Of a stretch of DNA of 64,000 nt, positions 1 through 64,000 are shown piece after piece. The notes beneath the pieces are model-generated. The model made no database searches, was not told the origin of the DNA, and was given only the letters and a program-made list of their open reading frames with translations. Positions within the stretch are counted from its first letter, which is position 1. Every line of letters starts with the position of its first letter. The translations under genes and the position numbers were made by a program. Source of the DNA: Luteibacter jiangsuensis (GTDB taxonomy: Bacteria; Pseudomonadota; Gammaproteobacteria; Xanthomonadales; Rhodanobacteraceae); the NCBI RefSeq assembly GCF_011742555.1, contig NZ_JAAQQR010000006.1:62001-126000 (forward strand), written 5' to 3'.

Positions 1-117
1 TTCGGGTGCATGCACGTAAAGGGCGACGATACGATCGTGCGCTGCCGCCGCGGCATGAAGGGCGGGATGGTCGGCAAGACGAAGGTCGCGACGGAACCAG
101 ACGATGGCTGTACTCAT
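1..117 (-). CDS. phrB: Deoxyribodipyrimidine photolyase, N-terminal part only (cut by window edge)
   Basis: The first 39 codons of a minus-strand gene begin at an ATG at 117 and run off the left edge. The translation starts MSTAIVWFRRDLRLADHPAL, the hallmark opening of the photolyase/cryptochrome family alpha/beta domain (xxWFRRDLRLxDNxAL). The product would repair UV cyclobutane pyrimidine dimers using FAD and light. Too short for a track of long ORFs; no strong ribosome site is seen upstream. The catalytic FAD domain lies outside the window, so integrity cannot be judged. Confidence 0.85.
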   Translation of the reverse strand, partial: MSTAIVWFRRDLRLADHPALHAAAAAHDRIVALYVHAPE

Positions 118-233
118 CGGCAAAGTATCCACAAAGCGCGTGAAATGAGAATCGCGCTCCATCTGCGTTCAGTGAACGGGCTTAGACTGTGTCGGCAGAC
201 GGCCACCTTCAAGGTCGTCCCCAAGGAGCCTCC

Positions 234-683
234 ATGAATATCAAGACCGTCCTCGGCCTCCCCCTGGCCGCCCTGCTCGCCACGGCGATGGCCGCCCCCG
301 CATCGGCGGCCGTGCTGACGCGCAGCGACGGCATCTACGTGCGCTGCGACCAGTGTGGCGTGGTGCAGAGCATCGAACACAACGTCACCGCCGGACGCGA
401 GCATGGCACCGCCGGCGCGGTGATCGGCGCCATCGCCGGCGGCGTCCTCGGCAACCAGGTCGGCAAGGGCAAGGGCCGCACCCTCGCCACGGTCGGCGGC
501 GCGGTGGGCGGCGGCTTCGCCGGCAACGCCATCGGCAAGGGCGGCGGCAGCGACAGCTACACGCTGCGCCTGAAGATGGGCACCGGTGGCTACACCAATG
601 TCCAGGTGAAGGACGCTTCGGCCATCCGCGAAGGCGACATCGTGGTCGTGGACGACCAGGGCAACGTGTCGCGCGTGCAGTAA
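234..683 (+). CDS. Glycine-zipper 2TM surface/outer-membrane protein
   Basis: 149 residues. The ATG at 234 follows a strong AAGGAG ribosome site about 10 nt upstream and opens a clean Sec signal peptide (LAALLATAMAAPASA), so longer in-frame starts are rejected. The mature part has a CDQCG pair near residue 40, then a Gly-rich double zipper (GAVIGAIAGGVLGNQVGKG ... GGAVGGGFAGNAIG, roughly residues 65-105) as in Rick_17kDa_Anti/SlyB-like proteins, then a small beta-rich tail ending in DIVVVDDQGNV. Probably envelope-associated, possibly structural. It is one of three relatives in this window (see 16160-16627 and 16660-17256). Exact function is not known. Confidence 0.85.
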   Translation: MNIKTVLGLPLAALLATAMAAPASAAVLTRSDGIYVRCDQCGVVQSIEHNVTAGREHGTAGAVIGAIAGGVLGNQVGKGKGRTLATVGGAVGGGFAGNAIGKGGGSDSYTLRLKMGTGGYTNVQVKDASAIREGDIVVVDDQGNVSRVQ

Positions 684-698
684 GCCGCCAGGAAGAAA

Positions 699-770
699 TG
701 TGGGAGCCGCTTCAGCGGCGATAGGTGCTTGCCCGCTGCCGCGGGATCGCCGCTGAAGCGGCTCCCACAC
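699..770. repeat. REP/BIME-type palindromic repeat
   Basis: Short unit in which GTGGGAGCCGCTTCAGCGGC is matched by its reverse complement at the other end, with a central GCCCGCTGCCGCGGG hairpin. It lies between the convergent glycine-zipper gene and pncB and ends 10 nt from the pncB stop. Same family as the copies at 3246, 9734, 10516, 25062 and 54208, here about 10 bp shorter in the middle. Confidence 0.9.
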
Positions 771-779
771 AGACAAAAA

Positions 780-1961
780 TTACGCGGCCGGCAGTTCGAA
801 CACCCTGCGCAGGTAGGCGATGTAGTCGGGATCTTCCCCACCCATGCTCTTCCCCGGCGAATCCGACAGCTTCGCCACGGGCTGACCGTTGCAGCGGGTC
901 ATCTTGATGACGATGTTGATGGGCGTCGGCCCCACGTCGTTGGTGAGATTGGTGCCCACGCCGAACGAAAGCAGGCACCGCCCGGCGAAATGCCGGTAGA
1001 GCTCCATGACGCGCGGTATGTCCAGGCTGTCGCTGAAAACCAGCGTCTTTGTGCGCGGGTCCACCCGGTTCTTCTCGTAATGCGCGATCACCCGGTCGCC
1101 CCACACGATGGGGTCGCCGGAATCGTGCCGCGCGCCGTCGAACAGCTTGCAGAAGTACATGTCGAAATCGCGCAGGAACGCATCCAGGCCGTAGACGTCG
1201 GACAGCGCGATGCCCAGGTCTCCCCGGTACTCGCGCGCCCAGGCTTCCAGCGCTGCGGTCTGCGAATCGCGCAGGCGCGGGCCCAGCGACTGGAAGGCCT
1301 GCAGGTACTCGTGCGCCATGCTGCCGATGGGTACCAGCCCCTGGCGCATCGCCAGCCAGACGTTGCTGGTGCCGGCCAGCTGCGGGCCCAGTTCGTTGCG
1401 CAGGATGCCGAGCATCTCTTCATGCCAATCGCGCGAAAAGCGGCGGCGTGTGCCGTAATCGGCGATGCGCACGCTTTCGTACCCTGGCGTGTCGCGCAGC
1501 AGCGCGATCTTCGCGCGCAGGCGCGCCCTGCCCTCGTCCAGATCGATGTCCGGACAGGTCGCCCGGAAATACAGTTCGTTCACGATGGCGAGCAGCGGCA
1601 CCTCGAACATGATGGTGTGCAGCCACGGGCCGGCGATCACGATCTCGATCTCGCCTTCCGCTTTCGTCGACGGTTGGATCGTCACGTACTTCGCGTTGAG
1701 CTGGAACAGGCCGAGGAAATCGACGAAGTCGCTGTCGATGAAGCGAAGGCTGCCCAGGTAGGCCAGCTCCTCCTCGGTGAAGCGCAGGCTGCACAGTGCC
1801 TTCAGTTCCTCGCGGATGCTGTCGATCAGCGGCACGAGGTTCACGCCGGGGGTGCGGCAGCGGAACCGGTACTCGACCTGCGCGGCCGGGTACTGGTGCA
1901 GCACCACCTGCATCATCGTGAACTTGTAGAGGTCGGTGTCGAGCAGCGATTGCACAATCAT
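780..1961 (-). CDS. pncB: Nicotinate phosphoribosyltransferase
   Basis: 393 residues, close to the E. coli enzyme (400). Converts nicotinate and PRPP to nicotinate mononucleotide in the Preiss-Handler NAD salvage route, coupled to ATP use; cytosolic. The N-terminus [18 protein letters not shown] and the later [10 protein letters not shown] segment (PRPP-binding region) are diagnostic of the family. The start ATG at 1961 overlaps the TGA of the thioredoxin-like gene by 4 nt, so the two are co-translated. The ORF could be extended upstream through the neighbouring gene in another frame, but that stretch has no family likeness. Confidence 0.95.
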
Positions 1962-2341
1962 GCGCTGGCGCCCGTGGCGGCGATCTGCCGGTTCACCGCG
2001 TCCACGAACGGCTGCGTGCCGGGCCAGGAGGTGATGCGGCCGAGCTTCTTGCCCCGGTGGAAAAGGAAGAAGGCGGGAATGCCGTGCAGTCCGAAACGCG
2101 TAGCCATGGTGGGATCGTCGTACACGTTGTCGTGCAGCCAGCGCACCTCCGGCCACGCGAAGCGTTCCGGCGTGAGCAGGATCTGGCGCTTGGCGATATC
2201 GCAGTTGGGACAGTCGCGCCCCCACAGGAAGAGGATGGCGATGCGGTTGTCGTCGGCGGCCAGATTGGCGTCGAGTTCGCGGTCGACGATGCGTTCCATC
2301 GGAAAGCGCTGGAAGAACTCGGGAACGCTGGTATCGGACAT
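1958..2341 (-). CDS. Thioredoxin-family protein
   Basis: 127 residues with a thioredoxin fold: the redox motif CPNC sits in [14 protein letters not shown] near residue 46, and the cis-Pro loop is in [17 protein letters not shown] near residue 90. No signal peptide, so cytosolic. ATG at 2341 is the first Met before the conserved domain. It is the first gene of a two-gene unit with pncB (4-nt overlap) and diverges from the cytochrome gene at 2424. The CPNC active site differs from the CGPC of housekeeping thioredoxins; the substrate is unknown. Confidence 0.85.
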
Positions 2342-2423
2342 GGGAAAATCCGTGATCGGGTCGAACAGCCCACATGGGGTCGGTGCGGCGATAATCCGAG
2401 GGTACCTCCACCAGGGATTTTCC

Positions 2424-3233
2424 GTGCGCACCTTTCTCGCCTGTCTGCTCCTGCTCTGTGCAGCTCCGGCCATGGCGGCCAACCTCGTCGTCGACACGGG
2501 CGCGGGGCCCCGCACGTTCACCACGGAACAGCTGCTGGCGCGGCCCGACACCCGGGACATCGAGGTACCCGGAGACGTCTCGTACCACCGCACGGCCCGT
2601 TACCGTGCCATACCGTTGCGCGCCCTCCTGCCGGGCGTGCCGGCGGACGCGCACCTGCAGTTCGTGGCGCTCGATGGCTTCGCGGCCGAGGTGCCGGCGT
2701 CACTGGCGCTGGGAGGCCGCGGCGCGGAAGCCTGGCTCGCCATCGAGCCGGCCGCCGGGTGGCCTCCGCTGGGCGAGGGCAAGCCCAGCGCCGGGCCCTT
2801 CTATCTCGTGTGGCTGCATCCGGAAGCGGCGCACGTGGGGCCCGAACAATGGCCTTACCAGGTAGCCTCGATCCGTGTGCTGGCCCCGCCCGCGGCGCGC
2901 TTCCCGGCCATGCAGCCGGCAGCGTCGCTGCCGCCGGACGCCCCAGCCCGGCGCGGCTTCGCCGTGTTCCAGCGCAACTGCCTCAGCTGCCACACCCTCA
3001 ACGGCCAGGGCGACGCGAAGCTCGGGCCGGACCTCAACCTGCCGCATAGCCCCACCGAATACCTCCGCGACGACATGTTCCGCACGCTCGTGCGCAACCC
3101 GCAGGATCTCCGGCACTGGCCGCAAGCGAAGATGCCGGGCTTCGACAGGAAAGTGCTTTCGGATGCGGATCTGGACGACCTGGTGGCGTATCTGAAGCAC
3201 ATGGCGACGCGTAAGCGGAAAGCCTCGCCGTAA
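2424..3233 (+). CDS. Periplasmic monohaem cytochrome c with N-terminal oxidoreductase-like domain
   Basis: 269 residues from a GTG start at 2424, with AGGGA about 8 nt upstream and a Sec signal peptide right behind it ([11 protein letters not shown]). Residues about 20-165 resemble the molybdopterin-oxidoreductase-like beta fold often joined to small cytochromes in Xanthomonadales (inference from the [13 protein letters not shown] and FYLVWLHPE segments). The C-terminal 90 residues are a class I cytochrome c: haem site CLSCH near residue 190 and axial Met in AKMPGF. A much longer in-frame ORF reaches back to 729 antisense to pncB, but it has no coding sense. Role: periplasmic electron transfer, partner unknown. 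Confidence 0.8.
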
Positions 3234-3245
3234 CGCCGGAGATTC

Positions 3246-3450
3246 TGTGGGAGCCGCTTCAGCGGCGATGGGTGCTCGCGGCAAGGTTGCCCGCTGCCGC
3301 GGGATCGCCGGCATAGCCGGCTCCCACAATGAGCAGGTCGGCTCCCACAAAAGAGCGGCCTGCTTTCTGTGGGAGCCGCTTCAGCGGCGATGGGTGCTCG
3401 CGGCAAGATGGCCCGCTGCCGCGGGATCGCCGGCATAGCCGGCTCCCACA
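3246..3450. repeat. Two tandem REP units, 122-bp period
   Basis: Two near-identical 83-bp palindromic units (3246-3328 and 3368-3450) are separated by a 39-bp linker that contains a further CGGCTCCCACA half site. Start-to-start distance is 122 bp, the same period as the array at 25084-26714 but in reverse orientation. Both units carry the sequence CATAGCCGGCTCCCAC (3312-3327 and 3434-3449) recognised by the IS110 element described below. The stop codon of the neighbouring aminopeptidase lies inside the second unit. Confidence 0.9.
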
Positions 3451-4484
3451 GTAGCGCGCGACAAGCGTTCGAGTTCCTGGGTACGTGCCGCCGGAGACAG
3501 CTTCGCCAGCACTCTCACCCGCGCAAAGAACGCCGGCCACGAGCGGCCGGTTTCTTCGAACAGTGCCGCGAACGACGGCACCCAGGTGTCGTAAAGGCCG
3601 AACGGCAACAGCATTGCGTTGTTGAGGGATCGCGACATCCAACGGTCGTAGCGGTGATCGCCGTCGGCCTCGCCGTCGCGCCACACGAGGTAGCGCCCAC
3701 GGAAGTCCTCGAACTCCTCCGCCTTGGCCACGCGCTTCGCTTCGTCGGTCCAGGGCTCGGCATAGAGGGCTTTCAGGCGCTCCCGCAAGGCCAGCACCTG
3801 CTGCGTGAATGCACGCTCCAGCGCGTCGCCCTTTTCGTCGGGCTGCGGCAGGTTCCGCGCGGAACGCCATTCGCGCAGGCCTTCGCGCTCCACGAAGCTG
3901 GCGAACGACTCGTTGAACGACGAGTCGTCCTTCACGTAGATCTTCTGGTGCGCAAGCTCGTGGAAGATTGTGCCGGCGAGTTCGTCGTCGTCCCAGCGCA
4001 GCATGCTGCTCAGTATCGGATCGGCAAACCATCCCAGCGTGGAGTACGCCGGCACTTCGCCGATGGCGACGTCGTGGCCCAGAGCCTTCTCACGCGCGGC
4101 CTCGCGCCGGGCGAGGTCCTGATCGAAATAACCGCGGTAGGCGACACAACCGGCGATAGGAAAACAATGCGTCACCGGCGACACGGAGAGCGCCGGCGTG
4201 GCGAACACGTTCCAGGCACCCCATGGACGATCGAGCTGCACGTAATACGTGTAGCTGCGATTGTCCGGCAGATCCAGCTGCGAGGACGCGAAGCGCCGGG
4301 CCTCAATGGCCAGTTCGAGCCGGCGACGGGTGGCTTGCGGAACCTTCGGGTCCGCAAGCACCTTCGCGATCGGGCGGCGTTCGTGGAGAAGCGCCGCCTG
4401 CCCATGGGCCACGTGGGCGTAGTAACCGATGGAGCGGCACCCCGAGACCAGGAGCACGAGGATGGCGGCGATGGCGATGCGCAT
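3381..4484 (-). CDS. Putative lipoprotein aminopeptidase (zinc metallopeptidase)
   Basis: 367 residues. The N-terminus MRIAIAAILVLLVSGCRS is a lipoprotein signal with Cys at residue 16, so the protein is probably membrane-anchored in the periplasm. The zinc motif HELAHQ sits near residue 187, preceded by an FADPILSSML segment typical of the predicted aminopeptidase family (Pfam PF10023, Aminopep). The last ~24 residues (after ERLSRATV) are encoded by the REP palindrome at 3368-3450, which also supplies the TGA; the original stop seems to have been lost or replaced when the REP arrived. Followed 20 nt upstream by cytochrome b561 in the same direction. Confidence 0.85.
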   Translation of the reverse strand: MRIAIAAILVLLVSGCRSIGYYAHVAHGQAALLHERRPIAKVLADPKVPQATRRRLELAIEARRFASSQLDLPDNRSYTYYVQLDRPWGAWNVFATPALSVSPVTHCFPIAGCVAYRGYFDQDLARREAAREKALGHDVAIGEVPAYSTLGWFADPILSSMLRWDDDELAGTIFHELAHQKIYVKDDSSFNESFASFVEREGLREWRSARNLPQPDEKGDALERAFTQQVLALRERLKALYAEPWTDEAKRVAKAEEFEDFRGRYLVWRDGEADGDHRYDRWMSRSLNNAMLLPFGLYDTWVPSFAALFEETGRSWPAFFARVRVLAKLSPAARTQELERLSRATVGAGYAGDPAAAGHLAASTHRR

Positions 4485-4504
4485 CGCGCCATTGTGCCGT
4501 ACCT

Positions 4505-5047
4505 TCAATCCGGCGTGCGCCCCCCGGTCATCGATTGCAGCACGCCGTCCCTGCGAATGAGCCCGTGCATCAGCGCCGCGCCCATGTGCGCCAGGAAGGT
4601 GAGGAAGAACAGCCACGCGAGGTAGCGATGTGCCTCGCGCAGCCAGGCGAACACGAGGGGATCGCTCGGCAGGATGGGTGGCAACAGCAGGCCGCCGCCC
4701 AGCGTCACCGGGTAATTGCCGGCCGAGAGCATGCCCCACCCGATCAGCGGCAGCGCGATCATCAAGGCGTAGAGCAGCCAGTGCGACGCATGGGCGGCCA
4801 GCTTTTGCCACAACGGCATGTCCGCCGGCAGCGGCGGCGCCGGATGCGTCAGGCGGAAGCCCAGGCGAATGAGCGCCAGCACGAAGATGGTGATGCCCAG
4901 CGGCTTGTGGATCGCCAGAAGCCAGTCGTGCTTCGTCTCCACGGTGCTCACCATGCCGGCGCCGACGAAGAGCATGGTCAGGATCATCAGCGCCATCAAC
5001 CAATGCAGCACCCGCGCGAAGGGATGGAACGTGTCGGAACGGCTCAT
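4505..5047 (-). CDS. Cytochrome b561 family membrane protein
   Basis: 180 residues with four membrane helices (approximate residues 15-35, 45-62, 90-110, 140-162). Haem-ligand histidines lie in RVLHWLMA, IHKPLG, HASHWLLY and HRYLAWL, as in the bacterial CybB group. It likely passes electrons from quinol to a periplasmic acceptor. Its ATG overlaps the TGA of the catalase-like gene by 4 nt, so it is probably the membrane electron donor partner of that protein. Catalase-like plus b561 plus ECF sigma is a recurrent proteobacterial module. Confidence 0.9.
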   Translation of the reverse strand: MSRSDTFHPFARVLHWLMALMILTMLFVGAGMVSTVETKHDWLLAIHKPLGITIFVLALIRLGFRLTHPAPPLPADMPLWQKLAAHASHWLLYALMIALPLIGWGMLSAGNYPVTLGGGLLLPPILPSDPLVFAWLREAHRYLAWLFFLTFLAHMGAALMHGLIRRDGVLQSMTGGRTPD

Positions 5048-6132
5048 CGCTTGTCCTCCCCCGGATGCTTCGTGCCCGGCACGTGGGCTTCCTCGCTCGT
5101 ACGGCGGAGGTACGAGTCCGCATAGGTGGCCGAGCGTGCGGCGAGCAGCGGATCGTCGGACGTCTCGATGCCGCGCGGCAGGATCGTCGGATCGTAGTTC
5201 ACGTCACGGCACGGGCCGTCGGCCTGCGGCTGCGAAGAAGTGAGCACGAGCGTGCCGGCGTCCACCGTTCTGCGGTCGTCGGGCCACGCGATCGTCGCGT
5301 CGTCCACGGCGTCGCCGGGTGCGGCGAAGACCATTTGCAGGTGCCAGCGCAGTGGGCCCGCGGTGAGGCGCTTCCCGATGTCCGCGGCGAGGTAGTCGGT
5401 GTCGCCGGCGGCCGGGCCGCCGTCTCCTTCCGCCGGCTGTTCCGGCACCATCGCCCAGCGCACGGCATGGCGGTCGCCCGCCGCATCGCGCAGATAGAAG
5501 GCGTTGATGCTGCGATAGGTCTCGGTGGCGTAGCTGGCCGACGGCTTCGCGGTCTTCACCCAGGCGAGGAATCGCGCGGTTTCCGGATGGCTGGTGAAGA
5601 ACGCCTTCGTCTTGGCGGGATCGGGTTTGCCCGTTGCCGGGTCGGCATGCGTGGCCATCTGCAGCGCGTAGAAGGCCTGCGGCGTGGACACCGGGAACAC
5701 CGCCATGGCGTTCATGCCGGTGCGCCACTGCTCGCCGTCGGGCAGGTCGAAACGCAGCGCGAGGCTGCGGATGGGCACGCTGCTGTCGGCCGCATAGGGA
5801 TTGCTGCCCGGGAGCGCGAAGCGGCCCACCACGGGGGTGGAGGTACCCGCGGCGAAAAGCGGGGCGGTGGAAAAGCCCGCCAGGGCGCCATTGGCTTCGA
5901 AGCGGCCGGCGACACAGACGCCCTTGGCATGGTTGCGCCGGAACCCCGCGTGCTCGCCGCCGTTCGCCGCCACGGCGTTCACCAGGCGGTGCGGCGTGAG
6001 CCGGTCCGGCGCGAGCCAGCCCGCCACATAGCCGAAGGCGGCCGCGGACCCGGCCACGGCCAGGCCGATCAAGGCCCAGCGCCAGGCCGTATGGGTCGGA
6101 GGGCGGGAGCGTGGCCCGGTTTCGTCTGTCAT
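5044..6132 (-). CDS. Catalase-family peroxidase, membrane-anchored (SrpA-like)
   Basis: 362 residues. An N-terminal membrane helix (WALIGLAVAGSAAAFGYVAGWL, about residues 18-40) exports it to the periplasmic side; the rest is a small catalase core. The distal His/Asn-type region is GFRRNHAKGVCVAGRFEANG, and the long catalase C-terminal domains are missing, as in SrpA-type minicatalases with peroxidase rather than dismutase activity (family knowledge). ATG at 6132 is the only Met before the helix. First gene of a two-gene unit with cytochrome b561, divergent from the ECF sigma gene and probably under its control via the promoter at 6166-6193. Confidence 0.88.
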   Translation of the reverse strand: MTDETGPRSRPPTHTAWRWALIGLAVAGSAAAFGYVAGWLAPDRLTPHRLVNAVAANGGEHAGFRRNHAKGVCVAGRFEANGALAGFSTAPLFAAGTSTPVVGRFALPGSNPYAADSSVPIRSLALRFDLPDGEQWRTGMNAMAVFPVSTPQAFYALQMATHADPATGKPDPAKTKAFFTSHPETARFLAWVKTAKPSASYATETYRSINAFYLRDAAGDRHAVRWAMVPEQPAEGDGGPAAGDTDYLAADIGKRLTAGPLRWHLQMVFAAPGDAVDDATIAWPDDRRTVDAGTLVLTSSQPQADGPCRDVNYDPTILPRGIETSDDPLLAARSATYADSYLRRTSEEAHVPGTKHPGEDKR

Positions 6133-6165
6133 GTCTGCATCCTGTCCAGGTGGTCGTTCCAGGGT

Positions 6166-6233
6166 GGGACGTACGTCAGGGACTTTTATTCCCTCCCCCG
6201 GGAATAATCCACGGCACGGGACGTCATACGTCC
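6166..6233. promoter_or_regulatory. Mirror-image divergent ECF sigma promoters
   Basis: An inverted repeat, TTATTCCC (6186-6193) and GGGAATAA (6200-6207), supplies a -35-like GGGAATAA on each strand. On the plus strand it is followed after exactly 14 nt by CGTCAT (6222-6227); on the minus strand, after exactly 14 nt, by CGTCCC (6171-6166). This GGGAATAA-N14-CGTC layout matches the general form of ECF promoters (GGAA-type -35, CGTC -10). The -10 areas lie in the palindromes GACGTACGTC (6168-6177) and GGACGT-CAT-ACGTCC (6219-6233). It sits between the sigma gene and its probable targets. Confidence 0.75.
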
Positions 6234-6258
6234 GACGACCGCCCGGCGGAGGCCCGGC

Positions 6259-6771
6259 ATGCCCACCCCGAACATTGACGACGAACTGCGCACGATGCTG
6301 CCGCGCCTGCGGCGCTTCGCGCTTTGGCTCGCCCGGGATGTCCATGCCGCGGACGATCTCGTGCAGTCCACAATCGAACGCGCGCTGTCGCGCTGGAAGA
6401 CGCGACGGGAGGAACATAGCCTGCGCGCCTGGCTCTTTTCGATCCTCTACCGACTTTTTCTTGATGGAAAACGCCGCGCCAGTCGCTATGCGCTGCTGAT
6501 CGGATCGCTGTCGGAAGAAGAGCCCACATGGCCCTCGGCGGAACGCGTGGCCGTGGCGCACTCCACGCTGGCCGCTTTCGCCGCGCTGCCGCCGGAACAG
6601 CGCAGCCTGCTGATCTGGGTCTCGGTCGAGGGCCTGAGCTACCAGGAGGTGGCCGACATCCTCGACGTACCGATCGGCACCGTCATGTCCCGCCTCTCCC
6701 GCGCGCGCCGCGCCTTGCGCCAGCTTGGCGAAGGCGACCCCCAATCCCCTTCCCTGCGACTGTTGAAATGA
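6259..6771 (+). CDS. ECF-type RNA polymerase sigma factor
   Basis: 170 residues. Region 2 (about residues 10-75) carries DDLVQSTIERALSRW and LRAWLFSILYRLFLDGKRR; region 4 (about 108-160) carries PPEQRSLLIWVSVEGLSYQEVADILDVPIGTVMSRLSRARRALR. Only sigma-2 and sigma-4 are present, as expected for group IV. It directs transcription of its own operon and probably the divergent catalase-like/b561 genes. Its TGA overlaps the ATG of the anti-sigma gene (ATGA). The likely inducing signal is oxidative or envelope stress, inferred from the neighbours. Confidence 0.93.
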   Translation: MPTPNIDDELRTMLPRLRRFALWLARDVHAADDLVQSTIERALSRWKTRREEHSLRAWLFSILYRLFLDGKRRASRYALLIGSLSEEEPTWPSAERVAVAHSTLAAFAALPPEQRSLLIWVSVEGLSYQEVADILDVPIGTVMSRLSRARRALRQLGEGDPQSPSLRLLK

Positions 6772-7514
6772 ACCTCACGCCTCCGAGCGAACACGATATC
6801 CACGCCTACGTGGACGGCCACCTGGACGACCCGCGCCGGGGCGAGGTGGAGCGCTACCTGTCGCGCCATGCGGAACAGGCCGACGAGGTCCACGCCTGGC
6901 GCCAGGATGCGCAGCAGTTGCGGGCCCTGCTGGCGGGCGACCTGGCGCCGGCGCCGGCGCTGGACCCGTCGCGCGTGCGCGAGCGCGCACGGCAACGGCG
7001 CTTCGCGCGCCTGGGCATGGCCGCCGGCATCGTCCTGTGCCTCTTCGTCGGCGGTATCGCGGGCTGGGCCGCCCGCGGCATCGGTTCCGGCGATGCGCCG
7101 ATGGCGGACGCGATGCAGGCCTACCGGCTGCTCGCGCTGGATCGTGGCGTCGGCATGGACATCACCACCGGCAACGAGAACGACCTGCGCTCCTGGCTCT
7201 CCGGCCGCGTGGGACAGGACGTGCGCCTGCCGGACCTCGCCGATGCCGGCTTCCGGCCCATCGGCGGCCGCCTGTTCGCGACGAACGAGGGACCGGCGGC
7301 CATGGTGCTTTACGACGACGGCAGCGGGCATACGGTGAGCTTCTATGTCCGGCCGCCGGGGCCGGCGCGGCATTTCCTGCCGCGCGGCACCCGCGAGGAC
7401 GACGGTCTGCTGGCGAACTACTGGTCGGAAGGCGGCCACAACTACGCCGTGGTGGCGGTGGCCGATGCCGCCGGCCGGCAGGCGGCGGAGCGCGTCACCG
7501 GCAAGGCGATCTGA
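6768..7514 (+). CDS. Membrane-bound anti-sigma factor
   Basis: 248 residues starting at the ATG that overlaps the sigma stop. The N-terminal ~80 residues (HDIHAYVDGHLDDPRRGEVERYL) are the cytosolic anti-sigma domain that would bind the sigma factor; no HxxxCxxC zinc site is present. One membrane helix follows (about residues 83-105, GMAAGIVLCLFVGGIAGWAA), then a ~140-residue periplasmic domain with FRPIGGRLFATNEGPAAMVLYDD, typical of the RsiW-like/ChrR-unrelated group seen next to catalase-b561 modules. Release of sigma probably needs a periplasmic signal. Confidence 0.9.
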   Translation: MNLTPPSEHDIHAYVDGHLDDPRRGEVERYLSRHAEQADEVHAWRQDAQQLRALLAGDLAPAPALDPSRVRERARQRRFARLGMAAGIVLCLFVGGIAGWAARGIGSGDAPMADAMQAYRLLALDRGVGMDITTGNENDLRSWLSGRVGQDVRLPDLADAGFRPIGGRLFATNEGPAAMVLYDDGSGHTVSFYVRPPGPARHFLPRGTREDDGLLANYWSEGGHNYAVVAVADAAGRQAAERVTGKAI

Positions 7515-7546
7515 CGGCGCCACAACGGGACGGGCCGCGGCACCTC

Positions 7547-7672
7547 GTAGGAGCGCGCCCTGCGCGCGACATGTTTTCGCGCCAGTTCCCAACCTTGCGC
7601 CCCAGCTCCGGGGCACGGCCTCAAAACATGTCGTACCCGACGCGGGCATAAACGCGCAGGGCGCGCTCCTAC
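7547..7672. repeat. Large inverted repeat of a second intergenic family (GTAGGAGCGCGCCCTGCGCG)
   Basis: Outer arms CGTAGGAGCGCGCCCTGCGCG (from 7546) and CGCGCAGGGCGCGCTCCTACG (to about 7673) are near-perfect complements. Inner arms GACATGTTTT and AAAACATGTC also pair, so the whole 126-bp block can fold into one long stem. It is unrelated in sequence to the GTGGGAGCC REPs. It fills the gap between the convergent anti-sigma gene and lolD and contributes the lolD stop codon (7669-7671). Confidence 0.85.
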
Positions 7673-8364
7673 GTGCGCTCGTGCAGTTCGCCGGAGTGCA
7701 GTTCCAGCGTGCGGTCCATGCGGCCGGCCAGCCGCGAGTCGTGCGTGACGAGCACGAAGCTCGTCCCGATCTCGCGGTTGAGTTCCAGCATCAACTCGTA
7801 CACGTGCGCGGCATTGGCCTCGTCGAGGTTGCCGGTGGGCTCGTCACCCAGCACGCACGCGGGACGCGTGACCAGCGCGCGGGCCACGGCGCAGCGCTGA
7901 CGTTCGCCGCCGGACATCTCCGCCGGACGATGGCGCAGGCGCGCGGAGAGCCCCACGCGCTCCAGCAACGCCGTCGCTTCCTTTTCGGCCTGCCCGATCG
8001 ACACGCCGCGGATGAGCAGCGGCATGCACACGTTCTCGAGCGCCGTGAATTCCGGCAGCAGGTGGTGGAACTGGTAGATGAAGCCGAGCGAGCGGTTGCG
8101 CTCACGGCCGCGCTCGGCATCCGACAGCTCGGAAAGTACCCTGCCGTTCACCTCCACCTTGCCTGCGGTGAGCGTGTCGAGGCCGCCGATGATGTGCAGC
8201 AGCGTGGACTTGCCGGAACCCGACGCACCGACGATGGCCATGGTCTCGCCACGACGCAGCGCGAAGTTCACGTTGGAAAGGACGCCCGTGCGCAGGTCGC
8301 CCTCCTCATAGACCTTGGCGACGCCGGTGGCGCGCAGAACGATGTCGTCGTTTGGCTTATTCAT
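7669..8364 (-). CDS. lolD: Lipoprotein-releasing ABC transporter ATPase LolD
   Basis: 231 residues, usual length. Walker [10 protein letters not shown] (about 45-53), Q-loop in [17 protein letters not shown], signature MSGGERQR (about 147-154), Walker [13 protein letters not shown] and H-loop VTHD are all present. It powers extraction of outer-membrane lipoproteins from the inner membrane for the Lol pathway. The ATG overlaps the permease stop by 8 nt. The TAG stop falls inside the inverted repeat at 7547-7672, so the last residues (ELHERT) are set by the repeat edge. Confidence 0.95.
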
Positions 8365-9598
8365 AGCGAAGCGCCTGGGCGGGCTGCGTGCGCGAAGCGC
8401 GCCACGCCGGATACAGGGTGGCCAGCAGAGAGAAGGCGAACGTCACCAGTACCACCCAGCCCACGTCCGACCAGAGCAACTGACTCGGCAGCTCGCTGAT
8501 GTAGTACACGTCCGGCGAAAGGAACGTCTGGCCGGTGATGTGCTCGATCCACTTCACGAGCGCCGGCAGGTTCAGCGACAGCACGGCGCCGAGCAGCACG
8601 CCGAAAGCGATGCCCACCACGCCCACCAGCACGCCCTGCACCATGAACATGCCCATGATGCTGCGCGGCGTCGAGCCCAGCGTGCGCAGGATGGCGATGT
8701 CCGCCTGCTTGTCGGTGACCAGCATCATCAGCATGGAAATGAGGTTGATGACGGCCACGAGGATGATCAGCGAGAGGATGATGAACATCACCTTCTTTTC
8801 CATGTCGATGGCACGGAAGAAGTTGGCGTGCGTATCCATCCACGTTTCCACGCGATAGGACTGGCCAAGCTTGTTCACCAATTCCTGCGCCACCGGCCAT
8901 GCCTCGCGCATGTCGTCCAGCTTCAGGCGGATGCCCGTGGGGCCGTCGAAGCCGTTCAGGCGTTCGGCGTCCTGCATGGAGATGAGCGCCAGGTTGGCGT
9001 CGTATTCCTGCATGCCCAGTTCGAAGATACCGCTGACGGTGAAGCTTCGCAGTTTCGGCACCGCCCCCATGGGCGTGGCCGTGAACTGGGGCACCACCAC
9101 GGTGACCTTGTCGCCGACCTGCACGCCGAGCGTAAGGGCGAGCTCCCGGCCGAGCACGATCTTCCAGCTGCGGTCGGTCAGGTCGGACATCTTGCCTTCG
9201 ACCATGTGCCGGTCGATGTCGGACACGTTGGGTTCCATCGACGGCAGCACGCCGCGGATGAGCGCACCGCTGGGGCGCCGGGCCTGGAGGAAGGCCTGGA
9301 TCTCCACGTAGGGTGCCGCGCCACGCACGTGCCTGGTGCTTTCCGCGGTCTTCACCGCGTTCTGCCAGTTCTGCACCGTTTCGTCGATGCCGGACACGGT
9401 GACGTGCGAGACGGCACCCAGGATACGGTTGCGCAGTTCGCTGTCGAAGCCGTTCATGACCGACATGACCGTGATGAGCGCGGTGACGCTGATCGCGATG
9501 CACACGATCGACACGGTGGAAATGAAGGAAATGAACTGGTTGCGACGCTTTGCCCGCGTATATCGCAGTCCGATGAAGAGCTCTAGGGGTCTGAACAT
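8357..9598 (-). CDS. Lipoprotein-releasing ABC transporter permease (LolC/LolE/LolF family)
   Basis: 413 residues from ATG 9598, beginning [30 protein letters not shown], the canonical LolC/E amphipathic start. Four membrane helices: one near residues 25-50, then a ~220-residue periplasmic MacB-like domain (51-270), then three (about 272-300, 315-345, 375-400). It forms the inner-membrane channel that hands lipoproteins to LolA. Only one permease gene sits with lolD, so it may work as a homodimer (LolF style) unless a second gene lies elsewhere. A 29-codon upstream extension of the ORF is rejected because it precedes the family start. Confidence 0.93.
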
Positions 9599-9733
9599 AC
9601 CTGTCGACAACTGCCTGGGATGAGGGGGTGCCGAGTTGAGACACGCACCGCGCCGCAGAGTGCCCGATGCGGCCCGCGGGGGCAAGCCGACCCTTGGCGG
9701 GGGCCCGGCGTTCCCTCTTACTTACCGAATCCC

Positions 9734-9816
9734 TGTGGGAGCTGCTTCAGCAGCGATCCCGCGGCAGCGGGCAAGCTTGCGGCAAGCACCCTATCGCCGC
9801 TGAAGCGGCTCCCACA
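9734..9816. repeat. REP unit
   Basis: 83-bp palindrome TGTGGGAGCTGCTTCAGCAGC ... GCTGAAGCGGCTCCCACA with the central GCGGCAGCGGGCAAGCTTGC part. It lies 33 nt beyond the ygfX stop, between ygfX and the lol permease. The rest of the gap 9599-9849 shows no gene. It lacks the CATAGCCGG half that the IS110 element uses. Confidence 0.9.
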
Positions 9817-9849
9817 AGGGTTTATCGGGCCATGTAGCAACAGGGCGAG

Positions 9850-10263
9850 TCAGATTCCGTGCGATCGGATGCGGGCGCGCAGAAGGCGCAGGTCGTCGGG
9901 CGGCACGTTGTCTGGCAGGAGGGCCAGCTGTACCGCGCCCTTCCGCCAGCCGAGGTGCAGGAACACCGCGCCGGAGAACACGCGGGCATGGCGCAATTCG
10001 GCCGGCACCGTGCGACCGGTGCGGAGCGTAATGGTCCACAAGCCTGCCTGCGATAGCGATACCGCGACGACGGGTGGCTCGCGGAACGCGCCAAGGCGTC
10101 GAAAGCCGTACCCCGCGACGATGGCCGCGAGCACCGGGCGGAGATACCAAGGCAGCGAGGTAAAGAACGGGGCTGCGGTCGCCAGGAGCAGCACCGTTGC
10201 CACGAGAGTTGTCAGCGTGGCCGAAGGCCGGTAATCAAAGCCGATGCCTCGTGCGGATGTCAT
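9850..10263 (-). CDS. YgfX/CptA-like small membrane protein
   Basis: 137 residues. Two close membrane helices (LTTLVATVLLLATAAPFF and YLRPVLAAIVAGYGFRRLG, about residues 15-55) are followed by a soluble beta-rich region with LRTGRTVPAELRHARVFSGAVFLHL. Layout and position directly after sdhE match YgfX (CptA), the inner-membrane partner of SdhE in Enterobacteria, sometimes described as a toxin acting on cytoskeletal proteins; sequence likeness is weak, so the call rests partly on synteny. ATG 10263 lies inside the sdhE coding end (29-nt overlap), implying translational coupling. Confidence 0.7.
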   Translation of the reverse strand: MTSARGIGFDYRPSATLTTLVATVLLLATAAPFFTSLPWYLRPVLAAIVAGYGFRRLGAFREPPVVAVSLSQAGLWTITLRTGRTVPAELRHARVFSGAVFLHLGWRKGAVQLALLPDNVPPDDLRLLRARIRSHGI

Positions 10264-10483
10264 CGATGATTGCCTGCCAGTCGTCGCGCGGGGCGCGGGC
10301 ATGGCCCATCACCCAATCCCAGAGATCGGGATCCTGCACGTCCAGCAGTTCGTCGAACGCCAGCCGCGCGGCCTCGTCGGCGTCGGCGAAGCGCTCGTCG
10401 AGCCAGCCGCCGAAAAGACGGTCCAGTTCGCGCGTACCGCGACGGGTGCGCCAGCGCAGGCGTTTGAGGCGGGCTTCGTCCAT
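10235..10483 (-). CDS. sdhE: Succinate dehydrogenase flavinylation factor SdhE
   Basis: 82 residues, the usual size. The start MDEARLKRLRWRTRRGTRELDRLF contains the RGxxE signature of the SdhE/Sdh5 family (RRGTRELD), needed for covalent FAD attachment to SdhA. The small helical bundle continues with LLDVQDPDLWDWVMG. It acts in the cytosol on apo-SdhA. It sits 35 nt after a REP unit downstream of sdhB and overlaps ygfX, so it is functionally part of the sdh cluster. Confidence 0.93.
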   Translation of the reverse strand: MDEARLKRLRWRTRRGTRELDRLFGGWLDERFADADEAARLAFDELLDVQDPDLWDWVMGHARAPRDDWQAIIDDIRTRHRL

Positions 10484-10515
10484 CCTGAATCGACTCCTGC
10501 AGCTACGATGCCTTG

Positions 10516-10598
10516 TGTGGGAGCCGCTTCAGCGGCGATGGGTGCTCGCGACAGGCTTGCCCGCTGCCGCGGGATCGCCGACATAGCCGGCTCCCACA
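10516..10598. repeat. REP unit between sdhB and sdhE
   Basis: 83-bp palindrome bracketed by TGTGGGAGCCGCTTCAGCGG and CATAGCCGGCTCCCACA. Located 29 nt past the sdhB stop in the transcribed direction, so it may stabilise or separate the sdhCDAB message from sdhE-ygfX. Carries an intact copy (10582-10597) of the 16-bp sequence targeted by the IS110 element at 25.2 kb. Confidence 0.9.
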
Positions 10599-10627
10599 AG
10601 GTATGGCATGACCAGAAGCTGCCGAAG

Positions 10628-11413
10628 TCAGGCCGAACGACGCTCCACGATCAGCTTCTTGATCTCCGCGATCGCCTTCGCCGGGTTCAGACCCTTCGGG
10701 CAGGTGCGCGCGCAGTTCATGATCGTATGGCAGCGGTAGAGCTTGAACGGGTCTTCGAGGTCGTCCAGGCGGTTGCCGGTGTCCTCGTCGCGGCTGTCCA
10801 CGATCCAGCGATAGGCCTGGAGAAGGATGGCCGGACCGAGGTAGCGGTCGCCGTTCCACCAGTAGCTGGGGCACGACGTGGAGCAGCACGCGCAGAGGAT
10901 GCACTCGTAAAGACCGTCGAGCTTCTTGCGGTCTTCCGGCGACTGCAGGCGCTCCTTGTCGGCCGGCGCCGGGCTCTGCGTGCGCATCCACGGCTTGATG
11001 GAGGCGAACTGCGCATAGAAGTGCGTGAGGTCGGGCACCAGGTCCTTCACCACCGGCATGTGCGGCAAGGGATAGATGTTGACCGTGCCGCTGCCGCAGT
11101 CCTCGATGGCCTTGGTGCATGCCAGCGTGTTCGTGCCGGCGATGTTCATGGCGCACGAGCCGCAGATGCCTTCGCGGCACGAACGGCGCAGCGAGAGCGT
11201 GGAATCGATCTCGTTCTTGATCTTCAGCAGGGCGTCGAGAACCATCGGACCGCACGTGTCGAGATCGACCTCGTACGTGTCGGTGCGGGGGTTCTGGCCG
11301 TCATCCGGCGTCCAGCGGTACACCTTGAAGGTGCGCACGTTCTTCGCGCCCTTCGCCGGGAAATGCTTGCCGGCCTGGATCTTGGAATTCTTGGGTAGCG
11401 TGAACTCTGCCAC
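10628..11413 (-). CDS. sdhB: Succinate dehydrogenase iron-sulfur subunit
   Basis: 261 residues. N-terminal 2Fe-2S domain with [15 protein letters not shown], then the 4Fe-4S and 3Fe-4S motifs [13 protein letters not shown] and [11 protein letters not shown]. It carries electrons from FAD in SdhA to ubiquinone in complex II. Starts at ATG 11413, 21 nt after the sdhA stop. All cluster cysteines are present and length is normal. Confidence 0.97.
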
Positions 11414-11434
11414 GATGGCCTCTCCGGTCCGGTA

Positions 11435-13219
11435 TCAGTAAACGCGCTTCTTCGGCGGCACGACTTCGACGTCGTCCGTCAAGGTGTACATATGCACCGG
11501 GCGGAAGTCGAAGCGGGACTTGCCGGCCTCGTCGATCCACACCAGCGTGTGCTTCTGCCACTCGTGGTCGTCGCGGTCCGGGAAATCCTCGCGGGCATGG
11601 GCGCCGCGGCTTTCAGGGCGCTGCTCGGCCGAATGCATGGTGGCCACGGCCTGCGCGAGCAGGTTCGACAACTCCAGCGTTTCGATGAGGTCGGAGTTCC
11701 ACACCAACGAACGATCGGTGACCTTCACGTCCTGGAACTTCGAGTACACCTCGGAGATCTTCTGCGAACCTTCCTTCAGCGTCTCCCCCGTGCGGAACAC
11801 GGCGGCGTCGGACTGCATGGTCTTCTGCATGTCGGCGCGGATCTGTGCCGTGGGCGTGCCGCCGTTGGCATAGCGCAGTGCGTCGAAGCGTCCGAGCACC
11901 TTGTCCAGCGCGTTCGCCGGCAGGTCGCGGTGCGGGGCGCCCGGCTTGACGATCTCGGCGCAACGGTTCGCCACCGCGCGGCCGAACACCACGAGGTCGA
12001 GCAGCGAGTTCGAACCGAGGCGGTTCGCGCCGTGCACGGACACGCACGCGGCTTCGCCGATGGCGAACAGGCCCGGCACCACGGCATCCGGATCGTCGCC
12101 CAGCTTGGTGACGACTTCGCCGTGGTAGTTGGTGGGGATGCCGCCCATGTTGTAGTGGACGGTCGGCAGCACGGGAATCGGCTCCTTCGTGACGTCGACG
12201 CCCGCGAAGATGCGCGCGGATTCGGCGATGCCCGGCAGGCGCTCGTGGATGACCTCGGGGCCAAGGTGCATCAGATTGAGGTGGATGTGGTCCTTGTTAG
12301 GGCCCACGCCACGGCCTTCGCGGATCTCGATGGTCATCGCGCGGCTGACGACGTCGCGCGAGGCGAGGTCCTTCGCGTTCGGGGCATAGCGCTCCATGAA
12401 GCGCTCGCCCTCGGAGTTCGTGAGATAGCCGCCTTCGCCGCGCACGCCCTCGGTGATGAGGCAGCCGGCGCCGTAGATCCCCGTGGGATGGAACTGCACG
12501 AATTCCATGTCCTGCAGCGGCAGGCCGGCACGCAGCACCATGCCGCCGCCGTCTCCCGTGCAGGTGTGCGCCGAGGTGGCGCTGAAGTAGGCGCGGCCGT
12601 AGCCGCCGGTGGCCATCACCACGGCGTGGCCGCGGAACAGGTGCAGCGTGCCCTCGTTCATGTCGAGCGCCAGCACGCCCACGCACTTGCCTTCCTCGAA
12701 GATGAGGTCGATGGCGAAGTACTCGATGAAGAACGTGGCGTCGTGCGCCAGCGCCTGCTGGTACAGCGTGTGCAGGATGGCGTGGCCGGTACGATCGGCC
12801 GCGGCGCAGGTACGCTGCGCGGTGCCCTGACCGTAATGCGTGGTCATGCCGCCGAACGGGCGCTGGTAGATCTTGCCTTCCTCGGTACGCGAGAACGGCA
12901 CGCCGTAGTGTTCGAGTTCGATGATGGCCGGGATGGCCTCGCGGCACATGTACTCGATGGCGTCCTGGTCGCCGAGCCAGTCGGAACCCTTGATCGTGTC
13001 GTAGAAGTGGAAGCGCCAGTCGTCCTCGCCCATGTTGCCGAGCGCGGCCGAGATACCGCCCTGCGCAGCCACGGTGTGCGAGCGCGTCGGGAACACCTTG
13101 GTGATGCAGGCGGCCTTGAGGCCCTTCTCGGCCAGGCCGAAGGTCGCGCGCAGGCCGGCGCCACCGGCACCCACCACGATCACGTCGTACTTATGTTGTT
13201 GAACCTTGTAGGCTTCCAT
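11435..13219 (-). CDS. sdhA: Succinate dehydrogenase flavoprotein subunit
   Basis: 594 residues. FAD-binding GxGGAG motif near residue 18 ([11 protein letters not shown]), the histidine for covalent FAD in [11 protein letters not shown], catalytic segment [23 protein letters not shown], and the C-terminal [16 protein letters not shown]. Oxidises succinate to fumarate in the TCA cycle. Sits 3 nt from the sdhD stop in the order C-D-A-B. A 707-residue antisense ORF on the plus strand here is a GC-rich shadow. Confidence 0.97.
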
Positions 13220-13222
13220 CGA

Positions 13223-13609
13223 TCAGCTTCCGAGCGCGACGCGCAGCACGGCCAGTACGCCCGCGAGCGCGGCGAGTACGGCGATGAACTTGATGAGCAC
13301 CAGCGAGACCACTTCGAGCCAGCGCGTGTGGACGTAGTCTTCGATCACGACCTGCAGGCCCAGCACCGCATGGCGGAACATGGTGATCAGCAGGGCGGCG
13401 AGCAGCACCGCGTTCCACGGCTTCGCCAGCGTGGCGCGCGCGGTGGCGTAGTCGGAGTGCATGAGGCCCAGAACGGTGACCACGAACCAGACGGTGAGGA
13501 ACACCAGGCCAAGGGCGGTGACGCGCTGGAGCATCCAGTGGCTGACACCTTCCTTCGCCGAACCCAGGCCGCGAGCGCGGGCCAGCGGATTGCGCAGGTC
13601 GCGGCTCAT
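13223..13609 (-). CDS. sdhD: Succinate dehydrogenase membrane anchor subunit
   Basis: 128 residues with three membrane helices (about 28-48, 62-82, 100-122). The haem-b ligand is probably the His in MFRHAVLGLQVVIEDYVH, with the following Asp/Tyr near the ubiquinone site. ATG 13609 overlaps the sdhC stop by 4 nt. Anchors SdhAB to the inner membrane. Confidence 0.93.
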   Translation of the reverse strand: MSRDLRNPLARARGLGSAKEGVSHWMLQRVTALGLVFLTVWFVVTVLGLMHSDYATARATLAKPWNAVLLAALLITMFRHAVLGLQVVIEDYVHTRWLEVVSLVLIKFIAVLAALAGVLAVLRVALGS

Positions 13610-13998
13610 GCGTGACCTCCGGCGAGCACATACGCCCAGACGGCAACGGTGAGCACGATCGAGACGATGATCGACAGCCAGCTGCTGCGGACGAACGCGG
13701 GAATGGAGTAACCGGTGCCGGTGTCCTGCACCAGGTGACGGATGCCGTTGGCCAGGTGGTAGAAGAAGGCCAGGGTCCAGCCGAACAGCACCACCATGCC
13801 CAGCGGGCTGCCGGCGCAGTCGGTGAAGGTGGCGAAGGCCTCCGGGCCGGCGGCGACGGCCGCGAGACCCCAGACGAGGAGCAGGCTACCGACGGCGAGA
13901 ACGATGCCGGTGGCACGATGCAGGATGGAGGTCACCATCTGCACTTGCCACTTGTAGACCTGGAGATGCGGTGAGAGCGGGCGTCCCGTTTGTGCCAT
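13606..13998 (-). CDS. sdhC: Succinate dehydrogenase cytochrome b556 subunit
   Basis: 130 residues, three helices. Opens with RPLSPHLQVYKWQVQMVTSILHRATG, the SdhC quinone-site signature (S and R in SILHRATG), and carries the haem ligand in YHLANGIRHLVQD. First structural gene of sdhCDAB; the DUF1674 gene lies 60 nt upstream on the same strand. Confidence 0.95.
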   Translation of the reverse strand: MAQTGRPLSPHLQVYKWQVQMVTSILHRATGIVLAVGSLLLVWGLAAVAAGPEAFATFTDCAGSPLGMVVLFGWTLAFFYHLANGIRHLVQDTGTGYSIPAFVRSSWLSIIVSIVLTVAVWAYVLAGGHA

Positions 13999-14058
13999 GG
14001 CGGCTATCCTGATTGGAATCGCTGGTGCCCGACGGTTTCTCTCTTCGCCTTCCGGTTC

Positions 14059-14226
14059 TCAGAAGTCGATGCAGCGTCCGTTCTTTTCCCAGTCGCCGTA
14101 ACGCGTTGGGTCCAATGGCGCTTTCTCGACCCCTGCTTCGCCGTTCGTGGGGACGACCGGCGGAACGAGCGGCTTCGCCGGAGCGGAATCGTTCGTGCCC
14201 TTGGGTTCGGAGGGATTGTCGGACAT
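14059..14226 (-). CDS. DUF1674/SDHAF4-like succinate dehydrogenase assembly factor
   Basis: 55 residues from ATG 14226. A disordered Pro-rich first half is followed by DPTRYGDWEKNGRCIDF at the very C-terminus, the defining motif of the DUF1674 family, whose eukaryotic member SDHAF4 protects flavinylated SdhA before it meets SdhB. It precedes sdhC in the same direction with 60 nt between, so it is likely the first gene of the operon. A start 12 codons upstream (14262) is possible but lacks conservation. Confidence 0.85.
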   Translation of the reverse strand: MSDNPSEPKGTNDSAPAKPLVPPVVPTNGEAGVEKAPLDPTRYGDWEKNGRCIDF

Positions 14227-14353
14227 GGTTATAAAGCCCTGAAAGCGTAATACCTGTGCCACGGCAGCACAACCTTGACGAATGCGTCGGACCTTGGGAA
14301 GGCCCCGGCCGGACCGTATATCTTACCCCTCCCCTCCCTCCTCCGCCTCCCCC

Positions 14354-15145
14354 ATGCCGAGCACTACCACTCGTACGATAACCCTCACCGGCCCGGACGC
14401 CGCGGGCTTCGCCAATGCCCAGTTCAGCAGCGACATCCTGTCGCTCGCCCCCGGCCGATGGCAGTGGAGCGGCTGGCTGGACCCCAAGGGACGCGTACGT
14501 GCCCTGCTCCAGGTAGCGCGGGTTTCGGAAGAGCGGTTCGTGGCGGTGCCGCGGGGTGGCGACGCGCAGGCGCTCGCACAGGACCTGGCGCGCTTCGTGT
14601 TCCGCGCCAAGGTGAAGATCGAGGTATCGCAGGAACGTCATACCGCCGATGGCGACGCGCTTGCCGACGGCGAAGCGAGGGAAACCGACGATGGCGTGTT
14701 GACGCTCGGTGAAGGCGATGCATCGTTGCGCATCGGTGCGAGCGAAGGCGACGACGCGTGGATTGCGCGCCACATCGCGAAAGGTTTTGCATGGTTGCCG
14801 GATGCTGCTCTCGGCACGTTGCTTCCACCGGCACTGTCCATGGAACGGCTGGGTGCCGTCGCATTCGACAAGGGATGTTTTCCCGGTCAGGAAATTGCAG
14901 CGCGCCTGCATTTCCTCGGCGGCCACAAGCGTCATCTGCATGCGGCACGCGTGGAAGGCGAAACGAATCTCGCGAACGGCCAAGCGCTGCGCATTCACGG
15001 CAAGGATGCAGGCGTGGTGTTGATGCACGTGCACATCAGCAATTCGCCTACGACTCTTGTCGTACTCGACGATACGGCGACACAGGAGGAGACTCTTGAT
15101 ATCGACGATGCGCGCCTTCATCTCATCTCGACATTCGCAGAATAA
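14354..15145 (+). CDS. ygfZ: Folate-binding Fe-S cluster maintenance protein YgfZ
   Basis: 263 residues, GcvT-like fold. The family fingerprint K-G-C-F-P-G-Q-E is present (FDKGCFPGQEIAAR, about residues 175-188). YgfZ uses tetrahydrofolate to support certain Fe-S enzymes, which fits its divergent position beside the sdh genes. ATG 14354 is preceded by a long pyrimidine stretch (14328-14353) with no Shine-Dalgarno, which is unusual; an in-frame ORF continues 24 codons upstream but without likeness. Confidence 0.9.
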   Translation: MPSTTTRTITLTGPDAAGFANAQFSSDILSLAPGRWQWSGWLDPKGRVRALLQVARVSEERFVAVPRGGDAQALAQDLARFVFRAKVKIEVSQERHTADGDALADGEARETDDGVLTLGEGDASLRIGASEGDDAWIARHIAKGFAWLPDAALGTLLPPALSMERLGAVAFDKGCFPGQEIAARLHFLGGHKRHLHAARVEGETNLANGQALRIHGKDAGVVLMHVHISNSPTTLVVLDDTATQEETLDIDDARLHLISTFAE

Positions 15146-15577
15146 CGCGCGCTGTTTCGAAAAAACTGTTCGCGCATGTGTGTGAGTCGAAGCTGAACCA
15201 AGCGCCCTCTGCACTTGCGCAAACGGCGAAGCGCCACTAGGCTCCGCCGATCCATTTCACGTGGCCGTGGTGTTTCGACACGGTTACACCCGCGACGAAC
15301 CGTCGAAGATGACGGTTCTGGCGCGACCCGGTCCCCACCGGAGAACGAGCGACGCGCACCGTTTCCGCGCGAGCCGAAAACCCCATACCGGACGGCTCCG
15401 GACAGCCGCCCAGTACAGTCACAGTGTGTGACGCCCGAGTCATCCGTGCTTATCAGATTCAACGGGTGCCATCGGTTGGTCCAGGTAGTAACGGCCTGCC
15501 CGCCCGTCTACCGCTCATACGTCTCCCATGGCCCTCCAGCCGCAAGTGACGGAAAAGCTCGTTGGAGGCAGATACAC
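15146..15577. other. 432-bp region without a recognisable gene
   Basis: No reading frame here has the codon character of its neighbours. Two perfect inverted repeats are visible: GAACCGTC-GAAGAT-GACGGTTC (15297-15318) and GTCACA-GTG-TGTGAC (15418-15432). Neither is followed by a T-run, so they are candidate protein-binding sites or RNA structures in a long leader of the cell-wall hydrolase gene. A GGAGG ribosome site lies about 10 nt before the hydrolase start. Confidence 0.5.
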
Positions 15578-16012
15578 ATGAAACTCTCCGCTTTGCTCTG
15601 GATGGCGTCCGTCCTCCCGAGCCACCTCGCCGACCAGACGTGCCTGGCGACGACGGTTTACCTCGAGGCACGCAGCGAACCCACCATCGGCCAGTACGCC
15701 GTGGCGGAAGTGGCCCTGAGGCGACGCGATCGCCGCATGGGCGGCAGCAATGTCTGCGACGTCGTCAAGGCGCCGCGCCAGTTCGCCATCACCACCACAC
15801 CGAAGGATTTCGAGATCAACGATCTCGTGGCGTGGAACAAGGCATGGAAAATCGCCGGCGACTCCCTCAACAACTGGAGCCTGCCGAAGAGCGAACGCCT
15901 CGTTTATGTTCCGCAGGCGGATCATTTCGCCACCGTCGCGGTTTCGCCGAGCTGGTCTGCCAGCCGCGTCGTTCGCAAGATCGGCGACCACGCGTTCTAC
16001 GCCGTCAACTGA
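15578..16012 (+). CDS. SleB-type cell wall hydrolase
   Basis: 144 residues. After a short hydrophobic start the fold begins with DQTCLATTVYLEARSEPTIGQYAVAEVALRR, the E-A-R/E pattern of the Hydrolase_2 (SleB-like) domain, where the Glu of YLEARSE is the predicted catalytic acid. Later VCDVVKAPRQFA and the C-terminal GDHAFYAV match the family. ATG 15578 follows TTGGAGGC. Presumed peptidoglycan lytic activity; the signal sequence is weak (MKLSALLWMASVLPSHLA), so export is probable but not certain. Confidence 0.85.
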   Translation: MKLSALLWMASVLPSHLADQTCLATTVYLEARSEPTIGQYAVAEVALRRRDRRMGGSNVCDVVKAPRQFAITTTPKDFEINDLVAWNKAWKIAGDSLNNWSLPKSERLVYVPQADHFATVAVSPSWSASRVVRKIGDHAFYAVN

Positions 16013-16075
16013 CGCGCTAACAACTTGCGGGGAAAAGGGATCCAGGCGGGCAGCTTGGGATCTCCGGGAAAAAGG

Positions 16076-16101
16076 GGCCCTCGGACGAGGGTCTTTTTTT
16101 T
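16076..16101 (+). terminator. Rho-independent terminator of the cell wall hydrolase
   Basis: A 7-bp stem (GGCCCTC with GAGGGTC, one G-T pair) with a 4-nt loop is followed by eight T residues. It lies 64 nt after the hydrolase stop. Confidence 0.85.
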
Positions 16102-16106
16102 GCGCA

Positions 16107-16135
16107 AAGAAAAGGGCCCGCTTGCGCGGACCCTT
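16107..16135 (-). terminator. Probable terminator of the minus-strand glycine-zipper genes
   Basis: Read on the minus strand, AAGGGTCCGC pairs with GCGGGCCCTT (one mismatch) around a 4-nt loop and is followed by TTTCTTT. It lies just beyond the stop at 16160, back-to-back with the plus-strand terminator. Confidence 0.6.
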
Positions 16136-16159
16136 CTCAGCTTTGGACGTCTATACGTC

Positions 16160-16627
16160 TCAACGACGATACACGTGATCCCCGCGCACCTCGACGTAAT
16201 CGCCGCGACGCAGTTGCGGATCTTCCCGCTGCGTGACAGTGGCCCAACGGCCGTCGTCGAGGCGGATACGCACACGGAACGCCACATCGTTCGCGCCGTT
16301 GCGCTTGCCTACCTGGTTGCCGACGACACCGCCGACCACCGCGCCGCCGACGGTCGCCGCCGAGCGGCCATCACCCTTGCCGATGGTGTTGCCGAGCAGA
16401 CCGCCCGCCACGGCGCCGATCACGGCGCCAAGCGGGGAAGAATCCTTCTCCACGTACACCTGCTCGACATCCTCCACCACGCCGCACTGCTCGCAACCGC
16501 GCGGTGCACCGGAATACACGACGCGATCGTCCCGATAAACCCGACGCGGCTGCTCATAGCAGGCCGTCAAAGACAATGTGGCCAGAGCCGCGGCAACGAG
16601 ACCGGCCTTCCGAACGATGCTGTGCAT
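16160..16627 (-). CDS. Glycine-zipper 2TM lipoprotein
   Basis: 155 residues. Lipoprotein signal ending LATLSLTACYEQ (Cys 23). A CEQCGVVEDVEQVYVE segment precedes the glycine zipper (LGAVIGAVAGGLLGNTIGKG ... GAVVGGVVGNQVG, about 68-108), followed by a basic tail domain with GDYVEVRGDHVYRR. The pair C-x2-C-GVV before the zipper is shared with the protein at 234-683, showing they are paralogues. Second gene of a two-gene unit with 16660-17256 (32-nt gap). Probably an outer-membrane lipoprotein; function unknown. Confidence 0.85.
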   Translation of the reverse strand: MHSIVRKAGLVAAALATLSLTACYEQPRRVYRDDRVVYSGAPRGCEQCGVVEDVEQVYVEKDSSPLGAVIGAVAGGLLGNTIGKGDGRSAATVGGAVVGGVVGNQVGKRNGANDVAFRVRIRLDDGRWATVTQREDPQLRRGDYVEVRGDHVYRR

Positions 16628-16659
16628 GGGGTGTACTCCTTTGGAAAGGGATTTGTGGA

Positions 16660-17256
16660 TCAGCGCGCGTCAGAGACCGCGACGACGCCTTCCTGCACCT
16701 CGACACGGTCGCCCGGGTCGTGGTCCATGCGCACCGAACGGGTCACGCCGTTGTATTCGTAGCGGACGTCGTAAGCCACGATCTTGTCGCTGCCCGGCAC
16801 CGAGTTGCACTTGCGCACCGTGCTGGTGACGGTATTGGTTTCCTGACGGCGCTCCTGGATCTCGTGACCGGCGTAACCGCCGCCCACCGCGCCGGCCACC
16901 GTCGCCAGCGTGCGGCCCTTGCCGCCACCGATCTGGTTGCCGAGCAGACCGCCCGCGACCGCACCGATGGCGGTACCCGCGATCTGGTGCTGGTCCTTCA
17001 CCGGAGCCCGGCGGGTCACCACCTCGTCGTGGCACTCGCGGCGGCCTTCGGTGGTTTCGCGAACCGGGTCGACACTGACCACACGGGCATACTTCGGACC
17101 GGCAGGCGCCGGTGCGATCGGCTCGGCAGCGGGCGCCGCTCCTGGGGCCGGCGCGTTCGCCACATCGGCATTCGCGTCGCGGTTGCAGGCGGACAGGCCA
17201 AATACCAGGGCCGCGCCCAAAGCGGCGTTCAGGACGGAAATCTTCAACCTGCTCAT
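16660..17256 (-). CDS. Glycine-zipper 2TM lipoprotein with Ala/Pro linker
   Basis: 198 residues. Lipoprotein signal ALGAALVFGLSACNRD (Cys 24), an Ala-Pro-rich linker to about residue 52, a short beta part, then the zipper GTAIGAVAGGLLGNQIGGG ... GAVGGGYAGHEI (about 93-130) and a C-terminal domain VRKCNSVPGSDKIVAYDVRYEYNG with DPGDRVEVQEG at the end. This last domain matches the common 17-kDa/UMTA-like surface-antigen tail. Upstream gene of the pair with 16160-16627 and divergent from tatD. Confidence 0.87.
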   Translation of the reverse strand: MSRLKISVLNAALGAALVFGLSACNRDANADVANAPAPGAAPAAEPIAPAPAGPKYARVVSVDPVRETTEGRRECHDEVVTRRAPVKDQHQIAGTAIGAVAGGLLGNQIGGGKGRTLATVAGAVGGGYAGHEIQERRQETNTVTSTVRKCNSVPGSDKIVAYDVRYEYNGVTRSVRMDHDPGDRVEVQEGVVAVSDAR

Positions 17257-17396
17257 ACCCTAATCTCCACTGTGTATCGGCGGTCCGACAGTGCCTGAGC
17301 CCCATCACCCAAAGCCGCCTCGGTCGCCATTTGACAGTCGTTAAACTGAACGACGCCTTAGACTCCCTCTTACGTTCATTCAGGCATCACACCCAC

Positions 17397-18161
17397 ATGC
17401 TCGACCTCGTAGACACCCACGCGCACCTGGACGACGCCTCGTTCGATGTCGACGGCGATGCCATGTTCGAGCGTTCGCGCGAGGCAGGCGTGCGGCGCTG
17501 GGTCGTTCCCGCGATCGACCGCGGCAACTGGGAGCGGATCGAACGCCTTGCCGCGTCGCGCGAAGGCGTTTCCGTCGCCTATGGCCTGCATCCCCTCTTC
17601 CTGACGAACCATCGGGACGAGCATCTGGACGAACTCCCCGCCTGGCTCGAACGCCACGGCGCCGTGGCGGTGGGCGAGATCGGCCTGGACTTCTACGTCG
17701 ACGGGCTCGACCCGGAACGCCAGCGCGATCTGTTCCATCGGCAACTGGCGATAGCCCGGGAACACGACCTGCCGGTCATCGTGCACGCCCGGCGAGCGTT
17801 CGAGGAAGTGATCCACACCTTGCGCCGCACAGGCGGATTGCGTGGCGTGGTGCACAGTTTCTCGGGCAGCGAGGAGCAGGCGCGGCAGCTGTTCGACCTC
17901 GGCTTCCACATCGGCATCGGCGGCCCGGTCACTTACGAGCGCGCCCACCGCATCCACCGCGTCGTGGCCACCATGCCCCTCGACCGGCTGCTCCTCGAAA
18001 CCGACGCCCCCGACCAGCCGTGCTCGCAGCACCGGGGGGAGCGCAACGAGCCCGCCTATATGCGGGAGGTGCTGCGCACGGTGGCGGACCTGCGCGGGGA
18101 GTCGGAAGCGGACGTGGCCGCGCAGACCACGGCCAACGCCACGGCGCTGTTTCACTTGTAA
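17397..18161 (+). CDS. tatD: TatD-family metal-dependent deoxyribonuclease
   Basis: 254 residues. Opens with LVDTHAHLDD (metal site HxH), then GEIGLDFY, VIVHARRA and VVHSFSGS, and closes with LLLETDAPDQ; all metal ligands of the TIM-barrel TatD hydrolases are seen. Such enzymes have 3'-5' DNase activity in DNA damage responses. ATG 17397 sits at the fold start; an in-frame ORF upstream is antisense to the lipoprotein gene. The group is closer to YjjV/YcfH paralogues than assignable to one of them. Confidence 0.9.
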   Translation: MLDLVDTHAHLDDASFDVDGDAMFERSREAGVRRWVVPAIDRGNWERIERLAASREGVSVAYGLHPLFLTNHRDEHLDELPAWLERHGAVAVGEIGLDFYVDGLDPERQRDLFHRQLAIAREHDLPVIVHARRAFEEVIHTLRRTGGLRGVVHSFSGSEEQARQLFDLGFHIGIGGPVTYERAHRIHRVVATMPLDRLLLETDAPDQPCSQHRGERNEPAYMREVLRTVADLRGESEADVAAQTTANATALFHL

Positions 18162-18171
18162 GCAACAGCCT

Positions 18172-18204
18172 ATTGCTCGCGTCAGGCAATTCTTGCTAGC
18201 CTGA
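18172..18204 (+). promoter_or_regulatory. Candidate operator of the marR-efflux operon
   Basis: Two interlocked imperfect dyads lie 31-63 nt before the marR start: ATTGC (18172-18176) with GCAAT (18186-18190), and TCAGG (18182-18186) with CCTGA (18200-18204). MarR/EmrR proteins usually bind such dyads in their own promoters. No binding data; the arms are short. Confidence 0.4.
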
Positions 18205-18234
18205 TATTTCACCAGCGAACTATTAGCCAGCGAA

Positions 18235-18762
18235 ATGCCCAGGATCAAGACGTGCGTCGAGGCCATTTACGAGGGTGTCGGCAGGGTTAACAGCCGCATA
18301 CCGGGCCTGCCGGTGTCGGAGGTACTGCTCGTTCGGTTGCTGATGCTGACCGCCGGTGCGCTGCTGCGCGAGTTCGAGGACAAGCTCAAGCCCTACGGCC
18401 TCAACGACAGCGACTTCCGCACGCTCATGATGCTGTACAGCAGCGAGGACGGCACCGGGACCCCGGGCGAACTCTGCCTGCTTGCCGATCAGAAGCCCAC
18501 GAACATGACGCGCATCGCCAATGCGCTCGCCAAGCGCGATCTCATCTCGCGCTCGCACGCCACGCACGACCGGCGTCAGGTCGTGCTTCGCATCACGCCG
18601 GCGGGACGCCGTTTCGTGGCGAAGATGCTGCCCCCCATGTTTCCGTCGCTGGTGGAATCCTTCGCCTGCTTCAGCGCGGCCGAACGCAAGACCTTCGAGC
18701 GCCTGCTGAAGAAGCTCGCGCTGCACATCGATCCCCTGGTGGACCCGGACGCCACATCATGA
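18235..18762 (+). CDS. MarR-family transcriptional regulator (EmrR-like)
   Basis: 175 residues. Winged-helix domain about residues 40-140, with recognition segment LADQKPTNMTRIANALAKRDLISRSHATHDRRQVVLRITPAG (the DxR wing motif is HDRRQ). N-terminal ~40 residues serve dimerisation. Its stop overlaps the ATG of the outer-membrane factor gene by 4 nt, so it leads the operon and probably represses it until a lipophilic drug or phenolic ligand binds. Confidence 0.92.
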   Translation: MPRIKTCVEAIYEGVGRVNSRIPGLPVSEVLLVRLLMLTAGALLREFEDKLKPYGLNDSDFRTLMMLYSSEDGTGTPGELCLLADQKPTNMTRIANALAKRDLISRSHATHDRRQVVLRITPAGRRFVAKMLPPMFPSLVESFACFSAAERKTFERLLKKLALHIDPLVDPDATS

Positions 18763-20219
18763 CCCTTGCCCCGCTCCGCCCCGCCCTGCTCGCCTGCGCG
18801 GTCGCCACGTTGCTGGCCGCCTGCCACGTGCCGGCGAAAATCGACCGACCCGCGCTTCGCGACGAAGCGCCCCTGGCCGGCCTGAACACCACCCAGCGCG
18901 CGGGATGGCCCGATGCCCAGTGGTGGAAGGTGTACGGCGATCCGCAACTCGACACGTTGATGGACATGGCGCTGCGCGGCGCGCCCGATCTCGCGCAAGC
19001 GCGCGCCCGCGTGGCGTCGGCCGAGCAGAACATCCGTGTGGCCGCGGCGCAGGCCGGCCTCCGCGTGGATGGCAGCGCGCAGGTCGCCCGCCAGCGGATG
19101 AGCGAACACGGCCTCATTCCCTCGCAGTTCCTCGGGTTCACCTGGTACAACCAGGCCGACCTCGGCATCCAGGTGCGCTACGACTTCGACTGGTGGGGCA
19201 AGAAGCGATTCGCCATCGAATCCGCCATCGACAGCGCCCGGGCGGCGGAAGCCGAACGTTCGGCGGCGTCGCTGGGCATCCAGGCGATGGTGGCCGATAC
19301 GTATTTCGGCTGGCTTGCGGACGAGGCCCGCGTGGTTCTCGCCGACAGGCTCGTCGCCGCACGCGAACGCGCCTTGCGCATCGCCGAGCTACGCGTGAAG
19401 CAAGGCGTCGACGTGCCCGACACCGCCCAGCAGGCTCGCGCGGAACTGGCCGGCGCGCGCCAGCAGCGTGTGGCCTTGCAAGGCTCCGCGAATATCCGCC
19501 GCGTCTCGATCGCCACGCTGGTCGGCGTGTCGCCCGCCGAGCTTCCCGCACTGACGCCGCGTCCGCTGCCCCCGGTGACGCCGGGCCTGCCGTCCGATGC
19601 GGGCACCGATCTCATGGCGCGCCGCCCCGACATCGCTGCCAGCCGGTGGCAGGTCGAGGCCGCACTGCGCCAGACAGATGCGGCGCGCGCGCAGTTCTTC
19701 CCCGACGTCAGCCTCAGCGCGATGGCCGGACTGTCGAGTATCGACATGGACAAGGTCTTCTCGGCCGACAGCCGGGTGTTCTCCCTGACACCCGCGATTC
19801 ACCTGCCGATCTTCGAAGGCGGTGCGCTCGAGGCGAACCACGGGGTGACCCGGGCACAGCTCGACGCCGCCGTGGCCCAATACAACGCCACGGTGACGTC
19901 CGCGGCACGCGACGTCGCCACGCAGGCGCTGGGCGCGCAGCAGCTCGCGAACCGACGAACACAGCAGGCCGCCCAGATCGACGCGGCCGACGCGCTGCTT
20001 GCCAGCGCACGGGCACGCGCGGCGCGTGGCGTACGCGACGACCGCGAGTCCCTCGCAACGGAAGCGGCGCTGATCCAGCAGCAGGACGCGGACACCGATC
20101 TGCACGCACAGGCGCTGTCCACCGACATCGCACTCATCAAGGCGCTCGGCGGCGGTTACCGCGCCGAGCCCGTCGCATCCCCCTCCACTACCAGCACCCA
20201 CGGAACCACGAGCCCATGA
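18759..20219 (+). CDS. Outer-membrane efflux lipoprotein (NodT/OprM family)
   Basis: 486 residues. Lipoprotein signal ending TLLAACHVP (Cys 21), then the two OEP repeats of TolC-like proteins (about residues 65-245 and 270-460), with RVASAEQNIRVAAAQAGLRVDG and LMARRPDIAASRWQVEAA, the latter a hallmark of NodT-type factors. Forms the trimeric exit duct for the EmrAB pump encoded downstream. Overlaps marR and emrA by 4 nt each. Confidence 0.93.
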   Translation: MTLAPLRPALLACAVATLLAACHVPAKIDRPALRDEAPLAGLNTTQRAGWPDAQWWKVYGDPQLDTLMDMALRGAPDLAQARARVASAEQNIRVAAAQAGLRVDGSAQVARQRMSEHGLIPSQFLGFTWYNQADLGIQVRYDFDWWGKKRFAIESAIDSARAAEAERSAASLGIQAMVADTYFGWLADEARVVLADRLVAARERALRIAELRVKQGVDVPDTAQQARAELAGARQQRVALQGSANIRRVSIATLVGVSPAELPALTPRPLPPVTPGLPSDAGTDLMARRPDIAASRWQVEAALRQTDAARAQFFPDVSLSAMAGLSSIDMDKVFSADSRVFSLTPAIHLPIFEGGALEANHGVTRAQLDAAVAQYNATVTSAARDVATQALGAQQLANRRTQQAAQIDAADALLASARARAARGVRDDRESLATEAALIQQQDADTDLHAQALSTDIALIKALGGGYRAEPVASPSTTSTHGTTSP

Positions 20220-21415
20220 GCGCTTCTCCCAACGATACGCAGGCCGCGCAGGACGAAAGCGGCAACGCGCCCAAGGACAAGCGCAAGCGCGGCCGCGCGC
20301 TGCTGATCGCGCTTTTGGTCTTCGTCCTCGCGGGCGTGATCTGGCTCCTGCTCTGGCTGTTCGTGTTCTCCACCCGCGAGACCACCGACGACGCCTACGT
20401 GGGCGGCAACCAGGTGGCCATCTCGGCGCAGGTGCCGGGCATCGTCGTCGGCGTCTACGCGGACGACACCCAGCGCGTGAACGCCGGCCAGGTGCTCGTG
20501 CGCCTCGATCCGACGGATGCCGACGTGGCGCTGCGCAAGGCCGGCAGCGCGCTCGCGCAGGCCGTACGCCAGGTGCGCCAGCAGACGCAGTCGGCCGCAA
20601 GCGCCGACGCGGCGCTCGTGGCTCGCCGACAGGACCTGAAGCGCGCGCAGGACGACCTGAAGCGCCGCCTCCCGCTGCTTGCCGAGAAGGCCGTGGCGCC
20701 CGAGGAAGTGCAGCACGCCCGCGACGCGGTGACCAGCGCGCAGTCGGCGCTGGACGCGGCCCAGCGGCAGGCGGACGCGGCCCGTGCGCTCGTGGACGGC
20801 AGCAACGTCGAGGACAATCCCGCCGTAGCCCAGGCACGTGCCAACTTCCGTCAGGCATGGGTGGCCGCGCAGCGAAACGCCATCGTCGCGCCCATCGACG
20901 GCTATGTCGCCCTGCGCGGCGTGCAGGTGGGCAACAGCGTGCAGCCCGGCCAGCAACTGATGACCGTGGTGCCGTTGCACGATCTGTGGGTGGATGCCAA
21001 CTTCAAGGAAGGCCAGCTGCGCCACGTGCGCATCGGGCAGCCTGCAAAGGTGGAGGCCGACATCTACGGCGGCGGCGTGGAATACCACGGCAAGGTGATC
21101 GGCCTCGGTGCCGGCACCGGCAGCGCCTTCTCACTGCTGCCCGCGCAGAACGCCACCGGCAACTGGATCAAGGTGGTGCAGCGCGTGCCCGTTCGCATCG
21201 CGCTCGATCCCAAGGATCTCGACAAGCACCCGCTGCGCATCGGCCTTTCCACCGCCGTGACGGTGGACATCACGGACGACAAGGGCGACGTGTTGCCCAG
21301 CCAGCCCTCGAACGTTCCCGTGGCGCAGACGCGCGTCTACGACGACGTGGCTGCCAAGGCCGACGCCGCCGCCGACGCCATCGTGCGCGCCAACCTCGGA
21401 GCCGGCGTGCCTTGA
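20216..21415 (+). CDS. emrA: Membrane fusion protein of MFS efflux pump (EmrA-like)
   Basis: 399 residues. Cytosolic basic start, one membrane helix (about residues 27-50), then ETTDDAYVGGNQVAISAQVPGIV, the classical EmrA/HlyD entry, a coiled-coil hairpin (about 115-200) and the lipoyl/beta-barrel return APIDGYVALRGVQVGNSVQPGQ. Bridges the inner-membrane EmrB to the outer-membrane duct. The ATG overlaps the previous stop; its own stop overlaps the TTG start of emrB. Confidence 0.93.
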   Translation: MSASPNDTQAAQDESGNAPKDKRKRGRALLIALLVFVLAGVIWLLLWLFVFSTRETTDDAYVGGNQVAISAQVPGIVVGVYADDTQRVNAGQVLVRLDPTDADVALRKAGSALAQAVRQVRQQTQSAASADAALVARRQDLKRAQDDLKRRLPLLAEKAVAPEEVQHARDAVTSAQSALDAAQRQADAARALVDGSNVEDNPAVAQARANFRQAWVAAQRNAIVAPIDGYVALRGVQVGNSVQPGQQLMTVVPLHDLWVDANFKEGQLRHVRIGQPAKVEADIYGGGVEYHGKVIGLGAGTGSAFSLLPAQNATGNWIKVVQRVPVRIALDPKDLDKHPLRIGLSTAVTVDITDDKGDVLPSQPSNVPVAQTRVYDDVAAKADAAADAIVRANLGAGVP

Positions 21416-22980
21416 GCGACGACACCGCCCTCCCCGACGCGCCCGCCGCCGACGGCCCCAAGCCGCTGCATGGCGGGCCGCTGGTCCTGCTGACGATCGC
21501 CGTCGCGTTCTCCACTTTCATGGAGATCCTCGACATGACGATCGTCAACGTGGCCGTTCCGCACATCGCGGGCAGTCTCGGCGTGAGTTCGAGCGAAGGC
21601 ACCTGGGCCATCAGCTCCTATGCCCTCGCCAGCGCCATCATGCAGCCCCTCACCGGCTGGCTGGCGAAGCGCTTCGGCGAAGTGCGCACCTTCTGCGTCT
21701 CCGTAGGCCTGTTCGTGGCGTTCTCGATGCTTTGCGGCCTCGCCACGAACATGCCGATGCTGGTGATCTTCCGGCTGATGCAGGGCGCGGGTTCCGGACC
21801 GATGGTGGCCCTGTCGCTGTCGCTGCTCCTGGCCAGCTACCCGAAGACCAAACAAGGTATCGCCCTGGCGATGTGGGCCATGACGGTGGTCGTGGCGCCC
21901 ATCTTCGGCCCGATCCTCGGTGGTTACCTCACCGACAATTTCTCCTGGCCTTGGATCTTCTACATCAACGTGCCGGTCGGCGCCGCCGCGGGTTTCGTCA
22001 CCTGGGCCATCCTGCGCCACCGCGAAACGAAGATCGTGAAGGCGCCGATCGATTCGGTGGGCCTCGCGCTGCTCATCGTCGGCGTAGGCTCGCTGCAGTT
22101 CATGCTGGACAACGGCAACGACCACGACTGGTTCGCGTCGCCGATGATCCTCACGCTGGGCCTCATCGCGCTGGTGGCGCTGGTGTTCCTCGTCATCTGG
22201 GAACTCACGGCCAAGCATCCGGTGGTCGACCTCTCGCTGTTCGCCCGCCGCAACTTCGCCATCGGCGTGACCGCGCTGTCACTTGGCATGCTCGCCTTCT
22301 TCGGCATCAACGTGGTGTTCCCGCTGTGGTTGCAGACCACCCTGGGCTACACCGCGACATGGGCGGGCCTCGCGACCGCGCCGGTGGGCATCCTGGCCTT
22401 CCTCGTCTCGCCCTTCATCGGCAAGAACATCCAGCGCCTGGAACTGCGCGCGGTGGTCACCTTCGCCTTCCTGGTGTTCGCGTTCACGTCGTTCTGGTTC
22501 GCCGGGTTCAACAGCGGTGCGTCGTACGCCGCGCTGGTGCTGCCGCGCTTCATCATGGGCATCGCCATTGCCTGCTTTTTCATTCCGCTCAACCAGATCT
22601 TCCTCTCCGGCCTCAATCCGGACCAGATCGCGGGCGCGTCGGGCCTGGCGAATTTCTGCCGCACGCTGGCCTCCAGCGTGTCCACCGCCATCACGGTGAC
22701 GCTGTGGCAGCACCGCACTGACTCTCACCATGCGTCGCTCACCGAATATGTGACGCACGCCTCGCCCGCCACGACGGCGTTCACCCAGAAGCTCACCGCG
22801 CTGGGCATTCCGGGCAAGCCGGGGCTCGCCGTGGTGGACCAGCTGGTCACCCGAGAAGCCGCCACGCTGGCGGTCAACGACGTGTTCTGGGGCTGCGCCA
22901 TCCTGTTCCTGTCGCTCATCCCCATCCTCTGGCTTGCGAAGCCGCCGTTCGGGAATGCCGGTGGTGCAGCCGCACATTAA
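21412..22980 (+). CDS. emrB: Multidrug MFS transporter, DHA2 14-helix family (EmrB-like)
   Basis: 522 residues with about 14 membrane helices. Motif D1-like MEILDMTIVNVAVPHIAG, motif A WLAKRFGEVRTF and motif C AMTVVVAPIFGPILGG are present. Pumps hydrophobic drugs using the proton gradient. No ATG or GTG precedes the first helix near the emrA end; TTG at 21412, overlapping the emrA stop (TTGA), fits best. Last gene of the marR-OMF-emrA-emrB operon. Confidence 0.93.
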   Translation: MSDDTALPDAPAADGPKPLHGGPLVLLTIAVAFSTFMEILDMTIVNVAVPHIAGSLGVSSSEGTWAISSYALASAIMQPLTGWLAKRFGEVRTFCVSVGLFVAFSMLCGLATNMPMLVIFRLMQGAGSGPMVALSLSLLLASYPKTKQGIALAMWAMTVVVAPIFGPILGGYLTDNFSWPWIFYINVPVGAAAGFVTWAILRHRETKIVKAPIDSVGLALLIVGVGSLQFMLDNGNDHDWFASPMILTLGLIALVALVFLVIWELTAKHPVVDLSLFARRNFAIGVTALSLGMLAFFGINVVFPLWLQTTLGYTATWAGLATAPVGILAFLVSPFIGKNIQRLELRAVVTFAFLVFAFTSFWFAGFNSGASYAALVLPRFIMGIAIACFFIPLNQIFLSGLNPDQIAGASGLANFCRTLASSVSTAITVTLWQHRTDSHHASLTEYVTHASPATTAFTQKLTALGIPGKPGLAVVDQLVTREAATLAVNDVFWGCAILFLSLIPILWLAKPPFGNAGGAAAH

Positions 22981-23087
22981 ATGGGCGTTACCTAAATCGA
23001 TCCAAATACCACTTGTGAAATCTGAAAACGATTACCGTGACTTAGGACAACTGGTGCGGCGCAATACCTCGTGGTAGCTTTCGCCGC

Positions 23088-23588
23088 ATGGCACAAACCC
23101 TACGCATCATTAAGAAGTATCCGAACCGTCGTCTCTACGATACGGAAATCTCGAGTTACATCACGCTGGAAGAGGTCCGCCAGCTGGTGCTCGATGGGGA
23201 AACCTTCGAGGTTCGCGACGCCAAGTCCGGCGAGGACCTGACCCGATCGGTGTTGCTGCAGATCATTGCGGAGCACGAGGAGCACGGCCAGCCGATGCTC
23301 TCGCCGCAACTGCTGTCGCACATCATCCGCTTCTACGGCGATTCGCTGCAGGGCTTCATGGGTCCGTACCTGGAGCGCAGCCTGCAGGTCTTCCTCGACC
23401 AGCAGCAGCAGTTCCGCAACCAGCTGAACAGCCTGATGGGCCAGACGCCGTGGTCCATGCTCAACGAGATGACCGAGCGCAACCTCGACGTATGGAAGTC
23501 GATGCAGCGCGGGTTCCTCGATGCGGCCACCGCCAAGCCGGCGGAGCCCGTGCGCCCCGCCACGCGCACCGGCAAGAAGGCGGGCTGA
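23088..23588 (+). CDS. phaR: Polyhydroxyalkanoate synthesis repressor PhaR
   Basis: 166 residues. N-terminal PHB/PHA accumulation DNA-binding domain RIIKKYPNRRLYDTEISSYITLEEV (residues 5-65) is diagnostic, followed by the helical PHB_acc region (LSPQLLSHIIRFYGDSLQGFMGPYLERSL). It normally senses PHA granules and represses phasin genes. No pha synthesis gene is in the window. An AT-richer 107-bp gap (22981-23087) separates it from emrB and should hold its promoter. Confidence 0.93.
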   Translation: MAQTLRIIKKYPNRRLYDTEISSYITLEEVRQLVLDGETFEVRDAKSGEDLTRSVLLQIIAEHEEHGQPMLSPQLLSHIIRFYGDSLQGFMGPYLERSLQVFLDQQQQFRNQLNSLMGQTPWSMLNEMTERNLDVWKSMQRGFLDAATAKPAEPVRPATRTGKKAG

Positions 23589-23673
23589 CCGGCGCCCCTG
23601 GCCCTCTTGCCCCCGGCGGCGCTGCGGCGCACGATGCGCTGCCCCGCAATATCGCGTCCGGACGAAGGTCGCC

Positions 23674-25041
23674 ATGCCCCGTAACGACATCACCGTGGTC
23701 GGCGCCGGATTGGTCGGCGCCATGGTGGCCACCCTGCTGACCCAACGCGGCTTTCGCGTCACCGTCTACGAAAAGCGTCCGGACCCGCGCAAGGCCGGCT
23801 TTCTCGGGGGGCGCTCGATCAATCTCGCGCTCGCGGAGCGCGGTCTGCACGCCCTGCGCGCCACCGGGCTGGCGGACCGCGTGCTCGAGCAGGCCGTGAT
23901 GATGCGCGGGCGAATGGTGCACGACCCTGCCGGCCATAGCGGGCTCCAGCGCTATGGCGTGGACGACACCGAAGTGATCTGGTCGGTGTCGCGCGGCGGA
24001 CTCAATACCCTAATGCTGGACGCCGCCGAGGCGGCGGGCGCCACGGTGCACTTCGACCAGGGCCTGGCCGGTGCGGATCTGGAAGCCGGAACGCTGCGCC
24101 TGCGCGACAGCGCCGGCAACGAGCGCACGGTCGATGCGCCGGTGGTGATCGGAGCCGACGGTGCCGGGTCGGCCCTGCGCGCCGCCATGCACGCGCATTC
24201 GCCGCTCGGCGAACGCGTGGAAGAACTGGGCCACGGTTACAAGGAGCTGGAGATCCCGCCCGGCCACGATCCGTCCGCCCCGTTCGCGATCGAGCGCAAC
24301 GCGCTGCATATCTGGCCACGCGGCCACTACATGTGCATCGCCCTGCCGAATCGCGAAGGCAGCTTCACCGTGACGCTGTTCCTGCCGAACGACGGGCCGC
24401 ATCCCAGCTTCCGCAGCATTGCCGGAACGGGCGCCGCCGAAGCGTTCTTCCGGACCGAATTCCCCGATGCGCTCGCACTGATGCCCGATTTCGCGGCCGA
24501 CTGGGCGGCGCATCCGGTGGGCACCCTGGGCACGCTCTACCTCGACCGCTGGCATATTGGCGGACGCGCATTGTTGATCGGCGACGCGGCGCACGCCATC
24601 GTGCCGTTCCACGGGCAAGGCATGAACTGCGGCTTCGAGGATGCCGCCGAGCTGGCGGATCTCTTCGCCGCGCAACCCGACGACGCCGCGGCCGTGTTCG
24701 CGGCCTTCGAAGCGAAACGCAAGCCGAACGCGGACGCCATCGCGAAGATGGCGCTGGAAAACTACGTGGAAATGCGCGATTCCGTCGCGGACCCGCACTA
24801 CCTGCGCAAGCGCGAACTCGGCGCCCTGCTGGCGGAACGTTCGCCCAGGCACTACCTGCCGCGTTATCGCATGGTCACCTTCACCCACCTGCCCTACGCC
24901 TATGCGCTGGAGCGCGGTCGCGCGCAGGACGTGCTGGTGGAGCAGCTGCTGAAGGGCCACGATGCCGTGGCGTCGGTGGATCTGGATGCCGCAGTACGAA
25001 CCCTCGAGGCCACGTTGCCTCCTCTGCCCTCGCTGCTGTAA
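23674..25041 (+). CDS. kmo: Kynurenine 3-monooxygenase
   Basis: 455 residues, as expected. FAD motif GAGLVGAMVATLL at the N-terminus, RSINLALAERGLHALRATGL (kynurenine-binding Arg/Tyr region), DG motif GADGAGSALRA, and GDAAHAIVPFHGQGMNCGFED. Hydroxylates kynurenine to 3-hydroxykynurenine with NADPH and O2 in tryptophan breakdown to quinolinate/NAD. No other kyn-pathway gene is adjacent. ATG 23674 directly precedes the FAD fold; upstream in-frame sequence overlaps phaR and is not coding. Confidence 0.95.
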   Translation: MPRNDITVVGAGLVGAMVATLLTQRGFRVTVYEKRPDPRKAGFLGGRSINLALAERGLHALRATGLADRVLEQAVMMRGRMVHDPAGHSGLQRYGVDDTEVIWSVSRGGLNTLMLDAAEAAGATVHFDQGLAGADLEAGTLRLRDSAGNERTVDAPVVIGADGAGSALRAAMHAHSPLGERVEELGHGYKELEIPPGHDPSAPFAIERNALHIWPRGHYMCIALPNREGSFTVTLFLPNDGPHPSFRSIAGTGAAEAFFRTEFPDALALMPDFAADWAAHPVGTLGTLYLDRWHIGGRALLIGDAAHAIVPFHGQGMNCGFEDAAELADLFAAQPDDAAAVFAAFEAKRKPNADAIAKMALENYVEMRDSVADPHYLRKRELGALLAERSPRHYLPRYRMVTFTHLPYAYALERGRAQDVLVEQLLKGHDAVASVDLDAAVRTLEATLPPLPSLL

Positions 25042-25215
25042 CGGGTCAGGCCTCCGCTTTCTGTGGGAGCCGACCTGCTCTGTGTGGGTGCCGGCTTTGC
25101 CGGCGATCCCGCGGCAGCGGGCAGGCTCGCGGCAAGCACCCATCGCCGCTGAAGCGGCTCCCACAGAAGCGGACCCGCTCTTTTATGGGAGTCGACCCGC
25201 TTTGTGTGGGAGATC

Positions 25216-26166
25216 CTATGTTCCCGCGCAAGCGGCCGCGAAGCGTTGAGGGTCGAAGGTCGTGCCCTGGCTGATGAGCGCATGGGCCAGACGAAGAATC
25301 TTCCTGGCGAGGATGACGTAGGTCGCTGTGGCGCTGAGGCCTCGCTGACGATAGCGGTCGTAGAGAGGCCTGCCGACGGGGTGCCGGGCGAAGGCCTGGG
25401 CGGCGAGGTAGCCGAGACGCCGGGTCTCGGCGTCCCCTCGCTTGGAGATCCTTCGTTGCCCGCGATAGTTACCCGATTCGCGCGGGCGCGGATCGAAGCC
25501 GACAAAAGCAATCAAGCCGTCGGCCGTGATGCTGGGCAGGCGCCAGAACAAGCTGACCAGGGCGAGGCTGTTCAAGGGCCCGACGCCGGGAATGGAGCGC
25601 AGTTGCTCACGCTGACGGGCACGTTGCTCGTCCTGGGCGACCAGCGCATCGAGCTGCTCGTCCAGCGCGGCCAGGGTCGCCTTGAAACTGGCATGCAGGT
25701 GATCCATCGCCGGCAGCGCCAGATCGCTACAGCCGAGTCGGAGCTGCGCCTGTGTCTGTGCCAGCAGGGCGCGTCGTCGCAGCAGCTGCTCCAGGCGCGC
25801 CGCGCTGGCCGGCGCGGGCAGATAACGGCGCAGGTTGCCCTTCTCGTGGGCGACATAACGGGCGATGACCTGGGCATCGACCCGGTCGGTCTTGGTCCGT
25901 CGGCGCAGACTTTCGGCGTAGTGACGGACGTCGCGGGGGTTGAGCAGGTAGATCGGCAGGTCGTGGCGGACGGCGCCCTGTAGCAGGGCCTGATGGCAGG
26001 CCCCGGTGGCCTCCACCGCGAGCACACTGTGGGCAGGCAATCGGCGTAACCAGGCGTCGATCGACGCGGCGTCGTTGCTCACCCGCTCGGTACGGCCGGG
26101 CACCTCATGACAGGCCACCGTCAGGGCGGCTTTGTCGATATCGATTCCGAAATGCTGTAGTGGCAT
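25216..26166 (-). CDS. IS110-family transposase (bridge-RNA-guided recombinase)
   Basis: 316 residues. N-terminal RuvC-like DEDD domain: Asp 9 (FGIDIDK), Glu 52 (VEATG), Asp 94 and Asp 97 (TKTDRVDAQ). A coiled coil (about 120-185) leads to the Tnp_20 domain with LRSIPGVGPLNSLAL and FVGFDPRPRESGNYRGQRRISKRG; Ser 231 or Ser 241 is the likely nucleophile. The enzyme would join element ends and target using the RNA encoded just upstream. Reading frame is intact and all catalytic residues are present, so it is probably active. ATG 26166 is the only sensible start. Confidence 0.95.
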   Translation of the reverse strand: MPLQHFGIDIDKAALTVACHEVPGRTERVSNDAASIDAWLRRLPAHSVLAVEATGACHQALLQGAVRHDLPIYLLNPRDVRHYAESLRRRTKTDRVDAQVIARYVAHEKGNLRRYLPAPASAARLEQLLRRRALLAQTQAQLRLGCSDLALPAMDHLHASFKATLAALDEQLDALVAQDEQRARQREQLRSIPGVGPLNSLALVSLFWRLPSITADGLIAFVGFDPRPRESGNYRGQRRISKRGDAETRRLGYLAAQAFARHPVGRPLYDRYRQRGLSATATYVILARKILRLAHALISQGTTFDPQRFAAACAGT

Positions 26167-26210
26167 GGCGACCCAACTCCTCGTAGTCTCAAGGACGGCT
26201 GGGGTGAAGT

Positions 26211-26378
26211 CCCATCAGGCGTTAGCTTGTTCATCGGCGATCGGATCGCCAGATCCTTCATCGACGCTCACGATGGGATAGGGATGTCTCCCACGGTCGG
26301 TCTCCTCATACGAGCCGATACCAGCTATGTCCCTCACCCCAGCCCCTTATCTCTCAGCCATCGGCGGGGAGAAAGGGG
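26211..26378 (-). ncRNA. Bridge RNA of the IS110 element
   Basis: About 168 nt, close to the 177 nt known for IS621. Read on the minus strand: a 5' hairpin (arms 26378-26369 and 26355-26343, CCCCTT with AAGGGG); a target loop closed by GGGA (26333-26330) and TCCC (26284-26281), with an inner stem (26322-26312 with 26304-26295); a donor loop closed by CCCATC+GCGT and ACGC+GATGGG, with perfect inner stem GGCGAT/ATCGCC. Target guides: left CATAGCTGG (26329-26321) equals the REP side CATAGCCGG except for one wobble; right GTGGGAG (26294-26288) is complementary to CTCCCAC. Donor guides: AGGATCT (26257-26251) equals the element's right end; ACAAG (26230-26226) complements its left end CTTGT. RNA ends are estimates. 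Confidence 0.85.
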
Positions 26379-26761
26379 CGGTCACAACATACAAGCCGGC
26401 TATGCCGGCGATCCCGCGGCAGCGGGCAGGCTTGCGGCAAGCACCCATCGCCGCTGAAGCGGCTCCCACAGAAGCGGACCCGCTCCTTTATGGGAGTCGA
26501 CCCGCTTTGTGTGGGAGCCGGCTATGCCGGCGATCCCGCGGCAGCGGGCAGGCTTGCGGCAAGCACCCATCGCCGCTGAAGCGGCTCCCACAGAAGCGGA
26601 CCCGCTCTTTTATGGGAGTCGACCCGCTTTGTGTGGGAGCCGGCTATGCCGGCGATCCCGCGGCAGCGGGCACACTCGCAGCAAGCACCCATCGCCGCTG
26701 AACCGGCTCCCACACAAGGCGAAACGTGGACAACTCCCGCCATGACCGCAACAATCGCCGG

Positions 26762-27397
26762 ATGACTTTCGCCCCCGAACCCGCTCCACTGCTCGAAGCG
26801 CGCGCGCTTGCGTTCCTGCGCCAGGACGAGCCGGTGTTCGGGCCTTTGGATTTCGCGCTGCGCGCCGGTGAGGTCGCGCTGGTGGAAGGCGACAACGGGA
26901 GCGGCAAGACCACGTTGATGCGTGTGCTCACGGGCATGCTGCGTCCGGGCGAAGGCGAGGTCCGGCTGGACGGGGCTGCCTTCTCGCTCGACACGATGGC
27001 CGGTGCGGTGGTGTTCCTCGGCCACCACCTCGGCCTCAAGCTGGATCTCTCCGCGCGCGAGAACCTGCGCGTAAGCGTCGGCCTTTACGGCCAGCGCGAG
27101 GGCACGAGCGCCGACGCCGCGCTCGCCGAGGTGGGCCTGGCCGGTTTCGAGGACGAACCGGTGCGTCGTCTCTCGGCAGGCCAGAAGAAGCGTGCCGCTC
27201 TGGCACGACTGCTGTTGCTGCCGGCGCGCGTGTGGCTGCTCGACGAGCCGTATGCCAACCTCGACCGCGAAGGCATCGCGCTCGTGAACCGGCTGCTGGA
27301 AGGCCACGCCGGGCGTGGCGGCGCCGCCCTCGTCACGAGCCATGGTGCCGTAAGTTTCGCCGGGGGCGAACCCCGACGCATCCGGTTGCACGCATGA
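26762..27397 (+). CDS. ccmA: Haem exporter ATP-binding protein CcmA
   Basis: 211 residues. Walker A EGDNGSGKTTL (about 41-51), signature LSAGQKKRAALARLL and Walker B VWLLDEPYANLD are clear. With CcmB it forms the ABC unit that releases holo-CcmE from CcmC in System I cytochrome c maturation. ATG 26762 chosen over 26726 because the ABC fold starts there; the longer form begins in REP-flanking DNA. Overlaps ccmB by 4 nt. Confidence 0.93.
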   Translation: MTFAPEPAPLLEARALAFLRQDEPVFGPLDFALRAGEVALVEGDNGSGKTTLMRVLTGMLRPGEGEVRLDGAAFSLDTMAGAVVFLGHHLGLKLDLSARENLRVSVGLYGQREGTSADAALAEVGLAGFEDEPVRRLSAGQKKRAALARLLLLPARVWLLDEPYANLDREGIALVNRLLEGHAGRGGAALVTSHGAVSFAGGEPRRIRLHA

Positions 27398-28080
27398 CGC
27401 CCGGTAGCACGTCCGCCGCGTGCGCCGCACTGCTGCGGCGCGATCTCACCCTGGCCTGGCGGCGCCGCGGCGACATCGCCATGCCGGTGCTATACGCGCT
27501 GATCGTCGCCACGCTTTTCCCGTTCGCGCTCGGCCCGGAACCCGCCCTCCTCGCGCGCATCGCCGGTGGCGTGGTGTTCGTCACGGTGCTGCTGGCCGTG
27601 CTGCTCTCCCTCGACAACCTCTTCCGCGCGGACATCGAAGACGGCTCGATGGAGCAACTGATGCTCGCGCCGCAGCCGCTGGCCTTGCTGGTGGGCATGA
27701 AGATCCTCGCGCACTGGATCACCTCCTCGCTGCCGCTGATCGTCGTGGCGCCGCTCCTTGCCGGCATGCTGAAGCTTCCCGCCCCGGCCACGCCCGTGCT
27801 GGTGTTCGCGCTCGTGCTCGCGACACCGCTGCTCAGCCTCCTCGGCGCCGTGCTGGTCGCGCTGACGGCGGGGTCGAGGCGCTCTGGTATGCTTCTGGCG
27901 CTCATGTTGCTGCCGTTGTGCGTGCCGGTCGTGATTTTCGCCGCCGGGGCCGTGGCCGCCGCGCAGGAAGGGCTCCCGTGGATCGCGCCGATCGCCTGGC
28001 TGGGCGCCGGGCTCGCGATGGCGGTGGTACTGGCGCCCCTCGCCTGCGCCGCCGCGCTCCGCATTGCCATGGACACATGA
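27394..28080 (+). CDS. ccmB: Haem exporter permease CcmB
   Basis: 228 residues, six membrane helices. RRDLTLAWRRRGDIAMPVLYALIV and DGSMEQLMLAPQPLALLVGMKILAHW are CcmB signatures. Partner of CcmA in the inner membrane. ATG overlaps the ccmA TGA. A 67-nt gap follows before ccmC, the only sizeable gap in the operon. Confidence 0.95.
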   Translation: MTPGSTSAACAALLRRDLTLAWRRRGDIAMPVLYALIVATLFPFALGPEPALLARIAGGVVFVTVLLAVLLSLDNLFRADIEDGSMEQLMLAPQPLALLVGMKILAHWITSSLPLIVVAPLLAGMLKLPAPATPVLVFALVLATPLLSLLGAVLVALTAGSRRSGMLLALMLLPLCVPVVIFAAGAVAAAQEGLPWIAPIAWLGAGLAMAVVLAPLACAAALRIAMDT

Positions 28081-28147
28081 ACGCGAAGCAACCCTGTGGC
28101 CCGAAAGGGGGACACATGGTGTTTGAACGAACTTGCGACGAGGATCG

Positions 28148-28912
28148 ATGGCTAACTGGGTTCCGCTCTGGCTTCACCGCCTCGGCTCGCCGCCGGTGTT
28201 CTACCGTTTCGCCGGAGCCGTCAGGCCCTGGGCGCTCGGCCTTGCCATCGTGCTGGCGGGCGTCGCCCTCTACGGTGGCCTCTTCGTCGCGCCTGCGGAT
28301 TACCAGCAGGGCGACGCGTACCGCATTATCTTCCTGCACGTGCCCAGTGCGTGGATGAGCCTCTTCATCTACGGGGCCATGGCCGTCGCCGCCTTCGTCG
28401 GCCTGGTATGGCGGATCAAGATCGCCGAGGTGGTGGCCATGGAATCCGCGCCGGTGGGCGCCGCGTTTACCTTCATCACCCTCGTCACCGGTTCGCTCTG
28501 GGGCAAGCCGATGTGGGGCACCTGGTGGACCTGGGATGCGCGGCTCACGTCCGAACTGGTGCTGCTTTTCATCTATCTCGGCGTGATCGGGCTCTACCAT
28601 TCCTTCGAGGACCGTCGCCAGGGTGCCCGCGCGGCCTCGTTCCTGGTGCTCGTGGGCGCGGTGAACGTACCCATCGTGCATTTCTCCGTGAACTGGTGGA
28701 ACACGCTGCACCAGGGCTCCACGGTACGCCTGCTCGGACCTTCGCACATCGAAACCAGCATGCTCTGGCCACTGCTCACCATGATGGCCGCCACCAAGCT
28801 CTACTACGTCGCCAGCCTCTTCGCCCGCGTGCGTGCCGACCTCATCGCCTCCGAAGGCGGCAAGGGCTGGGTGCGCGAACTGCTCGCGGGCCGTGATGGA
28901 GACGCTGCATGA
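28148..28912 (+). CDS. ccmC: Haem handling protein CcmC
   Basis: 254 residues with six helices and the tryptophan-rich periplasmic WWD motif GTWWTWDARLTSELVL (about 123-138), between two haem-ligand histidines (FLHVPSAWMS and VHFSVNWWNTLHQG). Loads haem onto CcmE. ATG 28148 follows an AGGA site about 5-8 nt upstream; a start at 28133 is possible. Overlaps ccmD by 4 nt. Confidence 0.95.
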   Translation: MANWVPLWLHRLGSPPVFYRFAGAVRPWALGLAIVLAGVALYGGLFVAPADYQQGDAYRIIFLHVPSAWMSLFIYGAMAVAAFVGLVWRIKIAEVVAMESAPVGAAFTFITLVTGSLWGKPMWGTWWTWDARLTSELVLLFIYLGVIGLYHSFEDRRQGARAASFLVLVGAVNVPIVHFSVNWWNTLHQGSTVRLLGPSHIETSMLWPLLTMMAATKLYYVASLFARVRADLIASEGGKGWVRELLAGRDGDAA

Positions 28913-29109
28913 ACGCCTCCCTCGCCATGGGCGCGTACGGCTTCTATGTATGGTCGTCCGTCGCCGTCTTCTTCATCGTCCTTCTCATCGACACGCTGGC
29001 CCCGTTGGCCAGGCGCCGCCGCAACCTGCGCGAATTGCGCGCGCGGATCGCGCGCCAGGAAAACCGCCGCCGGCCGGGAACCCCTCCAAGCAATGAATCC
29101 AACGCGTAA
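28909..29109 (+). CDS. ccmD: Haem exporter small protein CcmD
   Basis: 66 residues with a single membrane helix ([21 protein letters not shown], about 10-31) and a strongly basic cytosolic tail ([20 protein letters not shown]), the standard CcmD plan. Helps release holo-CcmE from the CcmABC complex. Its last 17 nt overlap ccmE. Confidence 0.93.
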
Positions 29110-29560
29110 ACGCCGTCTCGCCATCGTGGTCTCGGTCGTGGTCGCCGCCGTCGTGGCGGTCGGGCTCATCGTGTTCGCACTGCAGCGGAACATGAATTAC
29201 CTCTTCACCCCCAGCCAGGTGCAGGAAGGCCAGGCCACGCAATACCCCACTTTCCGTCTGGGCGGCATGGTGAAGGCCGGTTCCATCCAGCGCGCCGCCG
29301 ACTCCCTTAAGGTGAGTTTCATCGTGGTGGACGACGCGGGTGCCATGCCGGTGGAGTACACGGGCATCCTTCCCGACCTGTTCCGCGACAACCAGTCCGT
29401 GATCGCCACCGGGCGCATGGACAGCGGCCGGTTCATCGCCAGCGAAGTGCTTGCGAAACACGACGAGAACTACATGCCGAAGGAACTCAAGGACGCCATG
29501 GCCAAGGCGCACGAGAACCGCAAGATCGACGACAAGGCCATGAAGGATCCGCAGCCATGA
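29093..29560 (+). CDS. ccmE: Periplasmic haem chaperone CcmE
   Basis: 155 residues: N-terminal membrane anchor (about 9-28) and an OB-fold domain with [12 protein letters not shown] and the covalent haem histidine in [14 protein letters not shown] (about residue 123-125). Receives haem from CcmC and passes it to CcmF. Start ATG 29093 lies inside ccmD (17-nt overlap); stop overlaps ccmF by 4 nt. Confidence 0.95.
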
Positions 29561-31545
29561 TCCCCGAGCTTGGCCAGTTCGCCCTCGTCCTGGCGCTGCT
29601 CCTCGCGCTGGCCCAGGGCGTGCTGCCCATCGTGGGCGCCTGGCGCGGCAATGCCGCGCTCATCGCCACGGCGCGTCCCACGGCCGCCGGTCAGGCCGTG
29701 TTCGTGTTCGCCGCCATGGCGATCCTGATCTACGCGTTCCTGAGCTACGACTTCTCGGTGGCGTACGTGGCCGACAACTCGAACCTCGCCCTGCCCTGGT
29801 ATTACCGCGTCACCGCGGTATGGGGCGCGCACGAGGGTTCGATGCTGCTGTGGGTGTTCATCCTCAACGTCTGGTCGCTGGCGCTGGCCGCCTTCAGCCG
29901 GCATCTGCCGGATGCCTTCGTGGCACGCGTGCTCGGCGTGCTCGGGCTCATCGGTGTGGGCTTCCTCGCCTTCATCCTGTTCACCTCGAATCCGTTCCTG
30001 CGCGAGCTGCCCATGCCGGCGGACGGCGGCGATCTGAACCCCGTGCTGCAGGACCCGGGCATGACCTTCCACCCGCCCGTGCTCTACATGGGTTACGTGG
30101 GTTTCTCCGTGGCCTTCGCCTTTTCCATCGCCGCACTGCTGGGCGGTGGCATGGAGCAGGCCTGGGTACGCTGGGCGCGCCCCTGGACAAACGTGGCCTG
30201 GGCGTTCCTCACCCTCGGCATCGTGGCCGGCAGCTGGTGGGCCTATGCGGAACTCGGCTGGGGCGGCTGGTGGTTCTGGGACCCGGTGGAGAATGCCTCG
30301 TTCATGCCGTGGCTGGTAGGCGTGGCGCTGATCCACGCTCAGGCGGTGACCGAAAAGCGCGGCTCCCTGCCCGCGTGGACGGTGCTGCTCTCGCTGTTCG
30401 CCTTTTCGCTGTCGCTGCTGGGCACCTTCCTCGTGCGCTCCGGCGTGCTCACCTCGGTGCATGCCTTCGCGTCCGATCCGCGCCGCGGCCTGTACATCCT
30501 CGGCTTCCTGGTCGTCGTGATCGGTGGCTCCCTGCTGCTCTACGCCATCCGCGCGCCCAAGGTCGCCACCGGCAAGCCCTTTGCGCCGCTGTCGCGCGAG
30601 ACCGGCATCATGATCGCGAACCTGCTGTTCACCACGGCCGCCGCCATGGTGCTGCTCGGCACGCTGTTTCCGCTGATCGGCGACGCGCTGAACCTCGGCC
30701 GCGTGTCGGTCGGGCCGCCCTACTTCGGCTTTCTCTTCGTGCTGCTGATGGCGCCCGCCGTGCTGCTGCTGCCGTTCGGTCCGTATCTGCGTTGGGGCCG
30801 CGCGGAAGGCCGCCAGCTGACGGCCATGGCGCTGCGCGCTGGCGTGGCGGCCGTGGTATGCGCCATCGCCGCCGCATTCTTCGCGCAGGGGCACCTTCGC
30901 GCCATCGCCGGCGTCGCGGGTGCGGTGTGGGTGGGCGCGGGCACGCTTGCCTATGTCGTGAAGCGCTGGCGCGAGATGCCGCGCGGCCGCCGTTTCCCCG
31001 CTGAAATGGGCGGCATGCTGATCGCCCATGCCGGCGTCGCCATCTTCCTCATCGGCGTCATGCTGTCCGAGTCGCTCAGCGTTGAGCGCGACGTGCGCCT
31101 CGCCCCCGGTGAGGTGGCATCCGTCGGTGGGTACGACTTCCGGTTCGATGGCGTGGAAGAAACCGAGGGTCCGAACTGGCGCGCCGACGAAGGCATCGTC
31201 ACCATCCTGCGCAACGGCGACACGGTGGGCACCATGCATCCGCAGAAGCGCACGTATTCGCGTGGGCAGGTGCAGACGGAATCCGCGATCGACGCCGGCC
31301 TCTTCCGCGACATCTACGTGGCGTTGGGCGAACCCATGGACGCCAACGACGCATCCGGCGCCTGGGCCGTTCGCCTCTATCACAAGCCCTTCGTGCGCTG
31401 GATCTGGCTCGGCGGCCTCTTCATGATGGCCGGCGGATTCCTCGCCGCGTGCGAGCGGCGCTTCCGGGCGAAGAAGATTGCCGCGGAAACGGCCGCTGCG
31501 AAGTCCGCCAGCCCGGCATTGAAGACGGGAGAGTCGCCGGCATGA
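29557..31545 (+). CDS. ccmF: Cytochrome c haem lyase subunit CcmF
   Basis: 662 residues with ~15 helices. WWD domain [20 protein letters not shown] (about 229-248) and conserved haem-ligand histidines ([35 protein letters not shown] region) are present; the periplasmic C-terminal domain contains [10 protein letters not shown]-like sequence ([16 protein letters not shown]). Catalyses haem attachment to apocytochromes with CcmH/I. Four-nt overlaps at both ends. Confidence 0.96.
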
Positions 31546-32084
31546 GTCGCCTCCTGCCCCTGTTCGCGTTCCTGCTGCTCGTCGGCCTGTTCGGCTTCGG
31601 CATCTGGTGGAACACGCAGCACGACCAGCACGAGATCGTGTCGCCGCTGATCGACAAGCCCGCGCCCGCATTCTCGCTGCCGGTGCTCGGCGAACCGACG
31701 CGCACGGTGGACAAGGCCTCGCTGCTTGGCAAGCCCTATTTCCTCAACGTGTTCGCCAGCTGGTGCATCGAGTGCGTGCATGAGCATCCCATGCTGATGA
31801 CCGACGTGAAGCAACTCGGCCTTCCCATCGTCGGGTTCAACTACAAGGACGATCCGCAGGCCGCCACGGCATGGCTGGCGGAGCACGGCAATCCGTTCGA
31901 CGTGATCGTCGCCGACCGCGACGGCCGCACCGGCATCGACTTCGGCGTGTATGCCGCGCCGGAAACCTTCCTGGTGGATGCCAAGGGCGTGATCCGCTAC
32001 AAGCGAATCGGCCCCATCACCCCCGAGGTGCTGGACAAGGAAATCCGGCCGGCGCTCGCGGCCCTGGCGAAGGAAGCGCCGTGA
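31542..32084 (+). CDS. ccmG: Thiol:disulfide interchange protein CcmG/DsbE
   Basis: 180 residues: membrane anchor (about 4-22) and thioredoxin fold with FLNVFASWCIECVHEHP (redox pair CIEC near residue 76) and cis-Pro loop GVYAAPETFLVD. Reduces the haem-binding cysteines of apocytochromes or CcmH. The usual sequence is WCxxC with P/T-x; CIEC is a mild variant. Joined to ccmH by a TGATG overlap. Confidence 0.95.
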   Translation: MSRLLPLFAFLLLVGLFGFGIWWNTQHDQHEIVSPLIDKPAPAFSLPVLGEPTRTVDKASLLGKPYFLNVFASWCIECVHEHPMLMTDVKQLGLPIVGFNYKDDPQAATAWLAEHGNPFDVIVADRDGRTGIDFGVYAAPETFLVDAKGVIRYKRIGPITPEVLDKEIRPALAALAKEAP

Positions 32085-32521
32085 TGCGCCGTGCTCTCGT
32101 CTGGCTCATCCTCTGCCTTCTGCCGGTGCTGGCGTTCGCGCAGGCGATCCAGCCACTGCCGTTCCGCGACCGTGCGGAGGAAGTGCGCTTCCAGAAACTG
32201 AGCGCCGAACTGCGCTGCCCGATGTGCCAGAACGAAACCCTGGCCGATTCGAATGCCCCGATCGCGCACGACCTGCGCCGGCAGGTGTTCGAGATGATCC
32301 AGGCAGGCAAGAGCGACGACGAGATCAAGACCTACCTCGTCGACCGCTATTCGCAATTCGTGCTGTACAAGCCGCCGGTGGAACCCTCCACGTGGCTGCT
32401 GTGGTTCGGACCGGCCGTGCTTCTGGCCGCCGGTGCCCTCGTCGTCGCCATCCAGGTGCGCCGTCGCGCCCGACAGGCGCCGGTGTCCACGCCCGCCAAC
32501 GATACCGAGGACGACTGGTGA
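32084..32521 (+). CDS. ccmH: Cytochrome c maturation protein CcmH (thioredoxin-like part)
   Basis: 145 residues: signal peptide LILCLLPVLAFAQA, redox motif LRCPMCQNETLADSNAPIA (about residues 40-58) of the CcmH three-helix domain, and one C-terminal membrane helix (about 104-124). Works with CcmG to keep the CxxCH of apocytochrome reduced. The TPR part, fused in E. coli CcmH, is the separate next gene. Confidence 0.95.
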   Translation: MRRALVWLILCLLPVLAFAQAIQPLPFRDRAEEVRFQKLSAELRCPMCQNETLADSNAPIAHDLRRQVFEMIQAGKSDDEIKTYLVDRYSQFVLYKPPVEPSTWLLWFGPAVLLAAGALVVAIQVRRRARQAPVSTPANDTEDDW

Positions 32522-33219
32522 CTCTCGCGTTCTATCTCGTCGCGGGGGCCATGCTCGCCCTCGCGCTCGCCCTGCTGCTCGTTCCCCTCGTTCGCCAGGG
32601 CCGGCGCCATGGGCGATCGCGTGCCGTCTTCGGCCTGGCCGTGGTCATCGCGATCGTCGTGCCGCTCGCCAGCGTCGGCATCTATCTGCTCGTGGGCACT
32701 CCTTCGACGCTGGGCGGCGTGGAGCCGGCCAGGGAAATGACGGTCGGCGAAGCCATCGACCAGTTGCTGGCGCGCGTGAAGGATCATCCGGACGACGCCG
32801 AAGCCTGGGTGCTGCTGGGCAAGACGTACGCCATGCTCAAGCAGCCCGCCGACGCGCGCAGCGCGTACGACCATGCGCTGAAGGCCGACGCCAAGAACGT
32901 CGCCGCCATGGTCGGCTGGGCGGAAGCGGATTCGCTGGTGCGTCCGGACCATCGCATCGAGGGGCGCGCCCTCGACCTGCTGCAGGGCGCGATCGCCCTC
33001 GAACCCGACAGCCAGCGCGCGCTGTGGCTGCTGGGCATCGCGCAGTTCCAGCAGGAGCGTTACACAGAGGCAGCCGGCACCTGGCGCAAGCTGCAGCCCC
33101 TGCTCGATCCGGATTCCAACGTGGCCCATGCCGTCGCCCAGCAGATCGCCGTGGCGGAGAAACGCGCCGCCGCGGGACAGCCCGACGCGGCGCGTGGCAC
33201 CATCGACGGCAAACCGTGA
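32518..33219 (+). CDS. ccmI: Cytochrome c biogenesis TPR protein CcmI
   Basis: 233 residues from a GTG start overlapping the ccmH stop (GTGA). Two N-terminal membrane helices (about 2-20 and 38-60) and TPR repeats from about residue 90 (DAEAWVLLGKTYAMLKQPADARSAYDHALK). It holds apocytochrome C-termini for haem ligation. The E. coli equivalent is the C-terminal part of CcmH. An acyltransferase gene follows after only 11 nt. Confidence 0.9.
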   Translation: MTLAFYLVAGAMLALALALLLVPLVRQGRRHGRSRAVFGLAVVIAIVVPLASVGIYLLVGTPSTLGGVEPAREMTVGEAIDQLLARVKDHPDDAEAWVLLGKTYAMLKQPADARSAYDHALKADAKNVAAMVGWAEADSLVRPDHRIEGRALDLLQGAIALEPDSQRALWLLGIAQFQQERYTEAAGTWRKLQPLLDPDSNVAHAVAQQIAVAEKRAAAGQPDAARGTIDGKP

Positions 33220-33230
33220 AGGAACCACAC

Positions 33231-34334
33231 ATGGGCGACGCGCGCCGCTACCACTCGCTTTCCTCGCCGTTCCGCATGAAGCGCGGCGGCGAACTGCACG
33301 GCGCCCGCGTGGCTTTCGAAACCTGGGGCACGCTCGCGCCGGCGCGGGACAACGCCATCCTGATCCTTACGGGGCTCTCGCCCAGCGCCCATGCCGCGGC
33401 GAATGCCGAAGACCCCACACGCGGCTGGTGGGACGACATGATCGGCCCCGGCCGCGCCTTCGACACCGATCGCTTCTTCGTCATCTGCGTCAACTCGCTG
33501 GGCAGCGACAAGGGTTCCACCTGCCCCGCATCCATCGACCCGGCCACGGGCGAACCCTATCGGCTCACCTTCCCCGAACTGTCGCTCGAGGACGTCGCCA
33601 ACGCCGCCCACGAGGCCGTTACCGGGCTGGGTATCGACCGGCTGGCCTGTCTCGTCGGATGTTCCATGGGAGGCATGAGCGCGCTCGCGTACATGCTGCT
33701 GCATCCGGGCAGCGTGCGGACGCACATCAGCGTGGACACGGCGCCCCAGGCGCAGCCCTTCGCCATCGCCATCCGCTCGCTGCAACGCGAGGCCATCCGT
33801 CTCGACCCGAACTGGCGCCATGGTCAATACAAAGGCGACGAGTGGCCGGAACACGGCATGAGCATCGCGCGTAAGCTGGGTGTCATCACCTATCGCTCTG
33901 CGATGGAATGGAACGGCCGTTTCGCACGCATCCGCCTCGATCCGGACGAACGCGACGAGAACGCGCCTTTCGGCTTCGAATTCCAGGTGGAGTCGTACCT
34001 GGAAGGCCATGCGCGCCGTTTCAACCGGCAGTTCGATCCGAACAGCTACCTCTACCTGTCCCGCGCCAGCGACTGGTTCGACGTGGCCGAATACGGCGAG
34101 GGCGACGTGATGCGCGGCCTGGCGCGCATCCATGTCGACCGCGCGCTGGTCATCGGCGTGAGCACCGACATCCTGTTCCCCCTGGAACAGCAGGAAACCA
34201 TCGCGAAGGGCCTGGAAGCTGCCGGCGCCGGCGTCGATTTCGTGGCCCTGGACTCCCCGCAGGGGCACGACGCCTTCCTGGTGGACATCGAGAACTACAG
34301 CCGCGCCATTGGCGGATTCCTTCGAAAGATCTGA
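33231..34334 (+). CDS. MetX-family O-acyltransferase (homoserine or serine)
   Basis: 367 residues, alpha/beta-hydrolase of the homoserine O-acetyltransferase family. Nucleophile Ser 145 in LVGCSMGGMSALAY, Asp in VSTDILFPLEQQ and His in SPQGHDAFLVD complete the triad; GLSPSAHAA and GSDKGSTCPASIDP are family blocks. Biochemical surveys assigned several xanthomonad members as L-serine O-succinyltransferases feeding cysteine synthesis, so the name metX would be unsafe. GCSMGGM and the following cysteine dioxygenase gene suit a role in sulfur amino acid metabolism. ATG 33231 follows AAGGAACC. Confidence 0.88.
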   Translation: MGDARRYHSLSSPFRMKRGGELHGARVAFETWGTLAPARDNAILILTGLSPSAHAAANAEDPTRGWWDDMIGPGRAFDTDRFFVICVNSLGSDKGSTCPASIDPATGEPYRLTFPELSLEDVANAAHEAVTGLGIDRLACLVGCSMGGMSALAYMLLHPGSVRTHISVDTAPQAQPFAIAIRSLQREAIRLDPNWRHGQYKGDEWPEHGMSIARKLGVITYRSAMEWNGRFARIRLDPDERDENAPFGFEFQVESYLEGHARRFNRQFDPNSYLYLSRASDWFDVAEYGEGDVMRGLARIHVDRALVIGVSTDILFPLEQQETIAKGLEAAGAGVDFVALDSPQGHDAFLVDIENYSRAIGGFLRKI

Positions 34335-34438
34335 CGGTCGGCACCGCCGCCTCCGCTATTTGCAAGGCGGGGCCAGCCCATTTGCTATCATCGGGGCCGA
34401 CCGGCGCCCGCCCGCGCCACGTATCCAGAGGTTCCCCC

Positions 34439-35017
34439 ATGATCACGGTCGACTTCCCCGGCAGCCGCAAGCTCATCGAGGCCATCGACGCGTCGGTGAC
34501 CCAGCCGAGCACGCCTGCCATCACCGACAACCTGCGCAATGCGCTGTGCCGGCTGATCCGTTCGCGGGAAGTGGAACTGCCCAGCTGCGTGTTCGAGACC
34601 GCCGGCGACCATTACGCCCGGCGCGAGCTCTATCGCAGCGAAGAGCACGGCTACAGCGTGGTCGCCATGACCTGGGGCCCCGGCCAGGGCACCCTGATCC
34701 ACGACCATTGCGGCATGTGGTGCGTGGAGGGGGTCTGGAACGGCGCCCTGGAGATCGTCCAGTACGAACTGCTCGGCCACGAGGCAGAGCGCTACCACTT
34801 CCGCCCCGTGGGCTCGATCCAGGCCGGCCCCGGCTCCGCCGGCAGCCTCATTCCGCCGCACGAGTACCACACCATCCGCAACCCCAGCGACGATGCCGTG
34901 GCCGTCAGCCTGCATATCTATTCGGGCCGCATGACCCAGTGCGCCGTGTTCAAGCCCGAGGGCGACGACTGGTACCAGCGCACCGAGCGCCAACTGGGCC
35001 TCGACCGGGTGCACTGA
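34439..35017 (+). CDS. Cysteine dioxygenase family protein (cupin)
   Basis: 192 residues. Cupin motif GTLIHDHCGMWCVEGVWNG gives iron ligands His 88 and His 90, with His 144 in HTIRN as the third. Cys 95 and Tyr 161 (LHIYS) correspond to the Cys-Tyr pair of animal enzymes. Oxidises cysteine to cysteine sulfinate, or a related thiol such as 3-mercaptopropionate. ATG 34439 lacks a clear ribosome site; the 104-bp gap before it may hold a promoter. Confidence 0.85.
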   Translation: MITVDFPGSRKLIEAIDASVTQPSTPAITDNLRNALCRLIRSREVELPSCVFETAGDHYARRELYRSEEHGYSVVAMTWGPGQGTLIHDHCGMWCVEGVWNGALEIVQYELLGHEAERYHFRPVGSIQAGPGSAGSLIPPHEYHTIRNPSDDAVAVSLHIYSGRMTQCAVFKPEGDDWYQRTERQLGLDRVH

Positions 35018-35041
35018 ATCCAGCATAATTCGCCTCCCCAT

Positions 35042-35128
35042 GCCGAAATGGCGGAACCGGTAGACGCGGCAGACTCAAAATCTGTTTGTAGAAATACAGT
35101 GTGGGTTCGAGTCCCACTTTCGGCACCA
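35042..35128 (+). tRNA. tRNA-Leu (anticodon CAA)
   Basis: 87 nt class II tRNA: acceptor GCCGAAA with TTTCGGC, D-loop GGCGGAACCGGTAGAC, anticodon loop CTCAAAA reading CAA, a long variable arm (GTTTGTAGAAATACAGT) and the T-loop GGTTCGAGTCC, with CCA encoded. Confidence 0.95.
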
Positions 35129-35141
35129 AAGACGTTCAGGA

Positions 35142-35166
35142 ACCCGCCCACAAGGCGGGTTTTTTT
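35142..35166 (+). terminator. Rho-independent terminator after tRNA-Leu
   Basis: ACCCGCC (35142-35148) pairs with GGCGGGT (35154-35160), 5-nt loop, followed by a run of T to 35166. Confidence 0.9.
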
Positions 35167-35181
35167 GGTTCGCCCGCACAG

Positions 35182-35244
35182 AACTATATTTATAGTTGAC
35201 AGTTCGACGCCCCAGCACCTATATCTACTACTTCTATAGTAGAT
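35182..35244 (+). promoter_or_regulatory. Sigma-70 promoter flanked by two operator-like palindromes
   Basis: A consensus -35 TTGACA (35196-35201) is followed at 17-18 nt by CTATAT/TATATC (35219-35225) as -10. Palindrome 1, AACTATA-TT-TATAGTT (35182-35197), abuts the -35; palindrome 2, ATCTACTA-N6-TAGTAGAT (35223-35244), covers the -10/start site. This is the most AT-rich block for several kb and looks like a tightly repressed promoter. The second palindrome recalls CTAC/GTAG operators of BlaI/MecI-type repressors, but no such regulator gene is near. Confidence 0.65.
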
Positions 35245-35260
35245 AAGCGGGAGGCAATCC

Positions 35261-36787
35261 ATGCAGCGGACTCGAAAGCTCACTTCGCGCAGCGCGGCGG
35301 TCTTCGCCAGCGTGGTCGTCATCCCCGCCTTCGCAACTCAAGCCGCCTGCCCGACCCCGGCCGAATCCGCAGGCGGCCCCACGAACGCCCACACCCAATA
35401 CGTCGAAACCCACCTACTCCCGTCGGTTATCAAACCAGGCGAAAAACCGTCTACCCTGGCCGACCGCATGCGCGAGTCGGCCGTTCCCGGTATCAGCGTC
35501 GCCGTCATCCAAGGTGGCAAGCTGGCATGGGCGCGTGGCTGGGGTGTTCGCGATACCAGGAGCTGCAAGCCCGTCACGCCGGATACGGATTTCCAGGCCG
35601 CTTCCATCAGCAAGACGGTGACGGCCGTGCTGGCCTTGCGCACGGTCGAGCAAGGGAAGATCGGGTTGGATCGCAACATCAACGATGCGCTCAAGTCCTG
35701 GAAGCTGCCGGTCGATTCGCATCTGGCACCGCAAGGCGTGACGCTTCGCCAACTGCTGAGCCACACGGCTGGTCTCGGCGTCCACGGTTTCAACGGCTTT
35801 GCACCCGGAGACGCGCTTCCGACAGAAGCCCAGATGCTCGACGGGCTTCCGCCCAGCAAGGCCGGCCCGGTCCGCAGCATCCTTCCAGCAGGTGCGCAGT
35901 TCGAGTACTCCGGTGGCGGCTATCTGGTGACTGAACTCGCCCTCGCCGACGTCAGCGGCATTCCATTTGCTGATCTCGCCGAGCGCGAGGTGCTACGCCC
36001 TCTTGGCATGAAGCGCAGCAGCTTCGCGCAACCGCCCTCGCGGGCCGTCCTCGACAACGTGGCGTTCGGCCACAGCCACGGCGCGCCCATCCCCGGGAAC
36101 TACGAAGTGCTGCCACAACTGGCGCCGGGGGGCTTGTGGAGCACGCCTGCCGACCTCGCCCGCTTGCTGATCGACATTCAGGCATCGGCCGCGGGCAAGA
36201 AGGGACACCTGCTGTCGCCCGCCATGACACGCGACATGCTCACCCCCGTCAAGGACAACTGGGGTCTTGGCGTCGCCGTCTATCCGGATGGCCCGAAGCG
36301 CTTCGGCCATGACGGCGTCAACAATGGCTACCTGTCCTTCATGATCGCCGACGAAAAGGGCAACGGCATCGTTGTCATGGCCAACGGCGACGGGTCACGC
36401 CAGCTCATGGACGAAGTGACTCGCGCCATCGCCACCGACTATGGCTGGACCGGCATGGCACCCGCGGCCATGGAAGAAAAAACGCTGTCGATGAGCGAGC
36501 TTTCCAAGGCCGCCGGGCATTTCAAGGGCGGCGGCCTGGACCTCAACCTCGAAGTGAAACCGGACGGGTTGTACGCACTACTGGTCGGGGCCCCACCTTC
36601 CTATGCCGAACGCCTGATCCCGCTCTCGCCCAGGCGCTTCCGCTCCATGTCATTGAGCACGACCGTGGAATTCGCGCCGGACTTCTCTTTCTTCACCATG
36701 ATCGAAGGTGCGCCGCCTATGAAGCTGGTTCGCGTCGTGGATAAGGTGCCGGCGACGATGAAGTCAGGTCCCAACATCCGAAAGTAA
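35261..36787 (+). CDS. Secreted serine hydrolase, class C beta-lactamase family
   Basis: 508 residues. Signal peptide AVFASVVVIPAFATQA; class C/DD-peptidase fold about residues 60-400 with SISK (Ser-x-x-Lys, near 118), Tyr motif YSG (FEYSGGGYL, near 215) and GHDG (FGHDGVNNGY) in place of KTG. A C-terminal beta domain (about 405-500) follows. Could be an esterase, D-amino peptidase or lactamase-like enzyme; substrate not predictable. A GGGAGG ribosome site precedes ATG 35261. Preceded by the palindrome-flanked promoter. Confidence 0.88.
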   Translation: MQRTRKLTSRSAAVFASVVVIPAFATQAACPTPAESAGGPTNAHTQYVETHLLPSVIKPGEKPSTLADRMRESAVPGISVAVIQGGKLAWARGWGVRDTRSCKPVTPDTDFQAASISKTVTAVLALRTVEQGKIGLDRNINDALKSWKLPVDSHLAPQGVTLRQLLSHTAGLGVHGFNGFAPGDALPTEAQMLDGLPPSKAGPVRSILPAGAQFEYSGGGYLVTELALADVSGIPFADLAEREVLRPLGMKRSSFAQPPSRAVLDNVAFGHSHGAPIPGNYEVLPQLAPGGLWSTPADLARLLIDIQASAAGKKGHLLSPAMTRDMLTPVKDNWGLGVAVYPDGPKRFGHDGVNNGYLSFMIADEKGNGIVVMANGDGSRQLMDEVTRAIATDYGWTGMAPAAMEEKTLSMSELSKAAGHFKGGGLDLNLEVKPDGLYALLVGAPPSYAERLIPLSPRRFRSMSLSTTVEFAPDFSFFTMIEGAPPMKLVRVVDKVPATMKSGPNIRK

Positions 36788-36805
36788 AAGTGCCTCGAAT
36801 GCAGA

Positions 36806-37687
36806 TCAATTCGGACACAGCGCGATCGAGCGGGAACGCTGATCTATCGCAAGAACGGAAGAAGACAGCGCGTGCGCGCCAATGAGAATCTCAGGAAAGC
36901 GTTCCGAGACCTTGGCGTCCACGTCGAACCAACGCATAGCGCCTGCTTTCACCGGGCCCGGCACGACGCCTTTGGATGTCTCGATCTTGCCGTTGGTAAG
37001 CTGGCCCGATGCCGCCTTTTCCAACGATGAACCCGACACCTCGGGCCACAGGCGCGCCGGAACTACCATGGCGACGTTGGCGCCGGAATCGAGGTTGGCT
37101 TCGAAGGACTTGTCGCCAATGGTTATCGGCACCCGAAATGCGCGCTCGTACGGCAGGACACCCTTGTCGTTGCGGGAAAGGCCACTGGACTTGCTGAAAG
37201 AAAGTTTCCTGGCGCCATAGTCGATGACGAGCAATCCATCGGCGAAGAACGCCCTCCCGAGAATGCCATCGAAGGCCGCCTCGCCGCTCACATGCTTGCG
37301 GTAGTCGCGGGTGATAAGGCTCAGGTCCTTGCGCTCGATCGATCCGACGGACAAGGACTCGACAGCCGTCGTCTCGACCTCGGCGGTGGCCACCCCGTCC
37401 GACGTTGCGGCCGTGCCGCTGGATTCCAGGCCTAGCTTCGGAAGAAGACTCGCATCGAGCCGGCCGACGCCACTTGCACCCGTATCCACGGCAAACCGGA
37501 AGGGACCTTTACCGTTGACCTTCGCCTGGACGTAGATGCGACCGTCAACCACCGAGAAGGGAACGGCAATTGCGCGGGCATCCGGTGCGCGTACCACGGA
37601 GCAAGCGTCCTTTCCCCGCACGGGGGCGCTGGCGAAGGCGGTCATCGCCAGGCAAGCCACCAAGGTCATGGGCCATGAGCTCGTCAT
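36806..37687 (-). CDS. Periplasmic retropepsin-like aspartyl protease
   Basis: 293 residues from ATG 37687, with a Sec signal (LVACLAMTAFASAPVRG). Two aspartyl-protease half sites: FAVDTGASG (about residue 66) and EANLDSGANVAM (about 205), a pepsin-like internal duplication in one chain (gag-asp family). FDGILGRAFFADGLLVIDY is another typical block. Substrate unknown. Convergent with the serine hydrolase. An in-frame extension to 37780 is possible but the signal peptide supports 37687. Confidence 0.82.
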   Translation of the reverse strand: MTSSWPMTLVACLAMTAFASAPVRGKDACSVVRAPDARAIAVPFSVVDGRIYVQAKVNGKGPFRFAVDTGASGVGRLDASLLPKLGLESSGTAATSDGVATAEVETTAVESLSVGSIERKDLSLITRDYRKHVSGEAAFDGILGRAFFADGLLVIDYGARKLSFSKSSGLSRNDKGVLPYERAFRVPITIGDKSFEANLDSGANVAMVVPARLWPEVSGSSLEKAASGQLTNGKIETSKGVVPGPVKAGAMRWFDVDAKVSERFPEILIGAHALSSSVLAIDQRSRSIALCPN

Positions 37688-37839
37688 TTCATCGTTCTCC
37701 CCCGGTTGAAGGTCGAACGTAACCCACCTCGGCGGTACCTTCGACCCAACGGATGGCAGGAACGCACCGAGGCGTAACAATGCGCGTAACCCATGGCGAG
37801 CGCGATGCAGTCATGATCGGTCCCCATTCGGGTGGACGA

Positions 37840-38133
37840 TCAGCTTGACCACAAAAGGGGCGAGTTAGCAGCTTCCAGTTCGAGCGCGAGATTCAGGATG
37901 GCTGCCGTGTAGCCAGCCCGGGGGGATCCGCCTGGCGGTCCCAGATACTCGAACAGCGCCGCTGCCGCAGCAGCGATCCCAGCGAAGCCCAACGCATCTG
38001 CGCGTGTCGCCACGGCACCGGCACGGAATCGTGCCTCTTCGAAATCCTGCCCAAGCGCCGCGTCGGTGGCCGCTGCGGCCTCACGCGTGACGCCGTCAAG
38101 ACAGTTGTCCACGCAATCCATCATCGCTCTCAT
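37840..38133 (-). CDS. Small helical protein of unknown function (Hpt-like in appearance)
   Basis: 97 residues, start at 38133 or at the Met three codons on. Almost wholly helical and alanine-rich (GAVATRADALGFAGIAAAAAALFEYLG). The pattern of paired small residues then LFEYLG recalls histidine phosphotransfer bundles but no H-x-LKG motif is present, so this is only a resemblance. Divergent from the gene at 38204. Coding potential is moderate. Confidence 0.55.
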   Translation of the reverse strand: MRAMMDCVDNCLDGVTREAAAATDAALGQDFEEARFRAGAVATRADALGFAGIAAAAAALFEYLGPPGGSPRAGYTAAILNLALELEAANSPLLWSS

Positions 38134-38203
38134 CCCGTGGATGTTAACGCCCCCGCGGGCGGTCGCCTACCGCATCCAAAGCACTGGAAATTTCGTATGA
38201 CAG

Positions 38204-38551
38204 ATGGGTTCTCCGTTCCTGCACATGGGGTTGCCGCCAATGTCGGATCTTGAAAGCAATAGCTCGCACCTCGATCACATTTTCCCGCCGGATGACGTAG
38301 TCACGGGCGCGCTCGATCAGGTTGAACGTGCGGTCTGCGGCGGCGAGTTCGCCGCGGCCTCCACGGGACTTGTCATCGTGGCCGGCCTGGCCATGGCCCT
38401 GAACAACCTTCCGGCCGCAGGCAAGGCATATCGCCTCAAGTATCTTCTGGAGGCGTGGCCGGATCGCAAGGCCGATATCGATTACCTCCTCGCGGAGTTG
38501 AGGCTCGATCTTGGGTCACGGGTGAAGCCCGTGCCCTTTCCGGGTTCATAG
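38204..38551 (+). CDS. Small helical protein of unknown function
   Basis: 115 residues if started at 38204; ATG 38240 (MSDLESNSSHLDH) gives 103 and may be the true start, as neither has a clear ribosome site. Helix-rich, with GEFAAASTGLVIVAGLAMALNNLPAAGKAYRLKYLLEAW. General shape (Ala-rich double helix ending in a Leu-Leu-Glu) resembles the divergent neighbour at 37840-38133, so the two may work together. Not recognised. Confidence 0.5.
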   Translation: MGSPFLHMGLPPMSDLESNSSHLDHIFPPDDVVTGALDQVERAVCGGEFAAASTGLVIVAGLAMALNNLPAAGKAYRLKYLLEAWPDRKADIDYLLAELRLDLGSRVKPVPFPGS

Positions 38552-38675
38552 CACTTTCGGGAGCAACAGACATACGCAGCGCATGCGCATGTCACAGACG
38601 CCCTCGCTCAATCGTCTAGGTGACGTACGCCTGGCACCGTGCCGGGCGCCAACGTCCCCACCGAGGAGTCTCTTC

Positions 38676-39131
38676 ATGAATCGCGCAAACTGGTTTACTG
38701 CTTCCCCCGAAGGCGCCAAGGCCATCGGGGCGCTGCATCACTTCGTGACGACGGGAACGGCGCTGCCGCCCAAGCTGATTCACCTGGTGTTCCTGCGCGT
38801 GTCGCAGATCAACGGATGCGCACACTGCATCGATATCCACACCCGCGATCTCATCAAGGCCGGCATGTCGATCGATACCGTGGTACTAGTGCCGGTGTGG
38901 CATGAGGCGGCTTATCTCTTTTCGGACCAGGAGCGCGCTGCCCTGGCCTGGGCCGAGGAGGTCACGCGCGTCAGTGAAACGCATGCCTCCGACGAGGCGT
39001 ACGCAGCGGCCGCTGCGGCTTTCACGGAGAAGGACCTCGTCGACCTCACGCTGACCATCGCGGCCATGAATGCCATCAACCGCATGGGCATCAGCTTCCG
39101 TTTGAAGCCTCGCGCCAAGCCCGACGCCTGA
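38676..39131 (+). CDS. Carboxymuconolactone decarboxylase/AhpD-like protein
   Basis: 151 residues. The AhpD-type redox motif is NGCAHCIDIHTRDL (C-x-x-C, then His four residues on; near residues 47-56). All-helical CMD fold. Such proteins act as peroxidatic or alkylhydroperoxide-linked disulfide reductases. ATG 38676 follows GAGGAG at about 10 nt; the 31-codon longer frame has no better start. Single gene. Confidence 0.9.
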   Translation: MNRANWFTASPEGAKAIGALHHFVTTGTALPPKLIHLVFLRVSQINGCAHCIDIHTRDLIKAGMSIDTVVLVPVWHEAAYLFSDQERAALAWAEEVTRVSETHASDEAYAAAAAAFTEKDLVDLTLTIAAMNAINRMGISFRLKPRAKPDA

Positions 39132-39199
39132 CGGATGCGTGCGTGACGTCCACGCACTACACAACACACCAGCTCACCGTCCGATGCCGGCTTCCCAAT

Positions 39200-39228
39200 A
39201 AAAAGGCCGCCTGCGGTAGCAGGCGGCA
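39200..39228 (-). terminator. Terminator of the TonB receptor gene
   Basis: On the minus strand GCCGCCTGC pairs with GCAGGCGGC around a 4-nt loop, then TTTTTATT. Lies about 60 nt after the receptor stop. Confidence 0.85.
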
Positions 39229-39285
39229 CTGGGGAAACACGCGATGACCCTCACGGGACATTTCTAGTTATGGGCGAAGCGTCGC

Positions 39286-42200
39286 TTAGAAGTCGTACGT
39301 CGCCGTCAGGCGGGCGTAGCGCGGGTTCTGGAAGTACTGACCGAGACCGTAGTTGTTGAGCACGGTCTGCGGCAGCGCTTCATACGTCGCGTAGCTGTTG
39401 AGCGGCTTACGCTCGTTGGTGACATTGAAGACCGACAGGCCGAAGGCGAGCTTGCCTTCGAAGTACGACGGACGGTAGGTCACCGCGAGGTCGAGCTGGC
39501 GGTACCAGGGATTGCGCTTGTCGCCCGGGTGCGACGGCATACCGTTGCAGTTGTGGTACGACGAGCCGTAACCGATCGGATCCGGATCCGCCTCGCCGTC
39601 CTCGAAGCCCAGGCACGACTTCGGCGCGCCGGAGGCAAGACGGAGGTTACCCGAGACCAGCCATTCGTCCGTGATCTGGTAGGCACCGTAAGCCTTGATC
39701 TGGTGCGTACGGTCATTGGCCAGGAGACCATTGGCATAACGCATCAGCTCGGCGGAATCCCAATCCTGCGTCTTCGAGATGTCCGTCTGGCCGATATCCG
39801 ACTTCGTCTGGCCTTCCGTGTTGCCGTAGGAACGCGAGAACGTGTAGTCGAGGCGCCCCTGCCACTTGCCGTCGAACGGATGTTCCAGGTAGAGGTCCAG
39901 CGCGTAATAGGAACGCTTGGCCTTCTGTGTGAAGCCCCAGTCTTCCTGGTTCATCTTCACGTCGGTGCGGCCGGAGCCATCGACGTTGGCCAGGCTGAAC
40001 GTATTGGTGTCGCCCGGATTGAAGATGACGCAGTTCGGGATGACCACGGAATCCGGGTCGAGACCCTCGCGGGTCATCTTGTCGGCGATCTTGCCCGTAT
40101 CGCAGACGTCGTCGATCGCCGTACGCAGCTTGCGTACCGTGACCTTGGCGCCGGTGACCCAGTCGGAACCCAGGGTCTTGTCGAAGCCCAGGATCGCTTC
40201 ATCCTGGTACTGGGACTTCAGGTCGCGCGCCGCGACCGACTGGGCGTCGATCGGCTGGCCAAACTCGCCGTCCGGCGACACGAGGCCACCCAGCTGGGTA
40301 AGACCGGTCGGGCGGCCATTCTGGTCGATACCGGTGTAGTTGAAATACTCGTACGTATAGGTCGACGACGAAGCACCACGCACTGCGACGTTGTTCGGCA
40401 ACGCCAGGTAATAGCGGCCGAGGTTGCCGTAGATCTTCAGCGATGAGTCGCCGAACACATCCCACGACGCACCGAGGCGGGGTGCCCACTGTGCCTGGTT
40501 GTTGACGTACGGCTTGTTCTTGTCGTTGAAGTTCTTGAAGCCGTCGTTACGCAAGCCGATGCTCAACAGAACCTTGTCGTTGACCTGCCAGCGATCCTCG
40601 AGGTACTGCGCGCGCTGGTCGAGCGACATGTTCGTCACGCTCGAGAAGACTACACGGCGCACGTAATAGCCGTCGCCGCCCGGCGCACCGATACCCTGCC
40701 CCACACTGATGGGAGTGCCCGGATTGGCGGAGTGGAAGTAACGCCAGTAATACCCCGGGCCGCTCGTCAACGTACCTTCGTCGATACCCTTGTAATGCAT
40801 GTTGTCGATACCACCGGCGAGGTGGTGATCGCCCAGCTGCCATTCGAGGTCGAGGCGGAGACCGTGGGTACGGCTACCCGCGCGCGGATCCTGGGTGGTC
40901 TGCGACGAGTTCAGGTTCGTGATGGGGGTGCCGCCGTTGAGCGCGGGATTCTGCAGCGCCGGGTTGTAGATGTACGGCTGCTGGTCGATGTCCGGTGTCG
41001 GGTTTTGCAGGTAATCGTCCGTCCACCCCTTCGCATAGGTCGCCGTGAGCGTGACGTCATCGGTGATGTAGGACGTGTACTTGGCGATCGCATACTTCGA
41101 CGTGATCTTCGATGTATCCGCATCCGCGCCGGTACGACCCGTGCTGGTACGGGTATCGTAATCGTAGCCGGTGTAGTAGCCGCGCTGCTCGTCGGTCGAG
41201 TGGATCCCCGTCAACTCGAGGATGTTGCTGTCGTTGATGTTCCAGTCGATCTTCGCGTAGATCTTCGGCAGGTTGTACGTATAGTGGTTGTTCGCGACCG
41301 GGTTGGCCTCGACATTCGAGGTGCTGGTGCCTTCCGACTTTTCGGCCTCGGCCGCGACGAAGAAGAACAGCTTGTCCTTGATGAGCGGACCGCCGACGTA
41401 GGCGCTGTAGGTCTGCGTCCACTTGGTATTGTCTTCACCGTTGCGGTAGATGGCGCCTACCTTGCTGGTGTCCTGGTAGCCGTAGCCGGCCGGCAGAGGA
41501 CGGCTGCCGTAATAGACGCTGCCCGGATTGGACGCGGCGAACTTCGGCTCCCAGAGAATCTGCGCTCCGAAATGCCACTCGTTGGTACCGCGCTTGCCGA
41601 CCTGCGAAATCACGCCACCGTCGGAACGGCCGTACTTGGCCGAATAGCCGCCGGTATAGACTTCCTGCTGGTCGATCGCACCGTACGGCAGGCCGACGCC
41701 GCCGAGGGCCTTGTAAGGATCGGTCGTGTTGTAGCCGTTGATGTAGTACGCATTCTCCGAGGCACCGGAACCACCGAACGACACCGTGCGGAAGCGGCCA
41801 TTGCCGAGCGTGCTCTGGCCGGCGACGGCGCCTGGGGCGAGCAGCGCGATGGCTTCCGCGTTACGACCCAACGGCAAACGAGCCAGTGTCTGGGCAGACA
41901 CGACGGTGCGCGAATCGACCGTCGAGGTATCGATGGGAGGCAAGGTATTGGCGGAGACGGTGACGGATTCCAGCGACTGCGCATTCGCTGCAGTCGCGGC
42001 GCTCGCAAACGAGACGTCCGAGGCGCCACCCACCTTGATCTGGATGTTCTTGCGCGAATCCACCACCGCACCGTCGCGTTTCAGGCTGACGGTGTAATTG
42101 CCCAGCGGCAGGTTGCCGACACGGTAACGGCCATCCGCATCGACCGGCACATCGCGCGTAAAACCGCTGTCGCTCGTCACGGTGACGGATTCGCCCGCCG

Positions 42201-42339
42201 CGGCCGGCGCCTGACCGAAGATGGAACCCGTTGTTGCCTGCGCAAAAACCGTGCAGGTAGCCCCCATGCCCAGTGCCAGCGCGACAGCCAGCACCGACGG
42301 CCGCACGATCGTGCGCCGCTCGCTTCTAAAGAATTCCAT
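39286..42339 (-). CDS. TonB-dependent receptor, Oar-like, with carboxypeptidase regulatory-like N-domain
   Basis: 1,017 residues. Signal peptide (LAVALALGMGATCTVFAQA), a CarboxypepD_reg-like beta sandwich (ATTGSIFGQAPAAAGESVTVTSDSG, about 30-110), plug (LPPIDTSTVDSRTVVSAQTLARLPLGRNAEAIALLAPG, about 125-240) and a large barrel ending in RLTATYDF with a terminal Phe. Oar-type receptors are common in Xanthomonadales; the ligand is unknown. ATG 42339 with GGGGGAGAG upstream is preferred to the TTG at 42351. Monocistronic; terminator at 39200-39228. Confidence 0.92.
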   Translation of the reverse strand: MEFFRSERRTIVRPSVLAVALALGMGATCTVFAQATTGSIFGQAPAAAGESVTVTSDSGFTRDVPVDADGRYRVGNLPLGNYTVSLKRDGAVVDSRKNIQIKVGGASDVSFASAATAANAQSLESVTVSANTLPPIDTSTVDSRTVVSAQTLARLPLGRNAEAIALLAPGAVAGQSTLGNGRFRTVSFGGSGASENAYYINGYNTTDPYKALGGVGLPYGAIDQQEVYTGGYSAKYGRSDGGVISQVGKRGTNEWHFGAQILWEPKFAASNPGSVYYGSRPLPAGYGYQDTSKVGAIYRNGEDNTKWTQTYSAYVGGPLIKDKLFFFVAAEAEKSEGTSTSNVEANPVANNHYTYNLPKIYAKIDWNINDSNILELTGIHSTDEQRGYYTGYDYDTRTSTGRTGADADTSKITSKYAIAKYTSYITDDVTLTATYAKGWTDDYLQNPTPDIDQQPYIYNPALQNPALNGGTPITNLNSSQTTQDPRAGSRTHGLRLDLEWQLGDHHLAGGIDNMHYKGIDEGTLTSGPGYYWRYFHSANPGTPISVGQGIGAPGGDGYYVRRVVFSSVTNMSLDQRAQYLEDRWQVNDKVLLSIGLRNDGFKNFNDKNKPYVNNQAQWAPRLGASWDVFGDSSLKIYGNLGRYYLALPNNVAVRGASSSTYTYEYFNYTGIDQNGRPTGLTQLGGLVSPDGEFGQPIDAQSVAARDLKSQYQDEAILGFDKTLGSDWVTGAKVTVRKLRTAIDDVCDTGKIADKMTREGLDPDSVVIPNCVIFNPGDTNTFSLANVDGSGRTDVKMNQEDWGFTQKAKRSYYALDLYLEHPFDGKWQGRLDYTFSRSYGNTEGQTKSDIGQTDISKTQDWDSAELMRYANGLLANDRTHQIKAYGAYQITDEWLVSGNLRLASGAPKSCLGFEDGEADPDPIGYGSSYHNCNGMPSHPGDKRNPWYRQLDLAVTYRPSYFEGKLAFGLSVFNVTNERKPLNSYATYEALPQTVLNNYGLGQYFQNPRYARLTATYDF

Positions 42340-42608
42340 GCTCTCCCCCAAAGGAAAGTGATTCGAAATGAAAAAGTTGGGTTACACCCGCGTTTCAGGC
42401 GATACCGTCAGTGCGACGCAACTGCTTCCCCAAGCAACGATGTCTCATCGCGCCGAACAGAGGTATCGGTTAACCAAGCAAACTATTCGGACGTCCAAAT
42501 CGTTTGCGGGCCGAGGGCGAGACTAGGCGTCCATATGATGACAAGTCAATAGATTTCAGAAGTAATTTTTAACGTCGGCAATAACTTGCGAAATCGCATG
42601 GTGGGCGA

Positions 42609-42731
42609 TCACACACGACGCAAAATCCTACGCGCATTGCGCAAGTCGGCGCGGGTGCCCTGGCGACAGGCCGGGCGCACCATGCTCTTTGCGCTGCGCC
42701 AGGAGCTACCGCGGATCGCGCGGCTCTCGTA
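42609..42731 (-). pseudogene. Degenerate duplicate of a SUMF1-domain gene 3' end
   Basis: Translation on the minus strand gives SRAIRGSSWRSAKSMVRPACRQGTRADLRNAR, clearly the same as CARRVIRGGSWGSAPNMVRSAYRQGASADLRNAR at the end of the intact gene starting at 42819. DNA identity is obvious over about 110 bp. A 2-base deletion (ACGCGCATTG against ACGCGCGCATTG) shifts the frame near the end, giving an early TGA (42611-42609). No reading frame continues upstream, so only the 3' tail remains. Left by tandem duplication followed by deletion, or a remnant of a second gene. Confidence 0.8.
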
Positions 42732-42818
42732 CGTGGTCGAAAAACCGGCAGCCGTCGGTGCGGTCACGCCACGCACCCCGGAAATACGCGATGAACCGAG
42801 AGTAAGGGCTGCGACCCG

Positions 42819-44774
42819 TCAGAGTTCCCGCACCACGCGAAATCCTACGCGCGCATTGCGCAAGTCCGCCGATGCGCCTTGCCGATACGCCGAGCGCACC
42901 ATGTTCGGTGCGCTGCCCCAGGAACCGCCGCGGATCACGCGGCGCGCGCAACCCGGGTTCACCCAGGCCTCGGCGGTGCGCGGCGCGCGCACGTAGTTGT
43001 CGTGCCAGCAGTCGGCCACCCATTCGGACACGTTGCCGCCCATGTCGTACAGGCCGAACGGATTGGGTGCGAAGCTCATGACCGGTGCCGGACCCCAGTA
43101 GCCGTCCTTGTAACCGGTGAACGCGTTGCTCCAGCGGCGGCCCGAGCCGGAACGGTCGTTGCCGCCCGTGAGGTTTTCCACACGGGACGTGGGATTGCCG
43201 TCGCCCCACCAGTAGCGCGTGGTGCTGCCGGCGCGCAGGGCGTATTCGAATTCCGCCTCGCTGGGCAGGCGATAGGTTTTGCCGCTGCGTTTGGACAGCC
43301 AGTCGGCGTAGGCCTTGGCGTCGTTCCAGGAGACGTTGATGACCGGCAGGCGATCCTGCCCCGGCTTGCCCGCGTAGTCGTCCTGCCAGGTGGCGGAGGC
43401 GTCGTCGCGCAGGCCGCCGCTCTGCTCGTCGTAGACGCTGCCGCCGCCGAGACTCTGCGACTGTGGCACATAGCCCGACGACCTGACGAAGTCGCGGAAC
43501 TGGCCGATGGTGACGGCGCTGCGCGCCATGGCGAAGCCCTTGCTTACCTGCACTTCGTGCGCCGGCGCCTCGTTGGCGTCGTGGCCGTTCTCGCTTTCAG
43601 GCGAGCCCATGGTGAAGGTGCCCGTCGGCACGACGACCATCGCGGGCGCCTGGCCCGCGGTGTCCAGGAAGCGGTCGGCGAACACCTGCCCCGGTTTGTA
43701 GCTCGCATACAGGCGTGCGTTGGTCATCCGCTCGTTGAAGTCGTCGATGCCGGCGAGGTCGGGGCTGATCTGCTGCGCCTTGGCGGCAAGCTGTGCGGCA
43801 AGATCGATGTTGCCGGCATCCAGCGCCGAGCGCGCCTGGGCAAGCATGGTGGTGGCGTTCTGCCGCCGCATGCCCTCGATGCGCCCCCGCGTGTCCTGCA
43901 GCGCCTGCGATTCGGGCAGGATCGTCGCCGCTTCCGCCAGTGCGGCGTCCGCGGCGGCGAAATCGTTCTGCGCGACGGCGGCCAGAGCCTTGTCGAGCAC
44001 GGAGCGCTGCACGGTGTTGATACCCTGCTCCGCCACCGCGTTTTCCGGATCCAGCTCAAGCACCGTGCGGTAGGTATCGAGGGCGCTGTCGCCCCGCGGT
44101 TGCGTGGTTTTTCCTGCCTGCAGCTGTGCCGCGGCCTGACCCAGCAGCGGCCGTACCTTGTCGAGCACCTCGAGCTTCTGCTGCAACGGCGCGGCGACGG
44201 GTGCCGACGACGGCAGGGCCTTCAGCGCCGCCAGGGATTCCCTGGCGGCGTCGGCGTCCCCGAGCGCGATGTCCTGCTCGATACCGGCGGCCAGCCGCGC
44301 ACGCACCTCGTCCATGCCGGCAAGGGCCCGGTGACTGTCCGCCTGCTGCTTGAGCGCGCTGGCGAAGAGCGCCGCGGCGCTGTCCTTGCCCCCCACGAGC
44401 CGGTCGGCCGCCAGCGCCTTGTCGCCCCGGTCGAGCAAGGCGGCCAGTTCGGGCGAGTCGGGCGTCTTCTGCGCGGGCAACTGGATATCGGTGCTCTTCT
44501 CGCGATGCCGCGCGGCGATCACGGCGGCGGGCGCCAACATGATGGGCGGACCTGCATCGATCTCGGATGCGACGGACGGGGGCGCCGCCTGCGGACGCTG
44601 GTCGAAGCCCATGACCGCCGGCTGACCACGCAGGGCGGAGCGTGGCGTGTTCTGCGTGCGCTGCACATGCAGCGCCTGCGGGAAGAAGTGATAAAACAGC
44701 GCGAACGCGAGCACGGCGACACCGAGCGCCCCACCTATGGCGCGCTGTCGGCGGACGGTCTCGGTATTCGGCAT
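42819..44774 (-). CDS. Membrane-anchored TPR protein with C-terminal SUMF1/FGE-sulfatase domain
   Basis: 651 residues. One N-terminal membrane helix (about 12-31), a long alanine-rich helical region with TPR-like repeats (about 100-355) and the FGE-sulfatase fold (about 375-651: VVPTGTFTMGSPESENGHDANEAP, VSWNDAKAYADWLSKRSGKTYRLPSEAEFEYALRAG, DMGGNVSEWVADCWHDNY, RRVIRGGSWGSAPNMVRSAYRQG). The C-terminus reads GFRVV where formylglycine-generating enzymes have GFRC, so the catalytic cysteine is missing; it is likely a binding or structural SUMF1 relative (PvdO/serine-kinase-associated type). Periplasmic domain expected. Divergent from rnd. Confidence 0.88.
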   Translation of the reverse strand: MPNTETVRRQRAIGGALGVAVLAFALFYHFFPQALHVQRTQNTPRSALRGQPAVMGFDQRPQAAPPSVASEIDAGPPIMLAPAAVIAARHREKSTDIQLPAQKTPDSPELAALLDRGDKALAADRLVGGKDSAAALFASALKQQADSHRALAGMDEVRARLAAGIEQDIALGDADAARESLAALKALPSSAPVAAPLQQKLEVLDKVRPLLGQAAAQLQAGKTTQPRGDSALDTYRTVLELDPENAVAEQGINTVQRSVLDKALAAVAQNDFAAADAALAEAATILPESQALQDTRGRIEGMRRQNATTMLAQARSALDAGNIDLAAQLAAKAQQISPDLAGIDDFNERMTNARLYASYKPGQVFADRFLDTAGQAPAMVVVPTGTFTMGSPESENGHDANEAPAHEVQVSKGFAMARSAVTIGQFRDFVRSSGYVPQSQSLGGGSVYDEQSGGLRDDASATWQDDYAGKPGQDRLPVINVSWNDAKAYADWLSKRSGKTYRLPSEAEFEYALRAGSTTRYWWGDGNPTSRVENLTGGNDRSGSGRRWSNAFTGYKDGYWGPAPVMSFAPNPFGLYDMGGNVSEWVADCWHDNYVRAPRTAEAWVNPGCARRVIRGGSWGSAPNMVRSAYRQGASADLRNARVGFRVVREL

Positions 44775-44882
44775 GGTGGGCGGTTCCGTGCTGGCCTGCT
44801 ATCGTGCGCTGCCACCTTAGGGAATCGCGCGCGGCAGGGCAACACGAGGCGTCGACGCGGCCCGGAATTTCGAGGAATCCGC

Positions 44883-46001
44883 ATGACATCGAGCGACGTC
44901 GCCCCCGACGCCCCCTGGATCGAACGCCGCGAGGCACTGGACGCCTGGCTGGCCCCGATAGGGCCGCACGCCATCGTCGGCCTCGACACGGAATTCATGC
45001 GACGGAACACGTTCTACCCGCAGCTGGCCCTGCTCCAGCTCGCCCACGACGAACGCTATGCGCTCATCGACCCGCTCGCCGTTCCCCTGCGCGAAGCGCT
45101 GGAGCCCGTGTTCGCCGCGCAACCCGTGGTCACCGTGATGCACAGCGCCGGCGAGGACCTGGAAGCCCTGGCGCCCAACCTGCCGGACGGCCCGCACACC
45201 TTGTTCGACACGCAGATCGCAGCCGCCTTCGTGGGCATGGGCCTGGGCATCAGTTATCGGGCGCTGGTCGCGGAGCTGGTCGGCGCGGAGCTCGACAAGG
45301 GCGAAACACGCAGCGACTGGCTGCAGCGCCCGCTCACGGACTCGCAGAAGCTCTACGCCACGCTGGACGTGGTTCACCTTCACCCCGTGCACGCGATCCT
45401 GGCCGAACGGCTGGCGGAGCGCGGCCGCACGGCATGGCACGCGGAAGACTGCGCCCGCATGAAGCGCCGCGCCAGCCATCGCGAGGGCGACCCGCAGCCG
45501 CAACGCGGCTTCAAGGCGGCCAGCGAATGGCCGCGCGAGAAGCAGGCCCTGCTCCGCCGCGTGCTGCGCTGGCGCGAGGTCACGGCCCGCGAACTCGACA
45601 AACCACGGTCGTGGCTGCTCGAAGACGTGCAGGCGCTGGATCTCGTGGGTAATGTGCCCGATGCGCCGGCCAGGTTCGACGAGCGCACCCGCGGCACGCG
45701 GGCCCTGCGCTCGGCTCAGCGCCAGGAACTGTTCGAACTGCTCCGCCGCCCGCTGGACGCCGAAGAAATAGAGGCAACGGCACCGGTCGTCGGGCACCCC
45801 GTGGGCGACGCCAAGCGTGCCATCAACGAAATGCGCAGCGCGGTGGACACCCTGGCCGTGCAACTCGACATCCCGCCCGGCCTGCTCTGCGCACGCCGCT
45901 CGATGGAAGAGTACGTGATGACGGGCACGTGGCCGGAAGCCCTCGAAGGCTGGCGCCGCGGCGTGCTTCACGAGCGGCTTGCGCCGCTGTTGCCGGGCTG
46001 A
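44883..46001 (+). CDS. rnd: Ribonuclease D
   Basis: 372 residues. DEDD exonuclease motifs: GLDTEFMRR (Exo I, about 37), SAGEDLEAL (Exo II) and YATLDVVHLHPVH (Exo III), followed by HRDC helices (EKQALLRRVLRWREVTARELDKPRSWLLED). Trims 3' ends of tRNA precursors. ATG 44883; the much longer in-frame ORF upstream is antisense to the SUMF1 gene. Convergent with adhP. Confidence 0.94.
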   Translation: MTSSDVAPDAPWIERREALDAWLAPIGPHAIVGLDTEFMRRNTFYPQLALLQLAHDERYALIDPLAVPLREALEPVFAAQPVVTVMHSAGEDLEALAPNLPDGPHTLFDTQIAAAFVGMGLGISYRALVAELVGAELDKGETRSDWLQRPLTDSQKLYATLDVVHLHPVHAILAERLAERGRTAWHAEDCARMKRRASHREGDPQPQRGFKAASEWPREKQALLRRVLRWREVTARELDKPRSWLLEDVQALDLVGNVPDAPARFDERTRGTRALRSAQRQELFELLRRPLDAEEIEATAPVVGHPVGDAKRAINEMRSAVDTLAVQLDIPPGLLCARRSMEEYVMTGTWPEALEGWRRGVLHERLAPLLPG

Positions 46002-46086
46002 AGCATCCCCGCCCACGGGCGGGCGGGAATTCGCTTCCGGGGCCGCCGGACCGTCGACGAAGACGACCCGACGGCCAATCCGCCGG

Positions 46087-47115
46087 CTAGTGCTCGAAAT
46101 CGATCACGACGCGCCCCTGGATGTCGCCCTTGTGCATGCGCGCAAAGATGTCGTTGATGTTTTCGAGCCTGTCGGTCGAGATCGTGGCCTTCACCTTGCC
46201 CTCGCCCGCAAAGTTCAACGCTTCCTGCAGGTCGAGCCGCGTGCCGACGATCGATCCGCGCACCGTCACGCCGTTCAGCACCGTGTCGAAGATCGGCAGC
46301 GGGAAATCGCCCGGCGGCAAACCGTTCAGCGACACCGTGCCCCCGCGGCCCACCATGCCCATCGCCTGCTCGAAGGCCTTGGGCGATACCGCGGTGACCA
46401 ACACGCCCTTGGCACCGCCCACGTGCTTCTTCACGAACGCCATCGGGTCTTCGTTGCGCGCGTTCACCGCGAGCGACGCGCCGAGCGACCTGGCGAGCTC
46501 GAGCTTCCGGTCGTCGACATCCACCGCAATGACGTTTCGGCCCATGGCCTTCGCGTACTGGACGGCAAGGTGCCCCAACCCGCCGATGCCGGAGATGACC
46601 ACCCAGTCACCGGGTTTGGTGTCCGTCACCTTGAGTCCTTTGTAGACCGTGACGCCAGCGCACAGGATCGGCGCGATGTCGATGAACGACACGTTGTCGG
46701 GCAGGTGTCCCACGTAGTTGGGGTCGGCGACCACGTATTCGGCGAAGCTGCCGTTGACCGAGTAACCGGTGTTGTGCTGCTGCTCGCAGAGGGTTTCCCA
46801 GCCGCCCAGGCAATGGACGCAATGGCCGCAGGCGTCGTAGAGCCACGGCACACCCACGCGGTCGCCTTCCTTGACGTGCGTGACGCCGGCACCGACCGCG
46901 ACCACATGGCCCACACCCTCATGGCCGGGGATGAAGGGCGGATTGGGCTTCACCGGCCAGTCGCCTTCCGCGGCGTGCAGGTCGGTATGGCAAACGCCCG
47001 TGGCGGCGATCTTCACGAGGATCTGCCCCGTGCCGGGCCGTGGCACGACCACCTCTTCCATTACGAGCGGCTTTCCGAATTCGCGGACGACCGCGGCTTT
47101 CATCGTTCTGTCCAT
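46087..47115 (-). CDS. adhP: Zinc-dependent alcohol dehydrogenase (AdhP type)
   Basis: 342 residues. Catalytic zinc site [14 protein letters not shown] and GHEGVG, structural zinc cysteines in [21 protein letters not shown] motif [17 protein letters not shown]. Oxidises primary alcohols or reduces aldehydes with NAD(H). 15 nt downstream of the aldehyde dehydrogenase gene, so the two likely work in sequence. Confidence 0.94.
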
Positions 47116-47130
47116 GGCTTGTTCCTCGCT

Positions 47131-48522
47131 TTAGAAGTGCGCGTCGATATCGACGACGTCGATCAGCTTGTGGTTGACGAACTCTTTCAGCCCCAGGCCG
47201 AGAAGTTCGCGGCCATAACCGGAGCGGCGGACGCCGCCGAACGGCAAATCGGCTTCCACTTTCGTCGGGTGGTTGACGAACACCATGCCGGTGGAAATGC
47301 GCTTCGCCACTTCCACGCCGTGCTTCGTGTCGGACGTGAAGACGGAGCCGCCCAGGCCGAACGGCGAATCGTTGGCGATGCGCACTGCATCCTCTTCGTC
47401 CTTCGCGCGGAACAGCATGGACACCGGGCCAAAGAACTCCCAATAACGTGCCGGATTGTCTTCGCCGACGTCGGTCAGGATGGTCGGCTGCACGAAGGCG
47501 CCCTGGCTCGGCACGGGCGGACCGACCTCTTCCGCTTTCGCGCCCAGTTCGACCGCCTTGCGGATCTGTTCCTTGATGTCGTCGGCCGCCTTCTGCGACG
47601 ACAGCGGAGCAAGCGTGGTCTTCGGATCGGACGGGTCGCCGGCCACCAGCTTCGCCACCCCCTTGCGATAGGCGTCGAGGAAGGCGTCGTAGACCTTGTC
47701 GACGACGATCATGCGCTTGGAAGAAACGCATACCTGGCCGCCATTCCAGTGGCGACCGAACACCGCCCAGTCGATCGTCTTGGGCATATCCGCATCGGCC
47801 AGGACGACGAAGGCGTCGGCGCCGCCCAGTTCCATCGTCGACTTCTTCAGCGCCTTGCCGGCCTCGGAGGCGACCACGGCACCGGCGGCTTCCGAGCCCG
47901 TCAGCGCCACCCCGTGGACACGGGGATCGTTGATGATCAGGTTGATCTGCTCACGGGTGGCATAGAGGTTCTTGAACGCACCGTCCGGAAGGCCCGCTTC
48001 GGCCATCAGCTTCTCGAACGCGGCCGCGCTTTGCGGAACGTTCGACGCATGCTTGAGGATCAGCGTGTTGCCCGCCGAAAGCTGCGGCGCCAGGATGCGT
48101 GCGATCTGGTAATACGGGAAGTTCCAGGGTTCGATCGCCAGCAGAACGCCCAGCGGTTCGTGCACGAGCATCGCATCCCCTTCCGCGGGGTCGAGCACGG
48201 GCAGCTTCTCCGGCTTCAGCAGTTCCTCCGCGTGCTGCACGTAGTACTCGAAGATCTTCGCGGACAGTTCCACTTCGGCCTTCGCCTCGGCAACGAGCTT
48301 GCCCATTTCCAGCGTCAGCAGTTTCGCGAAGGCGTCGCTGTCGCGGCGCAGGATGTTCGCGGCATTCTGCAGGATGCGCCCGCGCTCGGCGAACGACGTG
48401 TCCCGCCACTTTTGGAACGCCGCATCCGCCTTGTCCAGAGCGGTGCGGACTTCGGTGTCCGTTGCATCGGGAAATGTCGCAATGGTTTCGCCGGTATACG
48501 GATTGGTGGTTGCATAGGCCAT
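47131..48522 (-). CDS. Succinate-semialdehyde dehydrogenase-like aldehyde dehydrogenase
   Basis: 463 residues. Catalytic Cys in NGGQVCVSSKR, Glu in STMELGGADAFVVL and the Asn of EPWNFPYYQ are present. N-terminal NPYTGETIATFPDATD and PEGDAMLVHEPLG fit the GabD/Sad group (short form). Oxidises succinate semialdehyde or related aldehydes with NAD(P). Sits between pntB and adhP on one strand, so it may share transhydrogenase-supplied NADP. Confidence 0.88.
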   Translation of the reverse strand: MAYATTNPYTGETIATFPDATDTEVRTALDKADAAFQKWRDTSFAERGRILQNAANILRRDSDAFAKLLTLEMGKLVAEAKAEVELSAKIFEYYVQHAEELLKPEKLPVLDPAEGDAMLVHEPLGVLLAIEPWNFPYYQIARILAPQLSAGNTLILKHASNVPQSAAAFEKLMAEAGLPDGAFKNLYATREQINLIINDPRVHGVALTGSEAAGAVVASEAGKALKKSTMELGGADAFVVLADADMPKTIDWAVFGRHWNGGQVCVSSKRMIVVDKVYDAFLDAYRKGVAKLVAGDPSDPKTTLAPLSSQKAADDIKEQIRKAVELGAKAEEVGPPVPSQGAFVQPTILTDVGEDNPARYWEFFGPVSMLFRAKDEEDAVRIANDSPFGLGGSVFTSDTKHGVEVAKRISTGMVFVNHPTKVEADLPFGGVRRSGYGRELLGLGLKEFVNHKLIDVVDIDAHF

Positions 48523-48567
48523 CTGACTTTGTCCTTTGTGAGTAGGGAGCTGCGATCTCGAGAGCGG

Positions 48568-49983
48568 TCAGGCCGCCAGATCCTTCACTGCCTGAACCAT
48601 TTGCGTCAGCACGGCCTGGGCATCGCCGTAAACCATGCTGCAGTTGTCTTCGAAGAAAAGGAGGTTCTCGACGCCCGAGTAGCCCTTGCCCTGGCCGCGC
48701 TTGACGACATAGACCTGATGGGCTTTGTCGGCATCGAGGATCGGCATGCCATAGATCGGCGACGATGTGTCGGTACGTGCGGCCGGATTCACGACATCGT
48801 TGGCGCCGATGACCAGCGCGACGTCGGTCGCGGGGAACTCGGCGTTGATATCTTCCATGTCGAAGATGATGTCGTACGGCACGCCGGCTTCGGCAAGCAG
48901 CACGTTCATGTGGCCGGGCATGCGACCCGCCACCGGATGGATCGCGAACTTCACGGTTACGCCCGCGGCCTGCAACAGCTTCACGAACTCGTAGAGCTTC
49001 TGCTGCGCCTGAGCCACGGCAAGGCCATAGCCGGGAATGATGATGACGGACGACGCATACCGCATGGCGACGGCGGCATCGCTGGCATCGGCGCTCTTCA
49101 TCTCCCCGTGCGCTTCGCTGCCACCGTGGGCGGCGCCATCGCCGAAGTTGGAGAACAGCACATTGGCGAGCGAGCGGTTCATCGCCTTCGCCATCAGCAG
49201 GGTCAGCAGCGTGCCCGCCGAACCCACCACCATGCCCGCGATCATCAGCGCCGGATTCTGCAGCGCGAAGCCTTCGAGGCCCACGGCCAGACCGGTGAAC
49301 GCGTTGTACAGCGAGATCACCACCGGCATGTCGGCGCCGCCGATGGGCAAGGTCATCATGACACCGAACGCCAGGGCGCCAGCGAAGAACAGGATCGCCA
49401 ACAGTGCGAAATGCGGGCTGCCTGAAGACACAACGAGCGCGATGCCCAAGAGGACCGTGGCAAGAAACAGCGTGCCGTTGACGATGCGCTGCCCTGCGAA
49501 GCGCCACGGGTTCTGTATCTTGCCGTCCAGTTTGGCCCAGGCGATCACAGAACCCGTCAACGAGATGGCGCCGATCAATGCGCCGGCAGCGGTCGTCGCC
49601 ATGCCCAGCGCCGTAGGCTCGGCCCGGGCCGATAGTTCCACCGCTGCCACGGCAGCAGCCGCGCCACCGCCCATGCCGTTATAGAGCGCCACCATCTGCG
49701 GCATGGCGGTCATGCCGACCTTGCGCCCGCGCAGGAATGCCCAGCCCCCACCCACGCACAACGCGACGACGGCGAGCATTACATTCACGACTCGGTTCGG
49801 CGCAACGTCGGCAGGCAGGTCGAACACCACCAGGAAACTGGCCGCCACGGCAACCACCATGCCGATGCCCGCCACGACGATGCCCGATAGCGCGGTCACC
49901 GGCGACGACATGCGTTTGAGACCGAAGATGAATAGGCACGCGGCGACCAGGCCGCTAAGCCCAACGATGTGCTGAATCAGCAT
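48568..49983 (-). CDS. pntB: NAD(P) transhydrogenase subunit beta
   Basis: 471 residues. Nine membrane helices (to about residue 265), then the soluble NADP-binding domain III with VIIIPGYGLAVAQAQ, FAIHPVAGRMPGHMNVLLAEA and IVGANDVVNPAART. Makes NADPH from NADH using the proton gradient. Lies 2 nt from the pntAB stop. Confidence 0.96.
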   Translation of the reverse strand: MLIQHIVGLSGLVAACLFIFGLKRMSSPVTALSGIVVAGIGMVVAVAASFLVVFDLPADVAPNRVVNVMLAVVALCVGGGWAFLRGRKVGMTAMPQMVALYNGMGGGAAAAVAAVELSARAEPTALGMATTAAGALIGAISLTGSVIAWAKLDGKIQNPWRFAGQRIVNGTLFLATVLLGIALVVSSGSPHFALLAILFFAGALAFGVMMTLPIGGADMPVVISLYNAFTGLAVGLEGFALQNPALMIAGMVVGSAGTLLTLLMAKAMNRSLANVLFSNFGDGAAHGGSEAHGEMKSADASDAAVAMRYASSVIIIPGYGLAVAQAQQKLYEFVKLLQAAGVTVKFAIHPVAGRMPGHMNVLLAEAGVPYDIIFDMEDINAEFPATDVALVIGANDVVNPAARTDTSSPIYGMPILDADKAHQVYVVKRGQGKGYSGVENLLFFEDNCSMVYGDAQAVLTQMVQAVKDLAA

Positions 49984-49985
49984 GT

Positions 49986-50294
49986 TCAGTTCTTCCCTTT
50001 GCCGCTGGACTTGAACATGGCGAGCATGCGATCGGTCACGACGTAGCCGCCGCCTGCATTGGCGGCACCGAGCGCGACACCGATGAAACCCACGGTCTGG
50101 GCGAAAGGCGTCGTCGCGTTGAGGAGCGCGTGGAGCGCGCCGACCACGACGATGCCGTGGATGAAGTTCGACCCGGACATGAGTGGCGTGTGGAGGATCG
50201 AAGGCACGCGGCTGATCACTTCGTAACCCGTGAAGGCAGCCAGCATGAAAATGTAGAGCGCGATAAGCCAGGTCATTGTGGTATCCATGGTCAT
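49986..50294 (-). CDS. pntAB: NAD(P) transhydrogenase subunit alpha part 2
   Basis: 102 residues, three membrane helices (about 8-26, 45-65, 70-90): VISRVPSILHTPLMSGSNFIHGIVVVGAL is a family block. This is the membrane part of PntA as a separate protein (Rhodospirillum pattern). ATG 50294 overlaps the pntAA stop by 4 nt; ATG 50288 is another possible start. Confidence 0.94.
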   Translation of the reverse strand: MTMDTTMTWLIALYIFMLAAFTGYEVISRVPSILHTPLMSGSNFIHGIVVVGALHALLNATTPFAQTVGFIGVALGAANAGGGYVVTDRMLAMFKSSGKGKN

Positions 50295-51445
50295 TTCGCC
50301 GTCTCCACGCAGGATGGTTCGATGTTTTCCACGGCCTTCCTGACTCCTTCGTCGCGTATCTCTCCGCTGTGCGTGAGGACGGTTCCCGCGATCACCTCGT
50401 CGTCGAAGTCGAGAGCGATCGCGCCATCCTTCACGAACAGCGTGACCAGGTTGAGGACATTCTTCGCATAGAGTTCGCTCGCATGCTGTGCGAGCGCCGA
50501 GGGCACGTTGAGCGGGCCCAGGATCGTCACGTGGCCCACTGTCACCGTTTCACCCGGCCGCGTGCCCTCGCAGTTGCCGCCGCTTTCGGCACCGAGGTCG
50601 ACGATGACCGCGCCCGGCTTCATCGCCGCGATCTGCTCCGCCGAGATGAGGATGGGTGCACGCCGACCCGGCACCGCTGCCGTGGTGACGATCATGTCGG
50701 CCTGCGCGATATGCCGCGAAACGACCTCGCGCACCTTCGCCTGTTCTTCCGCCGTCAGTTCGCGGGCGTAGCCGCCTTCGCCGCGGGCATCGATGCCGGT
50801 ATCGACAAACTTCGCGCCAAGCGACTGGGCCTGTTCGGCCGTTTCGGGTCGCACGTCGTAGCCTTCGGTGATGGCGCCGAGCCGGTGCGCGGTGGCCAGC
50901 GCGGAGAGACCGGCCACGCCCAGCCCCATTACCAGGACGGTGGCGGCACGGAGCGAACCCACGGCGGTCGTCATCATCGGGAGGATGCGCGGCATGTGCA
51001 CGGCACCCAGCAGCGGCGCGTAGTAACCCGCAAGCGCGGCCTGACTCGACAAGGCATCCATCGCTTGCGCCCGGCTGATGCGCGGAATGCGCTCCATGGC
51101 GAAGGCCGTTATCTTGCCGTCGCGCAATGCGGCGACAAGGGCTGGGTTCTGGGCGCCATAGAGGAACGAGATCAGCACCGCTCCCGGCTTCATGGCCTTG
51201 ATCGCCTCGACGGACGGAGGCTGCACGGCCAGGACGATATCGGCCTTCGCCATCAGCGCCGGTGCCGTATCCGCCAAGGCCACGCCTTGATAGGCCTGAT
51301 CGAGGAACGTCGCACGCAAACCCGCATCGCGCTCCAATGTCACCGATGCGCCCAGCCGGGCAAGGCGCGCAGCGACCGCCGGGACCGTGGCAACGCGTCT
51401 CTCTCCGGGCCCGGTTTCCCTGAGCACCGCTATCTCGATCGCCAT
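50291..51445 (-). CDS. pntAA: NAD(P) transhydrogenase subunit alpha part 1
   Basis: 384 residues, the soluble NAD-binding domain I. RETGPGERRVATVPAV start, NAD segment VLVMGLGVAGLSALATAHRLGA, RPETAEQAQSLGAKF and VIVDLGAESGGNCEGTRPGE are characteristic of AlaDH/PntA. Head of the operon pntAA-pntAB-pntB-aldehyde dehydrogenase-adhP, divergent from oleate hydratase. Confidence 0.95.
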   Translation of the reverse strand: MAIEIAVLRETGPGERRVATVPAVAARLARLGASVTLERDAGLRATFLDQAYQGVALADTAPALMAKADIVLAVQPPSVEAIKAMKPGAVLISFLYGAQNPALVAALRDGKITAFAMERIPRISRAQAMDALSSQAALAGYYAPLLGAVHMPRILPMMTTAVGSLRAATVLVMGLGVAGLSALATAHRLGAITEGYDVRPETAEQAQSLGAKFVDTGIDARGEGGYARELTAEEQAKVREVVSRHIAQADMIVTTAAVPGRRAPILISAEQIAAMKPGAVIVDLGAESGGNCEGTRPGETVTVGHVTILGPLNVPSALAQHASELYAKNVLNLVTLFVKDGAIALDFDDEVIAGTVLTHSGEIRDEGVRKAVENIEPSCVETAK

Positions 51446-51522
51446 TCACTGCTCCACATGGTTGGCCCACCCTGCCGGCGTGCCTGCATAAGAGAACGTA
51501 GGCGTCTTCGGCCCTGGCCGAA

Positions 51523-51556
51523 TTGACACAGATCATGTGCAACCGAATATCGGTTG
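51523..51556 (+). promoter_or_regulatory. Promoter and palindromic operator of the oleate hydratase gene
   Basis: -35 TTGACA (51523-51528) is followed at 16-17 nt by GAATAT/AATATC (51545-51551). The -10 lies within the perfect palindrome CAACCGA-ATA-TCGGTTG (51540-51556), a typical place for a TetR-family repressor. The palindrome is 45-61 nt before the start codon. No regulator gene is adjacent. Confidence 0.65.
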
Positions 51557-51600
51557 TTATCGTGCGTTCCAACCTGCCAAACCGCGAGGAATTGCGAGCC

Positions 51601-53370
51601 ATGCATTACAGCAGTGGGAACTACGAGGCCTTCGTTCGCCCCCGCAAGCCGCTAGGTGCCGATAAGAAAACAGCCTGGTTCTTGGGTTCGGGCCTTGCCG
51701 GGCTGGCCGGAGCCGCCTTCCTGATCCGCGATGGCGGTGTCGCCGGAGAGCGCATCACCATTCTCGAAGAGCTCGCTTTGCCGGGCGGTGCGCTCGACGG
51801 TCTCGACGTGCCGGACAAGGGCTTCGTCATCCGCGGTGGCCGCGAGATGGAAGAACACTTCGAGTGCCTGTGGGATCTTTATCGCTCGATTCCGTCACTG
51901 GAAATCGAGGATGCGAGCGTTCTGGACGAGTTCTATCGCGTCAACAAGGACGATCCGAACGTTTCGCTCCAGCGTGTCACGCAGAATCGAGGGCAGGATG
52001 TGCCGGATAAGGCACTCCTGACCTTGAGCGACAAGGCGCAGAGGGAACTGGTCGAAGTCTTCCTCGCCACTCGCGAGGAAATGGAAAACAAGCGGATCGA
52101 CGAGGTGTTCGGCGAAGCGTTCCTGAAGAGCAACTTCTGGCTCTACTGGCGCACCATGTTCGCGTTCGAGGAATGGCATTCGGCGCTCGAGATGAAGCTG
52201 TACCTGCATCGCTTCATTCACCACATCGGCTCCCTTGCCGACTTCTCGTCGCTTAAGTTCAACCGCTACAACCAGTACGAATCGATGGTCCTGCCGCTGG
52301 TGAAGTGGCTGGAAGAACGAGGCGTACGGTTCCGCTACGGGATCACGGTGACGGATGTGGATTTCGTCATCCAGGGCGACACCAAACAGGCCACGCGCAT
52401 TCACTGGATCGAGAACGGCGTCGAAGGCGGCGTGGATTTAGGACCCGACGATCTTGCCTTCATCACGATCGGCTCGCTGACCGAAAATTCGGACGACGGC
52501 GATCACCACACGCCGGCAAGACTGAAGGACGGACCGGCTCCCGCCTGGGACCTGTGGCGCCGCATCGCGGCCAAGGACCCTGCCTTTGGCCGCCCGGATG
52601 TGTTCGGGGGCGACATCCCGAAAACCAAATGGGCGTCGGCGACCATCACGACGCTGGACGCACGCATTCCCCGATACATCGAACGGATCGCAAAGCGCGA
52701 CCCGTTCAGCGGCAAGGTCGTGACGGCCGGCATCGTCACCGTCAAGGACTCGAGCTGGCTGATGAGCTGGACGGTGAGTCGCCAGCCCCATTTCAGGAAG
52801 CAGCCGAAAGACCAGATCGTCGGCTGGCTCTATGCTCTGTTCGTGGACCGGCCGGGCGATTACGTGAAAAAGCCGATGCAGGACTGCACGGGCGAGGAAA
52901 TCACGCAGGAATGGCTCTATCACCTCGGCGTACCGGTCGAGGACATTCCGGAACTCGCCGCCACCGGGGCGCGAACTGTACCGGTGATGATGCCGTACAT
53001 CACCGCCTTCTTCATGCCGCGCCAGGCGGGCGACCGGCCGGACGTGGTGCCGAAGGGGGCGGTGAACTTCGCCTTCATTGGGCAGTTCGCGGAATCCAGG
53101 CAGCGCGACTGCATCTTCACGACGGAGTATTCGGTGCGCACGCCCATGGAAGCTGTCTACACGCTGCTCGACGTCGAACGCGGCGTACCCGAGGTCTTCA
53201 ACTCGACCTACGACATCCGCACCCTGCTCGCCGCGATCGGCCCGTTGCGGGACGGCAAGCCGATCGACTTTCCTGGCCCCGAGTTCCTGCGCAAACACCT
53301 GTTGAAGAAGCTGGAAGCCACGGAGGTCGGGGAGCTGCTGAAGGCCTTCCACCTGATCCCGGAGCCATGA
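51601..53370 (+). CDS. ohyA: Oleate hydratase
   Basis: 589 residues, normal for family. FAD motif AWFLGSGLAGLAGAAFLIRDGG, ILEELALPGGALDG and RGGREMEEHFECLWDL (substrate/FAD contact), then FTTEYSVRTPMEAVYTLL near the end. Adds water across the cis-9 bond of oleate or palmitoleate, giving 10-hydroxy acids; linked with detoxifying host unsaturated fatty acids. ATG 51601 follows GAGGAA; a 26-codon longer frame overlaps the operator and is rejected. Confidence 0.95.
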   Translation: MHYSSGNYEAFVRPRKPLGADKKTAWFLGSGLAGLAGAAFLIRDGGVAGERITILEELALPGGALDGLDVPDKGFVIRGGREMEEHFECLWDLYRSIPSLEIEDASVLDEFYRVNKDDPNVSLQRVTQNRGQDVPDKALLTLSDKAQRELVEVFLATREEMENKRIDEVFGEAFLKSNFWLYWRTMFAFEEWHSALEMKLYLHRFIHHIGSLADFSSLKFNRYNQYESMVLPLVKWLEERGVRFRYGITVTDVDFVIQGDTKQATRIHWIENGVEGGVDLGPDDLAFITIGSLTENSDDGDHHTPARLKDGPAPAWDLWRRIAAKDPAFGRPDVFGGDIPKTKWASATITTLDARIPRYIERIAKRDPFSGKVVTAGIVTVKDSSWLMSWTVSRQPHFRKQPKDQIVGWLYALFVDRPGDYVKKPMQDCTGEEITQEWLYHLGVPVEDIPELAATGARTVPVMMPYITAFFMPRQAGDRPDVVPKGAVNFAFIGQFAESRQRDCIFTTEYSVRTPMEAVYTLLDVERGVPEVFNSTYDIRTLLAAIGPLRDGKPIDFPGPEFLRKHLLKKLEATEVGELLKAFHLIPEP

Positions 53371-53443
53371 CCCGCGGACCGCGCGGCGGCGCCCCGGAGG
53401 ATGTTGGCAGTCGCCAGGATCGCTGATATAGTTCGCGCTTCGT

Positions 53444-53519
<76 letters not shown>

Positions 53520-53539
53520 AAATCAAGCACGTACAGAAG

Positions 53540-53568
53540 GGCCGAGGACGCAAACTCTCGGCCTTTTT
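53540..53568 (+). terminator. Rho-independent terminator after tRNA-Ala
   Basis: GGCCGAG (53540-53546) pairs with CTCGGCC (53557-53563), followed by TTTTT. Confidence 0.9.
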
Positions 53569-53675
53569 GCTTTCCGTGTCCTCGATTTGTCCCATACCCG
53601 GTGACACGGGGCGCCTCACGCGGGTTATCCCGTCACTGTCCCAGAAGCCACGTGCCCCCCCGATAGGCTGACGCT

Positions 53676-54008
53676 TCACTCATAGTCCCACGGACCTGCC
53701 TCAAAGACCGTTTCGCCGTTTTTAAACTCACGAATCCATGTATGGCGAAACTCCTCCCCCAACCCCCGGGCCTCGAAATGAGCGTCCGGTAGGAGCTTTG
53801 CCACCCTGCCGAGTACGTCGCACAAGTGTGCGGAATGGAGGCGGAATGGTGCCTGCCCTGAACTGAACGCCAATTGCAGGTCATCAAGCACAACCTCGTG
53901 GATGCCATCCTTAACCAATAGCGCGAGGACCTGATCCTTGATGGCAGTCCAGTCGATCGGCTCACCGTAGCCAATCTCTTGAATGTGAAGCACGCAGTCA
54001 AAACTCAC
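53676..54008 (-). CDS. Protein of unknown function
   Basis: 110 residues from a GTG at 54008, with ACGGAG at a good distance upstream. Soluble mixed alpha/beta (FDCVLHIQEIGYGEPIDWTAIKDQVLALLVKDGIHEVVLDDLQLAF ... HTWIREFKNGETVFEAGPWDYE), acidic C-terminus. No recognised domain; size and acidity recall immunity-type proteins but nothing else supports that. Upstream DNA (54000-54115) is AT-richer than usual. A reading frame extending to 54971 crosses a REP and is spurious. Confidence 0.7.
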   Translation of the reverse strand: MSFDCVLHIQEIGYGEPIDWTAIKDQVLALLVKDGIHEVVLDDLQLAFSSGQAPFRLHSAHLCDVLGRVAKLLPDAHFEARGLGEEFRHTWIREFKNGETVFEAGPWDYE

Positions 54009-54207
54009 GACAAACTCCGTTGTTAGCCAGACTATTGAATATAAGGTCCGATGCGTTCGTATATACACTTTATGAAAGCGCGATAAAGAAGCGTCTTCGC
54101 GCATTTCCGGGGACTGCGGCTCGCTATTCGGACGGTGCGGCCACGGCGGTGGGTGGAAGGCTCCTACAACGCCTCCATACGCACGAGGAACGAATCGCGA
54201 CGCGTTC

Positions 54208-54290
54208 TGTGGGAGCCGGCTACGCCGGCGATCCCGCGGTAGCGGGCACGCATGCCGCGAGCACCCATCGCCGCTGAAGCGGCTCCCACA
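54208..54290. repeat. REP unit
   Basis: 83-bp palindrome TGTGGGAGCCGGCTACGCCGGC ... GCTGAAGCGGCTCCCACA. One base change (CTACG for CTATG) in the half that the IS110 RNA recognises. Lies between the unknown gene and the toxin-antitoxin pair; 54291-54484 shows no gene. Confidence 0.9.
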
Positions 54291-54484
54291 AGAGCGCGAC
54301 GCGACGGTCTCGCAGCGTCCCCACCTACCGTCGTGCCTTCGAAAGCAGGCGCCCAGCGCCTCGGTCGGGAAGAAGCGAGAGCACATCATCGGCTCGTGCT
54401 CCGGCTCTCCCAACAACAACCCACACCGTCCGTCGCCACACCACGGCAAAGGCGCCGATGCGAGGCCGAACAGGCGAGCCCACC

Positions 54485-55114
54485 CTACCCCGGCATGGCA
54501 GCCGCCAACACCGGCTTCGCCCAGTCCGGAGTAAGACGCAGCGTTGCCAGGTCCGTCGGCCGGACGAGCGTGCCTCCTTCGATGTCGGCCAGCAGGGTCG
54601 GATCGGGGATCGCTTCGCCACGGGCGACATCGACACTGTTGTCGTACACCTGTAGAAAGGCGATGGACGGCATGAGCGCCACGAGGTTTTCCAGTGCGGA
54701 GACATAGCGCTCGCGAATCTTCGCTTCCGGAATGTCGTGGCCGCCCGCCGCCACGCGCGCCTTCACCCGGGCGATGTGCTTCTCCGGACAGGACAATCCG
54801 CAGAACCACATCAGCACGTCGTGCGTGCGCGACGCCTCGGCGATTTTCGCGGGCACGGTGCGCCCGCCGAGCGTGGTTTCGAAGGCGTAGGCCGCGCGCT
54901 CGGCGATCGCATCGTCGAAACGCCGCATGCCTTCCTGCCATGCCATGGCATTGGCTTCGGTCTGGCCGCAACCGGTCGACGCAACCAGTTCCCGCGCGAA
55001 GGCATCGGGATTGAACCAGTCCAGGCCGGCCTGCCGCAGACGGTATCCGCCGATCGAACTCTTCCCTGCTCCGTTGACGCCAGCGAGAACGTAGAGGACA
55101 GGCCGCCCCGTCAA
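54485..55114 (-). CDS. Zeta-type toxin kinase
   Basis: 209 residues. Begins LTGRPVLYVLAGVNGAGKSSIGG: Walker A GVNGAGKS near residue 12, then WFNPDAFARELV, ETTLGGRT and VWFCGLSCPEKHIARVKAR-type segments (MWFCGLSCPEKHIARVKARV) of the zeta/PezT family, which phosphorylate UDP-N-acetylglucosamine and stop cell-wall synthesis. No ATG or GTG is available; TTG at 55114 overlaps the antitoxin stop (TTGA) and has GGGGAG six nt upstream. Some relatives are plain AAA ATPases, so toxicity is inferred. Confidence 0.82.
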   Translation of the reverse strand: MTGRPVLYVLAGVNGAGKSSIGGYRLRQAGLDWFNPDAFARELVASTGCGQTEANAMAWQEGMRRFDDAIAERAAYAFETTLGGRTVPAKIAEASRTHDVLMWFCGLSCPEKHIARVKARVAAGGHDIPEAKIRERYVSALENLVALMPSIAFLQVYDNSVDVARGEAIPDPTLLADIEGGTLVRPTDLATLRLTPDWAKPVLAAAMPG

Positions 55115-55467
55115 TGAGACTCCCCGGCCTTGACCTTGCCGGCCAGCGTGGTCGGACCCTGCATCAGCGCGCGCAGCCGCTCGTTGGCGTCGTCGGCCTG
55201 CAAGGAGGCCAGACGTTCGTCGAATCGGCGGCGAAGCGTGTCGAGGGCCGACGCCTGGCGCGCACCGGCATCGTCGAGCGCCCTGAGGATGAGGCCGTAT
55301 TCCTCGGCCGAGAGAATGACCGCCTCGGGTTCGCTGTGATTCGTGACGACCACCTTGCCCTTGCGCCCGATCGCGCGCATGACACCGCGCCAGCCCAGTT
55401 TCTTCACGTCGGAAGCTGGCGTGCGGGGCAGATTTTCGAGGGGATCGAGCTTGAGGGTCAGGGCCAT
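55111..55467 (-). CDS. Phd/YefM-type antitoxin
   Basis: 118 residues. After a ~30-residue lead, VMRAIGRKGKVVVTNHSEPEAVILSAEEYGLIL is the Phd/YefM DNA-binding fold; the helical C-terminus (RRRFDERLASLQADDANERLRAL) would bind the toxin. Upstream of, and overlapping, the zeta-type gene. Antitoxins of this kind usually repress their own promoter. Confidence 0.85.
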   Translation of the reverse strand: MALTLKLDPLENLPRTPASDVKKLGWRGVMRAIGRKGKVVVTNHSEPEAVILSAEEYGLILRALDDAGARQASALDTLRRRFDERLASLQADDANERLRALMQGPTTLAGKVKAGESH

Positions 55468-55590
55468 CGTCGGATCCTGTAGGACTCATGGTCAATATAC
55501 CCTAAATTCCCTTTTTGGGCCATGACAATACACCCTCCCCCGACATGGACGGCGCCATCCTCGCGTCACCCTGACTGAGCTGGAAAGCCC

Positions 55591-55782
55591 ATGACTCCTC
55601 TGGACAAACCCCTGAAGCGCGAACTGGACGTCGACGGCCAGGCGTACACGCTGACCATCGATCCCGACGGCCTGAAGCTCGTTGGCAAGGGCAAGCGCAA
55701 CGGCATTTCGCTGGCGTGGAAAGACGTGCTCAGCGGCGACGCCGGACTGGCGGCAGCGTTGCAGGCGTCGGTAAAGCACTGA
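55591..55782 (+). CDS. Small conserved protein of unknown function
   Basis: 63 residues, MTPLDKPLKRELDVDGQAYTLTIDPDGLKLVGKGKRNGISLAWKDVLSGDAGLAAAL. A beta-rich half (like a small SH3-type fold) then a short helix. Similar sized proteins with KLVxKGRRxGxELxWxxLxxGDAALAxAL are common in Proteobacteria (family memory). GGAAAG lies about 10 nt before the ATG. Likely cytosolic. Confidence 0.7.
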   Translation: MTPLDKPLKRELDVDGQAYTLTIDPDGLKLVGKGKRNGISLAWKDVLSGDAGLAAALQASVKH

Positions 55783-55862
55783 GCCATTCCGCATCGTGGC
55801 GGCATATAACTTTCGGCCTAGGTCGCATGGCAGGCCCGGTAGAAGCACTTATCGGGTGTCTC

Positions 55863-55877
55863 TGGCACGGTGTTTGC
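55863..55877 (+). promoter_or_regulatory. Sigma-54 promoter of the pga operon
   Basis: TGGCACG (55863-55869), 4 nt, TTGC (55874-55877): GG and GC are 10 nt apart, matching the RpoN consensus TGGCACG-N4-TTGC exactly. It points towards pgaA and would give a ~100-nt leader. RpoN promoters need an enhancer-binding activator such as FleQ; no activator gene is seen here. Confidence 0.7.
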
Positions 55878-55945
55878 GGCGACAATAGCGGGCTTGGTCG
55901 CCAAGGCAGCAACACACAGCGACCTTTTCTTCACCATCGGCACCG

Positions 55946-55989
55946 GGATTTCGCTCCGGAACGCCGGAATGGAGCTGGTTGGCAGGATG
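55946..55989 (+). promoter_or_regulatory. GGA-rich leader before pgaA (candidate CsrA/RsmA sites)
   Basis: Five GGA triplets occur in 42 nt (55946, 55958, 55966, 55971, 55985), the last one overlapping the ATG. CsrA/RsmA binds ANGGA motifs, and the pgaABCD leader is its classic target in E. coli. Suggests post-transcriptional control of biofilm polysaccharide; not proven. Confidence 0.55.
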
Positions 55990-58056
55990 AAACTGAATTC
56001 GACGACACGCCCGTGCGCAGCACGGGTGCCAGGGATGCGTTTGTGCTTCGCGCTCGCGCTGGCCCTCCACGGGCCCTTAGCCGCCGCGGCGGCCGCCCCG
56101 GCGGACCGCGATGCCTTGCTGGCCAGGGCCCGTCACGAACGCGACGAGGGACAGCGCGTCGATGCGCTTGCGCATTGCCAGGAAGTCCTCTCGCGATGGC
56201 CGAACGACCCGGAAGCGCAGGCGCTAAACGTCACTTTGTTGACGGAACTGGGCGCCAGCGCGCGCGCCGGAGAATTGGCGGCCACGCTCCGACCTGGACT
56301 CTCGCCAGCCGACACCTATCGCCTTCGGGCGGATCGCGTCGCTAAGGAGATCCGCTGGGCCGACGGCGAGCCCGCCGATCCGTTCCACCCCTACGTGGAA
56401 GCCGACAAGTCCGTGGAAGACGCCCGGCACGTCGCCGATGACCCGTCGTTGCCGGCCGACCTGCGCCGGCGCGCCGGCTTCGACCTGCTCGTGGCGCTGG
56501 CGCGCGCGGGCCATGCGGACGAAGCCGTTTCCCGTTACGACGCCCTTCGCGCAGAAGGCATAACGCTGCCCCCGTATGCGGAGCGCGCAGCCGCCGACGC
56601 GTTGCTGGCAAAGCGCCGCCCCGCCGAGGCGGTCACACTTTACGAAGACAGCATCGCGAAGGACCCCGGCCCGTACGACCGCACGGAGAGCGAGCCGCGC
56701 ATCGGGCTCATGTACGCGTATCTCGAATCCGGGCAGACGCAAAAAGCCTTCCGCACCATCGACGATCTCGCCGCGAAAGAACCGCAGTGGGTACGCGTGC
56801 GCGGCATCGCCGCACCGGCGCAGAACCAGCGCAAGGTCGACGCCGACCTGAACGCCGCCGCCGTGCGCGACTACGTGGAGATGCATGCCGATGCCTATGC
56901 GCGGCTGGAGCCATTGAATCGCGAGGCGCCCGCAAATGCGCAGCTGCGCAGCGAACTCGGCATGGTGGAGCTGGCCCGCGGATGGCCGCGGCGCGCCCGC
57001 GACGACTTCGATATCGCCCTCACGCTCGACCCGCGCGAGGCCGGCGCTTATATCGGCAAGGCCAACACCGCACGCGTGCTCAACGACTACGCAGCCGTCG
57101 ATGCCGACCTGGACACGGCGCACGCGCTCGCCTCCCGCAACCAGCGTGTCGATCGTGCACGGGAATCGTGGGAGCGCGAGCGCGGCTGGCAGTTCGATAT
57201 CGACAGCGAACGCGGCAAGGGCTCCAGCCCGGATTTCGGCGATCGCGACGCCACCACCCAGGCGACCATCGCCAGTCCGCTCATCGACAACCATTGGCGT
57301 ATCGTCGCGCTCGGACGCTATTCCACCGCCGAGCTTCCCGAAGGCGATGTGCGCCGGACACGGGCGGGCGTCGGCATCCGTGGCTACGCCTATGGCTTCG
57401 AGGGCTACGTGCAGGCCCTGCCCTCCGCCGACCGCTACGTCGGCAAGACGGCGACCGAGGCTGGTTTCAACTGGTCGCTGTCGGATCATTGGTCCTGGGC
57501 GGCCGACTACAGCACGGCGGGCGACGACACGCCGCTTCGTGCGCAGTACTACGGCATCTCCGCGAAGACGCTGGATACGGCGGTCACCTGGCGCGCCAGC
57601 GAACTGACCCAGGCACGCATCGGGCTTTCGCGCGACCGCTTCAGCGACGGGAACCGGCGCAACGGGTGGCTGGCAGCCGTCGTGCAGCGTCTGCACACCG
57701 CCCCCAACCTCTCGCTGGACGGTGGCGTGGAAATCGGCGGCTCGACGAATTCGCGAACCGACCGGCCCTACTTCAATCCCCGCCGCGATCGCAGCTACGC
57801 CCTGACCGGACGTCTGCAGAACCTGTTGGGCCAGTTCTACGACCGCAGCGTCACCCAACGCATCGACGTCGCCGTCGGCCAGTACGCCGAACGCGGCTAT
57901 GCCACCGACTGGATGGCCAGCGTTCGCTACGGGCAAGTGATCCAGACGGGGCCCGGCTTCAACGTCGGCTGGGGCCTGGGCTGGCACAACCAACCGTACG
58001 ACGGACGGCGCGAGCACCGCGTCGTCCTCGACCTGACGCTGCACTGGGGAGAATGA
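55987..58056 (+). CDS. pgaA: Poly-N-acetylglucosamine export porin PgaA
   Basis: 689 residues. Signal peptide (MRLCFALALALHGPLAAAAAA) after a short basic lead, TPR superhelix (about 30-400: DALLARARHERDEGQRVDALAHCQEVL, ARGWPRRARDDFDIALTLDPREAGAYIGKAN) and a C-terminal 16-strand barrel (about 420-689) ending LDLTLHWGE. Exports PNAG across the outer membrane. ATG 55987; ATG 55969 would add six residues. Overlaps pgaB by 4 nt. Confidence 0.93.
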   Translation: MKLNSTTRPCAARVPGMRLCFALALALHGPLAAAAAAPADRDALLARARHERDEGQRVDALAHCQEVLSRWPNDPEAQALNVTLLTELGASARAGELAATLRPGLSPADTYRLRADRVAKEIRWADGEPADPFHPYVEADKSVEDARHVADDPSLPADLRRRAGFDLLVALARAGHADEAVSRYDALRAEGITLPPYAERAAADALLAKRRPAEAVTLYEDSIAKDPGPYDRTESEPRIGLMYAYLESGQTQKAFRTIDDLAAKEPQWVRVRGIAAPAQNQRKVDADLNAAAVRDYVEMHADAYARLEPLNREAPANAQLRSELGMVELARGWPRRARDDFDIALTLDPREAGAYIGKANTARVLNDYAAVDADLDTAHALASRNQRVDRARESWERERGWQFDIDSERGKGSSPDFGDRDATTQATIASPLIDNHWRIVALGRYSTAELPEGDVRRTRAGVGIRGYAYGFEGYVQALPSADRYVGKTATEAGFNWSLSDHWSWAADYSTAGDDTPLRAQYYGISAKTLDTAVTWRASELTQARIGLSRDRFSDGNRRNGWLAAVVQRLHTAPNLSLDGGVEIGGSTNSRTDRPYFNPRRDRSYALTGRLQNLLGQFYDRSVTQRIDVAVGQYAERGYATDWMASVRYGQVIQTGPGFNVGWGLGWHNQPYDGRREHRVVLDLTLHWGE

Positions 58057-59933
58057 GAACGATGCGCCCGCTGTTGATCCTGCTGGCCCTGCTTGGGTTT
58101 GCGCTTCCCGCGTTCGCGCAACCGGTCGCCGCCGTGCGGCCGGCCCTGATCGTGCTCGCGTACCACGATGTCCGTGACGACGTCGGGACCCATGGCGACC
58201 GCGATCCGGACGCTATCAGTACCGACCACCTCATTTCCCACTTCGACTGGCTCAAGGCGAACGGTTACCACGTCGTCAGCCTCGAACAGGTGGTGCAGGC
58301 GAGCCACGGCGGCGCTCCGCTGCCGAAGGACGCCGTGCTGCTCACCTTCGACGATGGCCTCGAGAGCTTCTACACGCGCGTGTATCCCCTGCTGCGCGCG
58401 TACAACTATCCCGCCGTGCAGGCACTGGTCGGCTCCTGGATGGACCTGGCCGACGGCAAGCGCATGCCCTACAACGGCAGCGATTGCGACCGCTCCTGTT
58501 TCCTCACCTGGGACCAGGTGGCGGAAATGCACCAATCCGGACTCGTGGAGATCGCCTCGCATTCGTGGGCCATGCACCAGGGCCACGACGCGAATCCGCA
58601 GGGCAATCTTCTGCCGACCGCGGCGTCGCTGAGCTATGACGATGCGAAGCACCGGTACGAAACGGTCGACGAATACCGCGCACGCATCCGAGACGACCTC
58701 GAACACAGTTCGCGGGAGATCGAACAGCACATCGGCGTGCGGCCGCGGGCCCTGGCGTGGCCGTACGGCGAGTACACCCGGATCGGCCGCGACGCGGCCG
58801 CCGAGGTGGGAATGACAGTCACCTTCAGCCTGAGCGACAGCAATCCCGATCTGGAGCCGGGGCGAACCGTGCCGCGCCTGCTGGTGAGCGACAACGTCAC
58901 CGCGAACCGGCTCGGCTGGCTCATCCGCCACCAGGCCAGGATCGATCCCGCGCGCGTGGTGCAGGTCGATCTCGATTACGTGTACGACCCCGATCCGGCG
59001 CAGCAGGACCGCAACCTGTCGAAGCTGCTGGACCGCATCAAGCGCATGAATCCGACCGACGTCTGGCTGCAGGCGTACGCGGACCCCGATGGCGACGGTG
59101 TCGCCGACGCGGTGTACTTCCCCAATCGCCACCTGCCCGTGCGGGCCGACCTGTTCTCGCGGGTGTCATGGCAGCTTCGCACCCGCGCCGGCGTGCGGGT
59201 GTACGCATGGATGCCGGTGCTCGCTTTCCGTTTCCCCGGCAAATCACTGCCCACGCTTGCCGGCGAGCCCAAACCCGGCGGCGACCACTATCGCCTCGCA
59301 CCGTACGATCCGAAGGTGCGGGCCCTGATCGGCGACGTGTACGAGGACCTGGCGATGCACGCCGCCGAAGCCGGCGTGCTGTATTCCGACGATGCTTACC
59401 TGCGCGACACGGACAACCTCGGTCCGTGGGCGCACAACACCCCGGCCCAGAACACCCAGGCGCTCATCGATTTCACGCAGGAACTGACGGCCCGCATGAA
59501 GCTGTGGCGTCCGCAGCTCCGCACCGCGCGCAACATCTACACCCGTCCGATTGTGGAACCCGCCGCGGAAGCCTGGTTCGCGCAGAGCCTTGCCGCCTTC
59601 AATCGTGCCTATGACATGACCGCGGTCATGGCCATGCCGCAACTCGACGCCCAGGCCGACCGCCTGGGCTGGTACCGCAAACTCGTGGCCGCCGTGAAGG
59701 CGACACCCGGGGCCATGGACAAGACGCTGTTCGAATTCGCGACGCAGGACTGGCGCACGCACCGGCCCGTCCTTGCGCGGGACATCGCCACGCGCATGCG
59801 CACCGTGCAGGCCCTGGGCGTGCGCCATATCGGCTACTACCCCGACGATTTCCTCAACGACCGCCCGGCCCTGGAAGTCATTCGACCCGCCATTTCCTCC
59901 GCCGACTACCCTTACCCGGAGCCTGCGCGATGA
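58053..59933 (+). CDS. pgaB: Poly-N-acetylglucosamine deacetylase/hydrolase PgaB
   Basis: 626 residues. Signal LLALLGFALPAFAQ without a lipobox, unlike the E. coli lipoprotein. N-terminal CE4 deacetylase: AYHDVRDD, LLTFDDGLESFYTRVYPLL (Asp-Asp metal site) and SHSWAMH; SWPYGEYT-like WPYGEYTRIGRDA. C-terminal GH153 barrel: QVDLDYVYDPDPAQQDRNL, DVWLQAYADPDGDG, YAWMPVLAF, VLYSDDAYLRD. Partly deacetylates and can cleave PNAG in the periplasm. Confidence 0.94.
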   Translation: MRTMRPLLILLALLGFALPAFAQPVAAVRPALIVLAYHDVRDDVGTHGDRDPDAISTDHLISHFDWLKANGYHVVSLEQVVQASHGGAPLPKDAVLLTFDDGLESFYTRVYPLLRAYNYPAVQALVGSWMDLADGKRMPYNGSDCDRSCFLTWDQVAEMHQSGLVEIASHSWAMHQGHDANPQGNLLPTAASLSYDDAKHRYETVDEYRARIRDDLEHSSREIEQHIGVRPRALAWPYGEYTRIGRDAAAEVGMTVTFSLSDSNPDLEPGRTVPRLLVSDNVTANRLGWLIRHQARIDPARVVQVDLDYVYDPDPAQQDRNLSKLLDRIKRMNPTDVWLQAYADPDGDGVADAVYFPNRHLPVRADLFSRVSWQLRTRAGVRVYAWMPVLAFRFPGKSLPTLAGEPKPGGDHYRLAPYDPKVRALIGDVYEDLAMHAAEAGVLYSDDAYLRDTDNLGPWAHNTPAQNTQALIDFTQELTARMKLWRPQLRTARNIYTRPIVEPAAEAWFAQSLAAFNRAYDMTAVMAMPQLDAQADRLGWYRKLVAAVKATPGAMDKTLFEFATQDWRTHRPVLARDIATRMRTVQALGVRHIGYYPDDFLNDRPALEVIRPAISSADYPYPEPAR

Positions 59934-61180
59934 ACGGTGGCATCCTTCACGCCCTGTTGGAGTTCGCGTTCTATTACCCCTTGGTGATGTCGCTTTTCTG
60001 GATGAGCGGCGGCGTCATCTACTTCATGCGCTGGGAGCGACGGGAGCCCCCGCGCGTGCACCCCACCCCGTTGCCGGAATATCCGCTGGTGAGCCTCGTG
60101 GTGCCCTGCCACAACGAGGGCGAGCAGGTGCGCGAGACCATCGCCCACCTGGCCTCGCAGCACTACCCGAACTTTGAAATCATCGCCATCAACGACGGTT
60201 CCACCGACGACACCGGCGCGCAGCTCGATCAACTGATGGCCCAGTATCCCTCGCTGCGGGTCATCCACATGTCGAGCAACCAGGGCAAGGCCATGGGCCT
60301 TCGCGCGGCCGCGCTCGCTTCGCGTGCCGATTTCCTCGTGTGCGTGGACGGCGATGCATTGCTGGACGACTACGCCACCCACTGGATGATGATGCACATG
60401 CTCGACAGCCCGCGCGTCGCGGCCGTCACGGGCAACCCGCGCATCCGCAACCGCTCCACCCTTCTGGGGAAGGTGCAGGTCGGCGAGTTCTCGTCGATCA
60501 TCGGCCTCATCAAGCGCGCGCAGCGCATCTACGGACGCATCTTCACCGTATCGGGCGTGATCGCCTGCTTTCGCAAGAGTGCCTTGCACGACGTCGGCTA
60601 CTGGAACACCGACATGGTCACCGAGGACATCGACGTGAGCTGGCGCCTGCAGATGCGGCACTGGGAGATTCGCTACGAACCCAATGCGCTGTGCTGGATC
60701 CTCATGCCCGAAACCTTCCGCGGCCTGTGGAAGCAACGCCTGCGCTGGGCACAAGGCGGCTCGGAGGTATTGCTTCGCTACACGCGCCGCCTGTTCAAGT
60801 GGCGCCAGCGGCGCATGTGGCCGGTAGCCTTCGAGTACATCACCAGCCTGGCCTGGTCGTACACGATGGCGGCGATCATCGTGCTCTGGGTGCTGGGGCA
60901 ATTCGTTCCACTGCCGCCCGCACTGCATGTCCAGACGCTCCTTCCGCAGTGGCATGGCGTGGTGCTCGGCGTGATCTGCCTGTCGCAGTTCCTCATCAGC
61001 CTGCTGATCGACCGCCGCTATGAAACGCGCATCGGCCGGAACTACTACTGGATGATCTGGTACCCGCTGGTGTACTGGCTGCTCAATACGGCGACGTCGG
61101 TGGTCGCGTTTCCCAAGGCGTTGTTCAAGCGCCGCGGCACGCGCGCCATCTGGGTCAGCCCGGACCGGGGACTGCGATGA
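59930..61180 (+). CDS. pgaC: Poly-N-acetylglucosamine synthase PgaC
   Basis: 416 residues, GT2 family. Motifs SLVVPCHNEGEQV, INDGSTDDTG, CVDGDALLDD (D-x-D), MVTEDIDVSWRL (TED) and QRLRWAQGG (QxxRW). Five membrane helices (about 12-33 and four after residue 295). Polymerises UDP-GlcNAc at the inner membrane with PgaD. ATG overlaps the pgaB stop. Confidence 0.95.
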   Translation: MNGGILHALLEFAFYYPLVMSLFWMSGGVIYFMRWERREPPRVHPTPLPEYPLVSLVVPCHNEGEQVRETIAHLASQHYPNFEIIAINDGSTDDTGAQLDQLMAQYPSLRVIHMSSNQGKAMGLRAAALASRADFLVCVDGDALLDDYATHWMMMHMLDSPRVAAVTGNPRIRNRSTLLGKVQVGEFSSIIGLIKRAQRIYGRIFTVSGVIACFRKSALHDVGYWNTDMVTEDIDVSWRLQMRHWEIRYEPNALCWILMPETFRGLWKQRLRWAQGGSEVLLRYTRRLFKWRQRRMWPVAFEYITSLAWSYTMAAIIVLWVLGQFVPLPPALHVQTLLPQWHGVVLGVICLSQFLISLLIDRRYETRIGRNYYWMIWYPLVYWLLNTATSVVAFPKALFKRRGTRAIWVSPDRGLR

Positions 61181-61620
61181 AAGCCGAAGCCATCATCATC
61201 CAGCGGCCGGAGCGCCAGTCGCACACTCAACGCGCCGCATTCGCCACCCTTACGGTTTTCGCCTGGCTCTTCTGGGCCTTCCTGTGGCTGCCCTTGTTGA
61301 CCCTTCTCGCCTGGGCCTTCGGGGTGCGCACTGCGTGGGTACAGCTGCATGTGTTCGATCTTGTCGACAACGGTGGGGACATCAACGTCATTCTGATCGT
61401 GGCCGTGGCATGCGCCACGATCTTCTTCTCCTGGTCCCGATACAATCACGCGCGCTTCGCCGGCAAGCAGAAGCGCCGTGGAAACAAGCCGGTCGGCGTG
61501 GCGCAGACGGCGGCAGCGATCGGGGCGTCCACGGAAGATGCCCTGAAGATCCAGGCCCACCGCCGCGCCGTGATCAGCGTTTCCGCCGATGGCTTCATGA
61601 CCCTGGACGATGCCGCCTGA
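61177..61620 (+). CDS. pgaD: Poly-N-acetylglucosamine biosynthesis protein PgaD
   Basis: 147 residues with two membrane helices (about 25-48, 67-88), joined by a short loop with RTAWVQLHVFDL, and a cytosolic tail AISVSADGFMTLDDA. In E. coli, PgaD needs c-di-GMP together with PgaC. Last gene of the operon; ends 9 nt from the convergent egt gene with no clear terminator. Confidence 0.88.
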   Translation: MKAEAIIIQRPERQSHTQRAAFATLTVFAWLFWAFLWLPLLTLLAWAFGVRTAWVQLHVFDLVDNGGDINVILIVAVACATIFFSWSRYNHARFAGKQKRRGNKPVGVAQTAAAIGASTEDALKIQAHRRAVISVSADGFMTLDDAA

Positions 61621-61629
61621 GCGAAACGC

Positions 61630-63798
61630 TCAGACGGCTTTCAGGACGAATACTGCGAAGGCCGGATCCGGCGAGATCCAGGAACGTTCCACCTCCCATC
61701 CGCCGTCCGCCGCGAGGCGGGCGAACGACGCTGGCGTGAACTTGTGCGAGTTCTCGGTGTGGATCGACTCGCCGGCGGCGAACGCGAACATCTGTCCGGC
61801 CACCGTGACGCGCTGCGCCTCACGGCTCACCAGGTGCATTTCAATGCGTTCGCAAGCCGGATTCCATACGGCGCGATGCTCGAACGCCTGCGGGTCGAAA
61901 TCGCCGCCCAGTTCGCGGTTGATGCGTACCAGCACATTGCGGTTGAACGCTGCGGTTACCCCCTCCGCATCGTCATAGGCGGCCAGCAGCACGTCCAGCG
62001 CCTTCACCTGGTCGGCCCCGACGATGAAGCGAGCGTCGTCGCCGAGCCGTTCGCGCACCGATCGCAAGAGCGCCACCGCTTCCTCCGGCGTGAAGTTGCC
62101 GATGGTCGAACCCGGAAAGAAGGCGACCACGGGTCTGCCGGCGAGCGAGGGCGGCAGCTCGATCGCCTGGGTGAAATCGCCCACCACCGGCTGCACCGCC
62201 AGGGACGGGTAGGCCTCGCGCAATCGTGCCGTCGCACCTTCAAGCGCATCGGGGCTGATGTCTACCGGCACATAAGCGGAGATCCATGGCGCCGCGTCCA
62301 GGAGCATGCGCGTCTTGTCGCTGGCGCCGCTGCCCAGTTCGAGCAGCACGGCGCCCTGCGGTATCGCCTCGGCGAGCGCCGGTGCGATCTCGCGCAGCAG
62401 CGCCGTCTCCGTGCGTGTCGGATAGTATTCGGGCGTGAGACAAATGGCTTCGAAGAGCTCCGAGCCGGTGCCGTCGTAGAAATATTTCGGCGAGAACGCC
62501 TTGGGTGACGACGAGAGTCCCGCGAGGGTATCGCGCAGGAAGGTCAGCTGCTCGCGGTCCGGAGAATTCCCCGCGTCGCGCGCGAGACGCACTCCGCCGA
62601 ACATCCAGCGTTGTCCGTGACGATAGAAGTTGCGGTACGACACACGCGAATGACCTGGCGGCGTCACGCTGGCACCACCGCGCAAGACCATCTGGCCGCT
62701 CATGAACTTGCCGTTGTATTCGCCCACGGCATCGTCCGCCGCGCGGAAGCCGGGATACGGCGTATAGGCGCTCGACGTCCATTGCCAGGCCACGTCGTCG
62801 ACCTGCTCGAGATCGTTGCGCGTGCGCATGGCGTGCTCCCATTCGGCCTCGGTAGGCAAGCGCGCCCCGGCCCAGCGCGCGAATGCCTCGGCCTCGTAGT
62901 AGCTGATGTGCGTCACCGGCGCGTCCGGATCGACGGGCCGCCAGCCGCCCGGCGTCATGTGCGACCAGGCCTCGCCGTCGTGCTGCCAGTAGAGCGGCGC
63001 TTCCCAGCCTTCGGCCTGGCGCTGGGCCCAGCCATCGGACAACCAGAGATCGGGCCGACGGTATCCGCCCAGCGCCATGAAGGCCAGCCATTGGCCGTTG
63101 GTCACCAGCCGGTCGGCGATCTCGAAGGGTTCGAGCCACACCGTGTGCACAGGCCCTTCGTTGTCGAAGGCGAAGGTCTCGTCGCTCGCGCCGATGCGGA
63201 CAGGGCCGCCGCCCACTGGACGGAAGCGCCCCGAGGGGCCTGGTTCCGGAGCCTTCCAGGAAGGATCGAAAGGCGGCTTGAGCGGAGACTGCGCGAACAG
63301 GTGCTGCACGTCCATCACGAGCAGTTCCTGATGCTGTTCCTCGTGTGCGAAGCCCAGGCGCACCAGCGCCTGCAATTCCGCGGAGAGGTCGGCGGCCAGG
63401 AGGGTGCGCATGTGCCTGTCCACGTGGTGGCGATAGGCAAGCACGCGCGGCACGGCCGGACGGGTGAGCAACCCGCGCAGCGGCCTCGGGTGGCGAGGGC
63501 CGACGGCTTCGTAGTACGAGTTGAACAGATAGGCGAAGTCGGTGTCGAAAACCTGGTAACCGGGCACGTTCGGCCCGAGCAGGAAAGTCTCGAAGAACCA
63601 TGTGGTGTGGGCGAGGTGCCACTTGGCCGGACTGGCGTCGGGCATCGACTGCACGACCATGTCTTCCGGTCCGAGCGATGCCACGAGTGCCTCGGTGCGG
63701 GCACGGACCGCGTCGTAACGCTCCGCGAGGGAAAGCAGGCCGTCGCGGCCATGCATGGAGGCGCCGGGCGCCATGGATGTATCGACAAGGGCTTGCAT
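61630..63798 (-). CDS. Ergothioneine biosynthesis fusion protein EgtB-EgtD
   Basis: 722 residues. Residues 20-165: DinB_2 domain with iron ligands His 64 (HLAHTTWFFE), His 152 and His 156 (FAHEEQHQE). About 190-408: FGE-sulfatase fold (LPTEAEWEHAMRT, VLRGGASVTPPGHSRVSYRNFY, FGGVRLARD), so EgtB-type sulfoxide synthase. About 415-722: histidine N-alpha-methyltransferase EgtD (FSPKYFYDGTGSELFEAICLTPEYYPTRTE, SAM site LELGSGASDKT at 487-496, FFPGSTIGNFTPEEA). Order is B-D; fungal Egt1 is D-B. It would trimethylate histidine and add sulfur. AGGGAG precedes the ATG. OvoA is excluded because its C-terminal methyltransferase is of another family. Confidence 0.9.
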   Translation of the reverse strand: MQALVDTSMAPGASMHGRDGLLSLAERYDAVRARTEALVASLGPEDMVVQSMPDASPAKWHLAHTTWFFETFLLGPNVPGYQVFDTDFAYLFNSYYEAVGPRHPRPLRGLLTRPAVPRVLAYRHHVDRHMRTLLAADLSAELQALVRLGFAHEEQHQELLVMDVQHLFAQSPLKPPFDPSWKAPEPGPSGRFRPVGGGPVRIGASDETFAFDNEGPVHTVWLEPFEIADRLVTNGQWLAFMALGGYRRPDLWLSDGWAQRQAEGWEAPLYWQHDGEAWSHMTPGGWRPVDPDAPVTHISYYEAEAFARWAGARLPTEAEWEHAMRTRNDLEQVDDVAWQWTSSAYTPYPGFRAADDAVGEYNGKFMSGQMVLRGGASVTPPGHSRVSYRNFYRHGQRWMFGGVRLARDAGNSPDREQLTFLRDTLAGLSSSPKAFSPKYFYDGTGSELFEAICLTPEYYPTRTETALLREIAPALAEAIPQGAVLLELGSGASDKTRMLLDAAPWISAYVPVDISPDALEGATARLREAYPSLAVQPVVGDFTQAIELPPSLAGRPVVAFFPGSTIGNFTPEEAVALLRSVRERLGDDARFIVGADQVKALDVLLAAYDDAEGVTAAFNRNVLVRINRELGGDFDPQAFEHRAVWNPACERIEMHLVSREAQRVTVAGQMFAFAAGESIHTENSHKFTPASFARLAADGGWEVERSWISPDPAFAVFVLKAV

Positions 63799-64000
63799 GG
63801 GGGCTCCCTGGTGGAACGATCAGTCCCGGATACGCTTGGGCGCATGCGGCTGGATCGGACATCCTGCGACCCACGCAGGGCGAATCCAAGCCGACAAACG
63901 GGAACAGGTGACGTTACCGATTCGCAAAGATGTTTTCTTGCACTGCCCCATCGCTTTTGACACGCCGCACCATGATTTCCTGGGAACGGCTTAACACCTT

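Follow-up and report, generated by a model that had tools for sequence, protein, structure and literature searches.

The window analysed here, a stretch of 64,000 nucleotides of the Luteibacter jiangsuensis genome to which all positions below refer, contains an insertion sequence inside a tandem array of REP units, and it raises the question whether an RNA encoded in the left end of the element guides it both to its REP target and to its own ends. Bridge RNAs, covariation with the target, a promoter formed at the junction of the ends and insertion into REPs have been described for IS621 and its orthologues (PMC11208160, PMC11208158), and a preference of several insertion sequences for REPs was reported in 2006 (PMC1525189).

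The element and its insertion site

The limits of the element, its cores and the two halves of its target, the last two read directly from the letters, are as follows:

25211–26395, minus strand: whole IS110-group element, 1185 bp including both CT cores; same ends in two near-identical copies
26394–26395, minus strand: CT core, left end
25211–25212, minus strand: CT core, right end
26396–26404, minus strand: left half of the target REP, CATAGCCGG
25206–25212, minus strand: right half of the target REP with the core, CTCCCAC

On the minus strand, the occupied site reads CATAGCCGG (26404–26396)-CT-CCCAC (25210–25206), the left end of the element is CT-TGTATG from 26395, the right end is ACATAGGAT-CT to 25211, and the native target is CATAGCCGGCTCCCAC. 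The surrounding array consists of units of about 120 bp (25041–25210 and 26396–26720). When the element is removed and the flanks are joined, a REP unit is restored that is identical to the intact neighbour at 26511–26526 in 121 of 122 positions and to the next neighbouring unit in 118 of 122. A second copy in the host genome, 99% identical, lies inside another REP, in CATAGCCGG-CT-CCCACGG; both host copies are inserted in REPs. In the whole host genome 192 places have at most one mismatch to CATAGCYGGCTCCCAC, compared with 0 for the reversed control pattern; against these 192 REP sites, only two copies of the element were found. At the sequence level it is confirmed that this is an intact insertion sequence of the IS110 group in a tandem REP array.

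The recombinase and its family

25216–26166, minus strand: recombinase gene, 316 aa (open reading frame), ending within the right end of the element (stop codon in ACATAG)
26177–26182, minus strand: probable ribosome-binding site GAGGAG of the recombinase gene

The recombinase scored above the cut-offs of two Pfam families (PF01548, 73.2 bits with a cut-off of 29, and PF02371, 52.7 bits with a cut-off of 21.3) and of the curated NCBIfam model NF033542, 'IS110 family RNA-guided transposase' (166.1 bits, cut-off 140). The suggestion of the first-pass annotation that the element appears to be complete and uses REPs as home sites is supported. Among solved structures its best relative is IS621 (E 5e-24; phmmer 89 bits), followed by ISCro4, entry 9t56 (E 2.9e-23), and only these two were found at E ≤ 0.001. 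Residues D9, E52, D94, D97 and S241 line up with the catalytic residues of the IS621 chain, four acidic residues, D102 among them, and a serine. For D102 and S241 of IS621 the catalytic role is described in PMC11208158. Among plasmids, no match to the window recombinase was found at E ≤ 1e-50.

The IS110 group is described as having a long left non-coding end with the RNA, a short right end and a subterminal repeat of 2–3 bp (PMC11208160). In agreement with this, the element has 229 bp ahead of the start codon and less than 10 bp beyond the stop codon, and its donor is flanked by ATA/TAT, a short subterminal repeat. The arrangement of the IS1111 group, in which a long right end holds the RNA and the subterminal inverted repeats measure 7–17 bp, was also considered and does not fit; a downstream non-coding region is absent because the stop codon overlaps the right end.

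Guides in the predicted RNA

26321–26329, minus strand: left target guide CAUAGCUGG; 9/9 pairs with the left half-site, one U-G
26288–26294, minus strand: right target guide GUGGGAG, including the core; 7/7 pairs with CTCCCAC
26286–26287, minus strand: candidate handshake bases AC, directly 3' of the right target guide, placed by analogy (PMC11208158)
26251–26257, minus strand: left donor guide AGGAUCU, including the core; identical to the right end AGGATCT
26226–26234, minus strand: right donor guide AU(GA)ACAAG, including the core; discontiguous match to CTTGTAT in the IS621 layout
26224–26225, minus strand: candidate handshake bases CU, directly 3' of the right donor guide; the C pairs with the G at target position −1

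All the guide stretches read in the first-pass annotation were found on the minus strand where it had placed them, namely CATAGCTGG at 26329–26321, GTGGGAG at 26294–26288, AGGATCT at 26257–26251 and ACAAG at 26230–26226. The U-G wobble that it had described in the left target guide is also present, and not only at the occupied site: all 87 places of the host genome that match CATAGCYGGCTCCCAC without mismatch read CATAGCCGG and none reads CATAGCTGG (0/87), and since the 87 read CCGG, the guide U faces a G genome-wide. Of its two second-loop guides, AGGATCT is the right end as claimed, whereas ACAAG, although present, is too short: the guide is better given as AU(GA)ACAAG, since AUGAACAAG can pair discontiguously with CTTGTAT, with two bases out. 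As for the candidate handshake bases AC, the A can pair with donor T7 and the C cannot pair with A6.

The proposed agreement with the IS621 mechanism is borne out in the order of the loops, the inner stems and the donor ends, but not in the core pairing of the left target guide. According to PMC11208160, all pairings of IS621 include the core; in the window element, the left target guide continues with UA where CU would be needed and has no core pairing, so that the core dinucleotide is contained in three of the four guides. Among the 15 elements compared below, CU follows the left guide in 4 in the alignment register, and core pairing in all four guides, although described for IS621, is not shared by all orthologues.

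Short matches of this kind could be due to chance in a G+C-rich and repeat-rich stretch, and we evaluated this with 100,000 dinucleotide shuffles of the 170-nt stretch, G-U pairs being allowed. Single guides were not rare in the shuffles (left target guide 2.2%, right target guide 4.8%, left donor guide 12.3%, and the 5-nt right donor guide alone 98.8%), and the target-loop part of the window RNA folds no better than shuffled sequences. The left followed by the right target guide, however, occurred in 45 of the 100,000 shuffles and all four guides in order in none. The permutation test and the covarying stems reported below also contradict chance, which we hold to be extremely unlikely as the source of the matches.

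Guides and targets among relatives

The relatives come from partly overlapping genome sets at four taxonomic ranks, namely family (233 genomes), order (398), class (369) and phylum (398), in which 3, 9, 9 and 3 genomes, respectively, had a match, own genome included. The E cut-off was 1e-60 for family, class and phylum and 1e-50 for the order, and at most 5–9 candidates per genome were scored; a further collection scan of contigs gave 2 relative loci. Both element ends could be placed in 28 loci. The 15 elements tested, mostly from Gammaproteobacteria, represent one for each distinct alignable guide set, each guide set of the host, G107, G307, G461 and G654/G765 being represented by a single locus. 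Left out before the counts were L055 and L057 (left end missing from the available sequence) and L042 (a further G461 locus), and also L025 from Burkholderiaceae, owing to a left end longer by about 210 nt; judged by eye, the left guide of L025 fits at 8/9 positions and the right guide only as CTGAG. L045 is without left flank, and the right target of L035 was taken from L045. L005–L013 are matches of 24–27 nt to the donor-loop region. The guide register was fixed by MAFFT alignment of the RNAs, with the targets not used.

With G-U pairs allowed, the inner five non-core positions of the right guide were paired with the element's own target in 71 of 75 cases, against a mean of 38.9 when targets were permuted, and six positions in 78 of 90 cases against 44.4. 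For the left guide, 86 of 135 were paired over nine positions (permuted 56.8) and 67 of 90 over the inner six (permuted 40.7); position by position, the excess over the permuted level lies mainly in these inner six. Each of the four totals was reached by 0 of 100,000 target permutations, a count that is not an exact probability since the elements are related by descent. Donor ends hardly vary among the elements, and the result concerns targets. Examples of guides with their targets are GAGCCGAG for CTCGGCTC, GAGUCGAG for CTCGACTC, GGUUCAG for CTGAACC and UGAAUAAG for CTTATTCA; in the paralogues G544a and G544b of one genome the left guides are CCUGG and CUUGG, and the left targets differ likewise. 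The case that the first-pass annotation had singled out as speaking against it was that of related copies whose sites do not follow guide changes; in the 15 elements, instead, guides pair with their own targets far above the permuted level, and a dependence of guide and target across relatives is supported by this comparison.

The fit is not uniform. The left guides of 4 of the 15 elements (G253, G370, G394 and G797) fit better when shifted by 1–2 bases, by two in G394, and that of G540 pairs at only 4/9 positions; inserted bases are described as tolerated at some off-target sites of the IS621 system (PMC11208160). In a register-free search, the right guide result was reached by 0 of 20,000 permutations and the left guide was weaker, with 197 of 20,000, because a 9-mer finds about six matches in most RNAs. 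Concerning the handshake, the bases just 3' of the right guides pair in IS621 with the other DNA after strand exchange, as described in PMC11208158. In our set, target base −1 is complementary to the base that follows the right donor guide in 14 of the 15 elements, G797 being the exception; both elements with a target C at −1 have the complementary handshake base, and the two may share one change.

A same-genus case with poor guide fit

Genome G107, of the same genus, has five copies (L018, L021, L022, L023 and L024) with one guide pair, CGCUAGUGG and GUGAGAG, at the sites CCAGGGTGG (three copies), CTAGAGTGG and CCATAGCGG, with CTCCCAC next in each. At the commonest site 5/9 left positions are paired and there is one inner right mismatch. 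In the G107 genome no place was found with up to 2 mismatches to its 16-nt guide target, places with 3 mismatches are 30 compared with 75 for the control, and the perfect inner 11-mer of the guide target is absent; the 11-mer GTGGCTCCCAC has 77 copies compared with 4 of the control.

Five copies all in REP-like sites, in spite of the poor fit and of a genome that lacks any place with up to 2 mismatches, might indicate that the recombinase, or a host factor sitting on REPs, picks the site, and that the likeness of RNA and target is a by-product of shared ancestry or composition; a preference for GTGGCTCCCAC alone would explain the G107 sites. We nevertheless consider this very unlikely, as guides follow targets in the 15 elements, including CTTATTCA and CTGAACC, which do not look like REPs, and as the two paralogues of one genome show matching differences in left guide and left target. 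The misfit in G107 may reflect a guide that changed before the copies spread, inner positions that suffice for targeting, or another factor in REP preference. The case bears on the degree of mismatch that is tolerated in nature.

Further observations were made on single loci. Copy L023 of G107 (676–3945) is in the same intergenic REP array as the window element (23521–27397), in opposite orientation, both arrays lying between the same homologues, a 506-aa frame similar to FAD-dependent monooxygenases and ccmA. The recombinases are 67% identical and the flanking proteins 88% and 92% over the parts compared; together with the opposite orientation, these values suggest that one array received two insertions independently. 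In L024, also of G107, the recombinase frame is altered close to its end, with a match limited to query residues 2–250, and the ends of the element and its guides are kept. L044 (G307) has a partial tandem duplication of the bridge-RNA region at about 1144–1400, with an element of 1333 vs 1206 bp.

Structure of the RNA and its leader

26342–26379, minus strand: predicted 5' stem-loop of the bridge RNA (minimum-energy fold, one sequence only)
26335–26344, minus strand: candidate outer helix, 5' strand, competing with the outer target-loop stem (pairing runs compared in 15 elements)
26297–26318, minus strand: apical hairpin of the target loop, helix 3 of the consensus; 5/7 pairs changed on both sides
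26197–26206, minus strand: outer helix, 3' strand; 10 pairs in the window

Covariance folding in related elements had been proposed as a check of the first reading, and the structure does covary. RNAalifold on the 15 RNAs gave two stems whose internal loops coincide with the guide positions, a structure in which 96.5% of cells are paired, compared with 80.0 in shuffled alignments, and 12/23 pairs are changed on both sides, compared with 7.7 (reached by 1 of 500 shuffles); the covariation score is 0.518 against 0.192, in a test that favours the structure because the latter was derived from the same alignment. When the partner was slid by 1–3 columns, pairing fell to 34–47%. The number of further pair types was unexceptional (28 vs 25.2 shuffled, reached by 67 of 500). 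Folded alone, the window RNA gave z values of −2.77 (whole leader), −0.08 (target-loop part) and −1.12 (donor part); lone folding is weak evidence, and it is the covariation in relatives that carries the structure. At gathering thresholds, no Rfam family matched the element, and the hits in the window were limited to two tRNAs.

Beyond the two loops, an outer helix between the 5' strand of the target-loop stem and a stretch ahead of the ribosome-binding site is possible in 15 of 15 elements through runs of 6–10 pairs, with a mean of 7.93 vs 7.04 when strands were swapped between elements, a control that is high because the strands are G+C-rich; the mean was reached by 39 of 50,000 permutations, and the run reported for G540 is located elsewhere. 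As a speculation that we rate as rather improbable, this helix may make the leader two-state, either in the bridge RNA fold or as recombinase message; if this were true, one transcript in this clade would serve as the one or the other.

Predicted junction promoter and proposed mechanism

25226–25231, minus strand: predicted junction promoter, −35 half, TTGCGC (table of joined ends)
26386–26391, minus strand: predicted junction promoter, −10 half, TATGTT, 17 bp from −35 in the circle

When the ends were joined, TTG was exactly 17 bp ahead of TATG in 27 of 28 loci. The promoter predicted in the window matches the consensus at 3/6 positions in the −35 (weak) and 4/6 in the −10, in a sigma-70-like layout.

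This result bears also on whether the leader, which lies directly ahead of the gene, is only a translation control of the recombinase message, with no separate bridge RNA. A structured regulatory leader of this type, a 5'-UTR, is described for ISPpu9 (PMC8450116), and the outer helix of the window element reaches near the ribosome-binding site. From translation control, on the other hand, one would not expect an RNA complementary to the target and donor of the element that encodes it, nor a promoter that arises only when the ends are joined, and as the sole function of the leader it is very unlikely; the two roles are compatible.

Together with the bridge RNA, the following sequence of events can be proposed. 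The element would be excised and its ends joined into a circle, at whose junction TTGCGC-17 bp-TATGTT would form a promoter. From this promoter the left end would be transcribed into a bridge RNA of about 160 nt (roughly 26379–26220), which the recombinase would bind. Pairing of the target loop with both strands of the REP, CATAGCCGG-CT-CCCAC, and of the donor loop with AGGAT-CT-TGTAT at the joined ends would be followed by strand exchange at CT and insertion in a fixed orientation. What can be read from the DNA itself comprises the element limits, the empty site, the guide complementarity, the guide-target dependence, the covarying structure, the promoter layout and the family; transcription, circle formation, RNA binding and activity are what we infer from these. 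Taken as a whole, the element is very probably an intact insertion sequence of the IS110 group that works like IS621.

The mechanism and the REP preference being already published for IS621, what is new here is a further example and not a new mechanism. One raw genome window was enough to read where a bridge-RNA element has its home and which donor ends it joins, in a reading that survived an independent test in relatives, and a set of natural guide-target pairs, mostly from Gammaproteobacteria, is added.

Comparison with known systems

Among the other insertion sequences found in REPs, ISPpu9, ISPpu10 and ISPa11 resemble the window element in this insertion habit as described (PMC1525189); ISPa11 is treated as IS1111-type in PMC11187229. 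ISCro4 (9t56) is an IS110-family transposase by sequence, in a comparison that covered the protein. The seekRNAs of IS110-type elements, such as ISEc21, share with the window RNA the upstream non-coding position and short stretches complementary to each target strand (PMC11187229). They are described there as RNAs of 70–100 nt cut from a longer one, and natural reprogramming is reported for IS1111/IS110 in the same source.

IS621 differs from the window element in several respects. The recombinases are only remotely similar (phmmer 89 bits), the REP and the guides are others, the right target guide has 7 nt in the window element and 4 in IS621, and the left target guide of the window element is without core pairing. 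From the right donor guide to the start codon, the window element has 59 nt and the possible outer helix; in the IS621 copy examined the start codon comes directly after the donor loop, leaving no room for such a helix. The two have in common a DEDD recombinase, an RNA in the left end with the target loop followed by the donor loop, left and right guides that follow the target (the donor hardly varies), and the CT core. They also share the right donor CTTGTAT with a discontiguous right donor guide, which in IS621 is AU(UU)GCAAG in the layout described in PMC11208158, the junction promoter, the REP target and a wobble pair in the left target guide.
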